Positions 1 to 64,000 of a stretch of 64,000 nt of DNA are shown here, in pieces. The position numbers and the translations under genes were made by a program. The stretch's first letter is position 1. The number at the start of each line of letters is the position of its first letter. Location: contig NZ_JRXE01000003.1 of the NCBI RefSeq assembly GCF_001267535.1, positions 154,696-218,695 of the forward strand. Direction: 5' to 3'. This DNA comes from Winslowiella iniecta. GTDB taxonomy: Bacteria > Pseudomonadota > Gammaproteobacteria > Enterobacterales > Enterobacteriaceae. The notes beneath the pieces were generated by a model that did no database searches, was not told where the DNA came from, and worked only from the letters and a program-made list of their open reading frames with translations.

Positions 1-1170
1 ATTCTGACAATCCCCAATCCTGACGGCCTGCCAGCCACACACACACGCACCTATTGCGCTGGCTGTATTGTCCTGGATTGTTGGTGATCGCCTCGCTAAG
101 GTGCTTAGATGAAGCCTGACGGCCTATAATGATGACTTATGATGAAGGTGTCTGGACTGATCACCGTCATTGGCTGCACCCTGCGTTGATGGACGCACCC
201 GGAAACGGCGAACCACAAACCAAACCGGACATATCAACAAATTGATCACCGAAATGACCAGCAGCCGAACCGCGAACCGCAGATCACTGAGTCGATGACA
301 CCATGCTCCACGCTGCCGGAAGGTAAAGTGATAGAAATGTGCTATCAGTAACCCGGAACGAGTCAACGGCCTGAAACTGGAAATTCGAAGCCGTGCGTCG
401 AAAGTCCAACGAAATCCCTGAATAAGATAATTTGCCATCAAAGTGGGCGCTATCAGTTGGATCATGGTGGTAATCGTGCCTTAGTGAGTCGTCACCGGGT
501 GGAACGCTTACACATACAAAACCACACAAACAGTGTGGTTCCGGTAACATCTATTATGTTAAATACCCCCCTAAATAGCCTGATTTAATGGGTGATTGAG
601 TAATTTTTCCTGCTCTTAGGGTCGTCCTGCCAGGGCGCTGTGTTGATGCTCTGCCGATGCTATCAGCGGTCACTAACTGCGGGTGTGCTGCCGTAACGCT
701 CTGCGTCTGATTTGAGCGTTGTTCACCGCTGCCGCGCTAAACTTCGTGGCGACTTAGATCTGGAAAGGAAGTATAAATTTAAGCTACTGATATTTAAGAA
801 AGAAAACCACAAAAGGTTGAAAAAGATTATGCCCTGCCCAGCAGATTTCCACGTGAACTAATGATGCTTGTTAACCCTTCTTTAGATGTATGCCACATAT
901 GAATAATACCCATGAGGCAGCTCTAACTAATTATTAAAAAAATACGTATTAATGTAATTTTCCCTTGGCATCCAGATTGCATCCAATACACCCAAAATAG
1001 CCACTAATAACCTGAGTAGTATTACGTGAATTATTCTAAATAACGCTATCATTAAAAATAATCATATTACCACAGGAGTTATTAGCAAAAATTTGAATCA
1101 GTTGATGAAATGAATGTAATTTAGACACTATTAGGCGGCAACATTTACAATAATAAGCACCCAGTCAAAA
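1..1170. other. Gene-poor island flank, no recognisable gene
   Basis: No open reading frame here looks like a real gene. Bases 1-780 are of mixed composition and contain several very short ATG-initiated frames that stop after 15-20 codons, as in decayed coding DNA. Bases 781-1170 are strongly AT-rich. An 8-bp inverted repeat AACCACAC/GTGTGGTT with a 5-nt loop lies at 520-540; it has no good T-tract. The stretch is probably degenerate island DNA beyond the end of the defence operon; its origin cannot be named from sequence alone. Confidence 0.5.
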
Positions 1171-1224
1171 AACATTAAGAAGATAATGTTAACGAAGCAT
1201 ACACTTAGCCATAAGTATGCTTCG
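1171..1224 (-). terminator. Tandem hairpins ending the methyltransferase-ATPase operon
   Basis: Two inverted repeats lie just past the stop codon of the ATPase gene (1249). The first, 1193-1224, pairs CGAAGCATA with TATGCTTCG and is extended by CTTA/TAAG around a GCCA loop. The second, 1171-1190, pairs AACATTA with TAATGTT and is followed on the minus strand by a run of six T. The second has the form of an AT-rich intrinsic terminator; the first is stronger but lacks an adjacent T-tract. Confidence 0.55.
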
Positions 1225-1248
1225 CTATCTTAAAAAATTAATTATCAA

Positions 1249-2865
1249 CTACTCAGCTTCTTTCTCTTTTATGATTTCAGCACCGTCCATCCGTTCAAAA
1301 AGATAAGAAATTAAACTCAAAACGTTTAGACAATCCAGCTCAGAATACCGCTCAGGCACTAATTTATCCAAAGGCATGTGGGCAGCAGGGTTTCTAAAAG
1401 ACTCAATAACGCCCTGGGAAAGTGAACGTTGTCCACTTTGAATACTCATCCCTGTTTTATTTGAAGTATCACATAACTTTATAACTGGCTCCTTCGGTGA
1501 AAAAACCAAATTAACAAGTTCCGTACCATCAAGAGACAAACCAGTTATTTCACGAATAACTTCACAATATATTTTCGTTCCCTGATCCGCAGCCATTCCA
1601 TATTGTTTATTCGTGTAAAATACTTTTATTCTATCTTTAATCTTATCATTCAAATATCTCCAGTGTAGCAAAGGATACTCTGGTACTAATGTATGCAGCG
1701 CTTCAATTACAGGGCTGTACTTCTCCAGCGCATCCTCTTCACCAAGAAAATCTATAATTTTTGATGCTTGTTGCCTAATATCCTCAGGCATAGTACTCAT
1801 CCATTGATTAGTATCTATACCAGTTGTGACCTCAAGTTCTTTTTCCTTCTTCTCTTTCCGTTTATTTCTCCAATCATTATTAACTTGGTTGATGATTGTT
1901 GAGAGATATTCACGAAGAAGAGCCATTTCTTCATTATCCCAATCAATGGACTGCCGGTTGGTTGAGATGACATCATCATCAAGATTATCAATAAAATCTA
2001 CAGATATCCATCCAGTCAAATATTGAAAGAAATGGCTCGATGTACTATTTGAAAAGAACTCAGGGTTATTAACGAGCTTCCCACGTGAAAACAGCGAAAT
2101 CCCTCTTAAACCAGAATTGGGTCTAATAGGAGTTCGTGAAGTATACAATGTACCTTTCAATTTATTTTTATAAGGGCTGTCATCTTTTACCAAAGAATCA
2201 ACATCCCATTCGAACTGCTGCTCAAAACCACTATACCTACGAGCATTATTTACTGATACAACATGACCATGTTGATCTTTAAGATTTATATTAAAGTTAT
2301 CGTCAACGATAAATATTTTTGAAAGGCTGTTAGCAATCGCTTCAAGATCAAATGGCGACTGTCGTTTAAGTTTGGATAATTTGATCGTCGTCCCATTTGA
2401 TGCATCTGTAGGTTCGTCAGATAACTCTACTTTTGGATTGTATACACCATCAGCATCAAGTAATTCATTCCAATCAAGTATAAATCTATTTCTTTTTCCA
2501 TCCTTAACGGTATCAATAGTTATTTCTTTTGCGAGACCGAATAGAGCTAATTTCCCCAAACCTTTTTTGCCTGTAGCATAACGCCCAAACCGTGGTGTAG
2601 GTTTATCACCATCATGTCGACGTCTATTTCTACCTATAACTAAAAATCGTTGTTGAATATCTGTGGCACTCATCCCTGTGCCATCGTCTTTAATACTAAT
2701 AAATTTGTTACTGCCTACTTCCCAAAAATCGAGAGTAACATTCCCGGAATCGGCATCATAGGCATTTGAAATCAATTCAGCAAGAGCTGGAGGAAGCGTA
2801 GAATACATTTTCACGCCGAGATGTTCTATCGTATGAGGATCAAACTTCATTTCGTAATCAGACAT
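1249..2865 (-). CDS. GHKL ATPase with C-terminal HEPN-like motif (putative defence protein)
   Basis: A 538-residue protein. The N-terminus is a GHKL (Hsp90/MutL/MORC-type) ATPase: N-box ELISNAYDAD (about 30-39), G1 box DDGTGMS (60-66) and G2 lid GKKGLGK (99-105) are all intact. The last ~110 residues resemble the Ymh/TIGR02391 type of domain and contain RNPAAH (491-496), which fits the R-x4-H signature of HEPN ribonucleases. The start codon lies 4 nt after the stop of the cytosine methyltransferase gene, with AGGGAA as ribosome binding site, so the two are translationally linked. GHKL ATPases of the MutL/MORC type are known partners of DNA methylases in prokaryotic restriction-like systems. 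An effector role (nucleic-acid cleavage triggered by foreign DNA) is inference. The gene is AT-rich relative to the backbone. Confidence 0.75.
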   Translation of the reverse strand: MSDYEMKFDPHTIEHLGVKMYSTLPPALAELISNAYDADSGNVTLDFWEVGSNKFISIKDDGTGMSATDIQQRFLVIGRNRRRHDGDKPTPRFGRYATGKKGLGKLALFGLAKEITIDTVKDGKRNRFILDWNELLDADGVYNPKVELSDEPTDASNGTTIKLSKLKRQSPFDLEAIANSLSKIFIVDDNFNINLKDQHGHVVSVNNARRYSGFEQQFEWDVDSLVKDDSPYKNKLKGTLYTSRTPIRPNSGLRGISLFSRGKLVNNPEFFSNSTSSHFFQYLTGWISVDFIDNLDDDVISTNRQSIDWDNEEMALLREYLSTIINQVNNDWRNKRKEKKEKELEVTTGIDTNQWMSTMPEDIRQQASKIIDFLGEEDALEKYSPVIEALHTLVPEYPLLHWRYLNDKIKDRIKVFYTNKQYGMAADQGTKIYCEVIREITGLSLDGTELVNLVFSPKEPVIKLCDTSNKTGMSIQSGQRSLSQGVIESFRNPAAHMPLDKLVPERYSELDCLNVLSLISYLFERMDGAEIIKEKEAE

Positions 2866-2869
2866 GTTG

Positions 2870-3940
2870 TTATTCCCTATTCTGTTTTCCTAATTGATCC
2901 AAATGCTCAATGATCTTAGTTGCATGTGCACAAATAAAAGCAGGTGGCAATGCGTTGCCGATCATTAGCGCAGCAAACTCTCTGCCTCTATCCAGCGAGA
3001 AAGCATAGTTTTTTGGAAATGTTTGAAGCGCGGCGGCCTCACGCAATGTGATAGATCTATCTTGTTCAGGATGCAAAAAACGTCCCTTTGAAGGATTGGT
3101 ACACCCACCAGTAATAGTTGGGGAAACTTTATCCCATGACATTCGTCCATAAACATCTTTATATCCATCTGGACTTTTCAAATGGCAAGGCAGCCATAAC
3201 TGTTTCGGTAAATCTGATCTCGAACCACCATTTTTAGGAATATTTCTTATCATGGCTTTAATTTTATCGGATCTATTCGGGATAAAGTCATGAAGAATAT
3301 CATTACTTTCACCAGGAACAGGAAAATCAGAGATTGCATCTTTTACTGTCTTCGGGGAAGCTACTTTAATAGGCTCATCGATATAACCAAACTTAGATGC
3401 TATAAGGATCATTCTTTTTCTGCGTTGAGGAACGCCATAACAAGCGGTATCTTTAACTTGCAATGTTTTTTCGCCAATCACATATCCACGATCATGTAGT
3501 TCGTCAATGACCTTAATAATTCTCTCATCTTTAGCCAGAGCAGGAACATTCTCGATCATAACTGTTTTAGGTTCAAACGCCCTCACAAATCTCATTAAAT
3601 CAAAAATAAGGTCATTCCTAATATCTTCAACAGAAGTACATTTGTTTCGAGTACGATGAGATGAGAAGCCTTGGCATGGAGGGCAACCGGCTAATAAATC
3701 TAACTCTCCAGGTTTGAACTGCAATTCCTCCATAATTTTTAGAGGGTTTAACGAGCGAATATCAGCTTCATAGAGAATATGATCGGCATGGTTAGTTTTG
3801 TAGGTTCGTGCAGCAACAGCTTCAAGCTCAACACCTGCGATAACTTTAAAGCCAGCTTCTTTTAAACCGCATGTCAACCCACCCGCACCGCAGAATAGGT
3901 CAATTGCTGTGAAATTCATTGATTTGATCCATTTGTTCAT
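2870..3940 (-). CDS. C5-cytosine DNA methyltransferase (Dcm/M.HpaII type)
   Basis: A 356-residue cytosine-5 methyltransferase with its canonical motifs in order: AdoMet-binding DLFCGAGG (motif I, about 14-21), catalytic loop GCPPCQGFS (motif IV, 85-93, nucleophile Cys89), ENV (motif VI, 130-132) and PQRRKR (motif VIII, 171-176). A short target-recognition region follows, then SPTITGG and ALQTFP towards the end. It is the first gene of a two-gene operon with the GHKL ATPase, and probably marks self DNA for that partner. The target sequence cannot be read from the protein. Two starts are possible; the upstream ATG is used here, but Met8 just before the AdoMet domain also has a plausible ribosome binding site. 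No vsr gene or classical restriction endonuclease lies alongside. Confidence 0.88.
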   Translation of the reverse strand: MNKWIKSMNFTAIDLFCGAGGLTCGLKEAGFKVIAGVELEAVAARTYKTNHADHILYEADIRSLNPLKIMEELQFKPGELDLLAGCPPCQGFSSHRTRNKCTSVEDIRNDLIFDLMRFVRAFEPKTVMIENVPALAKDERIIKVIDELHDRGYVIGEKTLQVKDTACYGVPQRRKRMILIASKFGYIDEPIKVASPKTVKDAISDFPVPGESNDILHDFIPNRSDKIKAMIRNIPKNGGSRSDLPKQLWLPCHLKSPDGYKDVYGRMSWDKVSPTITGGCTNPSKGRFLHPEQDRSITLREAAALQTFPKNYAFSLDRGREFAALMIGNALPPAFICAHATKIIEHLDQLGKQNRE

Positions 3941-3960
3941 CCCTTAGTCCAATTTTGACA

Positions 3961-4020
3961 TAGTATCAATTGATTGAAAAGTAAAGAAGAAACTCTGATT
4001 AGTATCAATAGGTTAAAAAT
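3961..4020 (-). promoter_or_regulatory. Direct repeats upstream of the methyltransferase (operator-like)
   Basis: Two copies of TAGTATCAAT followed by a similar TT-AAAA tail begin at 3961 and 4000, 39 bp apart, between the methyltransferase start and the integrase end. On the minus strand the copy nearest the gene overlaps a possible -10 (TACTAT) preceded 17 nt upstream by TTCTTT. Repeats in this position suggest a repressor or autoregulatory site. No controller-protein gene is visible next to it. Confidence 0.4.
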
Positions 4021-4169
4021 CTTTATACATTGATCACTAACTCCATGAATCAGAGAATTAAGCTTCCATTCAGAAAAGCCGCCCCACAACTCCTTTCAGT
4101 GCAATTTTACTGGGTGAGGTATGTTTAACGCACAGTAAGTGCGGCTGCACTATCAAAAATTGCAATTTG

Positions 4170-5531
4170 TTAGCTCGTCCAACTCAAACCGTCTATCACA
4201 TAGCAAATCGTTGATATGGGAAATATATGCAGATAGCGCTTAGTTATTCCCCCGCTCTTCTCATGACCAACTGTCTGCTGGAGATGATGAATGTTACTGA
4301 CCCAGCCAGCCATTGCAGCAGAGCAAACAGAATGACGGAAGCTATGCACAAGCCGGCGTTGTCCAAAGTCGTCAAGGTACGAAATCCCAAGTTGATCTCG
4401 GACATCAGCTAAAACCTTGCCAATCTTTGGCATATTCTTACCCGCCACTGGTGAGAAGATTTTTTCCTTCCACTGACGATTAACAAAATCAAGGAAGCCC
4501 CATTCAATTAACTTGGGATGGATCACAACCTGCCTTGTAGCGTTTTCGGTTTTTCCTTGTCCCCCCTCCGCTATCAACAGATAGTGCCGCTGGCTATCTT
4601 CGTCAAATTTGACCTGTGACTTCTCCAGTTTGGCTATCTCACCTCTTCTGGCTCCAGTATATGCAAGCAGCAATGTGATCCACTTCTCCCATCCATCTGG
4701 CTGCTTGAGTGCCCAACCCACAAATTTACGCATTTCTGCCGCACTGTAAGCACCGAATCTTTCCTTTGTTGGTGCTGCTACAACTCCATCTGTTGGCGAT
4801 TTTTTTAGGATGTCTTTACTGTCAGTTAGGAAAGTTTTGAACAAAGATTTGTATATTTTGAGATGTTTATGAATGGCCTCAGTTCCCACCAATTCATCCG
4901 GTGGAACATCATCACATTCGATCAACTGTTGAATGGTCATTGAACGATATGGCTGAACAACTCGCTTCGGCAGATTTTCCACAATTTCCATCACTTGCTT
5001 TATGTCCTGCTTGGTGATGCTCGCAACATCAGTTTCCCCTCCTAAGACAACAAGCAACACTTCCATAAAACGCTCGTTGGCTTGGGTGATCGCTTTAGTC
5101 CAGTTACGTTCCTTCTCACTTCTGTACATGTTCCATGCTCCAGCAAGAGTTAAAACGTCTGTTGGTTCGGCAACTTTATTTTGTTCCGCATCTACCACGG
5201 GAGCGACCGCATCTCGGCATTCATGCAGTTCTATTGACTGAGTTTGAGCATGACGGTACTCATCATTGAGAAATTGCAGAGCTACCCATTGATCAGCTTG
5301 CTGTTTCAAGCGGTTGGAGAAATTAGTAAGGCGAGCAGAAAAATGATCCGGCTGGATAGCACCGCTTTGCACCATGTGAATTACAGGAGAAGCAAACGAC
5401 ATTATCAAATGAGCTTGGGTGTAGCTGTCTGTTTCAAGTGACTTACGAAAATACGTATTACCCGGCAGACGAAAGCGGACGTAGTAAATGCCGTTGCGTG
5501 TGATGGTGTGACGAATAGTTTTGTGTCCCAT
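4170..5531 (-). CDS. Tyrosine-type site-specific integrase of the island
   Basis: A 453-residue phage/island integrase. The catalytic set can be placed: Arg295 in TGARRGE, His396 and Arg399 in HSFRH, His423 in VGHE and the nucleophile Tyr433 in TKRYLH. Residues 130-260 form the core-binding domain and the N-terminus an arm-binding domain. The ATG is preceded by AAAGAGG-like sequence on the minus strand. The gene lies directly beside the chromosome junction, as island integrases usually do, but the neighbour is a TPP riboswitch rather than a tRNA, which suggests an unusual attachment site. No excisionase gene was recognised. The enzyme would integrate and excise the island carrying the methyltransferase-ATPase pair. 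Confidence 0.9.
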   Translation of the reverse strand: MGHKTIRHTITRNGIYYVRFRLPGNTYFRKSLETDSYTQAHLIMSFASPVIHMVQSGAIQPDHFSARLTNFSNRLKQQADQWVALQFLNDEYRHAQTQSIELHECRDAVAPVVDAEQNKVAEPTDVLTLAGAWNMYRSEKERNWTKAITQANERFMEVLLVVLGGETDVASITKQDIKQVMEIVENLPKRVVQPYRSMTIQQLIECDDVPPDELVGTEAIHKHLKIYKSLFKTFLTDSKDILKKSPTDGVVAAPTKERFGAYSAAEMRKFVGWALKQPDGWEKWITLLLAYTGARRGEIAKLEKSQVKFDEDSQRHYLLIAEGGQGKTENATRQVVIHPKLIEWGFLDFVNRQWKEKIFSPVAGKNMPKIGKVLADVRDQLGISYLDDFGQRRLVHSFRHSVCSAAMAGWVSNIHHLQQTVGHEKSGGITKRYLHIFPISTICYVIDGLSWTS

Positions 5532-5618
5532 TTGGTGAGCCTCTTTGAGATACGGCTGAACAAAACGGGACAGGAATTGATAGTAATCATTTGATTTTAA
5601 TCTGAATAATTGCCATGG

Positions 5619-5700
5619 CTACGCTGGCATTATCCAGTTCAGGTTCAACGGGTAATTCTCAGCCGGTCTCTGATGAAGAGACGGCACCCCGAGTCATTGA
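5619..5700 (-). ncRNA. TPP riboswitch (THI element), 3' edge replaced by island DNA
   Basis: Read on the minus strand the sequence has every conserved thiamine pyrophosphate aptamer block: GACTCGGGGTGCC, a P3 arm GTCTCT/AGAGAC, GGCTGAGA, ACCCGTTGAACCTGAAC, then CTGGATAATGCCAGCGTAG. In the E. coli thiM aptamer the last block continues GGGA, closing P4, and then provides the 3' strand of P1. Here it continues CCATGGCAATT, so P4 loses a pair and the usual P1 partner is missing. The next gene downstream is the integrase, about 90 nt away, instead of a thiamine gene. In E. coli thiM lies next to the rcn genes, so the riboswitch probably belonged to thiM. Whether it still binds TPP is doubtful. Confidence 0.88.
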
Positions 5701-5717
5701 TCAATCACTAAATTGTC

Positions 5718-5735
5718 GCTGGCGCTTGCGCCAGC
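5718..5735. other. Perfect GC-rich palindrome between riboswitch and rcnB
   Basis: GCTGGCGC, TT, then GCGCCAGC: an 8-bp inverted repeat with a 2-nt centre, upstream of the riboswitch (minus) and about 180 bp before rcnB (plus). There is no T-tract, so it is not an obvious terminator. It could be a regulator binding site for the divergent transcripts. Confidence 0.3.
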
Positions 5736-5914
5736 AGGTGATAAGGATAAAGCGCCAGTCTGCCTTTGTAAACTTATCGTCATCATTACCCGGCAAGGTG
5801 GACGCGCTAACCCGCTGTAATCCTTCAACACACATTTACCCTTGCCTGTTGAGTGTGACTGACGAAATGATAGGAAATCGGGCTGATGGAATCGGCTAAC
5901 TCACTGGAGACTGT

Positions 5915-6247
5915 ATGGCTAAGACAAAGATAATGCTTCTGGCGACACTGCTGGCAACCGCCAGCGCCAGTTTTGCCGCCCCAACCGTGGTGACACCGCC
6001 GACGGAAAATAAGTCGTATGAGATAAGCGAATTTACCGCTGATTTTACCCGCTTTACCCTCGGCGACACTGCCCCGGCGCTTTATCGCAGTGATAAATAT
6101 TCGATTAAAAAATGGCAGGTGCGTAATCTGCCAGCCCCGGAGGCCGGCAGTCACTGGACTTATATGGGAACTAATTACGTGCTGATTAGCGACAGTGACG
6201 GCAAAATTCTGAAAGCGTTTGATGGCAATATTTTTTACCAGCGCTGA
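5915..6247 (+). CDS. rcnB: RcnB-like periplasmic nickel/cobalt homeostasis protein
   Basis: A 110-residue exported protein with a Sec signal peptide (MAKTKIMLLATLLATASASFAA). The mature part has the RcnB-family layout: a tyrosine-rich segment with YKW/WQVRNLP, then AGSHWTYMGTNYVLI and a final acidic DSDGKIL. E. coli RcnB (112 residues) modulates Ni/Co efflux by RcnA. In E. coli it sits beside rcnA/rcnR and thiM; here rcnA and rcnR are absent from the window and rcnB stands alone next to the riboswitch. The gene is followed immediately by a very stable 20-bp stem hairpin. Confidence 0.75.
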   Translation: MAKTKIMLLATLLATASASFAAPTVVTPPTENKSYEISEFTADFTRFTLGDTAPALYRSDKYSIKKWQVRNLPAPEAGSHWTYMGTNYVLISDSDGKILKAFDGNIFYQR

Positions 6248-6250
6248 AAT

Positions 6251-6362
6251 GGCTTCCGTCCTGATGGCATACAGGATGCTACCCCTTGGCACGGGCGGCG
6301 AGAACGTCGCCCGTGCCAAGGGGTACCAGAAAGGCTTAAGGCATTAGCCGTTTTCGGCACCC
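6251..6362. repeat. Paired-hairpin repeat, copy A
   Basis: A member of a dispersed family. 6281-6324 is a 20-bp stem (ACCCCTTGGCACGGGCGGCG with its partner, one G-T pair) around a 4-nt AGAA loop. It is preceded by CCTGATGGCATACAGGATGCTA, a segment that also links the hairpins of copy D, and followed by a degenerate GCCGTTTTCGGC hairpin. It lies between the convergent ends of rcnB and mltB and probably terminates both. Confidence 0.75.
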
Positions 6363-6384
6363 GTGGCATATTCCAGTCACTTTC

Positions 6385-7464
6385 TTACCGTGCCAGCGCC
6401 ACCGCTTCACCCAATTGCCACACCGCCATCGCGTAGTGATTACTGTGATTATAACGGGTAATCACATAGAAATTCGGCAAGCCATACCAGTACTGATACG
6501 AGGTGCCCATATCAAAACGCAGCAAACTCACCTGTTGGTTATTTTGCAACGGCGCTTGTGGTCGCAGTCCGGCAGCCGCCAGCGTAGCCGGGCTGTAACG
6601 GGTTTTAAAGCCGGTTTCCAGCCCTGGTGCCTGACCGCTGGCCGGAATGGCGATTGACTGATTGCTCTGCCAGCCGTGCTGTTTAAAGTAGTTAGCCACA
6701 CTACCGATGGCATCAACCGGATCCCACAGATTAATATGACCATCACCGTTAAAATCAACCGCATAGTCTTTAAAGGATGACGGCATAAACTGACCGTAGC
6801 CCATCGCACCGGCGTAAGAACCGCGCAGATCCAGCGGATCGTCTTGTTCTTTTCGCGCCATCAACAGGAACGTTTCCAGTTCACCGCTGAAGTATTCGGC
6901 ACGGCGTGGATAGGCAAATGATAAGGTCGCCAGCGCATCAATAATGCGGGTTTTGCCCATGACGCGTCCCCAGCGTGTTTCGACGCCAATTATACCGACG
7001 ATAATTTCTGGCGGCACGCCGTACACCTGATACGCACGCGTCAGCGCATCCTGATGCTGATGCCAGAATGCCACGCCGTTCTGCACATTATCCGGGGTAA
7101 TAAATTTATTACGGTAGCGGATCCATGCGCCGTTCGGCCCGGATGGCGGCCCATAGCTCGGAGCCTGGCGATCCATCAGACGCAGCACAAAATCGAGGCG
7201 TTTGGTCTGTGCCAGCACATCATGCAGCTGCTGACGGTCAAAACCATGCTTGCTGACCATTTTATCGATAAAACGCTCGGTCGCCGGGTTACCGGCAAAA
7301 TCACCGCCTAACGGATGAATGGCATGGGAAGGCTCAAGTAAAAATCCGCCGCGGGTATCGCCACGGAAAGGATTACCCGATGCTGGCGTTTCAGGCGGGG
7401 TCGGTTTGCTGCTACAGGCAGCCAGTAAGGTGATCAACGGTAATAACGTGACGAGAGAGCGCAT
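6385..7464 (-). CDS. mltB: Membrane-bound lytic murein transglycosylase B
   Basis: A 359-residue outer-membrane lipoprotein that cleaves peptidoglycan glycan strands to 1,6-anhydro products (glycoside hydrolase family 103). The N-terminus has a lipobox LAAC; the catalytic Glu lies in GVETRWGR; YAGAMGYGQFMPSS and the DFNGDGHINLWDP loop (EF-hand-like, Ca-binding in E. coli Slt35) follow. The ATG at 7464, with GGGA six bases upstream, is preferred over an in-frame TTG at 7476. In E. coli mltB is elsewhere on the chromosome, so this position is a lineage-specific arrangement. Confidence 0.9.
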   Translation of the reverse strand: MRSLVTLLPLITLLAACSSKPTPPETPASGNPFRGDTRGGFLLEPSHAIHPLGGDFAGNPATERFIDKMVSKHGFDRQQLHDVLAQTKRLDFVLRLMDRQAPSYGPPSGPNGAWIRYRNKFITPDNVQNGVAFWHQHQDALTRAYQVYGVPPEIIVGIIGVETRWGRVMGKTRIIDALATLSFAYPRRAEYFSGELETFLLMARKEQDDPLDLRGSYAGAMGYGQFMPSSFKDYAVDFNGDGHINLWDPVDAIGSVANYFKQHGWQSNQSIAIPASGQAPGLETGFKTRYSPATLAAAGLRPQAPLQNNQQVSLLRFDMGTSYQYWYGLPNFYVITRYNHSNHYAMAVWQLGEAVALAR

Positions 7465-7661
7465 CAAAAATCCCAATAGCCGGGCCGGACAGAGTTAAAT
7501 GGTAAGCATTGTCGTGCGCCGAGTAAAAGAAAATCCAGAAATCAGTGTCGAAAGTTTACTGAAATGCGCGGCGCACGGATTGCAGCGGCAGAAAACAATT
7601 CATTTCCCTGAGCTATTATAGTGGTGAGTTTGATAAGTCGCTGCATATTCAGGAGAAAGCC

Positions 7662-8087
7662 GTGCATATTCGCCCTTTTACCGAAACTGACCGTCCGTTT
7701 TTACGTACCCTGTTTTTAGCCGCGCGCAAAGCCAGCTGGCACTGGCTGGACAGCAACGACTGGCGACTGGAAGATTTTGACGCTATTACGCTGGGGGAAA
7801 CGATTCTGGTCGCGGAACGGGATGGCCATCGCCTCGGTTTTGCTGCACTACTGGATAACGATAATTTCCTGCACAGCTTATTTATTGATCCGCAGGCGCA
7901 GCGTCAGGGCATCGGCAGCGCGTTACTGCATGCGGTGCAACAGCGCTTTAGTTCAACCGGCGCATTAAAGTGTCTGACGGCGAATCAGGCGGCGTGCCAG
8001 TTTTATCTGCACCATGGCTGGAAGGTAATTTCGCGCGGCGAGAGTCCACAGGGAGAGTATTTGTTAATGCATTTTGTCTTGGCATAA
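7662..8087 (+). CDS. GNAT-family N-acetyltransferase
   Basis: A 141-residue single-domain acetyltransferase. The acetyl-CoA binding motif A is recognisable as LFIDPQAQRQGIGSALL (about 73-89), and the C-terminus has the usual FYLHHGWK strand-turn. The start is GTG, preceded by AGGAGA. Substrate is unknown; the fold acts on small amines, amino acids or protein N-termini. It is transcribed away from mltB and towards mrp, from which it is separated by a strong hairpin, so it forms a single-gene unit. Confidence 0.8.
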   Translation: MHIRPFTETDRPFLRTLFLAARKASWHWLDSNDWRLEDFDAITLGETILVAERDGHRLGFAALLDNDNFLHSLFIDPQAQRQGIGSALLHAVQQRFSSTGALKCLTANQAACQFYLHHGWKVISRGESPQGEYLLMHFVLA

Positions 8088-8121
8088 TTGCTACGGGTGG
8101 AGCATCCTCCACCCGTAGCAA
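8088..8121. terminator. Bidirectional hairpin between GNAT gene and mrp
   Basis: TTGCTACGGGTGGAG pairs perfectly with CTCCACCCGTAGCAA over 15 bp around a CATC loop. It starts at the base after the GNAT stop codon and ends a few bases before the mrp stop codon, so it can serve both convergent genes, although neither side has a long T-run. Confidence 0.7.
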
Positions 8122-8126
8122 ACTGA

Positions 8127-9239
8127 TCACAGCGCCCGGAAAGCAATATCCCCCGGAATCACCTCACCCTGCCAGTAGAGCTGTGCCGCTACAGCGCCCG
8201 CCAGCTGGCGATAAAGCGCGGTAAAATCACTCTCCGGTCGACGCACGACGGTCGGCACACCGCTATCCAGATCTTCACGTAAGGTGATATGTAACGGTAA
8301 CTGGCTCAGCAGGCGGGTGTTATAGCGTTCCACCAGCTGCTGCGCGCCGCCGCTGCCGAATATCGCTTCATGATGGCCGCAGTTGCTGCAAATATGCATA
8401 CTCATATTTTCCACCACGCCCAGCACCGGGACATGCACTTTTTCAAACATCACAATGCCTTTACGCGCATCGATCAGCGCAATATCCTGCGGTGTGGTGA
8501 CGACCAGTGCGCCAGTGACCGGCACGTTTTGCGCCAGTGTCAGCTGAATATCGCCGGTACCCGGTGGCATATCCAGAATCAGGTAGTCCAGTTCCGGCCA
8601 CAGCGTCTCATTCAGTAGCTGCATCAGCGCTTTGCTGGCCATCGGGCCGCGCCACACCATGGCATTATCATCCGTGACCAAATAACCAATCGAGTTGGTA
8701 GCCAGGCCGTGCGCCATAATCGGGGCCATATGCGTACCGTCAGGTGAGGTTGGCCGCTGATCTTCCGTGCCCAACATATTCGGTACCGAGGGGCCGTAGA
8801 TATCCGCATCAAGAATACCGACTCTGGCTCCTTCGGCGATCAGCGCCAGCGCAAGGTTCACTGCGGTACTGGATTTGCCCACCCCGCCCTTGCCGGAGCT
8901 GACGGCAATAATATTTTTGACGCCGTTTACCCCGGCATGATTTTTCACCCGCTTCAGCGTGGCGATATCGTGGCTCAGACGCCAGTTAATCGCGCTGGCA
9001 GCGGTAATACGCAATAAATCCGCACTGCACTGCTCTTTCAGCACCTCAAAACCGCTCTGCCAGGCGAACGGCATCACCAGTTCGATATGCAGCGTGTTAT
9101 CCATCAGTGCCACATGATGTAGCGCTTTCAGCCTGGTCAGATTGTGCTGTAGCGTCGGATGTTCAAATGCGGTCAACACGCCCATCACCATGGCACGCAG
9201 GGTGTCAGGTGAGTGTGGACCTTGGGATTGTGAATTCAT
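8127..9239 (-). CDS. mrp: Iron-sulfur cluster carrier ATPase Mrp (ApbC)
   Basis: A 370-residue P-loop ATPase of the Mrp/NBP35 family that carries and transfers Fe-S clusters to apoproteins in the cytosol. An N-terminal MIP18-like domain (about 1-95) precedes the deviant Walker A SSGKGGVGKSS (about 115-125); the cluster-binding Cys pair is in CSNCGHH. The gene is divergent from metG, as in E. coli. Length matches E. coli Mrp (369). Confidence 0.95.
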   Translation of the reverse strand: MNSQSQGPHSPDTLRAMVMGVLTAFEHPTLQHNLTRLKALHHVALMDNTLHIELVMPFAWQSGFEVLKEQCSADLLRITAASAINWRLSHDIATLKRVKNHAGVNGVKNIIAVSSGKGGVGKSSTAVNLALALIAEGARVGILDADIYGPSVPNMLGTEDQRPTSPDGTHMAPIMAHGLATNSIGYLVTDDNAMVWRGPMASKALMQLLNETLWPELDYLILDMPPGTGDIQLTLAQNVPVTGALVVTTPQDIALIDARKGIVMFEKVHVPVLGVVENMSMHICSNCGHHEAIFGSGGAQQLVERYNTRLLSQLPLHITLREDLDSGVPTVVRRPESDFTALYRQLAGAVAAQLYWQGEVIPGDIAFRAL

Positions 9240-9411
9240 CCCGGCTCCTTGATAGCTTGATGGTTATTGTCAGACAGACCTGTGATTAATCATACCAGAT
9301 GCAAGAAAATTCAGCTTTACTGCCCGTGCGTCAAACCCCTTGTTTACGCAGGGTCGGCCTTTCGGTTAACATCAGAAGTCCTTTTCAAACCAGAAGAAAG
9401 CAAGTTCTCTT

Positions 9412-11445
9412 ATGACTCAAGTCGCGAAAAAAATTTTGGTAACGTGCGCACTGCCGTACGCCAACGGTTCTATCCATCTCGGCCACATGCTCGAGCATAT
9501 CCAGGCAGATATTTGGGTCCGTTACCAGCGAATGCGCGGCAATCAGGCATATTTCATCTGTGCAGATGACGCGCACGGCACGCCAATCATGCTGAAAGCT
9601 CAGCAGCTGGGCATTGCACCGGAACAGATGATCGCCGAAATGAGTCAGGAACATCAGACTGATTTTGCTGGCTTCAACATCAGCTATGACAACTATCACT
9701 CGACGCACAGCGACGAAAACCGCGAGCTGTCATCGTTGATCTATGGCCGTTTGAAAGAAAATGGTTTTATTAAAAATCGCACCATTTCACAGCTGTACGA
9801 TCCGGAAAAAGGCATGTTCCTGCCCGATCGTTTCGTTAAAGGCACCTGCCCGAAATGTAAAGCCGCCGATCAATATGGCGATAACTGTGAAGTGTGCAGT
9901 GCGACCTACAGCCCAACCGAACTGATTGATCCGAAGTCGGTGATTTCCGGTGCCACGCCAGTAATGCGTGACTCTGAGCACTTCTTCTTTGATCTGCCAG
10001 AATTCAGTGCGATGTTGCAGGCGTGGACCCGCTCCGGTGCGCTGCAGGAGCAGGTGGCGAATAAAATGCAGGAGTGGTTCGAATCCGGCCTGCAACAGTG
10101 GGATATCTCCCGTGATGCGCCGTATTTCGGCTTTGAAATCCCGGATGCGCCGGGCAAATACTTTTACGTCTGGCTGGATGCACCTATTGGTTATATGGGT
10201 TCGTTTAAGAATCTGTGTGATAAACGTGGCGACATCGATTTTGACGCGTTCTGGAATAAAGATTCAGATGCCGATCTGTATCACTTTATCGGCAAAGATA
10301 TCGTCTATTTCCACAGCCTGTTCTGGCCAGCGATGCTGGAAGGCAGCAATTTCCGCAAGCCAACCAACCTGTTTGTTCACGGCTATGTGACGGTGAATGG
10401 TGCCAAGATGTCGAAATCGCGCGGCACCTTTATCAAAGCCAGCACCTGGTTGCAGCATCTGGATGCCGACAGCCTGCGTTACTACTACGCGGCGAAACTC
10501 TCTTCGCGCATTGATGATATCGACCTGAACCTGGAAGATTTTGTCCAGCGTGTTAACGCCGATATCGTTAATAAAGTGGTTAACCTGGCCTCGCGTAATG
10601 CCGGCTTTATCAACAAACGTTTCGGCGGCAAACTGGCCGACGAACTGGCCGATCCGGCGCTGTATAAAACCTTTACCGATGCGGCAACCAGCATTGGTGA
10701 AGCGTGGAACAGCCGCGAGTTCAGCCGCGCTATCCGTGAGATTATGGCGCTGGCCGACCTGGCAAACCGTTATGTCGACGAGCAGGCACCGTGGGTGGTG
10801 GCGAAACAGGAAGGCCGCGATGCTGACCTGCAAGCGATCTGCTCCATGGGCATCAATATGTTCCGCGTACTGATGACCTGGCTGAAACCGGTTGTGCCAT
10901 CGCTGGCAGAGCGTGTTGAAGCCTTCCTGAATGTCGAACTGAGCTGGGAAGGTATTCATCAGCCGCTGCTGAGCCACGATATTGCCGCGTTTAAAGCGCT
11001 GTACAGCCGTATCGAAATGGACAAAGTTAACGGCCTGATTGAAGCGTCAAAAGAGGACGCAGCGGCGGCCGCTAAACCGGCGCTGACCGGCCCACTGGCG
11101 GACGACCCGATTCAGGACACTATCACTTTTGACGATTTCGCCAAAGTGGATATGCGTATTGCGCTGATTCAGAAAGCGGAATTGGTGGACGGTTCCGACA
11201 AGCTGCTGCGTCTGTCGCTGGATTTAGGCGGTGAAACCCGTCAGGTGTTCTCCGGTATTCGCGCGGCTTATCCTGACCCAGCCGTACTGGAAGGTCGTCT
11301 GACCGTGATGGTTGCTAACCTGGCACCACGCAAAATGCGCTTTGGCATCTCGGAAGGGATGGTGATGGCAGCGGGTCCTGGCGGTAAGGATATTTTCCTG
11401 CTTAGCCCGGACAGCGGCGCACAGCCGGGTCAGCAGGTTAAGTAA
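9412..11445 (+). CDS. metG: Methionyl-tRNA synthetase
   Basis: A 677-residue class I aminoacyl-tRNA synthetase charging tRNA-Met. Visible signatures: HLGH (22-25), the zinc knuckle CPKC...CEVC (about 145-162), KMSKS in the catalytic domain, and a C-terminal tRNA-binding/dimerisation domain beginning near [10 protein letters not shown]. Length equals the E. coli enzyme (677). The gene is divergent from mrp and is followed by a paired-hairpin repeat. Confidence 0.97.
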
Positions 11446-11456
11446 GATTGCTGTAT

Positions 11457-11532
11457 GGGCGGCGTTTATCGCCGCCCGTGCCGGATGTTTGCACTCTGCC
11501 TGTCATCAGGACGGGAGCCGAAAGCGGCTCCC
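11457..11532. repeat. Paired-hairpin repeat, copy B
   Basis: Hairpin GGGCGGCG/CGCCGCCC at 11457-11477 and hairpin GGGAGCCG-AAAG-CGGCTCCC at 11513-11532, separated by a short linker containing CTGTCATCAGGAC. It lies between metG and yohJ and may terminate metG transcription. Confidence 0.75.
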
Positions 11533-11569
11533 CTACTGGTATTCTGCGCCGCCCGCTCAGGAGCTTGTT

Positions 11570-11947
11570 ATGCTCAGCGTGTTATCTGTCAGCTGGCGTT
11601 ATCTTCGCGCCTTTATCATTATTTATCTCTGCTTATATGCCGGTAATGGCATCTCATCCCTGCTGCCGCTGACGATTCCGGGCAGTATCATTGGCATGCT
11701 GCTGCTGTTCTCGCTGCTGGCATTGCAGATTCTGCCGGTGCATTGGGTTCAGCCCGGTAGCCATCTGCTGATTCGCTATATGGCGTTGCTGTTTGTCCCC
11801 ATCAGCGTCGGCATTATGAGCTATACCGATATCCTTAGCGCCCAGTTTGGCCCGATTGTGGTTTCCTGCGTAGTCAGCACGCTGATGGTGCTGGTGATTG
11901 TCGGTGTCACCGCCCAACGGATGCACAAGGGGAACGCCGATGAGTGA
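11570..11947 (+). CDS. yohJ: LrgA/CidA-like membrane protein YohJ
   Basis: A 125-residue inner-membrane protein with four hydrophobic segments, of the LrgA (holin-like) family; matches E. coli YohJ across its length, including [16 protein letters not shown] and [12 protein letters not shown]. The ATG at 11570 with AGGAG upstream is chosen over upstream starts that would run through the repeat. It overlaps yohK by 8 bases, so the two are co-translated. In other bacteria the LrgA/LrgB pair modulates murein hydrolase activity and metabolite (pyruvate) transport; the role here is inferred. Confidence 0.9.
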
Positions 11948-12632
11948 TATCTGGTGGTCACTGCCGCTGACGCTTGGCGTATTCTTTGCCTCACGGCTGC
12001 TGGCGGCGAAGGTTAAAATTTCCCTGCTGAACCCGCTGCTGGTCTCGATGGCGGTGATTATTCCGCTACTGTTACTGATTAATATGCCCTACGCGCGCTA
12101 CTTTCAGGGCAGCGAAATACTGAATCATCTGCTGCAACCGGCGGTGGTGGCGCTGGCCGTGCCGCTGTATGAACAGATGCATCAAATCCGTGCCCGCTGG
12201 AAGTCAATCATCAGCGTCTGCTTTATCGGCAGCCTGACGGCGATGATCTCCGGCACCGCTATCGCCCTGTGGCTCGGCGCAACACCGGAAATCGCCGCGA
12301 CGATTCTGCCGAAATCGGTGACTACACCAATTGCCATGGCGGTTTCCGACTCGCAGCACGGGATTCCTGCCATTAGCGCCATCTGCGTATTACTGGCGGG
12401 GGTATTAGGTGCAGTTTTCGGGCATATGCTGCTCAGGCTGCTGCGGGTGCGCAGTAAAGCCGCACGTGGACTCGCTATCGGCAACGCCTCGCATGCGCTG
12501 GGTACTGCACGCTGCGCCGAGCTTGATTTTCAGGAAGGCGCGTTCAGCTCACTGGCTCTGGTGATTTGCGGCATTATCACTTCACTGCTGGCACCCTTTA
12601 TCTTCCCGATTTTGTTGCACCTGCTGCGTTAA
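11940..12632 (+). CDS. yohK: LrgB-like membrane protein YohK
   Basis: A 230-residue multi-pass inner-membrane protein of the LrgB family, partner of YohJ. The conserved stretch [17 protein letters not shown] and the [12 protein letters not shown] motif are present. The start codon lies inside the last codons of yohJ (ATGAGTGA overlap). E. coli has the same yohJ-yohK-cdd order. Confidence 0.92.
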
Positions 12633-12686
12633 AACTTGCGAGAGATCTCGCAATTCAGCATCAACTTTCATAGATTGCATTGATAG

Positions 12687-12702
12687 AGCGACATAGATCA
12701 CA
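12687..12702 (+). promoter_or_regulatory. Probable CRP site upstream of cdd
   Basis: AGCGA-CATAGA-TCACA fits TGTGA-N6-TCACA with a perfect right half. It lies about 60-75 bp before the cdd start. In E. coli cdd is activated by cAMP-CRP and repressed by CytR, so a CRP site here is expected. No CytR site was defined. Confidence 0.5.
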
Positions 12703-12761
12703 TATAACCTCCTGATTGCACCGTAAAATCCGTTGCCAACAACGCTAATGAGAGGCACTCA

Positions 12762-13652
12762 ATGCATCCACGTTTTCAATCCGCTTTTGCCGACCTGTCG
12801 CCCGAATTACAGTCTGCACTGAAGCCGATCCTTGATGCTGAAGATTTCAGCGCCCGTTTTAGCCCGGAACAGATTGCGGCAATCAAACAACAAACCGCAC
12901 TGGATGAAGATGCGCTGGCCTTCGCGCTGCTGCCGTTAGCGGCCGCCTGTGCGCTGGCACCGCTGTCGGACTTTAATGTCGGCGCGGTGGCGCGTGGCAA
13001 AAGCGGTAGCTGGTATTTTGGTGCCAATATGGAGTTTGCTGGCGCCACCATGCAGCAAACCGTGCATGCCGAGCAAAGCGCGGTGACGCACGCCTGGCTG
13101 AGTGGCGAGCTGGCGCTGGAAGCCATCACCGTCAACTACTCGCCTTGCGGCCACTGTCGCCAGTTTATGAATGAGCTGAACAGCGGCACCGCACTGCGCA
13201 TCTATTTACCTGGCCGCCAGCCGGCGACGCTGGGCGACTATCTGCCGTATGCCTTTGGTCCGCGCGATCTGGCGATTGAAACCCTGCTGCTCGATCCTGT
13301 CGATCATGGCTATCACCTCAGCGGCGACGCGCTGGAACAGCAGGCAATTAACGCCGCCAGTCACAGCCATGCGCCTTACAGCAATGCGCACAGCGGCGTG
13401 GCGCTGGAAAGTGCCAGCGGGCAGATTTATGCCGGTCGCTATGCCGAAAATGCCGCCTTCAACCCCAGCCTGCCGCCATTACAGGCCGCACTGATTCTGT
13501 TGAATATGCACGGCGAAAGCTGCACGCAGATTACGCGTGCCGTGCTGGCCGAAAGTCCCGACGGCAAACTGATTCAGCGCCAGGCGACCGAAGCCACGCT
13601 TCAGGCGTTAGGCTGCCAGCATATTCGCTGCGTTGAGTTGCAAAAACCGTAA
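12762..13652 (+). CDS. cdd: Cytidine deaminase
   Basis: A 296-residue homodimeric zinc enzyme that converts cytidine and deoxycytidine to uridine and deoxyuridine in pyrimidine salvage. The zinc/catalytic motifs are HAEQSA (His and Glu) and PCGHC (two Cys). The long two-domain form, with a second degenerate deaminase domain, is that of E. coli Cdd (294). It follows yohK, as in E. coli, with its own promoter region containing a CRP-like site. Confidence 0.95.
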
Positions 13653-13681
13653 GCATTCCCGCAATACCTCGAGAAAGATCG

Positions 13682-13713
13682 CAGCTTTTGTAATCTGTTA
13701 TTAACAAAAGCTG
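13682..13713 (+). terminator. Hairpin after cdd
   Basis: CAGCTTTTGT pairs with ACAAAAGCTG over 10 bp around a 12-nt loop, about 30 bases after the cdd stop; a run of seven T follows some bases later (13724-13731). It could be the cdd terminator or part of the maeA leader. Confidence 0.45.
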
Positions 13714-13779
13714 TACTTCTGCGCTTTTTTTCATAGGATCGTGGGCACACAATGTCATTGAGCCAGAGGCTGTTTTTAA

Positions 13780-15477
13780 ATGGAACTCGAGTACGAGAGT
13801 AAAAGACCGTTATATATTCCTTACGCCGGACCTATTCTGTTGGAATTTCCGCTGCTGAATAAAGGCAGCGCCTTCTCAGTTGAAGAACGTAATGATTTCA
13901 ATCTCCGCGGCCTGTTACCCGAAACCGTAGAGACCATCGAAGAGCAGGCCGAACGCGCCTGGCGTCAGTTCCAGGACTTCAAAAACAATAACGATAAACA
14001 CGTCTACCTGCGCAATATTCAGGACACTAACGAAACCCTGTTCTACCGGCTGCTGGATAATCATCTCGAAGAGATGATGCCGATTATCTACACCCCGACG
14101 GTCGGTGCTGCATGTGAACACTTCTCCGAAATCTATCGTCGCGCCCGCGGTCTGTTTATTTCTTATCCGAACCGCAACAATATCGAGGATATGCTGCAAA
14201 ACGCCACCAAACAAAACGTAAAAGTGATTGTGGTGACGGACGGCGAACGTATTCTCGGCCTCGGCGACCAGGGGATCGGCGGCATGGGCATTCCCATTGG
14301 TAAGCTGTCGCTGTACACCGCCTGTGGCGGCATTAGCCCGGCCTACACCCTGCCGGTAGTACTGGATGTTGGTACCAATAACCAGCAGCTGCTGAATGAC
14401 CCGTTGTATATGGGCTGGCGTCATCCGCGCATTACCGGCGAAGAGTACGATGCCTTCGTTAACGAATTTATCCAGGCAGTGAAAAGCCGCTGGCCAAATG
14501 TGCTGTTGCAGTTTGAAGATTTCGCCCAGAAAAATGCGATGCCATTGCTGGAGCGCTATCGCGATGAAGTCTGCTGCTTTAACGACGATATTCAGGGTAC
14601 CGCTGCGGTCACGCTGGGTACGCTGATTGCCGCCAGCCGCGCGGCCGGCAGCAAACTACGCGATCAGAATGTGGTCTTCCTCGGTGCCGGTTCCGCCGGT
14701 TGTGGAATTGCCGAGCAGATTATCGCCCAGATGAAATCGGAAGGACTGAGCGACGAAGAAGCTCGCGCCCGCGTGTTTATGGTCGACCGCTTCGGTCTGT
14801 TGACCGACAAACTGCCTAACCTGCTTAATTTCCAGAGCAAGCTGGTGCAGAAAAGCGAAAACCTCAGCAAATGGGATGTCAGCACTGATTCACTGTCGCT
14901 GCTGGATGTGGTGCGCAATGCGCAGCCGGATATCCTGATTGGCGTTTCGGGTCAGCCGGGTCTGTTTAGCGAAGAGATTATTCGCGAGATGCACAAGCAC
15001 TGCCCGCGCCCGATTGTGATGCCGCTGTCCAACCCAACCTCACGGGTTGAAGCCACGCCGCAGGATATTCTTGCCTGGACCGATGGCGCAGCGCTGGTCG
15101 CAACCGGTAGCCCGTTCTCGCCGGTAAGCTGGAAAGGCGTCACCTATCCGATTGCCCAGTGTAATAACTCCTATATCTTCCCTGGCATCGGCCTTGGTGT
15201 GGTCGCTTCCGGTGCAACTCGCGTCACCGACAGCATGCTGATGGCGGCAAGCCGTACGCTGGCTGAATGCTCTCCACTGGCGAATGATGGCGTCGGCGCA
15301 GTATTGCCGGAAATCAAAGATATCCAGGGCGTATCGAAACTGATCGCCATGGCGGTGGGTAAAGCCGCTCAGCTGGCTGGCGTCGCGGTAGTCACGTCAG
15401 AAGATGTGCTGTCGAAATCGATCGCTAACAACTTCTGGCTGCCGCAATACCGTAACTACCGTCGCACGTCGATTTAA
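13780..15477 (+). CDS. maeA: NAD-dependent malic enzyme (malate dehydrogenase, decarboxylating)
   Basis: A 565-residue enzyme that oxidatively decarboxylates malate to pyruvate. It aligns along its full length with E. coli MaeA (565), starting with [15 protein letters not shown]. Key parts visible: YTPTVG, the divalent-metal/malate-binding region FEDFAQKNA with [11 protein letters not shown], the Rossmann NAD site [13 protein letters not shown], and SNPTS. In E. coli maeA lies elsewhere; here it sits between cdd and sanA. Confidence 0.95.
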
Positions 15478-15496
15478 TCCCCTGATCCGGGCCTGA

Positions 15497-16333
<837 letters not shown>

Positions 16334-16372
16334 CAGGGACACGGGGATATTGCCAGGGGCGAGGTTATTTCT

Positions 16373-16451
16373 GGAGCCGTTTTCGGCTCCCCTACTGATG
16401 GCATAAAGAGTGCTAACCCTCGGCAGGGGCGGCGAAAACACCGCCCCTGCC
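16373..16451. repeat. Paired-hairpin repeat, copy C
   Basis: GGAGCCG-TTTT-CGGCTCC at 16373-16390, linker with CTGATGGCATAAAGAGTGCTAACC, then an 11-bp stem GGCAGGGGCGG/CCGCCCCTGCC at 16422-16451. It fills the gap between the convergent sanA and mglC genes and probably terminates both. Confidence 0.78.
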
Positions 16452-16464
16452 AATAGCGCAATGA

Positions 16465-17475
16465 TTATTTTTTACGAGAATACTTCAGCGAATCCAGCGC
16501 CACGGCGAAAATAATGATGCCGCCCTTGATGATATACTGCCAGTAAGGGTTAACGCCGATGTAGGTCAGACCGTAGTTAATTACCGTAAAGATAATCACC
16601 CCGGTCACCACACCTGCCACGGTACCGACACCACCGGCAAAGGAAACGCCCCCCACCACGCAGGCAGCAATCGCATCCAGCTCATACATAAAGCCGAGGT
16701 TATTGGTGGCACTGCCGATACGCCCGGCTTCCAGCATCCCGCCGAAAGCGTAAAACACTCCCGACAGCGCATAGATCATAATCAGGTTAAGCGGCACATT
16801 CACGCCAGACACTTTCGCCGCTTCCGGGTTACCGCCGATGGCAAAAATGTTTTTACCGAAGCGGGTTTTATTCCACAAAATCCAGACGAAAATAATCGCG
16901 ATAATCGCATAGAAGGTGATGTAAGAGAGCTTAAAGTCACCGAATCGCAGGAAGCCCTGAGCAAAGGTCGAGAAGCCCGAATCAAAACCAGCAATCGGTG
17001 AAGCACCAACATAATCGTAATACAGCGAGTTAACGCCATAGACGATAATCATGGTGCCCAGTGTGGTAATAAACGGCGTGACCTTCAGGTAAGCAATAAT
17101 AATCCCGTTAATCAGGCCAATAAAAGCACCGATAAGACAAACGGTCAGGATAACCAACGGAATCGGAATGGTATCGATGCCCGGGAAAACCTTATTCACG
17201 TTGTCCATCGCCTGCAACATAGTGGCCGCCACCACCGCCGCAAGGCCAACCTGACGCCCTGCCGAGAGGTCAGTCCCTTGCGTAACAATCAGACCGGCAA
17301 CACCCAGTGCAATAATCACGCGTACTGAAGATTGCGTCAGAATATTACTCAGGTTCATTAAACTGAGGAAAGTGGGATCCTGGAAAATAATAATTGCCAG
17401 CAGAACCAGCAAGACGACGTAGATACCGCCTTCTTTTAACCAGGTGAGCGCATTTTTCTTATTAACAGCTTTCAT
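16465..17475 (-). CDS. mglC: Galactose/methyl-galactoside ABC importer permease
   Basis: A 336-residue inner-membrane permease of the BPD_transp_2 (RbsC-like) family, forming the homodimeric channel of the D-galactose/methyl-beta-galactoside importer. It has about ten hydrophobic helices; the cytoplasmic loop FAIGGNPEAAKVSGV is the usual ATPase-contact segment. Last gene of mglBAC, 19 bases after mglA. Confidence 0.95.
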   Translation of the reverse strand: MKAVNKKNALTWLKEGGIYVVLLVLLAIIIFQDPTFLSLMNLSNILTQSSVRVIIALGVAGLIVTQGTDLSAGRQVGLAAVVAATMLQAMDNVNKVFPGIDTIPIPLVILTVCLIGAFIGLINGIIIAYLKVTPFITTLGTMIIVYGVNSLYYDYVGASPIAGFDSGFSTFAQGFLRFGDFKLSYITFYAIIAIIFVWILWNKTRFGKNIFAIGGNPEAAKVSGVNVPLNLIMIYALSGVFYAFGGMLEAGRIGSATNNLGFMYELDAIAACVVGGVSFAGGVGTVAGVVTGVIIFTVINYGLTYIGVNPYWQYIIKGGIIIFAVALDSLKYSRKK

Positions 17476-17494
17476 GGTAACAGCCCTTACATCA

Positions 17495-19015
17495 TTAAAG
17501 GTGTAACGACGCTAAACGCAATATTTCGTTCTGCGTGGTAGTTTTGGTTTCGACAATGCCTGCAACCAGGCCATTACTCATGACCAGTATCCGGTCGGTA
17601 ATCCCTAACAGCTCCGGCATTTCAGAAGAGATGATAATAATCCCCTTCTCCTTCTTCGCCAGTTCTGCGATCAGCTGGTAAATTTCAAACTTGGCCCCGA
17701 CGTCAATACCCCGCGTCGGCTCATCCAGCATTAATATCTCTGGCTGGGTTAACAACCAGCGACCAATAATCACTTTTTGCTGATTCCCGCCAGACAGTGA
17801 ACCGATCGAAGTATGATGCCCCGGCGTTTTTACCCGCATCGAATCGATCACCCACTGGGTATCACTTTTCATCCGGCGATTATCCAGCAGGCCAATGCTG
17901 TTTTTATATTTACGGATATTGGATATCAGCGAGTTGAAGCCGATATCCAGATAAGCATAAATACCGGTTGAGCGGCGCTCTTCGGTGACCAGTGCAAAGC
18001 CGTGGTTAATCGCTTCATTGGCGCTGTGGTTATTAATCGCTTTACCGTGCAGCTTAATGGTGCCGCCGGATTTATCGCGAATACCAAATAACGTCTCAAC
18101 GATATCGGTACGTTTTGCCCCTACCAGCCCGGCGATACCAAGAATTTCGCCTTTATGCAGATCAAAAGAGATATCGCGGATTGAAGGCTGGCTGCGCGAG
18201 GTTAAATTACGCACCTCAAGAATCACTTCGCCCGGCACATTGGATTTATCCGGGAAGCGCTGATTAAGTGAACGCCCCACCATCATCGCGATGATCTTGT
18301 CCATATCCAGCCCTTCCAGCGACTGGGTAGCAATCCACTGACCATCACGCAAAATGGTAATCTCGTCGCACAGCTGGAAAATCTCTTCCATTTTGTGCGA
18401 GATATAAACAATGCCGCAGCCACGATCTTTTAATTTACGGATAATGGTAAACAGGTGGTTTACCTCTTTTTCCGTTAACGAAGAGGTCGGCTCATCCATA
18501 ATGACGATTTTGGCGTTGTAAGAGAACGCTTTGGCGATTTCGATCATTTGCATCTGCGAAACAGAAAGTCCCGCCACTTTGTCACGCGGATCGATATCAA
18601 TATCCAGTTCGTCGAAGATCGCTTTGGTATCGCGATACATTTTATCCTGGTCGACAAACAGCCCTTTACGCGGATAGCGGCCAAGCCACATGTTATCCAT
18701 GACCGTACGCTGTAAAACCAGATTAAGTTCCTGATGCACCATTGATACGCCGTTTTCCAGCGCCTCTTTGGAGCTTTTAAAATCGATTTCCTCACCCTGA
18801 AACAGGATGCTCCCCGAATCTTTTTTATAAATGCCAAACAGGCATTTTAATAACGTCGATTTGCCCGCGCCGTTTTCTCCCATCAAAGCATGAATAGAGT
18901 GCGGCCGAACTTTTAAATTGACGTTGTCGAGTGCCTTCACGCCAGGAAATGATTTATTAATATTGCTCATTTCCAGCAGGAATTCACGCTGCGGTAGGGT
19001 TTTATCACTGGCCAT
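17495..19015 (-). CDS. mglA: Galactose/methyl-galactoside ABC importer ATPase
   Basis: A 506-residue protein with two ABC domains in tandem, typical of sugar importers of the CUT2 class. The first has Walker [12 protein letters not shown] and Walker [12 protein letters not shown]; the second has a degenerate Walker A (GLVGAKRTD), as normal for this family, with signature LSGGNQQK and Walker [12 protein letters not shown]. Energises galactose uptake with MglC and MglB. Confidence 0.95.
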
Positions 19016-19074
19016 AATTTACCTGGCTGAAAGAGTCATGCATGGGCGCAGAATAACTCTGCGCCCCGCTGGTT

Positions 19075-20070
19075 TTATTTCACGAACTGAGACAGGTTAT
19101 CTTTATCAACCGCCACGTAAGGAACACGAACGATTTTGTTTTCCAGCTTATAGTTAGTGCCTTCGGCAGCCGGTTTGCCTGCTGCAAGGTTTTTCGCCAT
19201 ATCAAAGGTCGCTTTCGCCTGGTTATCCGCGTCATTGAGTACGGTACCGGCCATCGCCCCGGATTTCACCATTGCCAGTGCTTCGGGCAGTGCATCAACA
19301 CCAAACACCGGAATCGAGGATTTGTTATGCGCTTTCAGCGCTTCTACTGCACCCATTGCCATCGCGTCGTTATTGGCAATCACCACTTCAATTTTGTTGC
19401 CGTTCGGGCCGGATAACCAGGCATCCATCTTATCTTTTGCCTGTGCGGTATCCCACATGGCGGTATCTAAGTGCAGCTGCTGGGTTTTCAGACCATCTTT
19501 ATTAAGCGTGTCGATGACATACTTAGTACGTGCTTCCGCATCCGGGTGGCCCGGTTCACCTTTCAGCAGCACAAACTGAATCTGTCCGTCTTTGTTCAGA
19601 TCCCAGCCTGGATTGGCTTTCCAGTGTTTCTCAATCAGCTCACCCTGCTTCACGCCAGACTCTTTGGAGTCAGTACCGACGTAATAAGCTTTGTCGTAAC
19701 TGGCCAGCGCTTTTGCCGTCGGTTCTTTGTTAAAGAACACCACCGGCACATCGTTCGAGCGGGCTTTATCGATAATCACTGCCGCCGCCGCCGGATCAAC
19801 CAGGTTAATGGCCAGAGCTTTAACGCCTTTCGCCATCAGTACATCAACCTGATCGTTCTGAGTAGACTGGCTGTTCTGCGAGTCATTCATTAACAGCTGA
19901 ACGTCCGGGCTATTTTTCGCTTCTTTCTCAATCGCTTTACGCACGACAGACATAAAGTTATCGTCATATTTGTAGATAGTGACGCCAATGCGCGTATCTG
20001 CTGCGTGTGCCGTTGCGCCAAACATCATACTGGCCACCAGGGCGGTAAGCGTGAAAACCTTCTTATTCAT
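19075..20070 (-). CDS. mglB: Galactose-binding periplasmic protein
   Basis: A 331-residue periplasmic substrate-binding protein with a Sec signal peptide ending ATAHAA. It feeds D-galactose and D-glucose to MglAC and, in E. coli, to the Trg chemoreceptor. The Ca-binding loop DLNKDGQIQ is recognisable. First gene of the mgl operon; the 59-base gap to mglA fits the higher expression of the binding protein seen in such operons. Confidence 0.95.
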
Positions 20071-20368
20071 ATTATCTCCGGGTTTTAGCAGGGTATTTCT
20101 CAGTCCTGTTCTGTCACCGCGTGGTGATCAGAATAAGACAATCGGTAATTAACCCTCGGCAACGCGCAACTGTGAAAAACAGGTACGCAAAGCCAACGGC
20201 GTGCTGTCACAAACCTGACTTCCCTATTCGGTAATACTTCCAGGACCAGATATTCAGAACTGTTTTGCAGTGGCGAGAGGGACGCAGTAACCCGAAAGAT
20301 TAACGCGTTACATTATGTTTCAGCCGCTGCATTGCGCTGTCATCATAGAGAGCACGATGTTAATTAAC

Positions 20369-20384
20369 TGTGAATTTACTCACA
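20369..20384 (-). promoter_or_regulatory. CRP site of the mgl operon
   Basis: TGTGA-ATTTAC-TCACA, a perfect match to the CRP half-sites, lies in the 344-bp gap between galS and mglB. It adjoins the gal operator at 20388-20401, the same pairing as in the E. coli mgl promoter. Position relative to mglB (about 300 bp upstream) implies a long leader or a second promoter. Confidence 0.75.
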
Positions 20385-20387
20385 GAT

Positions 20388-20401
20388 TGAAAACGGTTAC
20401 A
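20388..20401 (-). promoter_or_regulatory. GalR/GalS operator of the mgl operon
   Basis: TGTAACCGTTTTCA (minus strand) fits the gal operator pattern TGNAANCGNTTNCA. The identical 14-mer occurs upstream of galS at 21551-21564. It lies four bases from the CRP site and just past the galS stop codon. Confidence 0.72.
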
Positions 20402-20414
20402 TGGGTAAATCGCT

Positions 20415-21437
20415 TCAATTAGTGACCGGCTCCACAGTTTGTCGCTGCGCCACCGAATGTCGACGCACCAGGGTCGGCATAAAACAGTGCTGAGCAGTAT
20501 GGTCGAGCTGCCCTGCCGCACCTTTCAGCGCCAGTTCAGTGGCAAGTTTTGCCATGGAAACAATAGGATAGCGCACCGTCGTCAGTTGCGGATCGGTATA
20601 GCGCGAGATGGGAATATCATCAAAACCGACGATGGAAACCTGTTGCGGCACCAGGATACCGTTATCTTTCAATGCGGTGAGCGCACCAGCAGCCATACTG
20701 TCGTTATAGGCAAACACCGCGCTCAGATGCTGATTGCGCCCGAGCAGCTCGACCATCGCCGCTTCACCGCCCGACAAATCGGCTTCGCCGCTGGCAATCC
20801 ACCCTTCCGGCGGCGCAATGCCCTGCTCGGCCAGCGCCTGCTGCCAGCCGTCGCGCCGCTGCGTCACGTCTTCAATGGGATGGCAAGAGCTGAGATAGCC
20901 AATGCGCGTATGTCCCTGCTGCTGCAACATACGCGTCGCCATCAGCGCACCGCTGACATTATCCAGACAGACGCAGCGATGGGCATAGCCCGGCACAATG
21001 CGGTTAACCAGCACCATGCCCGGCACCTGGTCCATAAAGTTGGCTAATTCCGCATCTGACAGCATTTTTGCATGCACAATTAACGCGTTACAGCGCTGAC
21101 GGATCAACACTTCAATCGCATGACGCTCTTTCGCTTCCTGATGCCACGAGTTACTGATCAGTACATGCTTGTTCATCTGCTGGGCGACGGTATCGACCGC
21201 TTTGACCAGCGCGCCAAAAAAGGGGTCGGAAACGTCCATCACCACCACGCCAATGGTGTCACTGACCTGGGTCGCCAGCGCCTGGGCGTTAGCATTGGGA
21301 CGATAATCTAATGATGCAGCAGCCTGTAACACGTTTTCACGCGTTTCAGCAGTGACTGCACTGTTGTTATTCAGCACGCGAGAAACCGTTGCCACGGAAA
21401 CGCCCGCAAGGCGCGCCACATCACGGATTGTTATCAT
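20415..21437 (-). CDS. galS: mgl repressor/galactose ultrainduction factor GalS
   Basis: A 340-residue LacI/GalR-family repressor: helix-turn-helix [20 protein letters not shown] at the N-terminus followed by a periplasmic-binding-protein-like sensor domain. It controls the galactose importer and is autoregulated; both its own promoter and the mgl promoter carry the same operator sequence. Located directly upstream of mglB on the same strand, as in E. coli. Confidence 0.92.
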
Positions 21438-21530
21438 GAACGCCTGACCCTGAAATAGTTGATCGCATCGCTCTTTCCGACATCTGAAGTGTTTCTGTCG
21501 GCTATTTTGTCAGGCGTAAAGGGATGACAG

Positions 21531-21564
21531 CGTGAATCAGATCACACTGATGAAAACGGTTACA
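21531..21564 (-). promoter_or_regulatory. CRP site and gal operator upstream of galS
   Basis: CGTGA-ATCAGA-TCACA (21531-21546) fits the CRP consensus with one mismatch; TGAAAACGGTTACA (21551-21564) is the same gal operator found before mglB. The pair sits about 95-130 bp before the galS start, consistent with CRP activation and autorepression. Confidence 0.7.
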
Positions 21565-21595
21565 TACAATTGTGTCACCTTTGTGATGACGGTCA

Positions 21596-22756
21596 TTATC
21601 CGACGCGGGAATGGTCGGCGGGTTTTCCGGCAGCGAGACGGGTCAATTGACGCCACAACCACTCCATCGGCCCCTGACGAAACAGGCGCAGCCAGAACAG
21701 CGAGAAGAGAATATTGGCAGCCCATACCGCCGGCACCACCGCCAGCAACGCCAGGCGGTCAAGCTGCATAAACCAGCCAAAGCGATAGAACAAAGTGGTG
21801 CAGATCAGCGTTTGTAGCAGATAGTTAGTCAGCGCCATGCGTCCGACGCAGCAGATAGCCTGAGTGATTTTCAGTTTTGCCAGCCATGGCCAGTAGCCAA
21901 AGCAGAGCGCAGCATAGCCGATTGCCTGTAGCGGCGCGGCTAAATCGCGCGGTACCTGAAGCAAAAATCCGGTCCAGCGAAAATCCCAGCGCAGGGTCCA
22001 CTGCAAAAAGATCCCCGGAATCTGAATCAGGAACGCGATGCCAATCAGCACCCATGCGGTGCGACGATAATGCGCAAGACTGAATTCGCCTTTCAGCCAG
22101 CCATTACGCATCAATGCGCCGCCAATCATCATTAATCCTGCCAGTTGCCAGCCATACTGCGCGCCGAGTGCCAGCAGGCTGGAAGAGAGGTGATCGAGAC
22201 GGTTCTGCACCGCTTCCCAGCCACCCGCCAGCTTCCAGAATGATTCATATTGCAGATCGGCAATACCTGGCAGCCAGGAGCTGTTCGCTTTCCCGCTGGA
22301 GATCATACTGAACACAATCAACACTGCAACGCCCACCAGATACAGCAGCGCACCGGTATTAAACAGTGAACGGGTTGAAGGCACATCGCGGATCATGCGC
22401 CAGGCGATCAGGCCAACAATCGCGTAATCCAGCAGGATATCGCCTTCCCAGAAAAACACCGCGTGAATAAAGCCGAAAATAGCCAGCCATGTCAGGCGTG
22501 ACTGCAACCAGCCCTTACCGCGCGGCAACAGCATCTGCAATCCGGCGCCAAACAGGATGGCAAACAGCGTCAGAAATTTGATTTGTGCCAGCAGATCGAG
22601 CGTAGCCCAGGTCCAGATCTCATGGACAGCAGGCATACCGCGCCAGGCGGGATTGAGGTAAGCGGCGGAGGGTAAACCAAAACCGCTGATATTCAGCAAC
22701 AGGATACCGAGAACGGCGAGACCACGAATAAAGTCCAGCGTGATATTGCGTTGCAT
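21596..22756 (-). CDS. yeiB: YeiB-family DUF418 membrane protein
   Basis: A 386-residue inner-membrane protein with about ten hydrophobic helices. It starts with LDFIRGLAVLGILLLNI, characteristic of DUF418/DUF1624-type acyltransferase-like membrane proteins, and contains GRMALTNYLLQ and the EWLWR end motif. Substrate unknown. In E. coli yeiB lies between galS and folE, as here. Confidence 0.88.
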   Translation of the reverse strand: MQRNITLDFIRGLAVLGILLLNISGFGLPSAAYLNPAWRGMPAVHEIWTWATLDLLAQIKFLTLFAILFGAGLQMLLPRGKGWLQSRLTWLAIFGFIHAVFFWEGDILLDYAIVGLIAWRMIRDVPSTRSLFNTGALLYLVGVAVLIVFSMISSGKANSSWLPGIADLQYESFWKLAGGWEAVQNRLDHLSSSLLALGAQYGWQLAGLMMIGGALMRNGWLKGEFSLAHYRRTAWVLIGIAFLIQIPGIFLQWTLRWDFRWTGFLLQVPRDLAAPLQAIGYAALCFGYWPWLAKLKITQAICCVGRMALTNYLLQTLICTTLFYRFGWFMQLDRLALLAVVPAVWAANILFSLFWLRLFRQGPMEWLWRQLTRLAAGKPADHSRVG

Positions 22757-22817
22757 TCAGGCTTCCTGTGAAAAAATTAAGTCTCTCCCCCGCAGTCAGG
22801 GGGAGAGAAACTGCCTA

Positions 22818-23483
22818 TCAGCTATGACGCACCGCGCGCAGAAACTCCTGCCGGGTATTCTGGCTGGATTTAAACAGGCCACCCAGTGAGGTGGTGGTGG
22901 TGGCGCTGGTGGCATCGCGGATACCGCGCGCTTTGACACAGTAATGCACCGCGTCAATCGACACGGCGACATTGCTGGTGCCGAGCAGGGTTTGCAGCGC
23001 CACTAAAATCTGTTGCGTCAGACGTTCCTGTACCTGCGGACGTGAAGAGAAGAACTGCACGATGCGGTTGATCTTCGATAAGCCAATCACTTTCTCTTTC
23101 GGGATATACGCCACGGTAGCTTTACCGTCGATAATCACAAAATGGTGTTCACAGGTGCTGGTCAGGGTGATATCACGCACCGTCACCATTTCGTCGACCT
23201 TCATTTTGTTTTCGATAACGGTAATCTTTGGGAAGTTGGCGTAATCCAGGCCGGAAAACACTTCATCGACATACATTTTCGCAATACGATGCGGCGTTTC
23301 CGCCAGGCTGTCATCTTCCAGATCCAGATTCAGCAACTTCATGATTTCAGTCATATGACCGGTAATCAGGTTCTTGCGCGTTTCGTCATCCATTTCACGC
23401 GCTGGCGAGCGTAATGGGGTTTCCAGCCCACGCGCGAGCAGCGCTTCATGGACCAGGGCCGCTTCCTGACTTAACGTAGCCAT
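22818..23483 (-). CDS. folE: GTP cyclohydrolase I
   Basis: A 221-residue enzyme forming 7,8-dihydroneopterin triphosphate from GTP, the first step of tetrahydrofolate synthesis. Zinc and active-site residues are in STCEHHFV and [15 protein letters not shown]-like and QERLT segments are also conserved. The ATG at 23483 (start [10 protein letters not shown]) matches the E. coli N-terminus; an upstream in-frame ATG would add about 29 non-conserved residues. GGAGA lies upstream. Confidence 0.96.
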
Positions 23484-23618
23484 CTTGATGTTTTCTCCAG
23501 CAGGTGTTTCACCCGCCTGATGCAACGATTCATCAGGCGGCCAGTTTTCTGAGCGCGTATTCTGGAACACTCCGCCCGGTTTATCCAGTGAATCAATTTA
23601 AATCGCAGTGAAACAGTT

Positions 23619-24746
23619 TCATTTACCCTGGCGAAACACCAGTAATCCGGCAATCGCCAACCCGGTTCCTGCCACATACAGCGCCGGTTCCAGCTGGTGC
23701 GTCAGCATCGTCGAGACGGCTGACAGCATCGGTCCAACCAGCTGACCAATCGCGTAACCGGTGGTCAGTAACCCTGCCAGATAACGCGCGTGTTCGGGTG
23801 CCAGTTCGCGACCATACTGCAATGAGAGCTGAACGACACACAGGAAACCGCCGCCCACCAGCGCCGCGCCAATCACCAGCCCGCTCATGCCGGGGATCAC
23901 ATCAGCAGCGAAAACCCCGATTGCCTGCGCCCAGAGCGTCAGTGCCAGACGCCGGTGGGTCGATGAGTAGCGGCGGGTAATAATTCCCAAACCGATACCG
24001 ATCACCGCCGCGCCGCCGAAAATCGGCCAGACAAACTGGGCAAAGGCGCTGTCTGGAAAGCGTTCAGCGGCCATTTGCGATAAAAATGTCGCCGGCAGAA
24101 TATAGCCAAAGCCTGCCAGACTGTAACTCAGCACCAGCCGCTTCAGCTGCGGCGTCAGCACCAGCGGTTGCGGCGCACTCTCCGGGCGATGCAGCTGACC
24201 GCTACGCGGCAAATTTCTCGCGATCAGCGAAATCAGCACCAGTGCCAGCAGCCCATACGCGCCCCAGGCAAAAGCGGCGCTGACGTTCAGCGCATGCAGC
24301 AACACCGCCAGCATACCACTGATAAAAATCCCGGTGCCCGGCCCGGCGAACACTGCCGCCGACAACCCCGGACGACCATGATGCAGCAACTGTTCATTGC
24401 TCCACGCCGCGACCAGCACCATCGCCCAGCCGCTGGCCCAGCCAATCATAAAACGCAGTATGCCGTGCCACCATGGGCCGTCAACGCAGGCCGAGAGCAA
24501 CGTCAGGATCACCGCGCCCCACACTCCGGCTTTCAGTCGCCACTCTACCCTGCGGCTGGCGCGCATGGCATCGAAAGATCCACACAGATAACCGAGATAG
24601 TTAAACGCCGCCACCAGCCCGGCGCTGGTTAATGTCAGCTGATGCTCGTTAATCATCAGCGGAACTTGCGGGGTAAAAGCAAAGCGGCCGATGCCCATTG
24701 CCACCACCAGTGATAAAAATGCGCTTAATGCGACGCGCAGTGCCAT
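23619..24746 (-). CDS. MFS transporter, YbfB/YjiJ type
   Basis: A 375-residue major facilitator protein of the MFS_4 (YbfB/YjiJ) group with about twelve hydrophobic segments, starting ALRVALSAFLSLVVAMGIGR. Substrate unknown. The ATG at 24746 has AAGGAGA nine bases upstream and is preferred over an earlier in-frame start. It is divergent from the LysR regulator at 24896, which probably controls it. E. coli lacks this pair between folE and yeiG. Confidence 0.85.
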   Translation of the reverse strand: MALRVALSAFLSLVVAMGIGRFAFTPQVPLMINEHQLTLTSAGLVAAFNYLGYLCGSFDAMRASRRVEWRLKAGVWGAVILTLLSACVDGPWWHGILRFMIGWASGWAMVLVAAWSNEQLLHHGRPGLSAAVFAGPGTGIFISGMLAVLLHALNVSAAFAWGAYGLLALVLISLIARNLPRSGQLHRPESAPQPLVLTPQLKRLVLSYSLAGFGYILPATFLSQMAAERFPDSAFAQFVWPIFGGAAVIGIGLGIITRRYSSTHRRLALTLWAQAIGVFAADVIPGMSGLVIGAALVGGGFLCVVQLSLQYGRELAPEHARYLAGLLTTGYAIGQLVGPMLSAVSTMLTHQLEPALYVAGTGLAIAGLLVFRQGK

Positions 24747-24895
24747 ATCGGTCTCCTTAATTTTCTCGGTTTGCGCTGACCTTATTCGAATCATTTTGCG
24801 GTCAACCCATTAAAACGGTTGCCAGTATCATGCACGCTGGTTAAACTCACGGAAAGTGAATAATCATAAGCAACTTACTTACGGGATGTGAATAG

Positions 24896-25777
24896 ATGGA
24901 TTTAACCCAGTTACGCATGTTTTGTTCGGTAGCCGAAACCGGCTCGGTTGCGCGCGCGGCTGAACAACTGCATCGTGTGCCATCAAACCTGACAACACGC
25001 CTGCGCCAGCTGGAGCAGGAACTGGGTACCGATCTGTTTATCCGTGAAAAGCAGCGACTGCGCCTGTCGCCAATGGGCCATAACTTTCTCTGTTATGCCC
25101 AGCGCATTCTGGCTCTCAGTGAAGAAGCGCTCAGTATGACGCGCACCGGCGAACCGGCGGGTAATTTTTCCCTCGGTTCGATGGAAAGCACCGCCGCCAC
25201 CCGCCTGCCGGCGCTACTGGCCGCCTATCATCAACGCTATCCGGCGGTAGCGCTGTCGCTGATTACCGGCACTTCCGGTGAAATTATCGAACGCGTGCGC
25301 GCCGGTACGCTGGCCGCTGCGCTGGTGGATGGCCCGGTGCCGTATGACGAGCTGAACGGCTGCATCTCATTCCGTGAGCAGATGGTGCTGATCTCCAGCC
25401 CGGAACATGCCGATATCCACAGCGCCGCCGATGCCGGTGGCGACACACTGTTTGCCTTCCGCCTCAGCTGCTCGTACCGCCTGCGCTTTGAGTCGTGGTT
25501 TCGTGAAAGCGGTGTGCAGCCCGGTAATATTATGGAGATCCAGTCTTATCACGGCATGATGGCCTGCGTCGCCAGTGGTGCCGGGCTGGCGATGATTCCC
25601 CAGTCAGTGTTGTCGCAAATGCCGGGTCAGGAGCGAGTAAAAGTACATCCGTTACCGCCCCTGTATCGCGACAGCGCCACCTGGCTTATCTGGCGGCGCG
25701 ATGCCTTTACACCGAATGTGGAAGCGCTGAAGTACCTGATTATTGAACAATTTGACGACAAACCCGAGAACCCGTGA
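24896..25777 (+). CDS. LysR-family regulator, PtrR/YneJ-like
   Basis: A 293-residue LysR-type transcription factor: winged helix MDLTQLRMFCSVAETGSVARA at the N-terminus, then the effector-binding domain. The protein resembles E. coli PtrR (YneJ) along its length (HRVPSNLTTRLRQLE, MESTAATRLP, SYHGMMACV). It faces the MFS gene across 149 bp, the classical LysR arrangement for a divergent target; frmA follows 93 bp downstream and could be under the same control, though that is only inference. Confidence 0.85.
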   Translation: MDLTQLRMFCSVAETGSVARAAEQLHRVPSNLTTRLRQLEQELGTDLFIREKQRLRLSPMGHNFLCYAQRILALSEEALSMTRTGEPAGNFSLGSMESTAATRLPALLAAYHQRYPAVALSLITGTSGEIIERVRAGTLAAALVDGPVPYDELNGCISFREQMVLISSPEHADIHSAADAGGDTLFAFRLSCSYRLRFESWFRESGVQPGNIMEIQSYHGMMACVASGAGLAMIPQSVLSQMPGQERVKVHPLPPLYRDSATWLIWRRDAFTPNVEALKYLIIEQFDDKPENP

Positions 25778-25810
25778 ATCTGGTCCATACTTACCAGAGC
25801 ACGATATTGA

Positions 25811-26995
<1,185 letters not shown>

Positions 26996-27007
26996 TCAGG
27001 AGGATTA

Positions 27008-27853
27008 ATGCCATCCACGCTGGAGTTACTGGAAGAGCATCGCATGTTTGGCGGCTGGCAGCAGCGCTACCGCCATCCGTCATCGACGCTGAACTGTGCG
27101 ATGACCTTTAGCATTTTTTTGCCAGGACCGAAGCAGGAGACGCCACCGCCGGTGGTGTACCTCCTCGCCGGACTGACCTGTACTGACGAGAACTTCACCA
27201 CCAAATCCGGCGCACAGCGTATCGCCGCCGAACTGGGGCTGATTCTGGTGATGCCGGATACCAGCCCGCGTGGTGAAGGGGTGCCAAATGATGATGGTTA
27301 CGATCTTGGCCAGGGTGCCGGTTTCTATCTGAATGCCACTCAGGCGCCGTGGGATCAGCATTTCCGCATGTATGATTACATCAATGAAGAGCTGCCGGCG
27401 CTGATTGCGGATAACTTCAGCGTCTGCAATCGTCAGGCGATTACCGGTCACTCGATGGGCGGTCACGGTGCGATTATGCTGGCGTTACGCAATCCAGGGA
27501 AATTCACCTCGGCTTCGGCGTTCGCGCCGATTGTGAACCCATGCTACGTTCCCTGGGGGCAAAAGGCTTTCACCCATTATCTGGGTGACGACAAACTGGC
27601 GTGGCGTGAGTATGACAGCTGCTGGCTGATGCGTCAGGCACGCGGCGAACCACTGCCGATATTAATCGACCAGGGTGACAGCGATCAGTTTCTTGCCGAT
27701 CAACTGCATCCGGAGCGTTTAGAGGAAGCGGCAAAAGAGGTGGGCTGGCCGTTAACCGTGCGTATTCAGCCGGGTTATGACCACAGCTATTTCTTTATCG
27801 CCAGTTTTGTTGAGGATCATCTGCGTTTCCACGCTAAGCATTTGTTTGCCTGA
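27008..27853 (+). CDS. fghA: S-formylglutathione hydrolase
   Basis: A 281-residue serine esterase (esterase D family, E. coli YeiG/FrmB) that hydrolyses S-formylglutathione to formate and glutathione, completing the formaldehyde pathway begun by FrmA. The nucleophile elbow is GHSMGGHG; the catalytic Asp is in [10 protein letters not shown] and His in [14 protein letters not shown] precedes the ATG. E. coli yeiG occupies the equivalent position near folE, so frmA is the inserted member. Confidence 0.93.
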
Positions 27854-27883
27854 CGGGATCGGCGGCGATTATTAATCCTGTAG

Positions 27884-27958
27884 GGGAGCCGTTTTCGGCT
27901 CCCGTCCTGATGGCATGCAGGGTGCTGACCCCCGGTGTGGGCGGCGAGAACGCCGCCC
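27884..27958. repeat. Paired-hairpin repeat, copy D
   Basis: GGGAGCCG-TTTT-CGGCTCCC at 27884-27903, linker CCTGATGGCATGCAGGGTGCTGA, then GGGCGGCG-AGAA-CGCCGCCC at 27939-27958; TAGGGG and CCCCTACA border the element. It is the cleanest copy and lies between the convergent fghA and cirA genes. Confidence 0.85.
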
Positions 27959-28024
27959 CTACAAAAAGGATGCCAGCAATGCTTAAGTGACCAGCATCAG
28001 CCGTTTGCGGCTCACTTTTTTTTA

Positions 28025-29995
28025 TCAGAATGAATAGTCCATCGCGAGGAAGTAGCGGCGGCCATCTTCGTTATAACTGTAATCATCGCGGCTCAGGTCT
28101 TTATCGGTCAGGTTTAACACCCCTGCCCGCAACTTCACCGCTTTTGTCGCCTGCCAGGAAGCACCGGTATTCCACAGGACATAACCACCCGGCGTTGCGT
28201 TATCATTGTTTAGCGTGCGGCGCTCACCGGAATAATTAGCCTGAAAATAGAATGACCAGTCCTGTAACGGTGCCCAGTCCAGCGTGCTGTTAGCGGTATG
28301 CAATGGCATCTCTTTCAGCGGTTTATTGCCGCCATTACTTAAATCACGCCCGTCGGAATAGGTGTAATTCAGCGTCAATTTCCATTGCTCGTCAAACGGC
28401 ACCTTCAACTCAGTCTCGATGCCGTTAATCCGCGCTTTATTGACATTATAGTAACGGAATACCGGTTTACCGTCTTTCTCACCGACGTAGTTTGCATAAT
28501 CTTTCGCCAGCTCGCGATCGGCAGTGCGCGCGATATGAATCATATCGTCGACATTGTTCTGGAAAGCGGTAATGCTACCTGTAATGCCATCCAGCCAGCC
28601 TTCATCGCCCGCATAATAGAGACCCAGCTCGAAGCTTTCGCTGGTTTCCGGTTTCAGATCCGGGCTACCGACGATCGAACAGCCCCCGCGACAGGAGTTA
28701 GTCTGCCAGTCCGGACTGAGCTGTAGCAACGATGGGGCTTTGAACGCATTCGCCCAGCCGCCTTTAACCGTGATGGTGTCGGTGGCGTTGTACACCAGAT
28801 AGACGCGTGGGCTCCAGTGATCGCCGTAGGTTTCATGGTCATCCATGCGCACGCCAGCGGTCATCGCCAGCGAATCCAGCATGCGCCATTCATCTTCAAC
28901 AAACAGCGCATATTGGCTGGCTGAGGTTTTACTGCCGGAACCACCGGTCAGGTTTACCGGATCGCTCAATTTATCGTGACGCCATTCGCCGCCGAAGGTC
29001 AGTAACTGACTGATGTCGCCCAGCGGCAGAACCAGCTTGCCATCCAGCGAGTTATTCTCTGAAGTGATTTTGCTGGTGGTAAAATTATCCACTTTGTCAC
29101 CGTAAAAGCGCAGTTCGGTATTGCCGAAATCCCAGCGGCCATTATGATCAATGGAGTAGTTCTGGCGCTCAATACGATTTTTATTCAGTGAGTCTGAATT
29201 GCGATCCTGGCGGTTAAAACCGTAGCCGAAGTTCATATCCTGATTATCCGTCGGCGTCAGGGCGAACTCGACATTGCCGTTGCGCAGCGTGTTGCCCTCA
29301 ATGCGCGGTGATTCGCCACTGCTGGCGGTGTCGGAGTGTTGTTGTTTATCTTTTTCACGCCTGCCTCCGCCGCCAAATACTTTGACGCCAAGCAGGTCGT
29401 CAACCAGCGGGCCACTGGCAAATAAGTTACCGTTATAACTGTCGCCGCGGTCGCGATTTTCCTGCACGGTGGTGTCCGCACTCAGCGTACCGTGCCAGGC
29501 TTTCCCCACTTTACGGGTGATAATATTGACCACGCCGCCCAGCGCATCCGAGCCATATAACGATGACATCGGCCCGCGCACCACTTCGATGCGCTCGATG
29601 GCGTCGGCCGGAATCCAGTTAAGATCAAAATCGTTATGACGGAATACCGCATTACGCGAGTTTACGCGTTTGCCATCAATCAGAATCAGCGTATAGCTGC
29701 TGTCGAGGCCGCGCAGGCTGACGCCTTTACGGTTATCGCCTTCATCGGTCAGTTGAACACCGGGCACGTCACGCAGCACATCACGCAAATTCTGTACCGG
29801 TTTACGTTTAATCTCGTCAGCGGTGATCACACTGATACTGGCAGGCGCATCTTTGAGATTGATTTCAGTGGCGGAGGCGGTCACCACCATTGTCTCTTCA
29901 GACTGTTTTTCGCTTTCATCAGCCATCAGGGGGAAACTTAAGGCGAGCGCGGACACACAGAGGCCCCCACGGACCACTGGATTTAAACGGAACAT
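28025..29995 (-). CDS. cirA: TonB-dependent catecholate siderophore receptor CirA
   Basis: A 656-residue outer-membrane receptor with signal peptide, TonB box ETMVVTAS, plug domain ([19 protein letters not shown]) and a 22-strand barrel ending in aromatic Phe (YFLAMDYSF). It aligns with E. coli CirA (MFRLNP start, [18 protein letters not shown]), which imports linear catecholates such as dihydroxybenzoylserine and is the colicin Ia receptor. The ATG at 29995 with GGAGAG is chosen over an ATG four codons upstream. The neighbouring iron ABC genes suggest a joint iron-uptake locus. Confidence 0.93.
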
Positions 29996-30134
29996 GCTTC
30001 TCTCCATGAGATATAAACAAAAATAAAATTAAAAAATTGCCAGCGCGACAAAGGCTGCTGATTGCTCACAATAAAAGGCGAATAACTCTTCGCTTAATTC
30101 TCCGGTTATATTCCGGAATAATATTCTTAATAGC

Positions 30135-30155
30135 GGGAGACGTTTATTGTCTCCC
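30135..30155 (-). terminator. Hairpin between iron ABC genes and cirA
   Basis: GGGAGAC/GTCTCCC with a 7-nt loop lies about 30 bases past the ATPase gene stop. There is no strong T-tract on the minus strand (GCTATTAAG follows), so the terminator role is tentative; it would separate the ABC operon from cirA. Confidence 0.4.
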
Positions 30156-30187
30156 GGATAATGCAGAGAATTAACGCGATGGTGCGG

Positions 30188-30979
30188 TTACAGTACGGGT
30201 TCCGGCTCCGCTACCAGCCCGTCAATCAGTACTTGTGGCGTGCCCTGTGAGCAGCGTTCGATGCGCCCTTTTACCCCATAGACACGCGCCAGGCTTTCCG
30301 GTGTGATCACCTCTTCCGGCTGACCATCGGCAATTAACTCACCATTCTGCAACATTAATACGTGCTCGCCATGACGCAGCGCGATATTAATATCGTGTAC
30401 CACCACCACAGTAACAATATTCCGTTTCTGTGTTTCACGCCGTACCAAATCCATAACGTGGAACTGATAATTTAAATCCAGCGCGCTGAGCGGCTCATCC
30501 AGCAATAATAATTCCGGCCGACGAATCAGCGATTGCGCTAATCCCACCAGCTGTTTCTGACCACCGGAAAGTTGATCAAGATAACTGAGCGCCAGATGCG
30601 CGATACCCAGCTGTTCCAGCAGCGACATCACTTCGTTCTCGCTGGTCGCGGTGCTGCGGCCACCGGAGGCACGCTGCGCGACAATAATCGACTCCAGCAC
30701 GTGCAGATGCACGCCGGCTGGCAGTGACTGCGGCAGATAAACCACTTTGTCTGCACGCCGCGCAAACGGCTGCGCCATCAGCTCTTCGCCATTCAGCCAC
30801 AGTTCACCCTTGGCGCGGTTCAGCCCGGCCAGAGAACGCAGCAGCGTCGACTTACCGCAGCCGTTAGGCCCGAGCAATACGGTAATTTTGCCGCGCGGCA
30901 GTAAGGGCACATTCAGGTTTTCAATCACCTGACGTTTTGGATAACCGGTATTGAAACCGCGAATCGATAATCCCTGCAT
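30188..30979 (-). CDS. Iron-siderophore ABC importer ATPase (FepC/FecE-like)
   Basis: A 263-residue ATP-binding subunit: Walker A GPNGCGKSTLL, signature LSGGQKQL, Walker B LLLLDEPLSALD, then an H-loop VVVHDIN. It begins within the stop codon of the FecCD permease (TGATG overlap) and so pairs with it. The family energises uptake of ferric siderophores, haem or vitamin B12; an iron substrate is favoured by the Fur box upstream and cirA downstream. No periplasmic binding protein gene is adjacent. Confidence 0.87.
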   Translation of the reverse strand: MQGLSIRGFNTGYPKRQVIENLNVPLLPRGKITVLLGPNGCGKSTLLRSLAGLNRAKGELWLNGEELMAQPFARRADKVVYLPQSLPAGVHLHVLESIIVAQRASGGRSTATSENEVMSLLEQLGIAHLALSYLDQLSGGQKQLVGLAQSLIRRPELLLLDEPLSALDLNYQFHVMDLVRRETQKRNIVTVVVVHDINIALRHGEHVLMLQNGELIADGQPEEVITPESLARVYGVKGRIERCSQGTPQVLIDGLVAEPEPVL

Positions 30980-32061
30980 CAGACATTCCCCCGATGACGC
31001 AAAATAATACTCAGGAAGAACGGCACGCCGACCAGTGAGGTCACGATGCCGACCGGGATAATCACGCCCGGAATCAGATTTTTCGAAGCGACAGAGGCCA
31101 TCGACAGCACCAGCGCACCGGTCAGCGCACTGGCCGGTAAATAGAAGCGGTGATCTTCACCAAAAATCATGCGCGCAATATGTGGTGCCACCAGACCAAT
31201 AAAGCCAATCGGCCCGACAAAGGCCACTGCCAGAGCCGACAGAATACTGATACGCAGCAGCGTACCGAGGCGCAAGCGGCGCACATCGATACCAAAACTG
31301 ACCGCACGATCTTCGCCGAGGCGCAACGCTGTCAGCTTCCATGAACTCATCATCGAGAACGGTACCAGGATCAGAAATGCCAGCGTCAGCACACCGAGTT
31401 TTTCCCACGAGGCACGCGCCAGGCTGCCCATGGTCCAGAACACCAGCCCCTGTAAGGTATCTTCACTGGCGATAAACTGCATCATCGAGACCAGCGCATT
31501 AAAGGTAAACACCAGCGCGATACCGAACAGCACCACACCTGACGTAGCAACCCGCGTCCAGCGCGTGACCCCATCGAGCATCAGTGCGGCAAACAGCGCA
31601 AACACAAAGGCGTTGGCCGAGATAAACCACTGATCGGGAATCCCCGGAATACCAATACCCAGCACAATCGCCAGCGCGGCACCAAATGCCGCGGCCGAGG
31701 ACACACCGAGCGTAAACGGGCTGGCGAGTGGGTTATTCAGGATAGTCTGCATCTCTGCGCCGGCCAGACCGAGCGCCATTCCCACCACCACTGCCATCAG
31801 GGCGTAAGGCAGACGGATATCCCAGACGATGACCCGGGTACCGGCATCGACGGTTTCCGGATTTACCAACGCGTGCCAGAGGGTTTCCAGCGATAAACCG
31901 GCCGGGCCAAGCGTAAAATCCAGCACCAGCGACGCGAGGATCGCCAGCAGCAGCACGCCCATAATCATTAAGCGGTGGCGTAACAGTTGTTGATAGCGTC
32001 CCATTACGCTCTGAACGGGGTTTTTCTTCGCGTACGGAATGGGCTCGTGGGTGACACTCAT
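30979..32061 (-). CDS. FecCD-family iron-siderophore ABC permease
   Basis: A 360-residue inner-membrane permease of the BtuC/FecCD family with about ten helices; the conserved GAEMQTILNNPLASPFTLGV segment and the coupling-helix region GIDVRRLRLG are present, and it ends in GVPFFLSIILRHRG. It forms a two-gene operon with the ATPase, behind a Fur box. A single permease gene implies a homodimer. The cognate periplasmic binding protein must be encoded elsewhere. Confidence 0.88.
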   Translation of the reverse strand: MSVTHEPIPYAKKNPVQSVMGRYQQLLRHRLMIMGVLLLAILASLVLDFTLGPAGLSLETLWHALVNPETVDAGTRVIVWDIRLPYALMAVVVGMALGLAGAEMQTILNNPLASPFTLGVSSAAAFGAALAIVLGIGIPGIPDQWFISANAFVFALFAALMLDGVTRWTRVATSGVVLFGIALVFTFNALVSMMQFIASEDTLQGLVFWTMGSLARASWEKLGVLTLAFLILVPFSMMSSWKLTALRLGEDRAVSFGIDVRRLRLGTLLRISILSALAVAFVGPIGFIGLVAPHIARMIFGEDHRFYLPASALTGALVLSMASVASKNLIPGVIIPVGIVTSLVGVPFFLSIILRHRGNV

Positions 32062-32248
32062 TATTCTCTACCTGCTATTTCTGCGTTTTAATTCAGTGAT
32101 AAAGCAAACTGCCCGAAATGTTATACGGAGAATTGTAAAATTTATACCCTGGTACGTAACGTCGTCCTTCGTTGGCGGCATTCCCGTTACTCAAACCCGA
32201 ACCATCCTGTTCACAGCTGAAAATGTAACGGCTGTAACAATAAAGCAA

Positions 32249-32267
32249 ATGATAATAGTTATCAATG
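32249..32267 (-). promoter_or_regulatory. Fur box upstream of the iron ABC operon
   Basis: AATGATAATAGTTATCAAT closely matches the Fur consensus GATAATGATAATCATTATC: ATAATAGTTAT forms the palindromic core. It lies about 190 bp before the permease start and just beyond the lysP terminator, so iron-repressed transcription of the ABC pair is likely. Confidence 0.7.
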
Positions 32268-32298
32268 CAATTTCCAGCAACAGTTTACGGATGCAAAA

Positions 32299-32319
32299 AA
32301 GGCGCGGAAACCGCGCCTT
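32299..32319 (-). terminator. lysP terminator
   Basis: AAGGCGCGG/CCGCGCCTT with an AAA loop, followed on the minus strand by TTTTGC, placed about 20 bases past the lysP stop. Nearly the same hairpin core terminates fruA at 39531-39554. Confidence 0.8.
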
Positions 32320-32340
32320 AAAAGGATTAATCAGAATGAG

Positions 32341-33807
32341 TTACCCTTTAAATTTGGGAAACTCCATCTCGCTGTACTTCACGAAACGGCTGCCGCGTGA
32401 CAGCTTGTAGCCAAACCAGATCAGCAGGAATAACGGAATACCAATATAGGTCGCCGTGACGCCATACCAGTCAATGCGGTCTTCAAGGAACGCCTGATAG
32501 TTCTGACCCAGTGTAATAATCAGACAAAGCACAAAGGCAAAGATCGGACCCAGCGGGAAGAAACCAGAACGGTAAGGCAGATCGGCAATATCATGGCCCT
32601 GCGCCACATAGCCGCGACGGAAGCGGTAATGACTGATGGCGATACCCAACCAGGCGATAAATCCGGTCATGCCTGAAGTATTCAGCAGCCAGAGGTAAAC
32701 TTCCTGATTGCCAAACATCGAGGTAAAGAAGCACAGCATCGCGACCACTGTGGTGGCATACAGCGCATTGCGCGGCACACCGCCTTTCGATAACTTGGCG
32801 AAAATACGCGGCGCTTTACCTTCGCTGGCCAGCGTGTACAGCATACGTGTGGAAGCGTACATGCCTGAATTGCCGGCAGAAAGCACCGCAGTAAGGATAA
32901 CCGCATTCATGACCGCCGCCGCCGACAACAGACCCGCATGCTGGAACACCAGCGTAAACGGACTGACGCTGATATCTTTCACATCATTACGCAGCAGGCT
33001 CGGATCGGTATACGGAATGATCAGGCTAATAATCAGAATGGCAAACACATAGAACAGCAGAATACGCCAGAACACCTGACGCACCGCGCGCGGAATATTT
33101 TTCGCCGGATCTTCGGATTCACCAGCAGCAATACCGATCAGCTCAGTCCCCTGGAAAGAAAAGCCAACGATCATCGCCACACCAATCATCGCGGCAAATC
33201 CGCCGGAGAACGGCGCGTCCCCTACCTGCCAGTTGTGCCAGCCCGCCGTCTCAGCGCCGCGCATAATCCCGGTAATCATCAGTACGCCCACGGCAATAAA
33301 CAGCACCACCGTGACCACTTTGATCAGCGAGAACCAGTATTCCGCTTCACCAAAACCTTTTACCGAGATGTAGTTCAGCAGGAACATCAGCGTGAGGAAT
33401 AATGCACTCCAGATCCAGCCGGGGGTATCCGGGAACCAGTAGTTCATCACCAGCTGTGATGCCACCAGATCGACGGCGATGGTCACTGCCCAGTTGTACC
33501 AGTAGTTCCAGCCCAGCGCGAAGCCGAAACCTTCTTCTACGTATTTGGAGCCATAAGTGGAGAAAGAGCCGGAAACCGGCATAAATGCCGCCAGCTCGCC
33601 AAGGCTGGTCATCAGGAAATAAACCATCAGGCCAATCAGCATATAAGACAGTAGCGCGCCGCCGGGGCCCGCCTGAGAAATGGTTGCCCCGGAGGCAACA
33701 AACAGCCCGGTACCAATCGATCCGCCAATGGCGATCATCGTCAGGTGACGAGCCTTCAGTTCGCGTCTTAACGCAGGTGGTTGTGTTGTTTTTGTGTCCT
33801 GAACCAT
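32341..33807 (-). CDS. lysP: Lysine-specific permease
   Basis: A 488-residue twelve-helix amino acid/proton symporter of the APC family; the signature region GGSIGTGLFVASGATISQAGP (split here only as a landmark) sits near residue 28 and FSFQGTELIGIAAGE near 230. E. coli LysP (489) imports lysine and also acts as co-sensor of the CadC acid response. Position between cirA and yeiE is conserved. Confidence 0.95.
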   Translation of the reverse strand: MVQDTKTTQPPALRRELKARHLTMIAIGGSIGTGLFVASGATISQAGPGGALLSYMLIGLMVYFLMTSLGELAAFMPVSGSFSTYGSKYVEEGFGFALGWNYWYNWAVTIAVDLVASQLVMNYWFPDTPGWIWSALFLTLMFLLNYISVKGFGEAEYWFSLIKVVTVVLFIAVGVLMITGIMRGAETAGWHNWQVGDAPFSGGFAAMIGVAMIVGFSFQGTELIGIAAGESEDPAKNIPRAVRQVFWRILLFYVFAILIISLIIPYTDPSLLRNDVKDISVSPFTLVFQHAGLLSAAAVMNAVILTAVLSAGNSGMYASTRMLYTLASEGKAPRIFAKLSKGGVPRNALYATTVVAMLCFFTSMFGNQEVYLWLLNTSGMTGFIAWLGIAISHYRFRRGYVAQGHDIADLPYRSGFFPLGPIFAFVLCLIITLGQNYQAFLEDRIDWYGVTATYIGIPLFLLIWFGYKLSRGSRFVKYSEMEFPKFKG

Positions 33808-33954
33808 GAATTAACGCTATCCTGGGTTAAAATGAGGCGCGATTGTAGCAAATCCCCCCCGCAGGTATAGCGATACCGCGAGGTTATAAGTTAGCTTCAT
33901 AATCCGCCGGGGATCATTAGTAATCGCAGGATAAAACCTTCATAAGATGCGGAT

Positions 33955-34821
33955 TTACTCAACACAATAGCTGAGGAATCGCGACAGCGCCTTCGACACA
34001 TGCTTCTGCCGGTGACGAATGCGGTACAAGGTGCGCGACAGCTTCGGCAGCGGAATCTTCACCTCCACCAGCGACCCCACTTCCAGCTGGTCGGCAATCA
34101 CCCGGCGCGATAAACAGCTGATCCCCATACCGTGGCGTACCGCATGTTTAATCGCTTCCGAGTTACCCAGCTCCATTGCCAGCTCAAACTGCGGCAAATG
34201 CGATAACAGCAGATAATCGACAATTTCACGCGTACCAGAGCCGCGCTCACGCAAAATCCACTGCATTTTTGCCAGGCTGTCGAGCGTCACCGGCTGATGC
34301 AGCAAGGGCGCATCCGGCGCGGCAAACACCACCAGCTCATCCTCCAGCCAGGGTTCACTGATCAGTTCGCTCATATGGCACGGCCCTTCGATCAAGCCGA
34401 CATCGACGCGGAAATCCGCCACCGCATTAATCACGTCCTGACTGTTGCCGACACTCAGCTCCAGCGGCAAATGGGGAAAATCGCGGCGATAGCCCGCAAT
34501 CATGCCTGGCAGCAGATAGTTGCCGATGGTACTGCTGGCATAAATCCGGATAGCACCATTATCTTCGCGGAACAGCTGTTCGATCTCGCCGGCCTGCTCC
34601 AGCAGCCCGACCGCCCGCGGATAAAGCAAACGCCCATGTTCGTTCACCACCAGCCGCTTGCCGACGCGATCAAATAATTGCACGCCCAGCTGCCCTTCCA
34701 GATCGGCCAATGCGGCGCTGACTGCCGATTGCGAAAGCGCCAGCACCTGCGAAGCCTGGGTGGTGGAACCACTCTTCAGTACTTCAGTAAACACTTCTAC
34801 CTGACGCAATGTGATATGCAT
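33955..34821 (-). CDS. yeiE: LysR-family regulator YeiE
   Basis: A 288-residue LysR-type regulator whose N-terminus ([20 protein letters not shown]) matches E. coli YeiE closely. YeiE has been linked to lysP/iron and sulfite-related regulation in enterobacteria. The helix-turn-helix [20 protein letters not shown] and co-inducer domain are intact. It lies between lysP and yeiH, as in E. coli, and probably regulates one or both. Confidence 0.92.
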
Positions 34822-34830
34822 CGTGATTCC

Positions 34831-35196
34831 TTACAACATCCAGTGAACAATGGCATACGCCAGCAATATCAGCCACAGCAGCACAATAACCAGCAGCGTG
34901 GCGCTGAGCCCCTTTCTTTTATTATCTGGTGAGGGCCCGTCGATGCGCATCGCGGCATCTGCCCTCACCTCATCCGGCAGTAATTTCAGCAGCATGCTGA
35001 TACCCAGCGGCACCACTATCGCATCATCCAGCCAGCCGACCACGGGAATCACATCGGGAATGAGATCCAGCGGGCTGATCAGGTACAGCGCAACCACACC
35101 CAGTAACCCTTTGATGTACAGGGGAGTCTGCGGATTGCGACAGGCGTACCACATCATGGTCAAATTACTTTTGAATTTCACTATGCGTCTGAACAT
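34831..35196 (-). CDS. YkvA-type DUF1232 membrane protein
   Basis: A 121-residue protein with the DUF1232 (YkvA) core: YIKGLLGVVALYLISPLDLIP followed by DVIPVVGWLDDAIV, plus a C-terminal transmembrane helix. Function is unknown. The ATG at 35196 has GGAG upstream and is preferred over an in-frame GTG seven codons earlier. It ends 9 bases before the start of yeiE on the same strand and so may be co-transcribed with it. E. coli lacks it here. Confidence 0.8.
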   Translation of the reverse strand: MFRRIVKFKSNLTMMWYACRNPQTPLYIKGLLGVVALYLISPLDLIPDVIPVVGWLDDAIVVPLGISMLLKLLPDEVRADAAMRIDGPSPDNKRKGLSATLLVIVLLWLILLAYAIVHWML

Positions 35197-35304
35197 TCTG
35201 CACTCCGCCTTTAACACTTATTCCGGTTAATAATAAATATATAATCAATTTCTCTTTTAAGCCAGCGCACTCCACACTAACAGCATGGAAACAGGAGGTG
35301 TTTG

Positions 35305-36360
35305 ATGGCTGAACTCACATTTTTTAAACCACAAACTGGCCCAGCGCCACTGGCGGCCGGGCTGCTGCTAACGGCGACAATTGCCGCGGCGACTATCTGG
35401 CTCGGCAATCAGCCGTCGGTGGCGTCGCTCGGCCTTGGTGCGCTGACACTGGCAATTGTGGCAGGCATGCTGGTGGGTAACACCCTTTATCCTCGTCTGC
35501 AACGCGCCTGCGATCCGGGCGTGATACTGGCTAAACAGCGTCTGTTAAGGCTGGGTATTGTGCTGTATGGCTTTCGCCTGACCTTTCAGCAAATTGCTGA
35601 TGTCGGGCTTAGCGGTATCGTGATTGATGTGCTGACGCTCTGCTCCACCTTTGCCATCGCCTGCTGGCTGGGTCGCCAGGTATTTGGCCTCGACCGTGAA
35701 ACCCGCTGGTTAATTGGTGCCGGCAGCAGTATCTGTGGCGCCGCCGCGATTCTGGCGACCCAACCGGTAATCAAAGCCGATTCGGCCAAAGTGGCGGTGG
35801 CGATTGCCACCGTGGTGATTTTCGGCACGCTGGCGATCTTTATTTATCCGCTGCTCTGGCCGCTGGTCAGCTCGCTAATACCGGGGATAACTGCCAACGA
35901 GTACGGTATTTTCACCGGTTCGACCCTGCATGAAGTGGCACAAGTGGTGGCCGCCGGACATGCCATTGGTCCGGACGCGGAAAATGCGGCAGTGATCGCG
36001 AAAATGCTGCGCGTGATGATGCTGGCACCGTTTCTGCTGTTTCTCACCCTGTTGATTCGACGCGATGCTCCGGCCGGAATGGTGCAAGGCGGCATTCAGT
36101 TCCCGTGGTTTGCCCTGTTGTTTATTGTCGTGACGCTATTTAACTCTTTACATCTGCTGCCGGTTTCCCTGGTGAACAGCCTTAATCAGCTGGATACCTT
36201 ACTGCTGGCGATGGCGATGGCCGCGCTGGGCTTAACCACCCACCTGAGCGCACTGAAACGCGCTGGCGTGCGTCCGTTATTAATGGCGTTGCTGCTGTTT
36301 ATCTGGCTGATCGTCGGTGGCGGGATGATCAATCTCGGCGTTCAGCATTTGATGGGCTAG
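35305..36360 (+). CDS. yeiH: YeiH family sulfate exporter-like membrane protein
   Basis: A 351-residue inner-membrane protein of the UPF0324/YeiH family (Cons_hypoth698) with about ten helices; conserved segments LRLGIVLYGFRLTFQQIADVG, AGSSICGAAAI, STLHEVAQVVAAGHAIG and LRVMMLAPFLL are present. The family is proposed to export sulfate. Start ATG at 35305 is placed 7 bases after AGGAGG. Divergent from the DUF1232/yeiE unit. Confidence 0.9.
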   Translation: MAELTFFKPQTGPAPLAAGLLLTATIAAATIWLGNQPSVASLGLGALTLAIVAGMLVGNTLYPRLQRACDPGVILAKQRLLRLGIVLYGFRLTFQQIADVGLSGIVIDVLTLCSTFAIACWLGRQVFGLDRETRWLIGAGSSICGAAAILATQPVIKADSAKVAVAIATVVIFGTLAIFIYPLLWPLVSSLIPGITANEYGIFTGSTLHEVAQVVAAGHAIGPDAENAAVIAKMLRVMMLAPFLLFLTLLIRRDAPAGMVQGGIQFPWFALLFIVVTLFNSLHLLPVSLVNSLNQLDTLLLAMAMAALGLTTHLSALKRAGVRPLLMALLLFIWLIVGGGMINLGVQHLMG

Positions 36361-36417
36361 TGGCTTCGGTTATCATAAGCGCTTGCAGTATCGCAGAACC
36401 CCCAACAGGAGAACGGC

Positions 36418-37269
36418 ATGAAATATATTGGCGCCCACGTCAGCGCAGCAGGCGGCGTGGATCAGGCGGTCATTCGCGCACACCAACTGGAAGCCACAGC
36501 CTTCGCGCTGTTCACCAAAAACCAACGTCAGTGGCGTGCCGCACCGCTAAGTGCTGAAGTGATTGCCGCGTTTCGCGCGGCCTGTGAAAAATATCACTAC
36601 AGCTCAGCGCAGATCCTGCCGCACGACAGCTATCTGATTAACCTCGGTCATCCGGTTGAAGAAGCGCTGGAAAAATCCCGCGACGCCTTTCTCGATGAGA
36701 TGCAACGCTGTGAACAACTGGGTTTATCACTGCTGAATTTCCATCCCGGCAGCCACCTGCATCAGATTGACGAGCATGAGTGCCTGAAGCGCATTGCCGA
36801 GTCGATTAACATCGTGCTCGACAAAACCGCAGGCGTGACCGCAGTGATTGAAAACACCGCCGGACAGGGGAGCAACCTCGGTTTCCGTTTTGAGCAGCTG
36901 GCAGAAATTATCGCCGGTGTGGAAGATAAATCGCGGGTTGGCGTTTGCATCGATACCTGCCACGCCTTTGCCGGTGGCTACGATCTGCGTACTGAAGAAG
37001 AGTGTGTCAAAACCTTTGCCGAGTTTGAACGCGTGGTCGGTTTTCAGTATCTGCGCGGTATGCATCTGAATGATGCCAAAAGTGAATTTAACAGCCGGGT
37101 TGACCGCCATCACAGTCTGGGCGAAGGCAATATCGGCAAAACGGTATTTAGCTGGCTGATGAAAGACAGCCGTTTCGACGGCATTCCGATGATCCTTGAA
37201 ACCGTCAATCCGGATATCTGGAAAGATGAGATTGCCTGGTTAAAATCGGAACAAAAGTCTGTCAATTAA
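36418..37269 (+). CDS. nfo: Endonuclease IV
   Basis: A 283-residue AP endonuclease that cleaves 5' of abasic sites in base-excision repair. It is a TIM-barrel with three Zn ions; the family motifs [37 protein letters not shown] and the final MILETVNPD are intact. Length is close to E. coli Nfo (285). AACAGGAG precedes the ATG. It follows yeiH, as in E. coli. Confidence 0.96.
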
Positions 37270-37296
37270 GCCCTTCTGATGCTGGTGTTTCTACAG

Positions 37297-37356
37297 GGGC
37301 GGCATCTTCGCCGCCCGTATCAATGGCTGGCCTCCTGGGAGCCGAAAACGGCTCCC
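37297..37356. repeat. Paired-hairpin repeat, copy E
   Basis: GGGCGGC/GCCGCCC at 37297-37316 and GGGAGCCG-AAAA-CGGCTCCC at 37337-37356, with CTACAGGGG and CCCCTACT at the borders. It lies between convergent nfo and the secreted protein gene; orientation is inverted relative to copy D. Confidence 0.8.
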
Positions 37357-37375
37357 CTACTCCTGGCGACACCCG

Positions 37376-39322
37376 CTACTGACTTATCACCTCATACCTC
37401 ACCGACACGCCCTGTTTTACCCAAATCTTATTACGATACTGCGACCAGATAATGCTGGACTGATTACCGGCGAGCTTTTCTCCCAGCTGAACATCGCTGA
37501 GGGCAGCGTTAACCTTGCGGGCAATATCCGCCGCGGCAGCAAAGCGGTCTTTTGCAGCGGTGGTAATATCATAATGTTGCTCACCACTGGGGCGCTGAAC
37601 GGTAAAGCGGATGATTTTGCCGTTAAAATCATCCCCTTCCTTGCTGAGGAACGCCTGCTGGCTGGCACTGTTAAGCGACCACTCAGAAACGGGGGCGTGA
37701 TCCAGCGCTTGCGTGGTGAGCGTGACGCGATAACCTTCGCGCACCTTATCCTCCGGCAGCCACAGCCAGTTCAGATACTGACTGGCCAGCGGAGCGCCAG
37801 GGACGATTTCAGCATCGCTGTTTTTTTGTTGTGGACCGGCCTTAAGCATGCCGTTCTGCTGGTTGATGGCATTACCGATCAGCAGCGGCCAGCTAAACTG
37901 ATTGAGCAGCGACGGATCGGAGCCGTCAAACTCAAGCTTGCCGGAATCGCTGTCCACCCGGTGGTTATTCTTGTCAGTCACTTCCCAGCTGATACGCTGC
38001 GGCTGGCGGCGCTCTGTATCACTAAAAACATTGCCGTCAATATTCAGCTGCGGTAGCAGTTTTGACGCGATATCGTCCGTTGCAGGTAGCGGGTAAGCAT
38101 AGACCTCCTTGTCGACGCTGATGTAAAACCGGTCATTCCAGAGAGCCGGCGTGGATATCTGTTTAAAGTTTCCTTTAATTTCCACAATATTCCGTACCTG
38201 AGCGCCGTCTGGCGAAAAGCCGAGTACCCCGACCGAAGCTTCCGGGTTGTTGCGAATATAGCTGCGGTACGCCCAGCCGGTTTGCGGGTCAGTAATCACC
38301 AGTCCGGTAAACCGATTGCCGTGGGCTGACTGCGCCGGGCTTTCTGGCAATGAAATGTGGAATAGCCCCTTACCGGTATGGCGATCCACAGCGTAAATTT
38401 CATCATCCCAGGCTTCGTAAAGCTGGCTCTGAAGGCCAAAGCTATAATATCTTGGATCGTTATTAAGTTCTTTATCCGGGTTTTGCCAGACCCACTCCGG
38501 CGCGGTTGACTGATTAAATGGATTAAACTTCACAATCTCATTCGAGATCAGGTTGCGTGGACTGTAGACATTTCCCTCTTCATCCTGAATCGTTAAGCTC
38601 GCGTTGGTAATGGATAACTGCCGCTCCCCAGCCGTTCCGGTTTCCGCATCCAGCAGATAACCACCATCCTGACCGAAACGAACCTCCGTGCCGATAAACA
38701 GCTGGTTGCGGTTAGCGTTTATGGCTGCAAAGGTGAATACGCCTTCAAGCGGAGTCGTCCAGATATATTCTCCCGGACTGTTAAACTTATTGTTAAGAGC
38801 GTAAACGTTGCGGTTTATCGGTGTTCCGCCGGAAATATTCTTGAGGGCAGAAACGTAGATATTTTTATCGTCCTTACTGAAAATTATATTATGGATATAA
38901 TTGACCTTATCGTTCTTAAAAACTATATCCTTATTTGCATAATGATCTTCCGAAGAATATTTTTCGATTAAAGAAAAGCCTGTTTCATCCCCCGTGCGCA
39001 TAAAGGATGTCAGATAGAGTGCGCCGTCTTTACCCAGCACGGGTTTAACGCCGGTTGATGAACCGCCAGCTTGCTGTTTTATAATGACATTTCCATTTTT
39101 ATCCAGGGTATAAAACCCCATAATTTGAGGTGTGGCGGTGGCCTGTTCATAAACCGCAATGCCTGTCCCCTCCTCCGTAACCATGACGCTGGTCACCGGG
39201 GCATCCAGTGTGGTTTTCCACAGGGGGTCAGTCACGACACTATTTGCTAGTGTAATATTCGGCATGCTAATAATCAGGGGGCTGAGAATAGCCGCCAGTG
39301 ACAGCATTCGTAATTTACGCAT
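37376..39322 (-). CDS. Secreted protein of unknown function with propeller-like repeats
   Basis: A 648-residue protein with a Sec signal peptide (cleavage probably after ITLANS-type sequence near residue 27). Residues 30-410 contain short repeating units such as GVKPVLGKDGALYLTS, YAWDDEIYAVDRHTGKGLFHI and LWNDRFYISVDKEVYAYP, resembling PQQ/WD-type beta-propeller blades. Residues 430-648 form a separate domain (ISWEVTDKNNHRV, QYLNWLWLPEDKVREGYRV, VNAALSD), not recognised. N-terminal half is AT-richer than the neighbours, which suggests transfer. Substrate and partners are unknown. No adhesin or transporter gene adjoins it. Confidence 0.6.
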   Translation of the reverse strand: MRKLRMLSLAAILSPLIISMPNITLANSVVTDPLWKTTLDAPVTSVMVTEEGTGIAVYEQATATPQIMGFYTLDKNGNVIIKQQAGGSSTGVKPVLGKDGALYLTSFMRTGDETGFSLIEKYSSEDHYANKDIVFKNDKVNYIHNIIFSKDDKNIYVSALKNISGGTPINRNVYALNNKFNSPGEYIWTTPLEGVFTFAAINANRNQLFIGTEVRFGQDGGYLLDAETGTAGERQLSITNASLTIQDEEGNVYSPRNLISNEIVKFNPFNQSTAPEWVWQNPDKELNNDPRYYSFGLQSQLYEAWDDEIYAVDRHTGKGLFHISLPESPAQSAHGNRFTGLVITDPQTGWAYRSYIRNNPEASVGVLGFSPDGAQVRNIVEIKGNFKQISTPALWNDRFYISVDKEVYAYPLPATDDIASKLLPQLNIDGNVFSDTERRQPQRISWEVTDKNNHRVDSDSGKLEFDGSDPSLLNQFSWPLLIGNAINQQNGMLKAGPQQKNSDAEIVPGAPLASQYLNWLWLPEDKVREGYRVTLTTQALDHAPVSEWSLNSASQQAFLSKEGDDFNGKIIRFTVQRPSGEQHYDITTAAKDRFAAAADIARKVNAALSDVQLGEKLAGNQSSIIWSQYRNKIWVKQGVSVRYEVISQ

Positions 39323-39530
39323 TATTTATTCCATTAAATAGAAAATGTAAGTTCTCTGACTATTTGAACAGAATTCATATGCCGCACTGATGATTTGTAT
39401 TTATTATATTATTAACCACAGGTTAAATACGTCGATGACTCTTTTGGCTTTTCAAATTCTGACCAATAAGTGCGAAGGCAATGCGGTTTATATTCAGGCA
39501 AACTATCGACAATAATCGGTCAGAAACAAA

Positions 39531-39554
39531 AAAGGCGCGGAAATCCGCGCCTTT
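39531..39554 (-). terminator. fruA terminator
   Basis: AAAGGCGCGG/CCGCGCCTTT with a 4-nt loop and a T-rich tail on the minus strand (TTTTTTGTTT), beginning 17 bases past the fruA stop codon. A textbook intrinsic terminator. Confidence 0.88.
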
Positions 39555-39570
39555 GATTTATCCACTTTTA

Positions 39571-41265
39571 TCAGGCTTTCGCCAGCTCGGCTTCCGGTCG
39601 TTTCAGCACCGCATAACCCAGACCAGCTAACAGCGTACCGGCGATAATCGCGACCAGATAACCGACCACCGGGGTAATCGCACCTGGAATCAGCAGCACA
39701 AACAGACCGCCGTGAGGCGCCATCAGTTTGGCACCGACCGCCATGGAAATGGCGCCGGTCACCGCACCACCGACGATACAGCATGGCAATACACGCATCG
39801 GGTCACGGGCTGCAAACGGAATCGCACCCTCGGAGATAAAGCACAGGCCGAGAACCAGCGCGGCTTTACCGCCTTCTTGCTGACCCTTGTTAAATTTACG
39901 ACGCGCAACCAGCGTTGCCACACCCATCGCCAGCGGTGGCACCATACCGGCTGCCATAATCGCCGCCATCGGTGCGTAGGTTTGCGAACTCAGCAAGCCA
40001 ACGCCAAAGGCATAAGCCACTTTATTTACCGGTCCACCCATATCGGTACACATCATGCCGCCAAGAATCGCGCCCAGCAGTACCGCATTCGCCGTGCCCA
40101 TATTCGCCAGCCAGCTGGTCAGTCCAGACATAATGCCGGCGACCGGTTTACCCACCACATAGATCATCAGCAAGCCGGTAATCAGGCTGGCAAACAGCGG
40201 GATAATCAGAATCGGTTTCAGCGCCTCCATACTTTGCGGCAGCTTCACTTTGCCACTGATCAGTTTGGCCGCGTAACCGGCAATAAAACCAGCGATGATA
40301 CCGCCAAGGAAACCGGCATTGATGCTGGTCGCCAGCATACCGCCAATCAGACCCGGCGTCAGACCCGGACGGTCAGCAATCGAGAAAGCGATATAGCCCG
40401 CCAGCACCGGCACCATTAAGGCAAACGCGCTGCCGCCACCGATCTGCATCAGCGCTGCGGCCAGCGTGCCCTCTTCCTTAAAGGCAGTAATACCAAATGC
40501 AAAGGAGAGCGCGATACACAGACCACCGGCAACCACCATCGGCAGCATGTAAGAAACGCCGGTCAGCAGATGACGATATGCGCCTGCGCTCTCTTTTTTC
40601 TGCTCGCCCGTGGCAGCTTGTTGTCCGCCCTGTGGCTGATAAGTTCTCGCTTCAGCGACTGCTTTATCCAGTTCCTGCGCGGTTTTTTTCAGTGCCAGAC
40701 TGGTTGAAGTACGGTACATCGGCTTACCGGCAAATTTTGCCAGATCGACTTCAATATCTGCTGCGACAATCACCAGATCGGCCGCCGCCACTTCTTCAGC
40801 GGTAATCGTATTACCGGCACCGACGGAGCCACGGGTTTCCACTTTCACCCACCAGCCGCGTTTCGTCGCTTCGGTCTGGATAGCTTCCGCCGCCATAAAG
40901 GTGTGCGCCACGCCGGTAGGACAGGCGGTTATCGCCACAATACGCTTCTGGCCGCCACTTTCACTCACGTCAGCCGGAGCTGCAACCGCGACCGGAGCCT
41001 GCCAGGGTTTGGCTTCTGCCTGCGCATTAGCCAGAAAACTTTCTGGCTGGCGCAGCGCCTGTTCAATATTGCCCAGCCATACAACTTTGCCATTCAGCGC
41101 ACTGTCAGCGGGTACCGTATTCCCTGCTACCGCCACCAGCTCTGCTTCTGCCGGATTTTCCGTCAGGGTCAGTCCGGTTTTCGCCGCAGCGGCGGTGAGT
41201 ACATTTTTTGCCAGATAGCGGGTCGCCAGTCCCAGCGAAGTATCAATTATCAGCAGCGTTTTCAT
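39571..41265 (-). CDS. fruA: Fructose PTS enzyme IIBC
   Basis: A 564-residue membrane protein importing and phosphorylating D-fructose to fructose 1-phosphate. N-terminal duplicated IIB domains come first, the functional one with phospho-Cys in ITACPTGVAHTFM; the IIC domain (about 230-560) has about ten helices with SYMLPMVVAGG and SEGAIPFAARDP. Length matches E. coli FruA (563). Last gene of fruBKA. Confidence 0.96.
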   Translation of the reverse strand: MKTLLIIDTSLGLATRYLAKNVLTAAAAKTGLTLTENPAEAELVAVAGNTVPADSALNGKVVWLGNIEQALRQPESFLANAQAEAKPWQAPVAVAAPADVSESGGQKRIVAITACPTGVAHTFMAAEAIQTEATKRGWWVKVETRGSVGAGNTITAEEVAAADLVIVAADIEVDLAKFAGKPMYRTSTSLALKKTAQELDKAVAEARTYQPQGGQQAATGEQKKESAGAYRHLLTGVSYMLPMVVAGGLCIALSFAFGITAFKEEGTLAAALMQIGGGSAFALMVPVLAGYIAFSIADRPGLTPGLIGGMLATSINAGFLGGIIAGFIAGYAAKLISGKVKLPQSMEALKPILIIPLFASLITGLLMIYVVGKPVAGIMSGLTSWLANMGTANAVLLGAILGGMMCTDMGGPVNKVAYAFGVGLLSSQTYAPMAAIMAAGMVPPLAMGVATLVARRKFNKGQQEGGKAALVLGLCFISEGAIPFAARDPMRVLPCCIVGGAVTGAISMAVGAKLMAPHGGLFVLLIPGAITPVVGYLVAIIAGTLLAGLGYAVLKRPEAELAKA

Positions 41266-41281
41266 TATGTCTCTCCTGCTG

Positions 41282-42220
41282 TCAGTTAAAAGGTTTCAGG
41301 TCGACGCGCGCCATCATTGCGGCCAACTGGGTACGATCGGTAACGCCTACATTACTTTGGCTGACGGCCATTGCCGCCACAGCCGTTGCCAGACGCAGTG
41401 TGTGCTCACTGGACTCGCGCATCAGCAGGCCATAAATCAGGCCGCCGACCATGGAGTCACCGGCACCAACGGTGCTGACCACTTCACAGGCTGGCGGTTT
41501 GGCGATCCACTCACCGGAAGCATTCACCCACAGTGCGCCTTCTGCGCCGAGGGAAATCACCACATGGGCAATGCCCTGCTCACGCAGCGCATGGGCGGCT
41601 TCGATCACATCCTGTAGGGTTGGTAATTTACGCCCGGCCCAGATTTCCAGCTCGCGACGATTAGGTTTAACCAGCCACGGTGCCGCTTTTAGTCCGGCGA
41701 CCAGCGCTTCACGACTGCTGTCGAAAATGATGCAAGGGCAATGAGTACGCAGCGCGGTCATCCATTCGGTAAAGGCTTCCGGCGACACGCCTGCCGGTAA
41801 ACTGCCGCTGACGCACACCATATCGAACTGGCCAAGCCAGCTCAGGGAATCGGCGCTAAAGCGCTCCCAGTCCTGCCCGCTGACGTCAAAGCCGGAGAAA
41901 TTCAGGTCAGTCACATCACCGTCTTTCTCTGTCAGCTTGACGTTAATACGAGTACGGCCCGGCACCACCTGAAAGCGGTTGGCAATCCCCAACTCGCTGA
42001 ACAGCTGCTGAAAACCATCCTGATTCTCTTTACCGAGGAAGCCACCGACGGTGACGTCGATACCTAAATCTTTCAGCACTTTGGCAACGTTAATCCCTTT
42101 ACCCGCCGCATGCAGGCCGGTGGTTTTCACCAGATTAACTTCGCCACGCTCGACTTCCGGGCAGTAACCCACCAGGTCATACGCGGGATTGAGAGTAATC
42201 GTTGCGACACGTCTGCTCAT
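41282..42220 (-). CDS. fruK: 1-phosphofructokinase
   Basis: A 312-residue PfkB-family kinase that converts fructose 1-phosphate to fructose 1,6-bisphosphate. Family signatures: [14 protein letters not shown] (PfkB motif 1) and [14 protein letters not shown] (motif 2, catalytic Asp). Length equals E. coli FruK (312). It overlaps fruB by four bases (ATGA). Confidence 0.96.
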
Positions 42221-43350
42221 GCTGCCCCCTCGCCCAGTCCGGAAGTAATAGCTTGTTCGATGGCATCCAGCGCTTGCTGCGCATCTTCACCGCTGGCGGT
42301 AAAGCGCAGGCGGTGACCTTTTTTCACCCCTAATGCCACCACTTTCATCAGGCTGCGTCCGTTAGCCGGTTTCCCGCTGCCATCAAGGTTAGTCACGGTG
42401 ATATCACTGTTAAATTGCTTGATTACGCTGACCAGCGCCGTACCCGGACGCGCATGCAAGCCATGCTCATTGCGGATAGTAAACTCTGCGGTCAGCACTT
42501 CAGCCTGCTCGTCGACGACGCGGGTTAACAGCGCTAACACGCCCGGACCATCGGCCTTTAACAGGCGTTCCGCTTTCTGATCAATCAGCAGATCGCTTAA
42601 ATAGTTCAGCACCTTCAGCGGCTGTTCGTCGTTAACCGCGACGGTGATCAGCATTGCCGCTTTCTCGCCTGCCACCTCAAAGGCATTGGCGCTACGGCTG
42701 ACCGCCACTGCACTGCCGAGATTGCCGACGGTACTGTCATTCAGCCAGATGCCCTGACCGAGGTTAAGTGGCTTAGCGGAGATCACGCTGCTGACAAAGC
42801 TGGCATCCACCGCGCCTGCGTGCTGCAAGCGACCGGCATTCAGTGCCTGTAACGTCATCAGGTCGCTGGCGGCGACATCAAGCGCAATTAATGAGGTATC
42901 AAACTTGAATTCGGCACCCTGCTTCTCGCCCATCAGGATGCTGCGCAACTCTTCGGCGGAAGGGGTGGTTTTCAGCTGTTCAGCCACGCTGTCGTCGCTC
43001 AGCACATGGGTAAGCTGGCGTAATAGCGCCAAATGCTCATCAGAACGCGCAGCTATGCCAATAGCGACATACGCCGTCTGATCCTCACCCCAGCTAATCC
43101 CCTGTGGGAACTGGAAAACCTGCACCCCGGTTTTCAGCACCAGATCGCGGGTGTCCGTGGTGCCGTGCGGGATCGCAATGCCATTGCCAAGAAAGGTTGA
43201 GGTCTGTTTTTCGCGCGCAAGCATGCCATCAACATAAGCATCGCCAACATTGCCTGCCGCAGTGAGCGCGGCAGCAACCTGACGGATAGCGTCTTCTTTG
43301 TCGCTGGCACTGGCGCCGGTGTGAATAGCGTTAACATCTAGCTGGAACAT
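42217..43350 (-). CDS. fruB: Fructose PTS multiphosphoryl transfer protein (EIIA-FPr)
   Basis: A 377-residue fusion: N-terminal EIIA-Fru (about 1-145; phospho-His in [10 protein letters not shown]), a central linker/degenerate domain, and a C-terminal HPr-like domain (about 285-377; phospho-His in [10 protein letters not shown], with the PTS-HPr Ser region later). It passes phosphate from enzyme I to FruA. First gene of the operon; two Cra sites lie upstream. Confidence 0.96.
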
Positions 43351-43372
43351 AATTCTCCTCTCCCGCCGAAAT

Positions 43373-43384
43373 TGAATCGTTTCA
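43373..43384 (-). promoter_or_regulatory. Cra (FruR) operator 1 of fruBKA
   Basis: TGAATCGTTTCA, matching the Cra consensus TGAAWCGWTTCA, 23 bases before the fruB start. Together with the second site it gives the two-operator arrangement of the E. coli fru promoter; Cra represses and fructose 1-phosphate relieves. Confidence 0.82.
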
Positions 43385-43439
43385 GCTCTATTGAGAAAAA
43401 AAGCGTTATCTGCTGACTAATAAACTGATGAGACAACGC

Positions 43440-43451
43440 TGAAACGTTTCA
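43440..43451 (-). promoter_or_regulatory. Cra (FruR) operator 2 of fruBKA
   Basis: TGAAACGTTTCA is a perfect 12-bp palindrome fitting the Cra consensus, 67 bases upstream of operator 1. The two flank the likely promoter. Confidence 0.85.
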
Positions 43452-43757
43452 AGGAGTGTGGTACAGCATGCTCCTTACTGGCAAGTTTTACCGGAAGTGA
43501 TATAGCAGATTTTTGACCTTACGCACATTTCGTTGGAATTTTTCAGAAAAAGCCAACAGTGCATCTGCCATTTTGCTGAAGTGGACAGAATGTAAGGCAG
43601 ACTGGCTTCAGCGCTATCAGCAAACTTCAGCTGACAGGAGTTGCCCGTGCCTTTTGCAAAAAATGCCGGATCGCTTTCTTAACAAATGAAACGCCTTTTT
43701 AAAAAATCATCAGAGGCGTAGAATTGCCCGCTCATTTCATAAGGCAATTCATCTTTC

Positions 43758-44936
43758 ATGCAAACTCCTGGTGCGGCCACCCGTCGCCTGCCCGATATCA
43801 GCTCGGCAGCCTTTCTGGTGGTGGCTTTTCTGACCGGTATTGCCGGCGCATTACAGACTCCGACGCTCAGCCTGTTTCTGTCGACTGAAGTGCATGCACG
43901 CCCCTTTATGGTCGGGCTATTTTTCACTGGCAGTGCGGTAATCGGTATCGCAGTCAGTCAGCTGCTGGCGGCGCGATCCGACCGTAAAGGCGATCGCCGG
44001 ACGTTGATCTTTCAGTGTTGTCTGCTGGGTGCTCTCGCTTCGATACTGTTTGCCTGGAACCGTAACTACTTTGTGCTGCTGTTTATCGGCGTGCTGCTTT
44101 CCAGCTTTGGTTCCACCGCCAACCCGCAAATGTTTGCGCTGGCGCGGGAGCATGCCGATCGCACCGGCCGCGAAGCCGTGATGTTCACCACGATTATGCG
44201 CGCCCAGATCTCGCTGGCATGGGTGATCGGGCCACCGATTGCCTTCGCACTGGCGCTGGGTTTTGGTTTTAAGGTGATGTACGCCTGCGCTGCCCTCGCT
44301 TTTGTCTGCTGTGCGCTGATCGTCAGATTTCTGCTGCCATCGATGCAAAGAACCGCGGTAAAAACCACCGCGACGCTGCAAGCACCGATTGGTCACCGCC
44401 GCGATACGCTGCTGCTGTTTATTGGCTGCACCCTGATGTGGGCCTGCACCGGCATTTACCTGATTAATATGCCCCTGTATCTGGTACACGAGCTGAATCT
44501 GCCGGAAAAACTGGCGGGACAACTGATGGGACTGGCTGCTGGCCTGGAGATTCCGGTGATGCTGATTGCCGGATATTGCGCCCGACGCTTCAGCAAACGC
44601 GCACTGATGCGCTGCGCGGGGCTTTCAGGATTCCTGTTTTTTGTCGGATTATTGTGGGTAGACAGCGCAATCCCGCTGCTGCTGTTACAGGCGCTGAACG
44701 CCATCTTTATTGGCATTCTGGCGGGCATCGGCATGCTCTATTTTCAGGATCTGATGCCAGGCCAGGCAGGCGCGGCGACGACGCTGTTCAGTAATTCCAC
44801 CCGCGTCGGCTGGATTCTGGCGGGTTCACTGACCGGGGTGGTGGCGGAATTCTGGGGTTATCACGCGGTATTTTACTGCACGTTACTGATGATGCTCGGC
44901 ACACTTTACTGTATGTGGCGGATTAACGACGCCTGA
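43758..44936 (+). CDS. setB: Sugar efflux MFS transporter SetB
   Basis: A 392-residue twelve-helix MFS exporter of the Set family (sugar efflux transporters); the conserved GIAGALQTPTLSLFLSTEV, FFTGSAVIGI and RSDRKGDRR loop between helices 2 and 3 are present. E. coli SetB exports glucose and lactose and lies next to fruBKA, divergent from it, as here. It ends seven bases before yeiW. Confidence 0.9.
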   Translation: MQTPGAATRRLPDISSAAFLVVAFLTGIAGALQTPTLSLFLSTEVHARPFMVGLFFTGSAVIGIAVSQLLAARSDRKGDRRTLIFQCCLLGALASILFAWNRNYFVLLFIGVLLSSFGSTANPQMFALAREHADRTGREAVMFTTIMRAQISLAWVIGPPIAFALALGFGFKVMYACAALAFVCCALIVRFLLPSMQRTAVKTTATLQAPIGHRRDTLLLFIGCTLMWACTGIYLINMPLYLVHELNLPEKLAGQLMGLAAGLEIPVMLIAGYCARRFSKRALMRCAGLSGFLFFVGLLWVDSAIPLLLLQALNAIFIGILAGIGMLYFQDLMPGQAGAATTLFSNSTRVGWILAGSLTGVVAEFWGYHAVFYCTLLMMLGTLYCMWRINDA

Positions 44937-44942
44937 GGCGGT

Positions 44943-45197
44943 TCAGGCAGAGGTGTCGGCCTCCAGCTGCAACAGCCATACCATCGCCTGCTGACGGCTG
45001 TTGCCGCACATATCCGCCGCCGGCTGTAATCCGGCACAAACTTTCGGCCGCAGCGGCGAGGCAAAGATTTTGCAACGTTGCTGCGCATCCAGCTGAATGC
45101 ATGGAGTATTGGCGGGCTTACCGTTGGGCATTCCGGGGATTGGCGAAGAGATAGAAGGCGCGGTGCAGCAGGCACCACAATCAGGACGACACTGCAT
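44943..45197 (-). CDS. yeiW: YkgJ-family cysteine-cluster protein YeiW
   Basis: An 84-residue protein with the CxxCxxCC zinc/iron cluster motif [11 protein letters not shown] at the start and later Cys at PCIQL, RCKIF, KVCAGL and MCGN. The whole protein matches E. coli YeiW, which fixes the start at ATG 45197; an in-frame TTG further upstream would add 11 non-conserved residues. Function unknown; a metal or Fe-S ligand role is implied by the cysteines. Convergent with setB. Confidence 0.88.
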
Positions 45198-45390
45198 CAG
45201 CACACTCAGGATCAAAGCAAAGCGCGACAATAGCAGTCGCCAATAATGAAAGCTATGACAACCGTTACAATTTACCTTTCGTCTTCTCCCGCAAATTTCA
45301 CTTTCTGCGCTGCGCAGATCTTGCCTGAATGCCCCGCCGCGAGTAACTTGTCGCGATAAATTCAGCGCACCGCTTTTATGAGACTATCCG

Positions 45391-45963
45391 ATGGCAAGAG
45401 CAAACGAAATTAAGCGCGGCATGGCCGTTAGCGTCAACGGCAAATTATTGCTGGTGAAAGATATTGAAGTCCAGAGCCCAAGCGCCCGCGGCGCATCAAC
45501 CCTGTATAAAATGCGCTTCACTGATATCCGTAGCGGAATGAAGGTCGAAGAGCGCTTTAAGGGTGACGACATCATTGACACCATCTCCCTGAGCCGTCGT
45601 CAGGTCACCTTCTCTTATATTGATGGTGATGAGTATGTGTTTATGGATGACGAAGACTACACGCCGTACAACTTTAAACAGGATCAGATCGCCGAAGAGT
45701 TGCTGTTTATTCCTGAGGGCGGCATGCCAGGAATCCAGGTATTAACCATGGATGGCCAGATTCTGGCGCTGGAACTGCCACAAACGGTGGATATGGAAAT
45801 CGTTGAAACCACGCCGGGAATTAAAGGCGCTTCCGCCAGCGCACGTACTAAACCGGCCGCCATGGCGACCGGTTTAGTGATTCAGGTACCTGAGTATCTT
45901 AGTAACGGCGATAAAATTCGCATTCATATTGCGGAGCGCCGCTATATGGGCCGTAGCGAGTAA
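45391..45963 (+). CDS. yeiP: Elongation factor P-like protein EfpL (YeiP)
   Basis: A 190-residue three-domain EF-P paralogue (KOW-like N-domain followed by two OB folds). It acts at ribosomes stalled on proline-rich and related motifs. EF-P's modified lysine loop is replaced by the YeiP type loop (SPSARGAST). Full-length match to E. coli YeiP (190). Divergent from yeiW. Confidence 0.94.
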
Positions 45964-46060
45964 CCGTTTTGCTATCGGCGATGACAGCGTGCATCGCCGG
46001 TATTGCTATGTTATAACAATTCATATTGCGCAGCGGATACCGCTCAGACGTATCGGTCTG

Positions 46061-46378
46061 TCAGTTGTAACTTACAGTAAGTACGGCCATTTTTTTGCTG
46101 TGATCGATCCAGCGGAACTGCGTGGTTCCCCGGTTAAATGGCAGCTCATGCTGCTGCGAAACATTAAGTGGAGCAGTGTTGGTGCTGGTCTTACCCTTTT
46201 GAGAGCACGACATTTTCAGTTGAAAATCTGTTTGTGGATTGATATCACAGCCACCATCAACAATGGCACCGTGGAAGTGGATAACACCTGAGTCTGAAGC
46301 TGCGCCATTGCCGGCAACTGCACTGCTCGTCCATGAGGCAAAAAGCATTATCAGGATGGCTGACTGAATGCTGTTCAT
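46061..46378 (-). CDS. Orphan fimbrial-type secreted protein
   Basis: A 105-residue exported protein with signal peptide (MNSIQSAILIMLFASWTSSA) and the N-terminal pattern of type 1 fimbrial subunits, GVIHFHGAIVDGGCDI, with a second Cys at MSCSQKG likely forming the usual disulfide. It is shorter than a standard pilin (about 150-180 residues), ending at TVSYN. No chaperone or usher is near. Start is placed at the ATG with GAGG upstream (46378); an in-frame ATG five codons earlier is possible. It may be a truncated pilin or a small periplasmic protein. Confidence 0.7.
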   Translation of the reverse strand: MNSIQSAILIMLFASWTSSAVAGNGAASDSGVIHFHGAIVDGGCDINPQTDFQLKMSCSQKGKTSTNTAPLNVSQQHELPFNRGTTQFRWIDHSKKMAVLTVSYN

Positions 46379-46505
46379 TTTGACCTCACACATTGACTAA
46401 CCTCACTTGTAACTGTAGCTGGTTTCTTTCCCTGATTAGTTAAACGGCAGCCGCATTCGACACTTTAATTTATTATTCAGAATTTCCCTGTGTGAGGAGC
46501 AAGAT

Positions 46506-47492
46506 GTGACAAACGTGAACCTGATTACTGGCTTTCTGGGCAGTGGAAAAACCACCACGTTGTTGCATCTTCTGGCGCAAAAACCGCCGAATGAAAAATG
46601 GGCCGTACTGGTTAACGAATTCGGTGAAATTGGTATTGATGGCGCGCTGCTGGCGGAGAGCGGTGCAGTACTGAAAGAGATTCCAGGCGGCTGTATGTGT
46701 TGCGTCAATGGGTTACCGATGCAGGTAGGTCTGAATATGCTGTTAAAGCAGGCGAAACCCGATCGCTTGCTGATAGAGCCTACCGGGCTGGGGCATCCTA
46801 AGCAGATGATTGCCATGCTGACCGATGCGGTCTATCAGCCGTGGCTGACGCTTAACGCCACCCTGACGCTGCTCGATCCCCGTCAGCTCAGTGATACCAG
46901 AGTCACTGACAACGAAAACTTCCGCGATCAGCTGGCGGCGGCAGACATTGTTATCGCCAATAAACAGGATCGCTGGCAGCCCGCTGACCAGACTGCACTG
47001 GCTGAGTGGCAGCAACAATACCTCGGGGATCGCCAGTTAGTCCGTGCTGAATATGGCAACATCGATCCCGCCTTACTCGATACGCCGCGTCGCAATCTGC
47101 GACAATTGCCTGATGCGCGGCATCATCATGCCCCCAGCCAGACTAAAAGCGGCCTTGCGGCGCTGCGCCTCGATCATAATGCGCGCTGGCGTCGGGCGCT
47201 GAATCAGGGCCAGGGCTATTATGCCTGCGGCTGGATCTTCGATCAGGATACGGTGTTTGACACCATTGGCCTGCTGGAATGGGCTCGACTTGCGCCAGTG
47301 ACGCGGGTTAAAGGCGTGCTGCGCATTGCTGAAGGGTTAGTGAGTATTAACCGTCAGGGTCAGGATTTGCAGATCGAAACGCGCGCTTCCGCGCCGCCCG
47401 ATAGCCGTATTGAACTGATTCACGAAAATGATGTTGAATGGAATAATTTGCAAACCAGCTTGTTGAAGCTTCGTTTAGAAACGCTGGCTTAG
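46506..47492 (+). CDS. yeiR: Zinc-binding COG0523 GTPase YeiR
   Basis: A 328-residue CobW/COG0523-family metallochaperone GTPase: Walker A GFLGSGKTTTL, Walker B-like EFGEIGIDG, the family zinc/metal motif GGCMCCVNG (CxCC) and NKQD guanine specificity. E. coli YeiR is a Zn-stimulated GTPase of cadmium/zinc homeostasis. GTG start preceded by GAGGAGC. Position after yeiP matches E. coli. Confidence 0.93.
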   Translation: MTNVNLITGFLGSGKTTTLLHLLAQKPPNEKWAVLVNEFGEIGIDGALLAESGAVLKEIPGGCMCCVNGLPMQVGLNMLLKQAKPDRLLIEPTGLGHPKQMIAMLTDAVYQPWLTLNATLTLLDPRQLSDTRVTDNENFRDQLAAADIVIANKQDRWQPADQTALAEWQQQYLGDRQLVRAEYGNIDPALLDTPRRNLRQLPDARHHHAPSQTKSGLAALRLDHNARWRRALNQGQGYYACGWIFDQDTVFDTIGLLEWARLAPVTRVKGVLRIAEGLVSINRQGQDLQIETRASAPPDSRIELIHENDVEWNNLQTSLLKLRLETLA

Positions 47493-47527
47493 TCTACGCT
47501 GTTATTTTTAACCTATATCGAATCACT

Positions 47528-48235
47528 ATGAATGCTAAACGCTTGGTAGCGATCCTTGGTCTGAATGCCCTGGGTATCGCACTGTTTTTATCCTGGTATC
47601 TGCTTCCCGGCCACGGTTTTTGGTTTCCCATCGATAAATCGATCTTCTTCTGGTTTAACGATCATATGGCGACCAACAAGCCGCTGGTATGGTTGATCGC
47701 GATTACGAATTTCCGTGGTTTTGACGCGGTTTCATTGCTGGCGATGGGTTTGCTGTATCTGAAATTCTGGCTGCGCGAAACGCCGCCAGGCCGTCGTCGC
47801 CTGATTGCTATTGGTATCACCATGCTGCTGACGGCGGTAGTGTTGAATCAGCTGGGGCATTTGTTACCGGTTAAACACTCCAGCCCGACCCTGTACTTTG
47901 AAAATGTGCATCGCGTCAGTGAAATCACCGGTATTCCGGCCAAAGATGCTTCCCGCGACAGCTTCCCTGGCGATCACGGCATGATGCTGATTATTTTCGC
48001 CTGCTTTATGCTGCGCTATTTCAGCAAAGGGGCATTTCTGACCGGCGTGCTGATCGTTGTGGTCTTCAGCCTGCCGCGAGTGATGGCGGGTGCGCACTGG
48101 TTTACTGATATCGCCGTGGGTTCGCTCTCGGTGGTGCTGGTTGGCCTGAGCTGGTGGCTGATGACTCCCGCCAGCGACATGTTAGTCAACTGGCTTAACC
48201 GCATATTACCCGGCAAATATAAGCCCGCAGGTTAA
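47528..48235 (+). CDS. lpxT: Kdo2-lipid A phosphotransferase LpxT
   Basis: A 235-residue PAP2-type inner-membrane enzyme that transfers phosphate from undecaprenyl pyrophosphate to lipid A 1-position on the periplasmic side. The phosphatase motifs are present as KHSSPTL, the SFPGDHGM loop and RVMAGAHWFTDI; about five transmembrane helices. E. coli LpxT is 237 residues. Follows yeiR by 35 bases. Confidence 0.93.
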   Translation: MNAKRLVAILGLNALGIALFLSWYLLPGHGFWFPIDKSIFFWFNDHMATNKPLVWLIAITNFRGFDAVSLLAMGLLYLKFWLRETPPGRRRLIAIGITMLLTAVVLNQLGHLLPVKHSSPTLYFENVHRVSEITGIPAKDASRDSFPGDHGMMLIIFACFMLRYFSKGAFLTGVLIVVVFSLPRVMAGAHWFTDIAVGSLSVVLVGLSWWLMTPASDMLVNWLNRILPGKYKPAG

Positions 48236-48746
48236 ATGCTGTTTCGCGGCTGAGGGTAAAGAATTAACTTCCTCAGTCGCGAATAACCGTCCGGCGTATT
48301 TATTGTTAGCTTGCTAATCAATTTTCCGCATCAGGAAATTGCGCCGATATGGCGCAGAAAAATGGGCGTCACGCAGCCTCCGTCCAGCGGATTACTCTTA
48401 TTTACTTTTGCCGTGCCCGTTTGCCCCATAATTTTGTCTTAAGCAGGCCCATTATTAACTGACCGTTGTTGATAATTTAACCTGATTATTACTCTATTGT
48501 TTCTCATCAAAAAAACTCATAAAAAAGTCGATAAAACCCCTCGCCACGGGGCTTTTAATCGGGTAATCTCATTTCGGATTAGGCAAAAACAGTGTTTTTT
48601 TTCCTTTTTTTACAAATAAAGTGTGCTCATTCACACATTTTAGTCATTCAGGATTTGTCTTACGCGGTTGGCCTAATTAATCTCATTTCGTTTCGCAACT
48701 TGCTAACGGCCTGTGTCGTTAAGGACTTCAAGGGATAACAAACATA
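48236..48746. other. Long gap before mepS with terminator-like hairpin
   Basis: A 511-bp gap with no credible gene on either strand. It contains AAAACCCC-TCGCCAC-GGGGCTTTT at 48533-48556, a terminator-shaped hairpin, and a run of T at 48597-48612. The AT-rich stretch before mepS may hold its promoter and a long leader. Confidence 0.5.
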
Positions 48747-49319
48747 ATGGTCAAGTCTCAACCTATTCTGAGATATATCCTGCGGGCCATTCCCGCGGTC
48801 GCACTCGCGACACTGCTTTCGGCATGTACGACCAGTAACGGTCACAACGCACAAACTGAGACCCATGCAGTTAAAAACCAGAACGGTTTTTTACTTCAAG
48901 CGTCTCAGGATGAATTCGAACAGATGGTTCAGAACGTGGATATCAAATCACGTATTCTTGAACAATATGCTGACTGGAAAGGCGTTCGTTATCGTCTTGG
49001 CGGCACCAACAAACGTGGCATCGACTGCTCCGCTTTTGTTCAGGTGACCTTCCGTGAACAGTTTGGTCTGGATCTGCCTCGCTCGACCTCAGAGCAGCAG
49101 GGCAGCGGTAAAAGTATTCAGCGCAGTAAGCTGCGTCCCGGAGATCTGGTGCTGTTCCGCGCCGGTTCAACAGGACGACACGTTGGCATCTACTTAGGTA
49201 ATGACAACTTTGTTCATGCATCGACCAGCAGCGGTGTAATGATCTCCAATCTGAATGATTCATATTGGAAAAATCGTTACCGCGATGGGCGACGTGTTCT
49301 GAGCCGAACGCATAGCTGA
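48747..49319 (+). CDS. mepS: Murein DD-endopeptidase MepS (Spr)
   Basis: A 190-residue outer-membrane lipoprotein endopeptidase of the NlpC/P60 family that cleaves D-Ala-mDAP cross-links to allow growth. Lipobox LSAC near residue 27; catalytic Cys in GIDCSAFVQ, His in GRHVGIYL and a polar third residue in FVHAST. Length is close to E. coli MepS (188). Confidence 0.95.
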
Positions 49320-49356
49320 TTTTACCCCTGAAGTCTGCGAAATGAGATTGATAAAA

Positions 49357-49380
49357 GCGCTGCTACGGCAGCGTTTTTTT
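49357..49380 (+). terminator. mepS terminator
   Basis: CGCTGC-TACG-GCAGCG followed by seven T, about 40 bases past the mepS stop. A clear intrinsic terminator. Confidence 0.9.
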
Positions 49381-49585
49381 ATGGGCGTCATTCTTCGCCC
49401 GCGCGCCCAATAGTTGTGCGCTTTCAACAGCATCTACCAATATTCCCCCCAAAAATAGTTTTGCTAATCATAATAATATCGAGACTTCCCCCCCACGGCG
49501 TTATATCCTGCTGAGCATATTCCCGGAGAATGGCAGTGTCATAATTCCAATAAATAAAACCGGCTAAAGCGGGAGATAAAACGCA

Positions 49586-51157
49586 ATGCCACTATCAACA
49601 CTGGTTACGCACCCTGTGACAAATACGCGTAAAATTGCGTGGATCAGTGCTGCAGTTGGTTTTACTTTTTTCCTGCTTTTTATCACCATCACGCTGAGTA
49701 TCACTTTCCAGAAACGCGCACAGAGCCACGACCAGCTGGCATGGCGCACGCAATACACTATTCTCAGCCTGTTCAGCGAAATGAAAACCCTGCTGGAACC
49801 GCTGAACGCCTTAACGCCCGGCCCCTGTCAACCGGTGAACAGCGAGCTAACTTCACGTGCCGCCTTTGCCAATAATGTGCGCGCCATTCTGCTGGTGCGT
49901 AACGGTGTCGCTTACTGCTCTTCGGCTACCGGCGCGTTTTCCCTTGCGGTCAGCACTTTCACCCCGCTAACCGACCTGGATAAAGATCTCGACCTGACGC
50001 TGATAGCAGGCACGCCAAGAGTGCCGGAGAGACCTGCGCTGGTACTCTGGCTTAAGCGGCCAGGCTCTGACCGTAGTGGCGTAATGACTACGCTGAATAT
50101 CGATCTCGCCCCCTGGCTGTTGCTGGCTTCACAGCAGCAGGAATTGAAAGGTATGGCGCTGGTGGTCGGTGACAACGCGTTAGCCAGCTGGAACCCGCAG
50201 CTGATTAGCACCGCTGAGTTACCGAAAAAATCGCTGCGCACCCTTACGCTGCCGGGCTACCCACTGACTTTCCATCTGTACGGCAACACGTTACCACGAC
50301 GCGATATTCATACTATTTTGCTGGCGGGGCTGTTACTGGCAGTACTGGTCAGCAGCAGCAGCTTTGTGTTACTGACGCTGCGCCAGCGACCGGGTAAAGA
50401 GATCCTGCTGGGGATTAAACGCGGTGAGTTTCATGTGGAGTACCAACCGCTTATAGAAGCGGCGACCGGCGAGTCCTGTGGCCTTGAGGCTCTGATGCGC
50501 TGGACCCATCCCACTGAAGGTAATATCCCGCCGGATGCCTTTATCAGCTATGCCGAAGCGCAGAATCTGATTATTCCCCTGACCCACCATCTGTTTCAAT
50601 TGGTGGCACGGGATGCGCACCAGCTGCGCCAGATGGTGCCGGCTGGCACCAAAATGGGAATTAATATCTCGCCTAATCATCTCACCTCCGCAAGCTTTCG
50701 TGATGATGTCAGCAACTGGATCAACGCCATGCCAGCCGATCATTTCAGTTATGTTTTTGAAATTACTGAACGCACCATGGTTTCCGAGCGCAACGCCAGT
50801 GAGATCTTTGACTGGATCCATCAACAAGGGATCAAGATCGCGATTGACGACTTTGGCACCGGACACAGCGCATTGATCTATCTCGAGAAGTTTACATTTG
50901 ACTATCTGAAAATCGATCGCGGTTTTGTGCAAAGCATCGGTATGGAAACCGTCACTTCGCCGGTGCTGGATGCGGTGTTAACCCTGGCGAAGAAGCTGAA
51001 TCTCTGTACCGTTGCCGAGGGTGTAGAGACCGATGAACAGGCCAGCTGGCTGCTTAAGCGTGGCGTAACCCATATGCAGGGTTATCTGTTTGGGCGACCG
51101 ATGACCGTTTCGCAGCTGATTGCATATTTTCAAACGCGACAAACCGCTTTATCCTGA
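49586..51157 (+). CDS. pdeN: Cyclic-di-GMP phosphodiesterase, CSS-motif and EAL domains (PdeN/Rtn)
   Basis: A 523-residue inner-membrane phosphodiesterase: transmembrane helix (about 14-34), periplasmic sensor with the redox-sensitive CSS motif (VAYCSSATG), second helix near 240, then a cytosolic EAL domain with catalytic GLEALMRW, NISPNHL, DDFGTGHS and EGVETDEQ. It hydrolyses c-di-GMP to pGpG. E. coli PdeN (Rtn) sits in the same place before yejA. Confidence 0.92.
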   Translation: MPLSTLVTHPVTNTRKIAWISAAVGFTFFLLFITITLSITFQKRAQSHDQLAWRTQYTILSLFSEMKTLLEPLNALTPGPCQPVNSELTSRAAFANNVRAILLVRNGVAYCSSATGAFSLAVSTFTPLTDLDKDLDLTLIAGTPRVPERPALVLWLKRPGSDRSGVMTTLNIDLAPWLLLASQQQELKGMALVVGDNALASWNPQLISTAELPKKSLRTLTLPGYPLTFHLYGNTLPRRDIHTILLAGLLLAVLVSSSSFVLLTLRQRPGKEILLGIKRGEFHVEYQPLIEAATGESCGLEALMRWTHPTEGNIPPDAFISYAEAQNLIIPLTHHLFQLVARDAHQLRQMVPAGTKMGINISPNHLTSASFRDDVSNWINAMPADHFSYVFEITERTMVSERNASEIFDWIHQQGIKIAIDDFGTGHSALIYLEKFTFDYLKIDRGFVQSIGMETVTSPVLDAVLTLAKKLNLCTVAEGVETDEQASWLLKRGVTHMQGYLFGRPMTVSQLIAYFQTRQTALS

Positions 51158-51276
51158 TAGCCGGCTAATAAATAACAAAAGTAGCATCACCCGGCTCAAA
51201 CCACGGGTTAGTGAGTTAATGCTGCTACGCTAAATAAATTCTGTTTTACTTTTCGCTGCGGGAGCTGACCAACACG

Positions 51277-53085
51277 ATGTTATTACGCCTGGTTATACTT
51301 GTTACGCTTAGTGCTGTCGGTCTGTCAGCACAGGCAGCAAATATCCTCGAGAGCTACGCCTTCTCCGAGCTGGGCGAACCCAAATACGCCACCAATTTTA
51401 CCCATTACGACTACGTCAATCCTGCCGCGCCAAAGGGCGGAAAAATGACGTTATCGGCAATCGGCACTTACGATAACTTCAACCGCTACGCCTCGCGGGG
51501 TAACCCCGGTATCGGTACGGAAGGCCTGTACGACACGCTGTTTACCCCTTCAGAGGATGAAATCGGCAGCTACTATCCGCTGATTGCAGAATCAGCACGA
51601 TATCCTGATGATTTCAGTTGGGCCGAAGTCAGCATTAATCCTCATGCCCGCTTCCAGGATGGTTCGCCAATAACCGCTGCTGATGTCGCCTTTACTTTCG
51701 ATAAGTTTATGACGGAAGGCGTGCCGCAGTTCCGCGTGGTGTACAAAGGTGCCAAAGCAAAGGCGATCTCGCGCCTGACGGTGCGTATCGAGCTGGCGAA
51801 GCCGGACAGAGATTTGATTCTGGGCTTTTTAAGCCTGCCGGTGTTGCCGGAAAAATTCTGGAAACATCATAAATTTAATGAGCCTATCGGTTATCCGCCG
51901 CTTTCCAGCGGCCCGTACCGTATTACGTCTTATAAAGTCGGGCAGTACATTACTTATTCACGGGTAAAAGATTACTGGGCGGCGGATCTGCCGGTTAACC
52001 GCGGTCGCAACAATCTTGATACCAAACGCTACGACTACTACCTCGACGATAATGTCGCCTTTGAGGCATTTAAAGCCGGTGCCTTCGATTTTCGCGCGGA
52101 AACTTCTGCCAAAAAATGGGCCACCCAGTATCGCGGCAGCAACTTCACCAATAACCACATCGTTAAGGATGTACGGCCAAATATCGTCACCACCGATGCG
52201 ACCTGGCTGGCATTTAATAATCAGAAAGCGCTGTTCAGCGATCGCCGGGTGCGTGAAGCGCTGGGACTGGCGTTTGACTTCGAATGGATGAATAAAGCGC
52301 TGTTTTATCATGCTTATAAGCGTACAGACAGTTACTTCCAGAATACTGAGTATGCCGCTAAAGGGTATCCGGACGCCGCCCAGCTGGAACTGCTGGCTCC
52401 GCTGAAAGGCAAAATACCGGATGAAGTGTTCACTTCCGTTTACCAGCCGCCGGTTTCCGACGGCAGCGGCTACGATCGTAAAAATTTGCTAAAAGCACTG
52501 GCGTTGCTGAAACAGGCCGGTTGGGAACTGAAAAATAAGCAACTGATCAATGTCGTCAGCGGTAAGCCGTTCAGCTTCGAGTTGTTATTGCGCAGCGGCA
52601 GCAATATCGAATGGGTGTTGCCATTCCAGCACAACCTTGAACGGCTGGGTATTCGGGTGAATATCCGCCAGGTCGACAGCTCGCAATACCTGCGCCGCTT
52701 TCGTACCGGTGATTACGATATGATTCCTACCGTCTATAACGCAGTGCCCTCCCCCGGCAGCGCGCTACAGACCCGATGGGTGTCACAATATATCGACTCC
52801 AGCTGGAACAGACCGCGGGTGCAAAGCCCGGTGATTGATGGTCTGGTCGCGCAGATTATGCAGCATCAGGGTGATAAAGCCGCGCTGCTTCCTCTCGGCC
52901 AGGCGCTGGATCGGGTATTGCTGTGGAACTACTTCATGATTCCGATGTGGTACAGCGCCGACGACCGTTATGCTTACTGGAATAAGTTTTCCATGCCTGC
53001 CATCACCCCCACCTATTCCGTTGGCCTGGACAACTGGTGGTACGATGTTAACAAAGCCGCACAGTTGCCGGCCCAACGCCGTTAA
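51277..53085 (+). CDS. yejA: Microcin C-type peptide ABC importer, binding protein
   Basis: A 602-residue periplasmic solute-binding protein (SBP family 5, OppA-like) with Sec signal peptide (LSAQA). It is first in yejABEF, an importer for the peptide-nucleotide antibiotic microcin C and related peptides in E. coli. SPEIS-type and ARFQDGSPITAADVAFTF features mark the family. It is followed by yejB after 10 bases. Confidence 0.94.
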   Translation: MLLRLVILVTLSAVGLSAQAANILESYAFSELGEPKYATNFTHYDYVNPAAPKGGKMTLSAIGTYDNFNRYASRGNPGIGTEGLYDTLFTPSEDEIGSYYPLIAESARYPDDFSWAEVSINPHARFQDGSPITAADVAFTFDKFMTEGVPQFRVVYKGAKAKAISRLTVRIELAKPDRDLILGFLSLPVLPEKFWKHHKFNEPIGYPPLSSGPYRITSYKVGQYITYSRVKDYWAADLPVNRGRNNLDTKRYDYYLDDNVAFEAFKAGAFDFRAETSAKKWATQYRGSNFTNNHIVKDVRPNIVTTDATWLAFNNQKALFSDRRVREALGLAFDFEWMNKALFYHAYKRTDSYFQNTEYAAKGYPDAAQLELLAPLKGKIPDEVFTSVYQPPVSDGSGYDRKNLLKALALLKQAGWELKNKQLINVVSGKPFSFELLLRSGSNIEWVLPFQHNLERLGIRVNIRQVDSSQYLRRFRTGDYDMIPTVYNAVPSPGSALQTRWVSQYIDSSWNRPRVQSPVIDGLVAQIMQHQGDKAALLPLGQALDRVLLWNYFMIPMWYSADDRYAYWNKFSMPAITPTYSVGLDNWWYDVNKAAQLPAQRR

Positions 53086-53095
53086 GGAGTAGAGT

Positions 53096-54190
53096 TTGGG
53101 CGCTTATCTTATTCGTCGACTTTTACTGGTGATCCCAACTTTGTGGGCGATTATCACGATTAACTTTTTTATTGTGCAAATTGCGCCTGGCGGCCCGGTC
53201 GACCAGGCGATAGCCAATATTCAGTTTGGCCAGACTACCGGATTGCCGGGGGCAGATTCAGCCGGCAGCAGCGGACGCGCGGCGTTAAATGCCAGCAATC
53301 CCGGTGACAATCAGTATCGCGGCTCTCGTGGGCTGGATCCTGAAGTGATTGCGGAAATTACCCAACGCTACGGCTTTGATAAGCCACTGCACGAACGGTA
53401 TTTTAAAATGTTGTGGGATTATGCTCGCTTTGATTTTGGCGACAGCTTGTTCCGCAGTTCCTCCGTGATCCAGCTGATTAAAGACAGTCTGCCGGTTTCG
53501 GTGACGCTCGGCCTGTGGAGCACGCTGATTATCTATCTGGTGTCGATCCCGCTCGGTATCAGAAAAGCGGTGCATAACGGTAGCGCTTTTGATATCTGGA
53601 GCAGCACCCTGATTATCGTCGGCTACGCCATTCCCTCTTTCCTGTTTGGTATTATGCTGATCGTGGTGTTTGCCGGTGGCAGTTATCTTGACTGGTTCCC
53701 GCTACGCGGCCTGACTTCACCGCAATTTGATAACCTGCCGTGGTACGGCAAAATCACCGATTATCTCTGGCATATCACCCTGCCAATACTGGCGACAGTG
53801 ATTGGCGGCTTTGCCACACTCACCATGCTGACAAAAAACTCGTTTCTCGATGAGATTCGTAAACAGTATGTGGTCACCGCTCGCGCCAAAGGGCTGGATG
53901 AGAAGAATATCCTTTATCGTCACGTGTTTCGCAATGCGATGCTGCTGGTGATTGCCGGTTTCCCCGCCACCTTTATCAGCATGTTTTTTACCGGCTCGTT
54001 ACTGATTGAAGTGATGTTTTCATTAAATGGTCTTGGCCTGCTGGGTTATGACGCCACTATCCAGCGCGATTATCCGGTGATGTTTGGCACCCTGTACATT
54101 TTCACCCTGATAGGTTTATTGCTGAATATTCTCAGTGATATCACCTATACGCTGGTCGACCCACGCATCGATTTTGAGGGACGCCAATGA
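53096..54190 (+). CDS. yejB: Microcin C/peptide ABC importer permease YejB
   Basis: A 364-residue inner-membrane permease of the DppB/OppB type with six helices; the coupling EAA-like segment [20 protein letters not shown] is present. The start is TTG with AAGGAGT upstream, and the protein begins [11 protein letters not shown] as in E. coli. It ends in a four-base overlap with yejE. Confidence 0.94.
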
Positions 54191-55212
54191 GCCGCTTATC
54201 GCCGATTAACCAGGCTCGCTGGGGCCGTTTTCGTCACAACCGCCGTGGCTACTGGTCACTGTGGATTTTTGCCATCCTGTTTGTTCTCTGCCTGTTTGCG
54301 GAACTGCTGGCTAACGATAAACCGTTAGTGGTGCATTATCAGGAGCGCTGGTATGCGCCGGTGCTGTTTGACTACAGCGAAGCGGATTTCGGCGGGCCGC
54401 TGGCAACTGCGGCCGATTATCAGGATCCGTGGCTGAAGCAGCGGCTGGAGCAGCAAGGTTGGGCGCTCTGGGCACCGATTCGCTTTGGCGACAGCACGAT
54501 TAACTTCAGCACTGATGTCCCCTTCCCTTCGCCGCCCTCCAGCCAGAACTGGCTCGGCACTGATGCTAACGGCGGTGATGTGCTGGCGCGTATTCTCTAC
54601 GGCACCCGTATCTCCTTACTGTTTGGCCTGATGCTGACGCTGGTTTCCAGCGTGATTGGCATTGCGGTTGGTGCTACCCAGGGTTACTTCGGTGGCAAGA
54701 TCGATCTGATTGGTCAGCGTTTTATTGAAGTCTGGTCCGGCATGCCGACGCTGTTCCTGATTATTCTGCTCTCCAGCGTCGTACAGCCGGGCTTCTGGTG
54801 GCTGCTGGCGATTACCGTGATCTTTGGCTGGATGAGCCTGGTCGGTGTGGTGCGCGCCGAGTTTCTGCGCGCGCGTAACTTTGATTATATCCGTGCTGCG
54901 CAGGCGCTGGGCGTCAGCGACAGCCGCATTATGTTGCGCCATATTTTGCCGAATGCGATGGTCGCCACCCTGACCTTTCTGCCGTTTATTCTGTGCGGTT
55001 CGATCACCACCCTGACGTCGCTGGATTTCCTTGGTTTCGGTCTACCGCTCGGCTCGCCTTCATTAGGTGAACTGTTGTTACAGGGGAAAAATAATTTGCA
55101 GGCGCCGTGGCTCGGTCTGGCCGGTTTCTTCTCACTGGCGATTTTGCTGTCGCTACTGATTTTTATTGGCGAAGCAGTGCGTGACGCCTTCGATCCGAGC
55201 AAGGTGCATTGA
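54187..55212 (+). CDS. yejE: Microcin C/peptide ABC importer permease YejE
   Basis: A 341-residue DppC/OppC-type permease forming the heterodimer channel with YejB. The coupling segment [19 protein letters not shown] is present. It starts four bases before the yejB stop and ends one base before the yejF start codon. Confidence 0.94.
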
Positions 55213-55213
55213 T

Positions 55214-56803
55214 ATGAGTACGCCACTTCTTTCTATTCAGGATCTTAGCATCGCCTTTCGTCAGGGTAATAGCCAACAGCAGGTTGTCAGTCATTTATCG
55301 CTGTCGGTTGAGGCCGGTGAGACCCGGGCGCTGGTCGGCGAATCCGGATCCGGCAAAAGCGTGACCGCCTTATCAGTGATGCGCCTGCTTCCCACACCGC
55401 CAACCCTCTACCCGAGCGGTGAAATTATTTTCGACGGCCACAATGTGTTGCAGGCAGATGACCGCACTTTGCGGAGTCTGCGCGGCAACCGCATGGCGAT
55501 GATTTTTCAGGAGCCGATGGTCTCGCTGAATCCACTGCACAATATTGAACAGCAACTGTATGAAGTGCTGTCGCTACATCGCGGCATGCGACGTGAAGCA
55601 GCACGGGCTGAAATGCTGAGCTGCCTCGATCGGGTTGGCATTCGTCAGGCGAAAAGCCGCCTGAATGATTTCCCACATCAGCTGTCCGGCGGTGAACGCC
55701 AGCGCGTGATGATTGCCATGGCGCTGCTGACCCAGCCGGAACTGTTGATTGCCGATGAGCCGACGACCGCGCTGGACGTCACGGTGCAGGCGCAGATCCT
55801 CAGACTGCTGCAAGAGCTGAAACAAGAGCTGAACATGGGGTTGCTGTTTATTACCCATAACCTGAATATCGTGCGGCAGCTGGCCGACAACGTCACCGTG
55901 ATGCAAAACGGACAGGCGGTGGAACATAACGCCACCCGCCAGCTGTTTGCCGCGCCGCAGCATGCCTACACACGTCAATTGCTTGATGCCGAACCGGACG
56001 GGCGGCCTGCGCCTGCCGACCGCGACAAAGCCCCGCTGCTGCGCGTTGATAAGTTGCAGGTTTCTTTTCCGATTAAACGCGGGCTGTTGCGTCGGGTAGT
56101 CGATCATCATCACGCGTTGAAAGCGCTGAGCTTTGAACTGCATCCGGGCGAAAGCCTTGGGCTGGTGGGTGAATCCGGCTCCGGCAAAAGCACCACCGGG
56201 CTGGCATTACTGCGCCTGATTCAGTCACAAGGGGATATCTGGTTTGATGGTCAACCCCTTCACCGCTGGGATCGTAAGCAGATGCTCTCTGTCCGTCCAC
56301 GCATTCAGGTAGTATTTCAGGATCCTAACTCATCACTCAATCCGCGACTGAATATCACACAAATTATCGCTGAAGGGTTGCAGGTTCATCGCCCGCAACT
56401 GACGCCACAGCAGCGTGAACAGCAGGTGATCCAGGCGATGCAGGAGGTCGGGCTGGATCCGGCGACGCGCCATCGCTATCCGGCTGAATTCTCAGGCGGA
56501 CAGCGCCAGCGCATCGCTATTGCCCGCGCGCTGATCCTCCAGCCGGAACTGATTATTCTGGATGAGCCCACCTCTTCGCTCGATCGTTCGGTACAGAAGC
56601 AGATTCTTACCCTGCTGAAAAAATTACAGCAGCAGTACCGTCTGGCCTACGTATTTATCAGCCATGACCTGCAGGTGGTGCGGTCACTGTGTCATCAGGT
56701 GGTGGTACTGCGTCAGGGTGAAGTGGTTGAGCAAGGTGAGTGCGAACAGATTTTTACTGCGCCGCAACAGGAATATACCCGCCAGCTGCTGGCGCTGTCA
56801 TAA
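55214..56803 (+). CDS. yejF: Microcin C/peptide ABC importer ATPase YejF
   Basis: A 529-residue protein with two full ABC domains (both with GESGSGKS Walker A; signatures LSGGERQRV and FSGGQRQRI; Walker [12 protein letters not shown] and [10 protein letters not shown]) fused in one chain, as in E. coli YejF (529). It energises the YejABE peptide importer. The ATG at 55214 follows the yejE stop directly; an upstream in-frame start would overlap yejE by 46 bases. Confidence 0.95.
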
Positions 56804-56824
56804 GATCATACCAGCAGAGCGGGA

Positions 56825-57169
56825 TCAGAAAGGATTGGTGGCCGAAAAGGTTTCGGCAATCGCCACACCCTGATTTTTCAGGCGACAGTTGGTGGCACTT
56901 TCATCGTCACGATGAACAAACAGGCAGGGTTCGCCCTGCCACTCGACGACCGAGCACTCCACCTGAATATCGACCAGTGACGCTTTTAGCATATGCATAA
57001 TATCCCATGCCAGTTCACCATCATGGCTTAATAACTTCAGGCCAATCAGATCGTTATCATGGGCTAAAGCGCTGATTTCCAGCGGCTCTACCGAGCCACC
57101 TGCCAGCCCGGCACACCAGCGATAACTTTGCGGCAGGCGATGAACAACCGAAAGCTGTAACGTATTCAA
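56825..57169 (-). CDS. yejG: Conserved protein YejG
   Basis: A 114-residue protein matching E. coli YejG ([22 protein letters not shown]) at the same length when TTG at 57169 is taken as start; GGGG lies six bases upstream. A longer frame to 57268 would add 33 unrelated residues. No signal peptide or helix. Function is unknown; YejG has been associated with aminoglycoside tolerance phenotypes. Convergent with yejF. Confidence 0.8.
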
Positions 57170-57593
57170 ATCAAATCCCCAGAGCAATGAGCAAAATCCA
57201 CGACTGTTTCGGCTACAGACAAACAGCGACCGTATCTTCCCTGGGTCAAAACCTGCCATTAGCGTCAATGCAAGCCGTCGCGTTTTTAAAACAAATCTGT
57301 ATTACGACGTTATATTTGAGAGTTAGCTCTCGTTTTGTTGTTATATGTACCGCGTTAATGGCGCGAAAACAACCATTTTTGCTGCAATTTCGTTACTTTT
57401 TTATGCGCCTAATTTTACATTAAATCAACATAAATAAAGGGGATTAGCTCAGCCGATGGCGTAATGGTGTCGCTGCGCGACCAAAATGCCGTGATAAGTA
57501 TTGAGAAACGGGCGGCGAGAACGCCACCGCTACGATTTAACGTTACGTGAGTTGTAGGGGAGCCGTTATCGGCTCCCGTCCAGAGCGAGAGCT
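57170..57593. other. Gap between yejG and bcr with repeat copy F
   Basis: About 420 bp without a credible gene: AT-rich DNA (57280-57440), a fragment GGGGATTAGCTCAG at 57439 that recalls a tRNA 5' end but cannot be folded into one, and the repeat described separately. Confidence 0.5.
57510..57577. repeat. Paired-hairpin repeat, copy F
   Basis: Degenerate GGGCGGCG-AGAA-CGCCACCG at 57510-57529 and intact GGGAGCCG-TTAT-CGGCTCCC at 57558-57577, TAGGGG before the second. It lies just past the bcr stop (57594, minus) and could end that transcript. Confidence 0.75.
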
Positions 57594-58787
57594 TCAGGCA
57601 ATTTTACGCGGACGGCTGGCGTAGAGGTAGAACAGAATCGAGGCAGTGGCGCAGAACGCGATCGCCCACACCATTGGCCAGGCGCTGTTAAATGTCGAAG
57701 TGGACAGCAGCATGCCGACCAGCGCACCGATGCCAAAACGCATTGTGCCTGCCAGCGACGAAGCGGTACCGGCCATGTGCGGAAATTCATCGAGGATCAC
57801 CGCCATCGCATTGGATGACACCATCGAGACACAGCCGATAAACATCGCGACCCCAAACACCAGCGGTATAAAGCCGAGGTCCAGCGCACTGACAATCAGC
57901 AACCAGATACCCATAGCAAACTGGATAATCAGGCCAAAACGGAACATCGCCAGCGGGCCAAAACGACGCACCGAGCGGCTGTTAATCAGCGTCATCACAA
58001 ACAGGAACACCACGTTAAGCGCAAAGTAGTAGCCGAAATCCTGCGGCGAAATATGGTTAATTTCGATATAGACGAACGGCCCGGCATTCAGAAACGAAAA
58101 CAGACCGGCAAACGAAAAACCACTGGCCAGCATATAACTGAAAACCCGCTTGTGACGCAGCAGCGACAGGAAGTTTCCCAGCATGGTGCGCAGGTTAAAC
58201 CGCTGTCGCTTCTCTTTGGGCAACGTCTCTTTAATTTGCGTTACCACCAGTACGGTAGTGACAACGGCCGCCGCAGAGATCACCCAGAAAATAGCGTGCC
58301 AGCTCCAGAACATCAGCAGCCAGCCACCAATAATCGGTGCCAGTAATGGCGCAATGGTCGTAACCAGCATCACAAACGACATCATGCGCGAAAACTCCTC
58401 TTTCGAGTAGCTGTCGCGCATCAGTGCGCTGATCACCACGCTACCGGCCGCCGCCGACAGGCCGTGCAGCAGACGCATATTGATCAACTGATCGATAGTT
58501 TGTGACAGGGCACAAGCCGCCGCCGCCAGCGCAAAAACCAGCGTACCAAAGGTAATCACCGGCTTACGCCCGAAGCTGTCAGCCATGGGGCCGTAGAACA
58601 GCTGGCCAAGGGCAAAACCGAGAATGTAGACATTCAGCGTCATCTGCACGCTGCCCGCCGGTACCGCAAATTCTTTGGCAATTTGCGGCAGTGCCGGCAG
58701 GTACATATCAATTGATAACGGCATTAACATGGCCAACAGGCCGAGAATAACCACTAATCCCACTGAAGAGTTTTTATCCTTCCGCAC
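57594..58787 (-). CDS. bcr: Bicyclomycin/sulfonamide MFS exporter Bcr
   Basis: A 397-residue twelve-helix drug:H+ antiporter (DHA1). The MFS A-motif is [11 protein letters not shown] between helices 2 and 3; [12 protein letters not shown] in helix 1 is typical of the Bcr/CflA group. E. coli Bcr (396) exports bicyclomycin, sulfathiazole and L-cysteine. It sits between yejG and rsuA as in E. coli. Confidence 0.93.
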
Positions 58788-58826
58788 CCATGCTCCTTAA
58801 TACCTTCTGAAATTTTCTCAATTTTA

Positions 58827-59531
58827 TCAGCGCGGTACGCCAACACTGGCGATCTCTTCTGCCGTCAGCGCACGATATTCGCCCGGCTCCAGATCGTCAT
58901 CCAGCGTAATATCGCCGATACGCTCACGATGCAGCGCCACCACATGGTTGCCGACCGCAGCAAACATTCGTTTCACCTGATGATAGCGCCCTTCACTGAT
59001 GGTCAGACGCACCTGATTGTCGCTGATCACTTCCAGCTGTGCCGGTTTGGTCAGTGATTTCTCATTATGCAGCTGAACGCCATCGGCAAACTGTTGCGCG
59101 GTATCGTCACTAAGCGGATTCTCCAGCGTCACCAGATAGGTTTTCTCACAGTGGTGACGCGGTGAAGTGATGCGGTGCGACCACTGACCGTCGTCCGTCA
59201 TCAATACCAGCCCGGTGGTATCAATATCGAGACGGCCTGCCGCATGCAGTTTGTAAGCGGTCGGTTCTTCGAGGAAATAGAGCACGGTGGGATGATCGGG
59301 ATCGTCGGTCGAGCAGACATAACCCTCTGGTTTATTCAGCATAAAATAGCGCGGTCCAAACTGCTGCTGCAGCGGGTTACCGTCATATTCCACCTGGTGC
59401 TCGGGATCCAGTTTAAATGAAGTATCACGAACGATTTCGCCATCGACCGTAACACGTTTAGCGCGAATTTCGCGTGCCGCGATTGCCCGGCTGATTTCCA
59501 GTTGCTGAGATAAAAATTTATCGAGTCGCAT
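58827..59531 (-). CDS. rsuA: 16S rRNA pseudouridine-516 synthase
   Basis: A 234-residue pseudouridine synthase acting on U516 of 16S rRNA. An N-terminal S4 RNA-binding domain ([16 protein letters not shown]...) is followed by the catalytic domain with the essential Asp in [11 protein letters not shown]. coli RsuA has 231 residues. Divergent from radD. Confidence 0.95.
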
Positions 59532-59725
59532 TAAATCTGCTTTGCCTGTGTTCTTGAAATGAAGTCCGACGTCTGCCTCGCGACAAACGTTTGAAAGGCG
59601 GCGTACGCCCGGAAAGGTATGTGCGACAGTATAACCAGAGTTCAGCGCGGCTAACAGAGGCGATCGCCCCGTTCACTGGCTTTCATGGCATAATGCGACT
59701 CTGTTTCCAGAATTGTTGTCTTACC

Positions 59726-61480
59726 ATGTCGTTTACTCTGCGTCCTTATCAGCAGGAAGCGGTTGATGCTACGCTCAGCTACTTCCGTCGTTCTCAGCAA
59801 CCGGCAGTGATTGTACTGCCTACCGGCGCAGGCAAAAGCCTGGTGATCGCCGAACTGGCGCGGCTGGCGCGCGGACGCGTGCTGGTGCTGGCTCACGTCA
59901 AAGAACTGGTGGCGCAAAACCACAGTAAATATCAGGCGTACGGGCTGAAGGCCGATATTTTTGCCGCCGGTCTGCAACGCAAAGAGAGCCGCAGTAAAGT
60001 GGTGTTCGGCAGCGTGCAGTCGGTCGCGCGTAATTTGCCGCAGTTTGACAGTGCCTTTTCGCTGCTGATTGTCGATGAATGCCACCGTATCAGTGACGAT
60101 GAAGAGAGTCAGTATCAGCAAATCCTCAACCATCTGCGACAGCATAATCCGCAGTTGTGTCTGCTGGGCCTGACGGCCACCCCCTACCGGCTGGGCAAAG
60201 GCTGGATTTATCAGTTTCACTATCACGGCATGGTGCGCGGTGACGAAAAAGCGCTATTCCGCGACTGCATCTATGAACTGCCGCTGCGTTATATGATTAA
60301 ACACGGCTTTCTGGTGCCGCCCGAGCGGCTGGATATGCCGGTGGTGCAATATGATTTTAGTCGGCTTCGCGCGCAGGCCAGTGGCCTGTTCAGTGAGGCC
60401 GACCTTAACCGTGAGCTGAAACAGCAGCAGAGGATCACGCCGCATATTATTCAGCAGATTGTCGAATTTGCTGCCGATCGTCGAGGGGTGATGATTTTTG
60501 CCTCTACCGTCGAGCATGCCAAAGAGATCCTTGGTTTGCTGCCGGAGGGCAAGGCATTGGTTAGCGCCGATACGCCGGGGCCAGAGCGCGATGCCACCAT
60601 CAGCGCGTTCAAAAACCAGCAGTTACGCTACCTGGTCAATGTAGCGGTATTAACTACCGGCTTCGATGCGCCGCACGTTGATCTGATCGCTATTTTGCGC
60701 CCCACTGAATCCGTCAGCCTGTATCAGCAAATTGTTGGTCGCGGCTTACGTCTGTGTGAAGGCAAAAGCGACTGCCTGATCCTCGACTACGCCGGTAATC
60801 CTCATGACCTTTACACCCCGGAAGTCGGCGCGCCTAAAGGGAAAAGCGATAATCAGCCGGTACAGGTATTTTGTCCCGGCTGTGGTTTTGCCAATACTTT
60901 CTGGGGAAAAACCACAGCCGATGGCACCATCATTGAACATTTTGGCCGTCGTTGTCAGGGCGTGCTGGAAGATGATGACGGCCATCGCGAACAGTGTGAC
61001 TATCGTTTTCGCTTTAAGAACTGCCCGCACTGCAATGCAGAAAATGATATCGCCGCCCGGCGTTGTCATCAGTGTGATGCGATCCTGGTCGATCCTGACG
61101 ATATGCTGAAAGCCGCGCTGAAGCTGAAAGATGCCCTGGTACTGCGCTGTGGCGGCATGGAGCTGACCCACGGCAGCGATGAGAAAGGTGAATGGCTGAA
61201 GGCCAGCTATTTTGACGAGGATGGCACCAGCGTCAGTGAGCGCTTCCGGCTGAAAACGCCTGCACAGCGTAAAGCTTTCGAGCAGCTGTTTATGCGCCCG
61301 CATCAGCGTGCGCCCGGCGTGCCGCTGGGCTGGGAAACCGCAGCGGATGTGGTGGCAATGCAGCCACTGTTGCGCCATCCCGACTTTGTGGTTGCCCGCC
61401 AGCAGCGCCAGTTCTGGCAGGTTCGCGAGAAAGTTTTCGACTATCAGGGCCGTTTTCGTCGCGCTAATGAGCTGCGCTGA
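59726..61480 (+). CDS. radD: DNA repair helicase-like ATPase RadD
   Basis: A 584-residue superfamily 2 protein: Walker [15 protein letters not shown] box IVDECHRI, motif III GLTATPY, motif [10 protein letters not shown], and a C-terminal zinc-finger region ([16 protein letters not shown]...CHQCD). RadD (YejH) aids RecA-dependent strand exchange and radiation survival. ATG at 59726 aligns with E. coli (586 residues); an in-frame start 45 codons upstream would include non-conserved sequence. Confidence 0.95.
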
Positions 61481-61491
61481 CGCTGTATTGT

Positions 61492-61520
61492 TTGCCCGGA
61501 CCGGCAAACACAGCTATAAT
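61492..61520 (+). promoter_or_regulatory. rplY promoter
   Basis: TTGCCC, 17-base spacer, TATAAT; perfect -10 and optimal spacing, about 100 bases before rplY, leaving a leader of about 95 nt. Confidence 0.7.
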
Positions 61521-61621
61521 GCCGCCCGCTTTTGCTACGCGGAAGCTGAACGATTTAAACCGTTTATCCAACCTGTTGCTGGGTCGCCTGTAGCAGGATA
61601 ATTAATTGAAGAGAATCAACA

Positions 61622-61906
61622 ATGATCACTATCAATGTAGAAACCCGTAAAGAGCAGGGTAAGGGTGCGAGCCGCCGCCTGCGTGCAGCTAACAAATTCC
61701 CGGCCATCATTTATGGCGGTGAAGATGCAGCTGTTGCTGTTGAACTGGACCACGACTCCGTAATGAACATGCAGACTAAGCCTGAGTTCTATACCGATGT
61801 TATGACTCTGGTTGTTGACGGTAAAGAAGTTAAGGTTAAAGTTCAGGCTGTTCAGCGTCACCCGTTCAAGCCAAAACTGCACCACATCGACTTCGTTCGC
61901 GCTTAA
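61622..61906 (+). CDS. rplY: 50S ribosomal protein L25
   Basis: A 94-residue 5S rRNA-binding ribosomal protein (single-domain form of L25/CTC family). Conserved [19 protein letters not shown] and the C-terminal [12 protein letters not shown] match E. coli L25 (94). It has a strong promoter and an excellent terminator, so it is a single-gene unit. Confidence 0.98.
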
Positions 61907-61930
61907 TTGCCGACCGGGTTGAAGAAAAAA

Positions 61931-61956
61931 CGCCGCATAATGCGGCGTTTTTTTTT
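61931..61956 (+). terminator. rplY terminator
   Basis: CGCCGCATAATGCGGCG hairpin followed by nine T, 24 bases after the rplY stop codon. Confidence 0.95.
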
Positions 61957-62146
61957 GCCTGAATAACCGCAAGGCCGTCTTACAGACTGACATCTCTACG
62001 CTATCAATTCATCCGGGAGCAATAAAAAGTATCAGATAACGATTATCCTGCAACGTTTCACCGCCTGATGAATTGACGCACCCTGAGCATTAACTAAGTT
62101 AGTTATCTTTATCCAGTAGAACTCTACTCGATCACGGAAGATAACG

Positions 62147-64000
62147 ATGCCTTTAACTGAATTTAACCCACGCGGCACCACCGCGCCTTGCCTCGCGGCC
62201 GTATCCCCTCCCCCTTCAGCAACGTCGCCCGAATCCAGTAGCTTAATTAAAGCGTTAAAAGCCATTGTCAACTCTCGCTTCGGACTGACGTTCTCAGCAC
62301 CAAAACCGCCTTACGACCAGGCCTGGGCTGAAGCCTGTAAAAATCTGCCTGTCCCGGAGCAAAATGTCTGTCAGTTTGTCGCACGCATCCGTCGACAGCT
62401 ACGCCAGCCTGAGGCGCGGGAAGCAATAGTACACAATGCTGAACCGCGATCCTGTCACAGCCTTTACCCGTGGTTGCCTGGCATTCCGCGCCCCCTGCTG
62501 CGTAATGAACAGCTGCAACAACTGGCCGCTATCGCGCTCGGCCAATCGCCAGCAGGGCCTGAAATGACAGATCTCGAGCAGCGCTGCCCGGCACTCTGGC
62601 AACTATTAATGGCGGAAATCTATCGCACGGTTACAGAGAGTGAAACCGGACTGGCAGAGAAATGCCTGCCGCAGTTAATGCGGATGCCGGTGGTCAGCAA
62701 TGCACTCACCCAGCTAAATCCACTGCTGCCCACCGTGGTGTGGGTAGCTCAGTTGCTCTGGCAGATGCGTCAGAAAGGAGTGGTTGATACCCTGGACCAT
62801 GAATTAAAACTGCACATTAATCACTGGCTATCCGCGCTGGAGGGTACAGTCGCCGTTCCAGGCAGGCCGTATATTGCATTGGCGGATAAAAATCTTTGGC
62901 ACAGTCTCGATCGGTGGGTGCAAAACCGCTTATCATTGCTGACCGGGAGTGATGGCGCTCAGCCGCTGGTCGAACCCGCGTTCAGCAGCACTGGCAGAGT
63001 GGTGACAGACGCACCAGAGTGTACGCCAGACCCGCTTTTAACCTTACCGGCAATGCCTGCACACGGCTGGCAGGTTAACAGTGTGCTGAACAGAGCAAGC
63101 GAGAAACAGACAGCATTACTGGTCCAGGTGCAAACCTGCTATGAACTGCTACAACTGCATAAGCAACCACTTAATCTTGCCGTCGGTTGCGCGCTCCCTG
63201 CAGTTAACGACACTACCCCTCAGGCGGATAATGATGCCACAACACTGTCGCATTCGCTGGTAATTGATGAAGCCGGTGCCGTGTACAATCGCATACAAAT
63301 TGAGAGTGGTGACCAGCCCTTTATACTGCAAGGGGTGAATATCCCGCCACACTCGCGGCCAGTGCCAGTAACGCAATTCGCTGGCCCCGGAGATCAATTG
63401 ACCGTATTTCGACCGCAGGAAGCAGAAATACGAACTGCCGAACAAACCACTAACAGTAAAGAGAAACGACCAGCCAGTTATGCCACGGCTAAAACCACCG
63501 AAATTAAACGTGATACCGGCCAGCCGCATTCCGTAAATATTTCTCCGTCACAGCCCCCCTATTCGCTCAATCCTTTCCGTCCAGGCGAAATGGAGCTCAG
63601 CATGCCTTTGCGCCCGGGATTTTTTAACGGGTTAGTCCACGAAAAAGTACAGAAAAAACGGTGGCAGCAACCCACAACTGTTTTCGGCTCAGCATGGCCA
63701 TTATCCGGTGCAGTAGCAGCCAGGCCAGACTCTTATTTCAAAACTCTGCAAAAGATAAAGATCAGAGAGAATATCGTCGATTCATTTTATGAATCACTGC
63801 AAATCAAATATCCTGGAGAAATAGAAAATCATGAGCTGGTCACGTTAACAACTACGGAGAATGACGACACCCGTGAGGAAATAGTACCTCTGCCGGAAGC
63901 ACTGGCCAGATTTGTAAACGTTGAAGATGAAATACAGCAGAAGCATATCTCCCTGGCCTGCAATTTACACTGGAGTACACCACTCTGTTCAGATGTTGTC
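62147..64000 (+). CDS. Large unrecognised protein, N-terminal 618 codons (runs off the window)
   Basis: One frame stays open from an ATG with GGAAG upstream (62147) to the last base, 618 codons, so the gene is cut by the window edge. No Sec signal or transmembrane helix is apparent. The first 35 residues are rich in Pro, Ser and Thr (SPPPSATSPESSS), followed by helix-rich sequence with several Trp/Leu segments (for example VVWVAQLLWQM) and a Pro/Thr/Lys-rich linker around residues 440-490, then a part starting LNPFRPGEMEL. Codon use shifts towards AT-rich and rare codons (ATA, AGG, CGA) in the second half. It is not a recognised housekeeping family. A Ser-rich start and large size recall type III effectors or toxins, but this is inference; a single-protein cytosolic role cannot be excluded. 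Confidence 0.7.
   Translation, partial: MPLTEFNPRGTTAPCLAAVSPPPSATSPESSSLIKALKAIVNSRFGLTFSAPKPPYDQAWAEACKNLPVPEQNVCQFVARIRRQLRQPEAREAIVHNAEPRSCHSLYPWLPGIPRPLLRNEQLQQLAAIALGQSPAGPEMTDLEQRCPALWQLLMAEIYRTVTESETGLAEKCLPQLMRMPVVSNALTQLNPLLPTVVWVAQLLWQMRQKGVVDTLDHELKLHINHWLSALEGTVAVPGRPYIALADKNLWHSLDRWVQNRLSLLTGSDGAQPLVEPAFSSTGRVVTDAPECTPDPLLTLPAMPAHGWQVNSVLNRASEKQTALLVQVQTCYELLQLHKQPLNLAVGCALPAVNDTTPQADNDATTLSHSLVIDEAGAVYNRIQIESGDQPFILQGVNIPPHSRPVPVTQFAGPGDQLTVFRPQEAEIRTAEQTTNSKEKRPASYATAKTTEIKRDTGQPHSVNISPSQPPYSLNPFRPGEMELSMPLRPGFFNGLVHEKVQKKRWQQPTTVFGSAWPLSGAVAARPDSYFKTLQKIKIRENIVDSFYESLQIKYPGEIENHELVTLTTTENDDTREEIVPLPEALARFVNVEDEIQQKHISLACNLHWSTPLCSDVV

Follow-up and report, generated by a model that had tools for sequence, protein, structure and literature searches.

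How does a DNA methyltransferase take part in restriction when its partner gene encodes an ATPase ending in a predicted ribonuclease? Two genes of Winslowiella iniecta raise this question; the window denotes the whole 64,000-nucleotide stretch of its DNA that we analyzed. We propose, with roughly an even chance of being right, that they form a two-gene R-M-like module in which (i) a HEPN ribonuclease takes the place of the DNA-cutting end seen in BbrUII/HgiDII-type enzymes, and (ii) a MORC-type clamp senses unmodified DNA.

A methylase and an ATPase-HEPN gene in an integrase islet

The features of the locus are as follows.

1249..2865, minus strand: GHKL-ATPase/S5 plus HEPN fusion protein (ATPase-HEPN), 538 aa, second gene of the pair, from profile matches
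1252..1653, minus strand: HEPN (Ymh/TIGR02391) domain, residues 405-538, candidate effector (PF09509, TIGR02391)
1378..1395, minus strand: predicted RNase motif R491-N492-P493-A494-A495-H496 (HEPN Rx4-6H)
1654..1830, minus strand: helical linker, residues 346-404, with the family signature PEYPxxHWR
1831..2865, minus strand: GHKL ATPase plus S5 module, residues 1-345, predicted MORC-like fold, common to BbrUII/HgiDII restriction enzymes
2870..3940, minus strand: m5C DNA methyltransferase of 356 aa, the upstream gene of the pair (PF00145 DNA_methylase, 5.7e-53)
4170..5531, minus strand: islet-encoded tyrosine integrase, 453 aa (PF00589 Phage_integrase, 9e-8)
5599..5701, minus strand: TPP riboswitch copy at the islet edge (RF00059, 56.4 bits)

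An integrase islet flanked by two copies of a TPP riboswitch carries the pair as cargo; the second copy lies about 12.8 kb off, outside the window (L117:10734-10829, 74.3 bits). GC content in 2-kb bins is 36-41% over 1-5 kb, versus 47-57% in every bin from 5001 onward; this drop and the integrase match bear out the preliminary description, which had placed the genes in an AT-rich island with an integrase. An islet in Atlantibacter hermannii is 86% identical to window positions 1194-5129, and the integrase-islet setting of the pair was seen in these two Enterobacterales genomes. The part of the A. hermannii islet bounded by its TPP copies contains only four genes (ORFs of at least 80 aa, antisense ORFs aside): a short HTH gene and those for the integrase, the methylase and ATPase-HEPN. 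In E. coli, 1 of 5426 genomes gave a match, which covered the integrase side only. Comparison with the A. hermannii copies gave dN/dS values of 0.055 for the methylase, 0.048 for the whole of ATPase-HEPN and 0.055 for its HEPN part alone, indicating strong purifying selection on both genes.

The methylase lies upstream, 4 bases from the ATPase-HEPN gene, and its FCGAGG, GCPPCQG, ENVP, QRRKR and GNALPP motifs, which we take to be the key motifs of the m5C methyltransferase family, are all intact. Motifs, profile match and coordinates thus agree with the earlier claim of a complete m5C methyltransferase four bases from the ATPase gene. A Pfam profile search with the 538-aa partner returned HATPase_c_3 at residues 24-136 (9.4e-19), as expected from the intact GHKL boxes previously noted in it; E30, N34, D60, G62, G64, K101 and G104 hardly vary in the relatives, and a predicted-structure search placed the ATPase fold nearest to MORC3/MORC2. 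Within the linker, P395 is present in 78 of 78 relatives, and H401, W402 and R403 in 94-97% of the 78 rows.

The HEPN end and the search for a nuclease

The C-terminus matches PF09509 Hypoth_Ymh at residues 405-525 (1.7e-19, 70.3 bits versus a cut-off of 25) and TIGR02391 at 405-527 (2.6e-31, 108.3 bits versus 39.45), as well as the PADLOC models PD-Lambda-3_B (2.3e-15) and Aga_HEPN (1.7e-12). A HEPN identity had been suggested from the RNPAAH motif, with TIGR02391 as the check, and the match sustains it. The structure model is helical over most of 405-526; GHKL matches took up the whole list from the structure search, which thus did not confirm a HEPN fold, and no PDB sequence was matched by the HEPN part on its own. 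In its accessible part, a 2013 survey defines the HEPN Rx4-6H motif as having a polar residue next to the arginine (PMC3710099), and R491, N492 and H496 conform to it. Among 78 relatives, the arginine position is R in 74 and K in 4, the latter a point against our main reading, the histidine is present in all 78, and an R/K-[NHC]-x3-4-H motif is kept in 78 of 78 rows with these columns. It is the most conserved catalytic-type motif of the C-terminus. The evidence supports assignment of this end to the HEPN family with its catalytic motif, and ribonuclease activity is predicted.

We looked for other nucleases in three places. In the ATPase-HEPN protein, no match at E 1 was obtained for PD-(D/E)XK, HNH, GIY-YIG or PLD (Pfam, NCBIfam), nor for SduA_C/DUF4263 or an ABC-type ATPase (Pfam). 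In the window's islet, no other nuclease was found. Beside the pair, Pfam and PADLOC scans covered 70 of 162 operonic neighbours, a selection that excluded methylases and Vsr genes, the majority of short ORFs and part of the more distant genes, and 25 of 73 Pfam families and 25 of 305 PADLOC families were listed. None of the Pfam families found in at least two of the 70 neighbours is a Type II restriction-enzyme family; among the matches listed (25 of 73 Pfam families), HindVP, HinP1I and DpnI-type families occur once each. The PADLOC REase_II models match the fusion protein within its GHKL part (5.3e-31, best stretch 3-143; 1.6e-26, 2-222). On this coverage we rejected a hidden classical nuclease in or beside the fusion protein, and the earlier statement that none is encoded holds for protein and islet, with no Type II restriction-enzyme family recurring beside the pair in the 70 neighbours scanned.

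Vsr repair genes are typical of m5C R-M systems. At 26 of 87 loci, a Vsr gene is found no more than 150 bp from the pair, on the other strand in two of these, and none is present in the window; PF03852 matched in four of four tested. As a general effector, Vsr is ruled out by this limited occurrence.

Spread of the pair and kinship with BbrUII/HgiDII enzymes

A search with the ATPase-HEPN protein alone found the same GHKL-HEPN fusion in Bacteria and Archaea. Of the 82 non-redundant loci found in this way, 74 have an m5C methyltransferase on the same strand and no more than 150 bp away, versus 21 of 325 control ORFs (at least 300 aa, same loci); some of these 21 adjoin the pair's own methylase. 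These counts rule out chance co-location of two mobile genes. They also answer the neighbourhood survey called for in the preliminary description, which had associated such ATPases with methylases: the ATPase is not tied to unrelated genes. Because the same fusion stands beside a methylase in dozens of genomes, and selection on the two genes is strongly purifying, the pairing is far beyond chance. The methylase comes first in 61 of the 74 pairs, or 66 when the five loci flanked by methylases on both sides are counted too. Distances among the methylases track those among the ATPase-HEPN proteins (r 0.694, n=69 loci; permutation maximum 0.10 in 2000), but this joint divergence could also come from a pair merely travelling together. 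Partial correlations between ATPase segments and the methylase recognition region reached at most 0.26 (residues 281-300) and gave no clear answer, with five Bacteroidales loci entered with the wrong methylase partner; the whole-gene r uses corrected partners. In viral contigs, a first scan found no relative and a second found three, and phage records gave one match, confined to residues 1-371.

Family methylases may keep to one narrow target class, as their recognition regions are alignable across phyla. Residues 190-290 could be aligned in 70 of 70 family members versus 11 of 28 control methylases, and residues 236-290 in 70 of 70 versus 10 of 28; with other borders and the earlier partner assignment, the counts were 64 of 70 versus 15 of 33. 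We treat this likeness as a lead only, since the comparison mixes the target region with the presumed neighbouring motif IX and the narrower borders 196-250 drop to 39 of 70 (versus 3 of 28 controls).

The N-terminal half relates the fusion to known restriction enzymes. The BbrUII/HgiDII model NF050001 matches residues 4-374 on model positions 1-398 (1.5e-67), with a full-model score of 228.7 bits, below the curated cut-off of 550, and NF050001 and TIGR02391 both hit every one of the 56 rows of alignment A3, which comprises the window protein and 55 relatives. The preliminary description was right about GHKL in this half but missed the kinship. Four proteins exceed the cut-off (L003, L004, L017 and L018; 676-833 bits). 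They share the GHKL-S5 module, and L003 has an adjacent m5C methylase; M.HgiDII recognises GTCGAC, according to the part of the source available (PMC5867850). Their C-termini differ: where the window protein has HEPN, they carry a conserved D...ExK, PD-(D/E)XK-like region, which in three of the four proteins matches SduA_C weakly (best 3.5e-5, under Pfam's cut-off). The predicted structure of L017 was too poor for use (mean pLDDT 59). In the ATPase-module phylogeny, BbrUII types group with two other long-branched rows (98/98); many forks in this tree are open, and we therefore do not claim the HEPN class as one clade. Sequence comparison suggests that a BbrUII/HgiDII-type enzyme exchanged its DNA-cutting end for HEPN, a direction that we infer.

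This kinship also bears on an ordinary Type II R-M pair, in which the ATPase protein cuts unmethylated DNA and HEPN serves dimerization or DNA binding, or has turned DNase. We consider this unlikely. The pair resembles Type II systems in its methyltransferase gene, its N-terminal module is that of restriction enzymes, the REase_II models fall on that part, and Vsr genes accompany a subset of loci. Against this, Pfam and NCBIfam detect no DNase domain, whether PD-(D/E)XK, HNH, GIY-YIG or PLD, and the best-kept catalytic-type motif of the C-terminus is that of HEPN, whose RNases are described as metal-independent, with the RNA 2'-OH proposed for catalysis, in the accessible part of PMC3710099.

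A gonococcal relative touches the same question. In the one gonococcal record examined, NZ_CP119142, a relative of ATPase-HEPN, broken by two stops, has as neighbours a Vsr gene and an m5C methylase that is itself broken. As far as the available text of PMC12871193 and PMC6789123 goes, this locus fits the description of NgoAXIII, of the NgoAXIII/NgoAXIV CCGG R-M systems, with Vsr beside a methylase remnant. The first of these, a 2026 preprint, states in its accessible portion that DNA is no longer cut at CCGG once the gonococcal CCGG R-M operons are deleted, and assigns the cutting to the R genes of these operons, among which there may be a relative (PMC12871193). It may thus point to DNA cutting, in favor of a Type II pair and against our main reading; if its R gene is the intact form of this relative, the effector cuts DNA. 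The R genes, named RM1R1/RM2R in the preprint, may or may not correspond to this relative, which is broken in NZ_CP119142. The predicted gonococcal specificity offers a weak lead to CCGG as the methylase target.

Proposed working, known systems and meaning

In the module that we favor, the methylase would mark its own site across the host genome. The GHKL-S5 part would act as a MORC/MutL-like, ATP-driven dimerising clamp that closes on DNA with an unmodified site; alternatively, modified DNA would hold the clamp inactive. Closure would join two HEPN domains into an active RNase, and RNA cleavage would halt the invaded cell or the invader, presumably in phage defence. A cell that lost its methylase, or that took up unmodified DNA, would then be punished at the RNA level. 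The preliminary description had proposed much the same roles, with methylation marking self, the ATPase sensing unmodified DNA and the HEPN-like end killing or cleaving RNA; its interpretation is supported in part here, by the HEPN profile, the conserved methylase association and the nuclease searches.

Parts of this scheme have precedents. The preliminary description knew of no named system with this pair. The fusion itself, however, was already known: a 2013 survey had pointed out paraMORC-Ymh HEPN fusions encoded among R-M genes, likened them to PrrC/RloC and predicted them to be RNases (Anantharaman et al. 2013, PMC3710099), and the window protein, with its GHKL ATPase and C-terminal Ymh HEPN, fits that class. 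In the accessible part of that paper the fusions occupy a few sentences and a table row, whereas here methylase and fusion form a pair that stands alone, with no separate restriction enzyme. Searches of the open-licence literature listed no paper on such a stand-alone system, and what is new here is the stand-alone pair, its spread and the apparent exchange of its effector. The GHKL-Shedu protein VcSduA/paraMORC3 likewise joins a GHKL ATPase to a C-terminal nuclease in phage defence, and mutating either abolished protection, as the accessible text reports (PMC12137116); its nuclease is a DUF4263 DNase, in contrast to HEPN here.

PrrC/RloC anticodon nucleases are, in the part of the survey available, also ATPase-linked HEPN RNases tied to R-M (PMC3710099), but their ATPase is ABC-type, in contrast to GHKL in the window protein, which has no separate REase beside it. 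By this analogy, stated in 2013, the fusion would be a back-up toxin guarding a separate R-M system and triggered when a phage inhibits that system. Further methylases and large genes downstream of the pair in several Bacteroidales loci agree with such a role, as do ResIII (Type III-type restriction subunits, 2), Type III methylase models (4) and N6/N4 methylases (6) among the 70 neighbours. Yet simple ORF calls leave 15 of 73 pairs without any operonic neighbour, no Type II restriction-enzyme family recurs in the 70 neighbours scanned, and, given its four genes, the A. hermannii islet offers nothing to guard but the methylase; we judge this role distinctly unlikely. Very unlikely, in our view, is an addiction module with the methylase as antidote, mainly keeping the islet rather than fighting phage, in which methylase loss leaves new sites unmethylated and triggers the RNase. 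The integrase-islet seat in two Enterobacterales genomes and the prevailing methylase-first order would suit it, but it is compatible with defence, and some loci adjoin other defence-type genes.

Returning to the R-M-like module, our tentative reading of the family as a whole, a little short of an even chance, is of a cross-domain R-M family whose "restriction" is RNA cleavage: a MORC-type clamp would read missing methylation and fire a HEPN RNase, in kin of BbrUII/HgiDII enzymes that arose by exchange of the effector end. If true, R-M would not be bound to DNA cutting, with a methylation sensor wired to an RNase, and "destroy the invader" would become "stop the cell". A single compact module of two genes would then connect R-M, HEPN abortive systems and MORC-type ATPases. 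What eukaryotic MORC proteins do was described as poorly understood in the available part of a 2008 source (PMC2292703), and the pair would provide a simple bacterial model for the reading of DNA methylation by a MORC/MutL-like clamp.

Domains and conservation of the gene pair

Our ORF calls returned exactly the coordinates that the preliminary description had given for both genes, with 4 bases between them. The methylase gene is transcribed first, followed by the ATPase-HEPN gene.

Genes of the pair (window coordinates)
1249-2865, minus strand: P0001, ATPase-HEPN fusion protein, 538 aa
2870-3940, minus strand: P0002, m5C DNA methyltransferase, 356 aa, motifs intact

Profile searches placed a GHKL ATPase domain (HATPase_c_3) at residues 24-136 of P0001 and a PF09509/TIGR02391 domain at its C-terminal end (residues 405-527); the latter also matched the PADLOC models PD-Lambda-3_B (2.3e-15) and Aga_HEPN (1.7e-12). 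Anantharaman et al. 2013 assigned PF09509 (Ymh) to the HEPN superfamily and give its active-site signature as Rx4-6H, the residue following R being mostly N, D or H (PMC3710099); P0001 carries R491-N-P-A-A-H496. Across the 78 non-redundant alignment rows that have these columns (L001, L040, L106 and L109 lack the motif region and were left out), the histidine never varies; 74 rows have R at the arginine position and the other four K, and the position after it is occupied by N (71 rows), H (4) or C (3). Four relatives (L103, L104, L110 and L111) have K-N-P-x3-H in place of the usual R-N-P-x2-H. Three of them (L103, L110 and L111) form one clade of five (support 100/100) with L107 and L108, which keep R and have the same additional residue; L103 and L111 match PF09509. 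Comparison with the Atlantibacter hermannii copy (L034) indicated purifying selection on both genes (dN/dS 0.048 for P0001, 0.055 for P0002), and the HEPN part of P0001 taken alone gave 0.055.

Distribution and pairing with the methylase

Close relatives are scarce among the genomes sampled from the host's order and class. Besides the host, 2 of 393 other sampled members of the order encode the full-length protein (L015 and L016), and a sample of 368 further genomes from the class yielded none at E 1e-10. A scan of genome contigs, which used the last 283 residues from three relatives (alignment A2) together with two short patterns and gave E-values relative to the candidates, found 83 relatives among 132 candidates; 80 of them, the upper limit of the survey, were retained as loci (L034-L113). 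A scan of viral contigs added three. By record titles, many of them of metagenome assemblies, the relatives fall in Pseudomonadota, Bacteroidota, Patescibacteria groups, Planctomycetota, Verrucomicrobiota, Woesearchaeota, Pacearchaeota and others. Together with the window, L001, L015 and L016, this made 87 loci (82 at 95% identity clustering), in which genes were called as simple ORFs.

The survey query was the ATPase-HEPN protein alone, and therefore methylase presence was not selected for. In 79 of 87 loci (74 of 82 non-redundant), an m5C methylase gene on the same strand overlaps the ATPase-HEPN gene or is separated from it by at most 150 bp; of the control ORFs (at least 300 aa, same loci), 21 of 325 have a methylase this close. 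Among the eight loci without one in this range, L039, L049 and L104 start less than 60 bases from a contig end, the frame in L090 is incomplete and also close to an end, L097 and L100 have a methylase 370 and 621 bp upstream, L067 has one 505 bp off on the opposite strand, and L063 has none nearby. Our script scored the methylase as upstream of the ATPase-HEPN gene in 61 and downstream in 13 of the 74 non-redundant loci. In five Bacteroidales loci scored as downstream (L081, L083, L092, L096 and L112), m5C methylases stand on both sides of the ATPase-HEPN gene and large genes come next; these are possibly composite defence loci. Because adjacency persists although gene order flips, the arrangement argues for a functional link. 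Distances of the two proteins correlate across 69 loci (r 0.694; highest of 2000 permutations 0.10), which shows that the pair is kept together and is not by itself proof of function.

The methylase recognition region (residues 190-290) could be aligned across phyla in 70 of 70 family members versus 11 of 28 control methylases, and a narrower part of it in 39 of 70 versus 3 of 28, hinting that these methylases may keep one conserved target class.

Putative effector ends and candidate nucleases

All 56 rows of alignment A3 (P0001 with relatives from 55 of the 86 other loci, K-motif members not included) match both TIGR02391 and the model for BbrUII/HgiDII restriction enzymes. On P0001 the latter covers residues 4-374 at 228.7 bits, under its 550-bit cut-off, which four proteins exceed (676-833 bits). 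The N-terminal module is common to both groups, whereas the C-terminal half of those four has a conserved D...ExK stretch (with a weak SduA_C match in three) and P0001 ends in HEPN. A full-length methylase lies alongside one of the four (L003); the fetched DNA of L017 and L018 includes methylase parts at its margin (opposite strand in the case of L018), and that of L004 showed no methylase. The simplest reading of these sequences is one sensor module whose effector ends may have been exchanged; the tree is compatible with one or more origins of the HEPN class. A third GHKL-S5 version occurs in L020 (178-2085, minus strand, 635 aa), adjoining an m5C methylase (2078-3148, minus strand). It matches the BbrUII model at residues 8-421 only, and its C-terminus, with no nuclease match in Pfam at E 0.5, is possibly a further effector type.

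No operonic neighbour was called in 15 of 73 pairs. Scanning 70 operonic neighbours with Pfam and PADLOC found no Type II restriction-enzyme family more than once (HindVP, HinP1I and DpnI types were single cases), alongside two ResIII, six N6/N4 methylases and four Type III methylase models; with such families as neighbours, some loci belong to more extensive R-M or defence regions. In 26 of 87 loci a gene for Vsr, the DNA mismatch endonuclease that acts in repair of deaminated 5-methylcytosine, is found within 150 bp of the pair; PF03852 was confirmed in all four tested.

Against RNA cutting, the reading we prefer, stands a 2026 preprint reporting that gonococcal CCGG R-M genes cut DNA (PMC12871193), although their match to a P0001 relative is putative. 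HEPN catalysis is proposed to employ the RNA 2'-OH (PMC3710099), which would make DNA an unusual substrate for this domain. In the gonococcal record NZ_CP119142, the only one checked, a search with P0005 (E up to 1) located a relative at just one place, where two stop codons interrupt its frame; there (L001:4984-7626) methylase and ATPase-HEPN gene are both broken by a frame change and stops, next to an intact open Vsr frame (7632-8054). This locus fits the account of NgoAXIII in which a Vsr accompanies the remains of a methylase (PMC6789123). Five fetched of seven further methylase places in the record had no P0001 relative nearby.

Integration setting and proposed mechanism

GC over the pair is 36-38%, and an integrase gene, identified by Pfam profile search, lies upstream of it.

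Integrase and TPP riboswitch copies
Window 4170-5531, minus strand: integrase
Window 5599-5701, minus strand: TPP riboswitch copy
L117:10734-10829, minus strand: second, higher-scoring TPP copy, in host DNA beyond the window
L034:4466-4561 and 9706-9802, plus strand: TPP copies flanking the A. hermannii islet

The host copies are about 12.8 kb apart, the second directly upstream of a presumed thiM (named from its sequence). In A. hermannii, the copies lie about 5.2 kb apart with integrase, methylase and ATPase gene in between; this stretch and window 1194-5129 share 86% identity, the A. hermannii integrase ORF being the shorter one at 380 aa, and the sole added gene is a short HTH gene (ORFs of at least 80 aa, antisense ORFs aside). 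With integrase and flanking TPP copies in both genomes, the pair appears to be cargo of an integrase islet inserting at the riboswitch. Since two islets of unequal size, with related integrases, are each bordered by two copies, insertion appears to target the TPP aptamer ahead of the presumed thiM and to rebuild it at one end. The larger host element also holds a phage major capsid protein E-type gene (PF03864, 8.1e-15; L117:12290-13318, minus strand), whose neighbours span L117:11171-16917, and a DUF6945 gene; beside R-M-like cargo, the element resembles the remains of a prophage or a phage satellite.

ParaMORC GHKL ATPases in R-M systems, some fused to nuclease-type or TIR ends, were described by Iyer et al. 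2008 (PMC2292703), and fusions of paraMORC with a Ymh HEPN domain, encoded near R-M genes and compared to PrrC/RloC, by Anantharaman et al. 2013 (PMC3710099); in the open-licence literature we found no study of a stand-alone methylase and GHKL-HEPN system. We infer every functional step of the mechanism proposed here and hold it about as probable as its negation: the methylase would mark self DNA, a MORC-like clamp would close on unmodified sites, and paired HEPN domains would then cut RNA.
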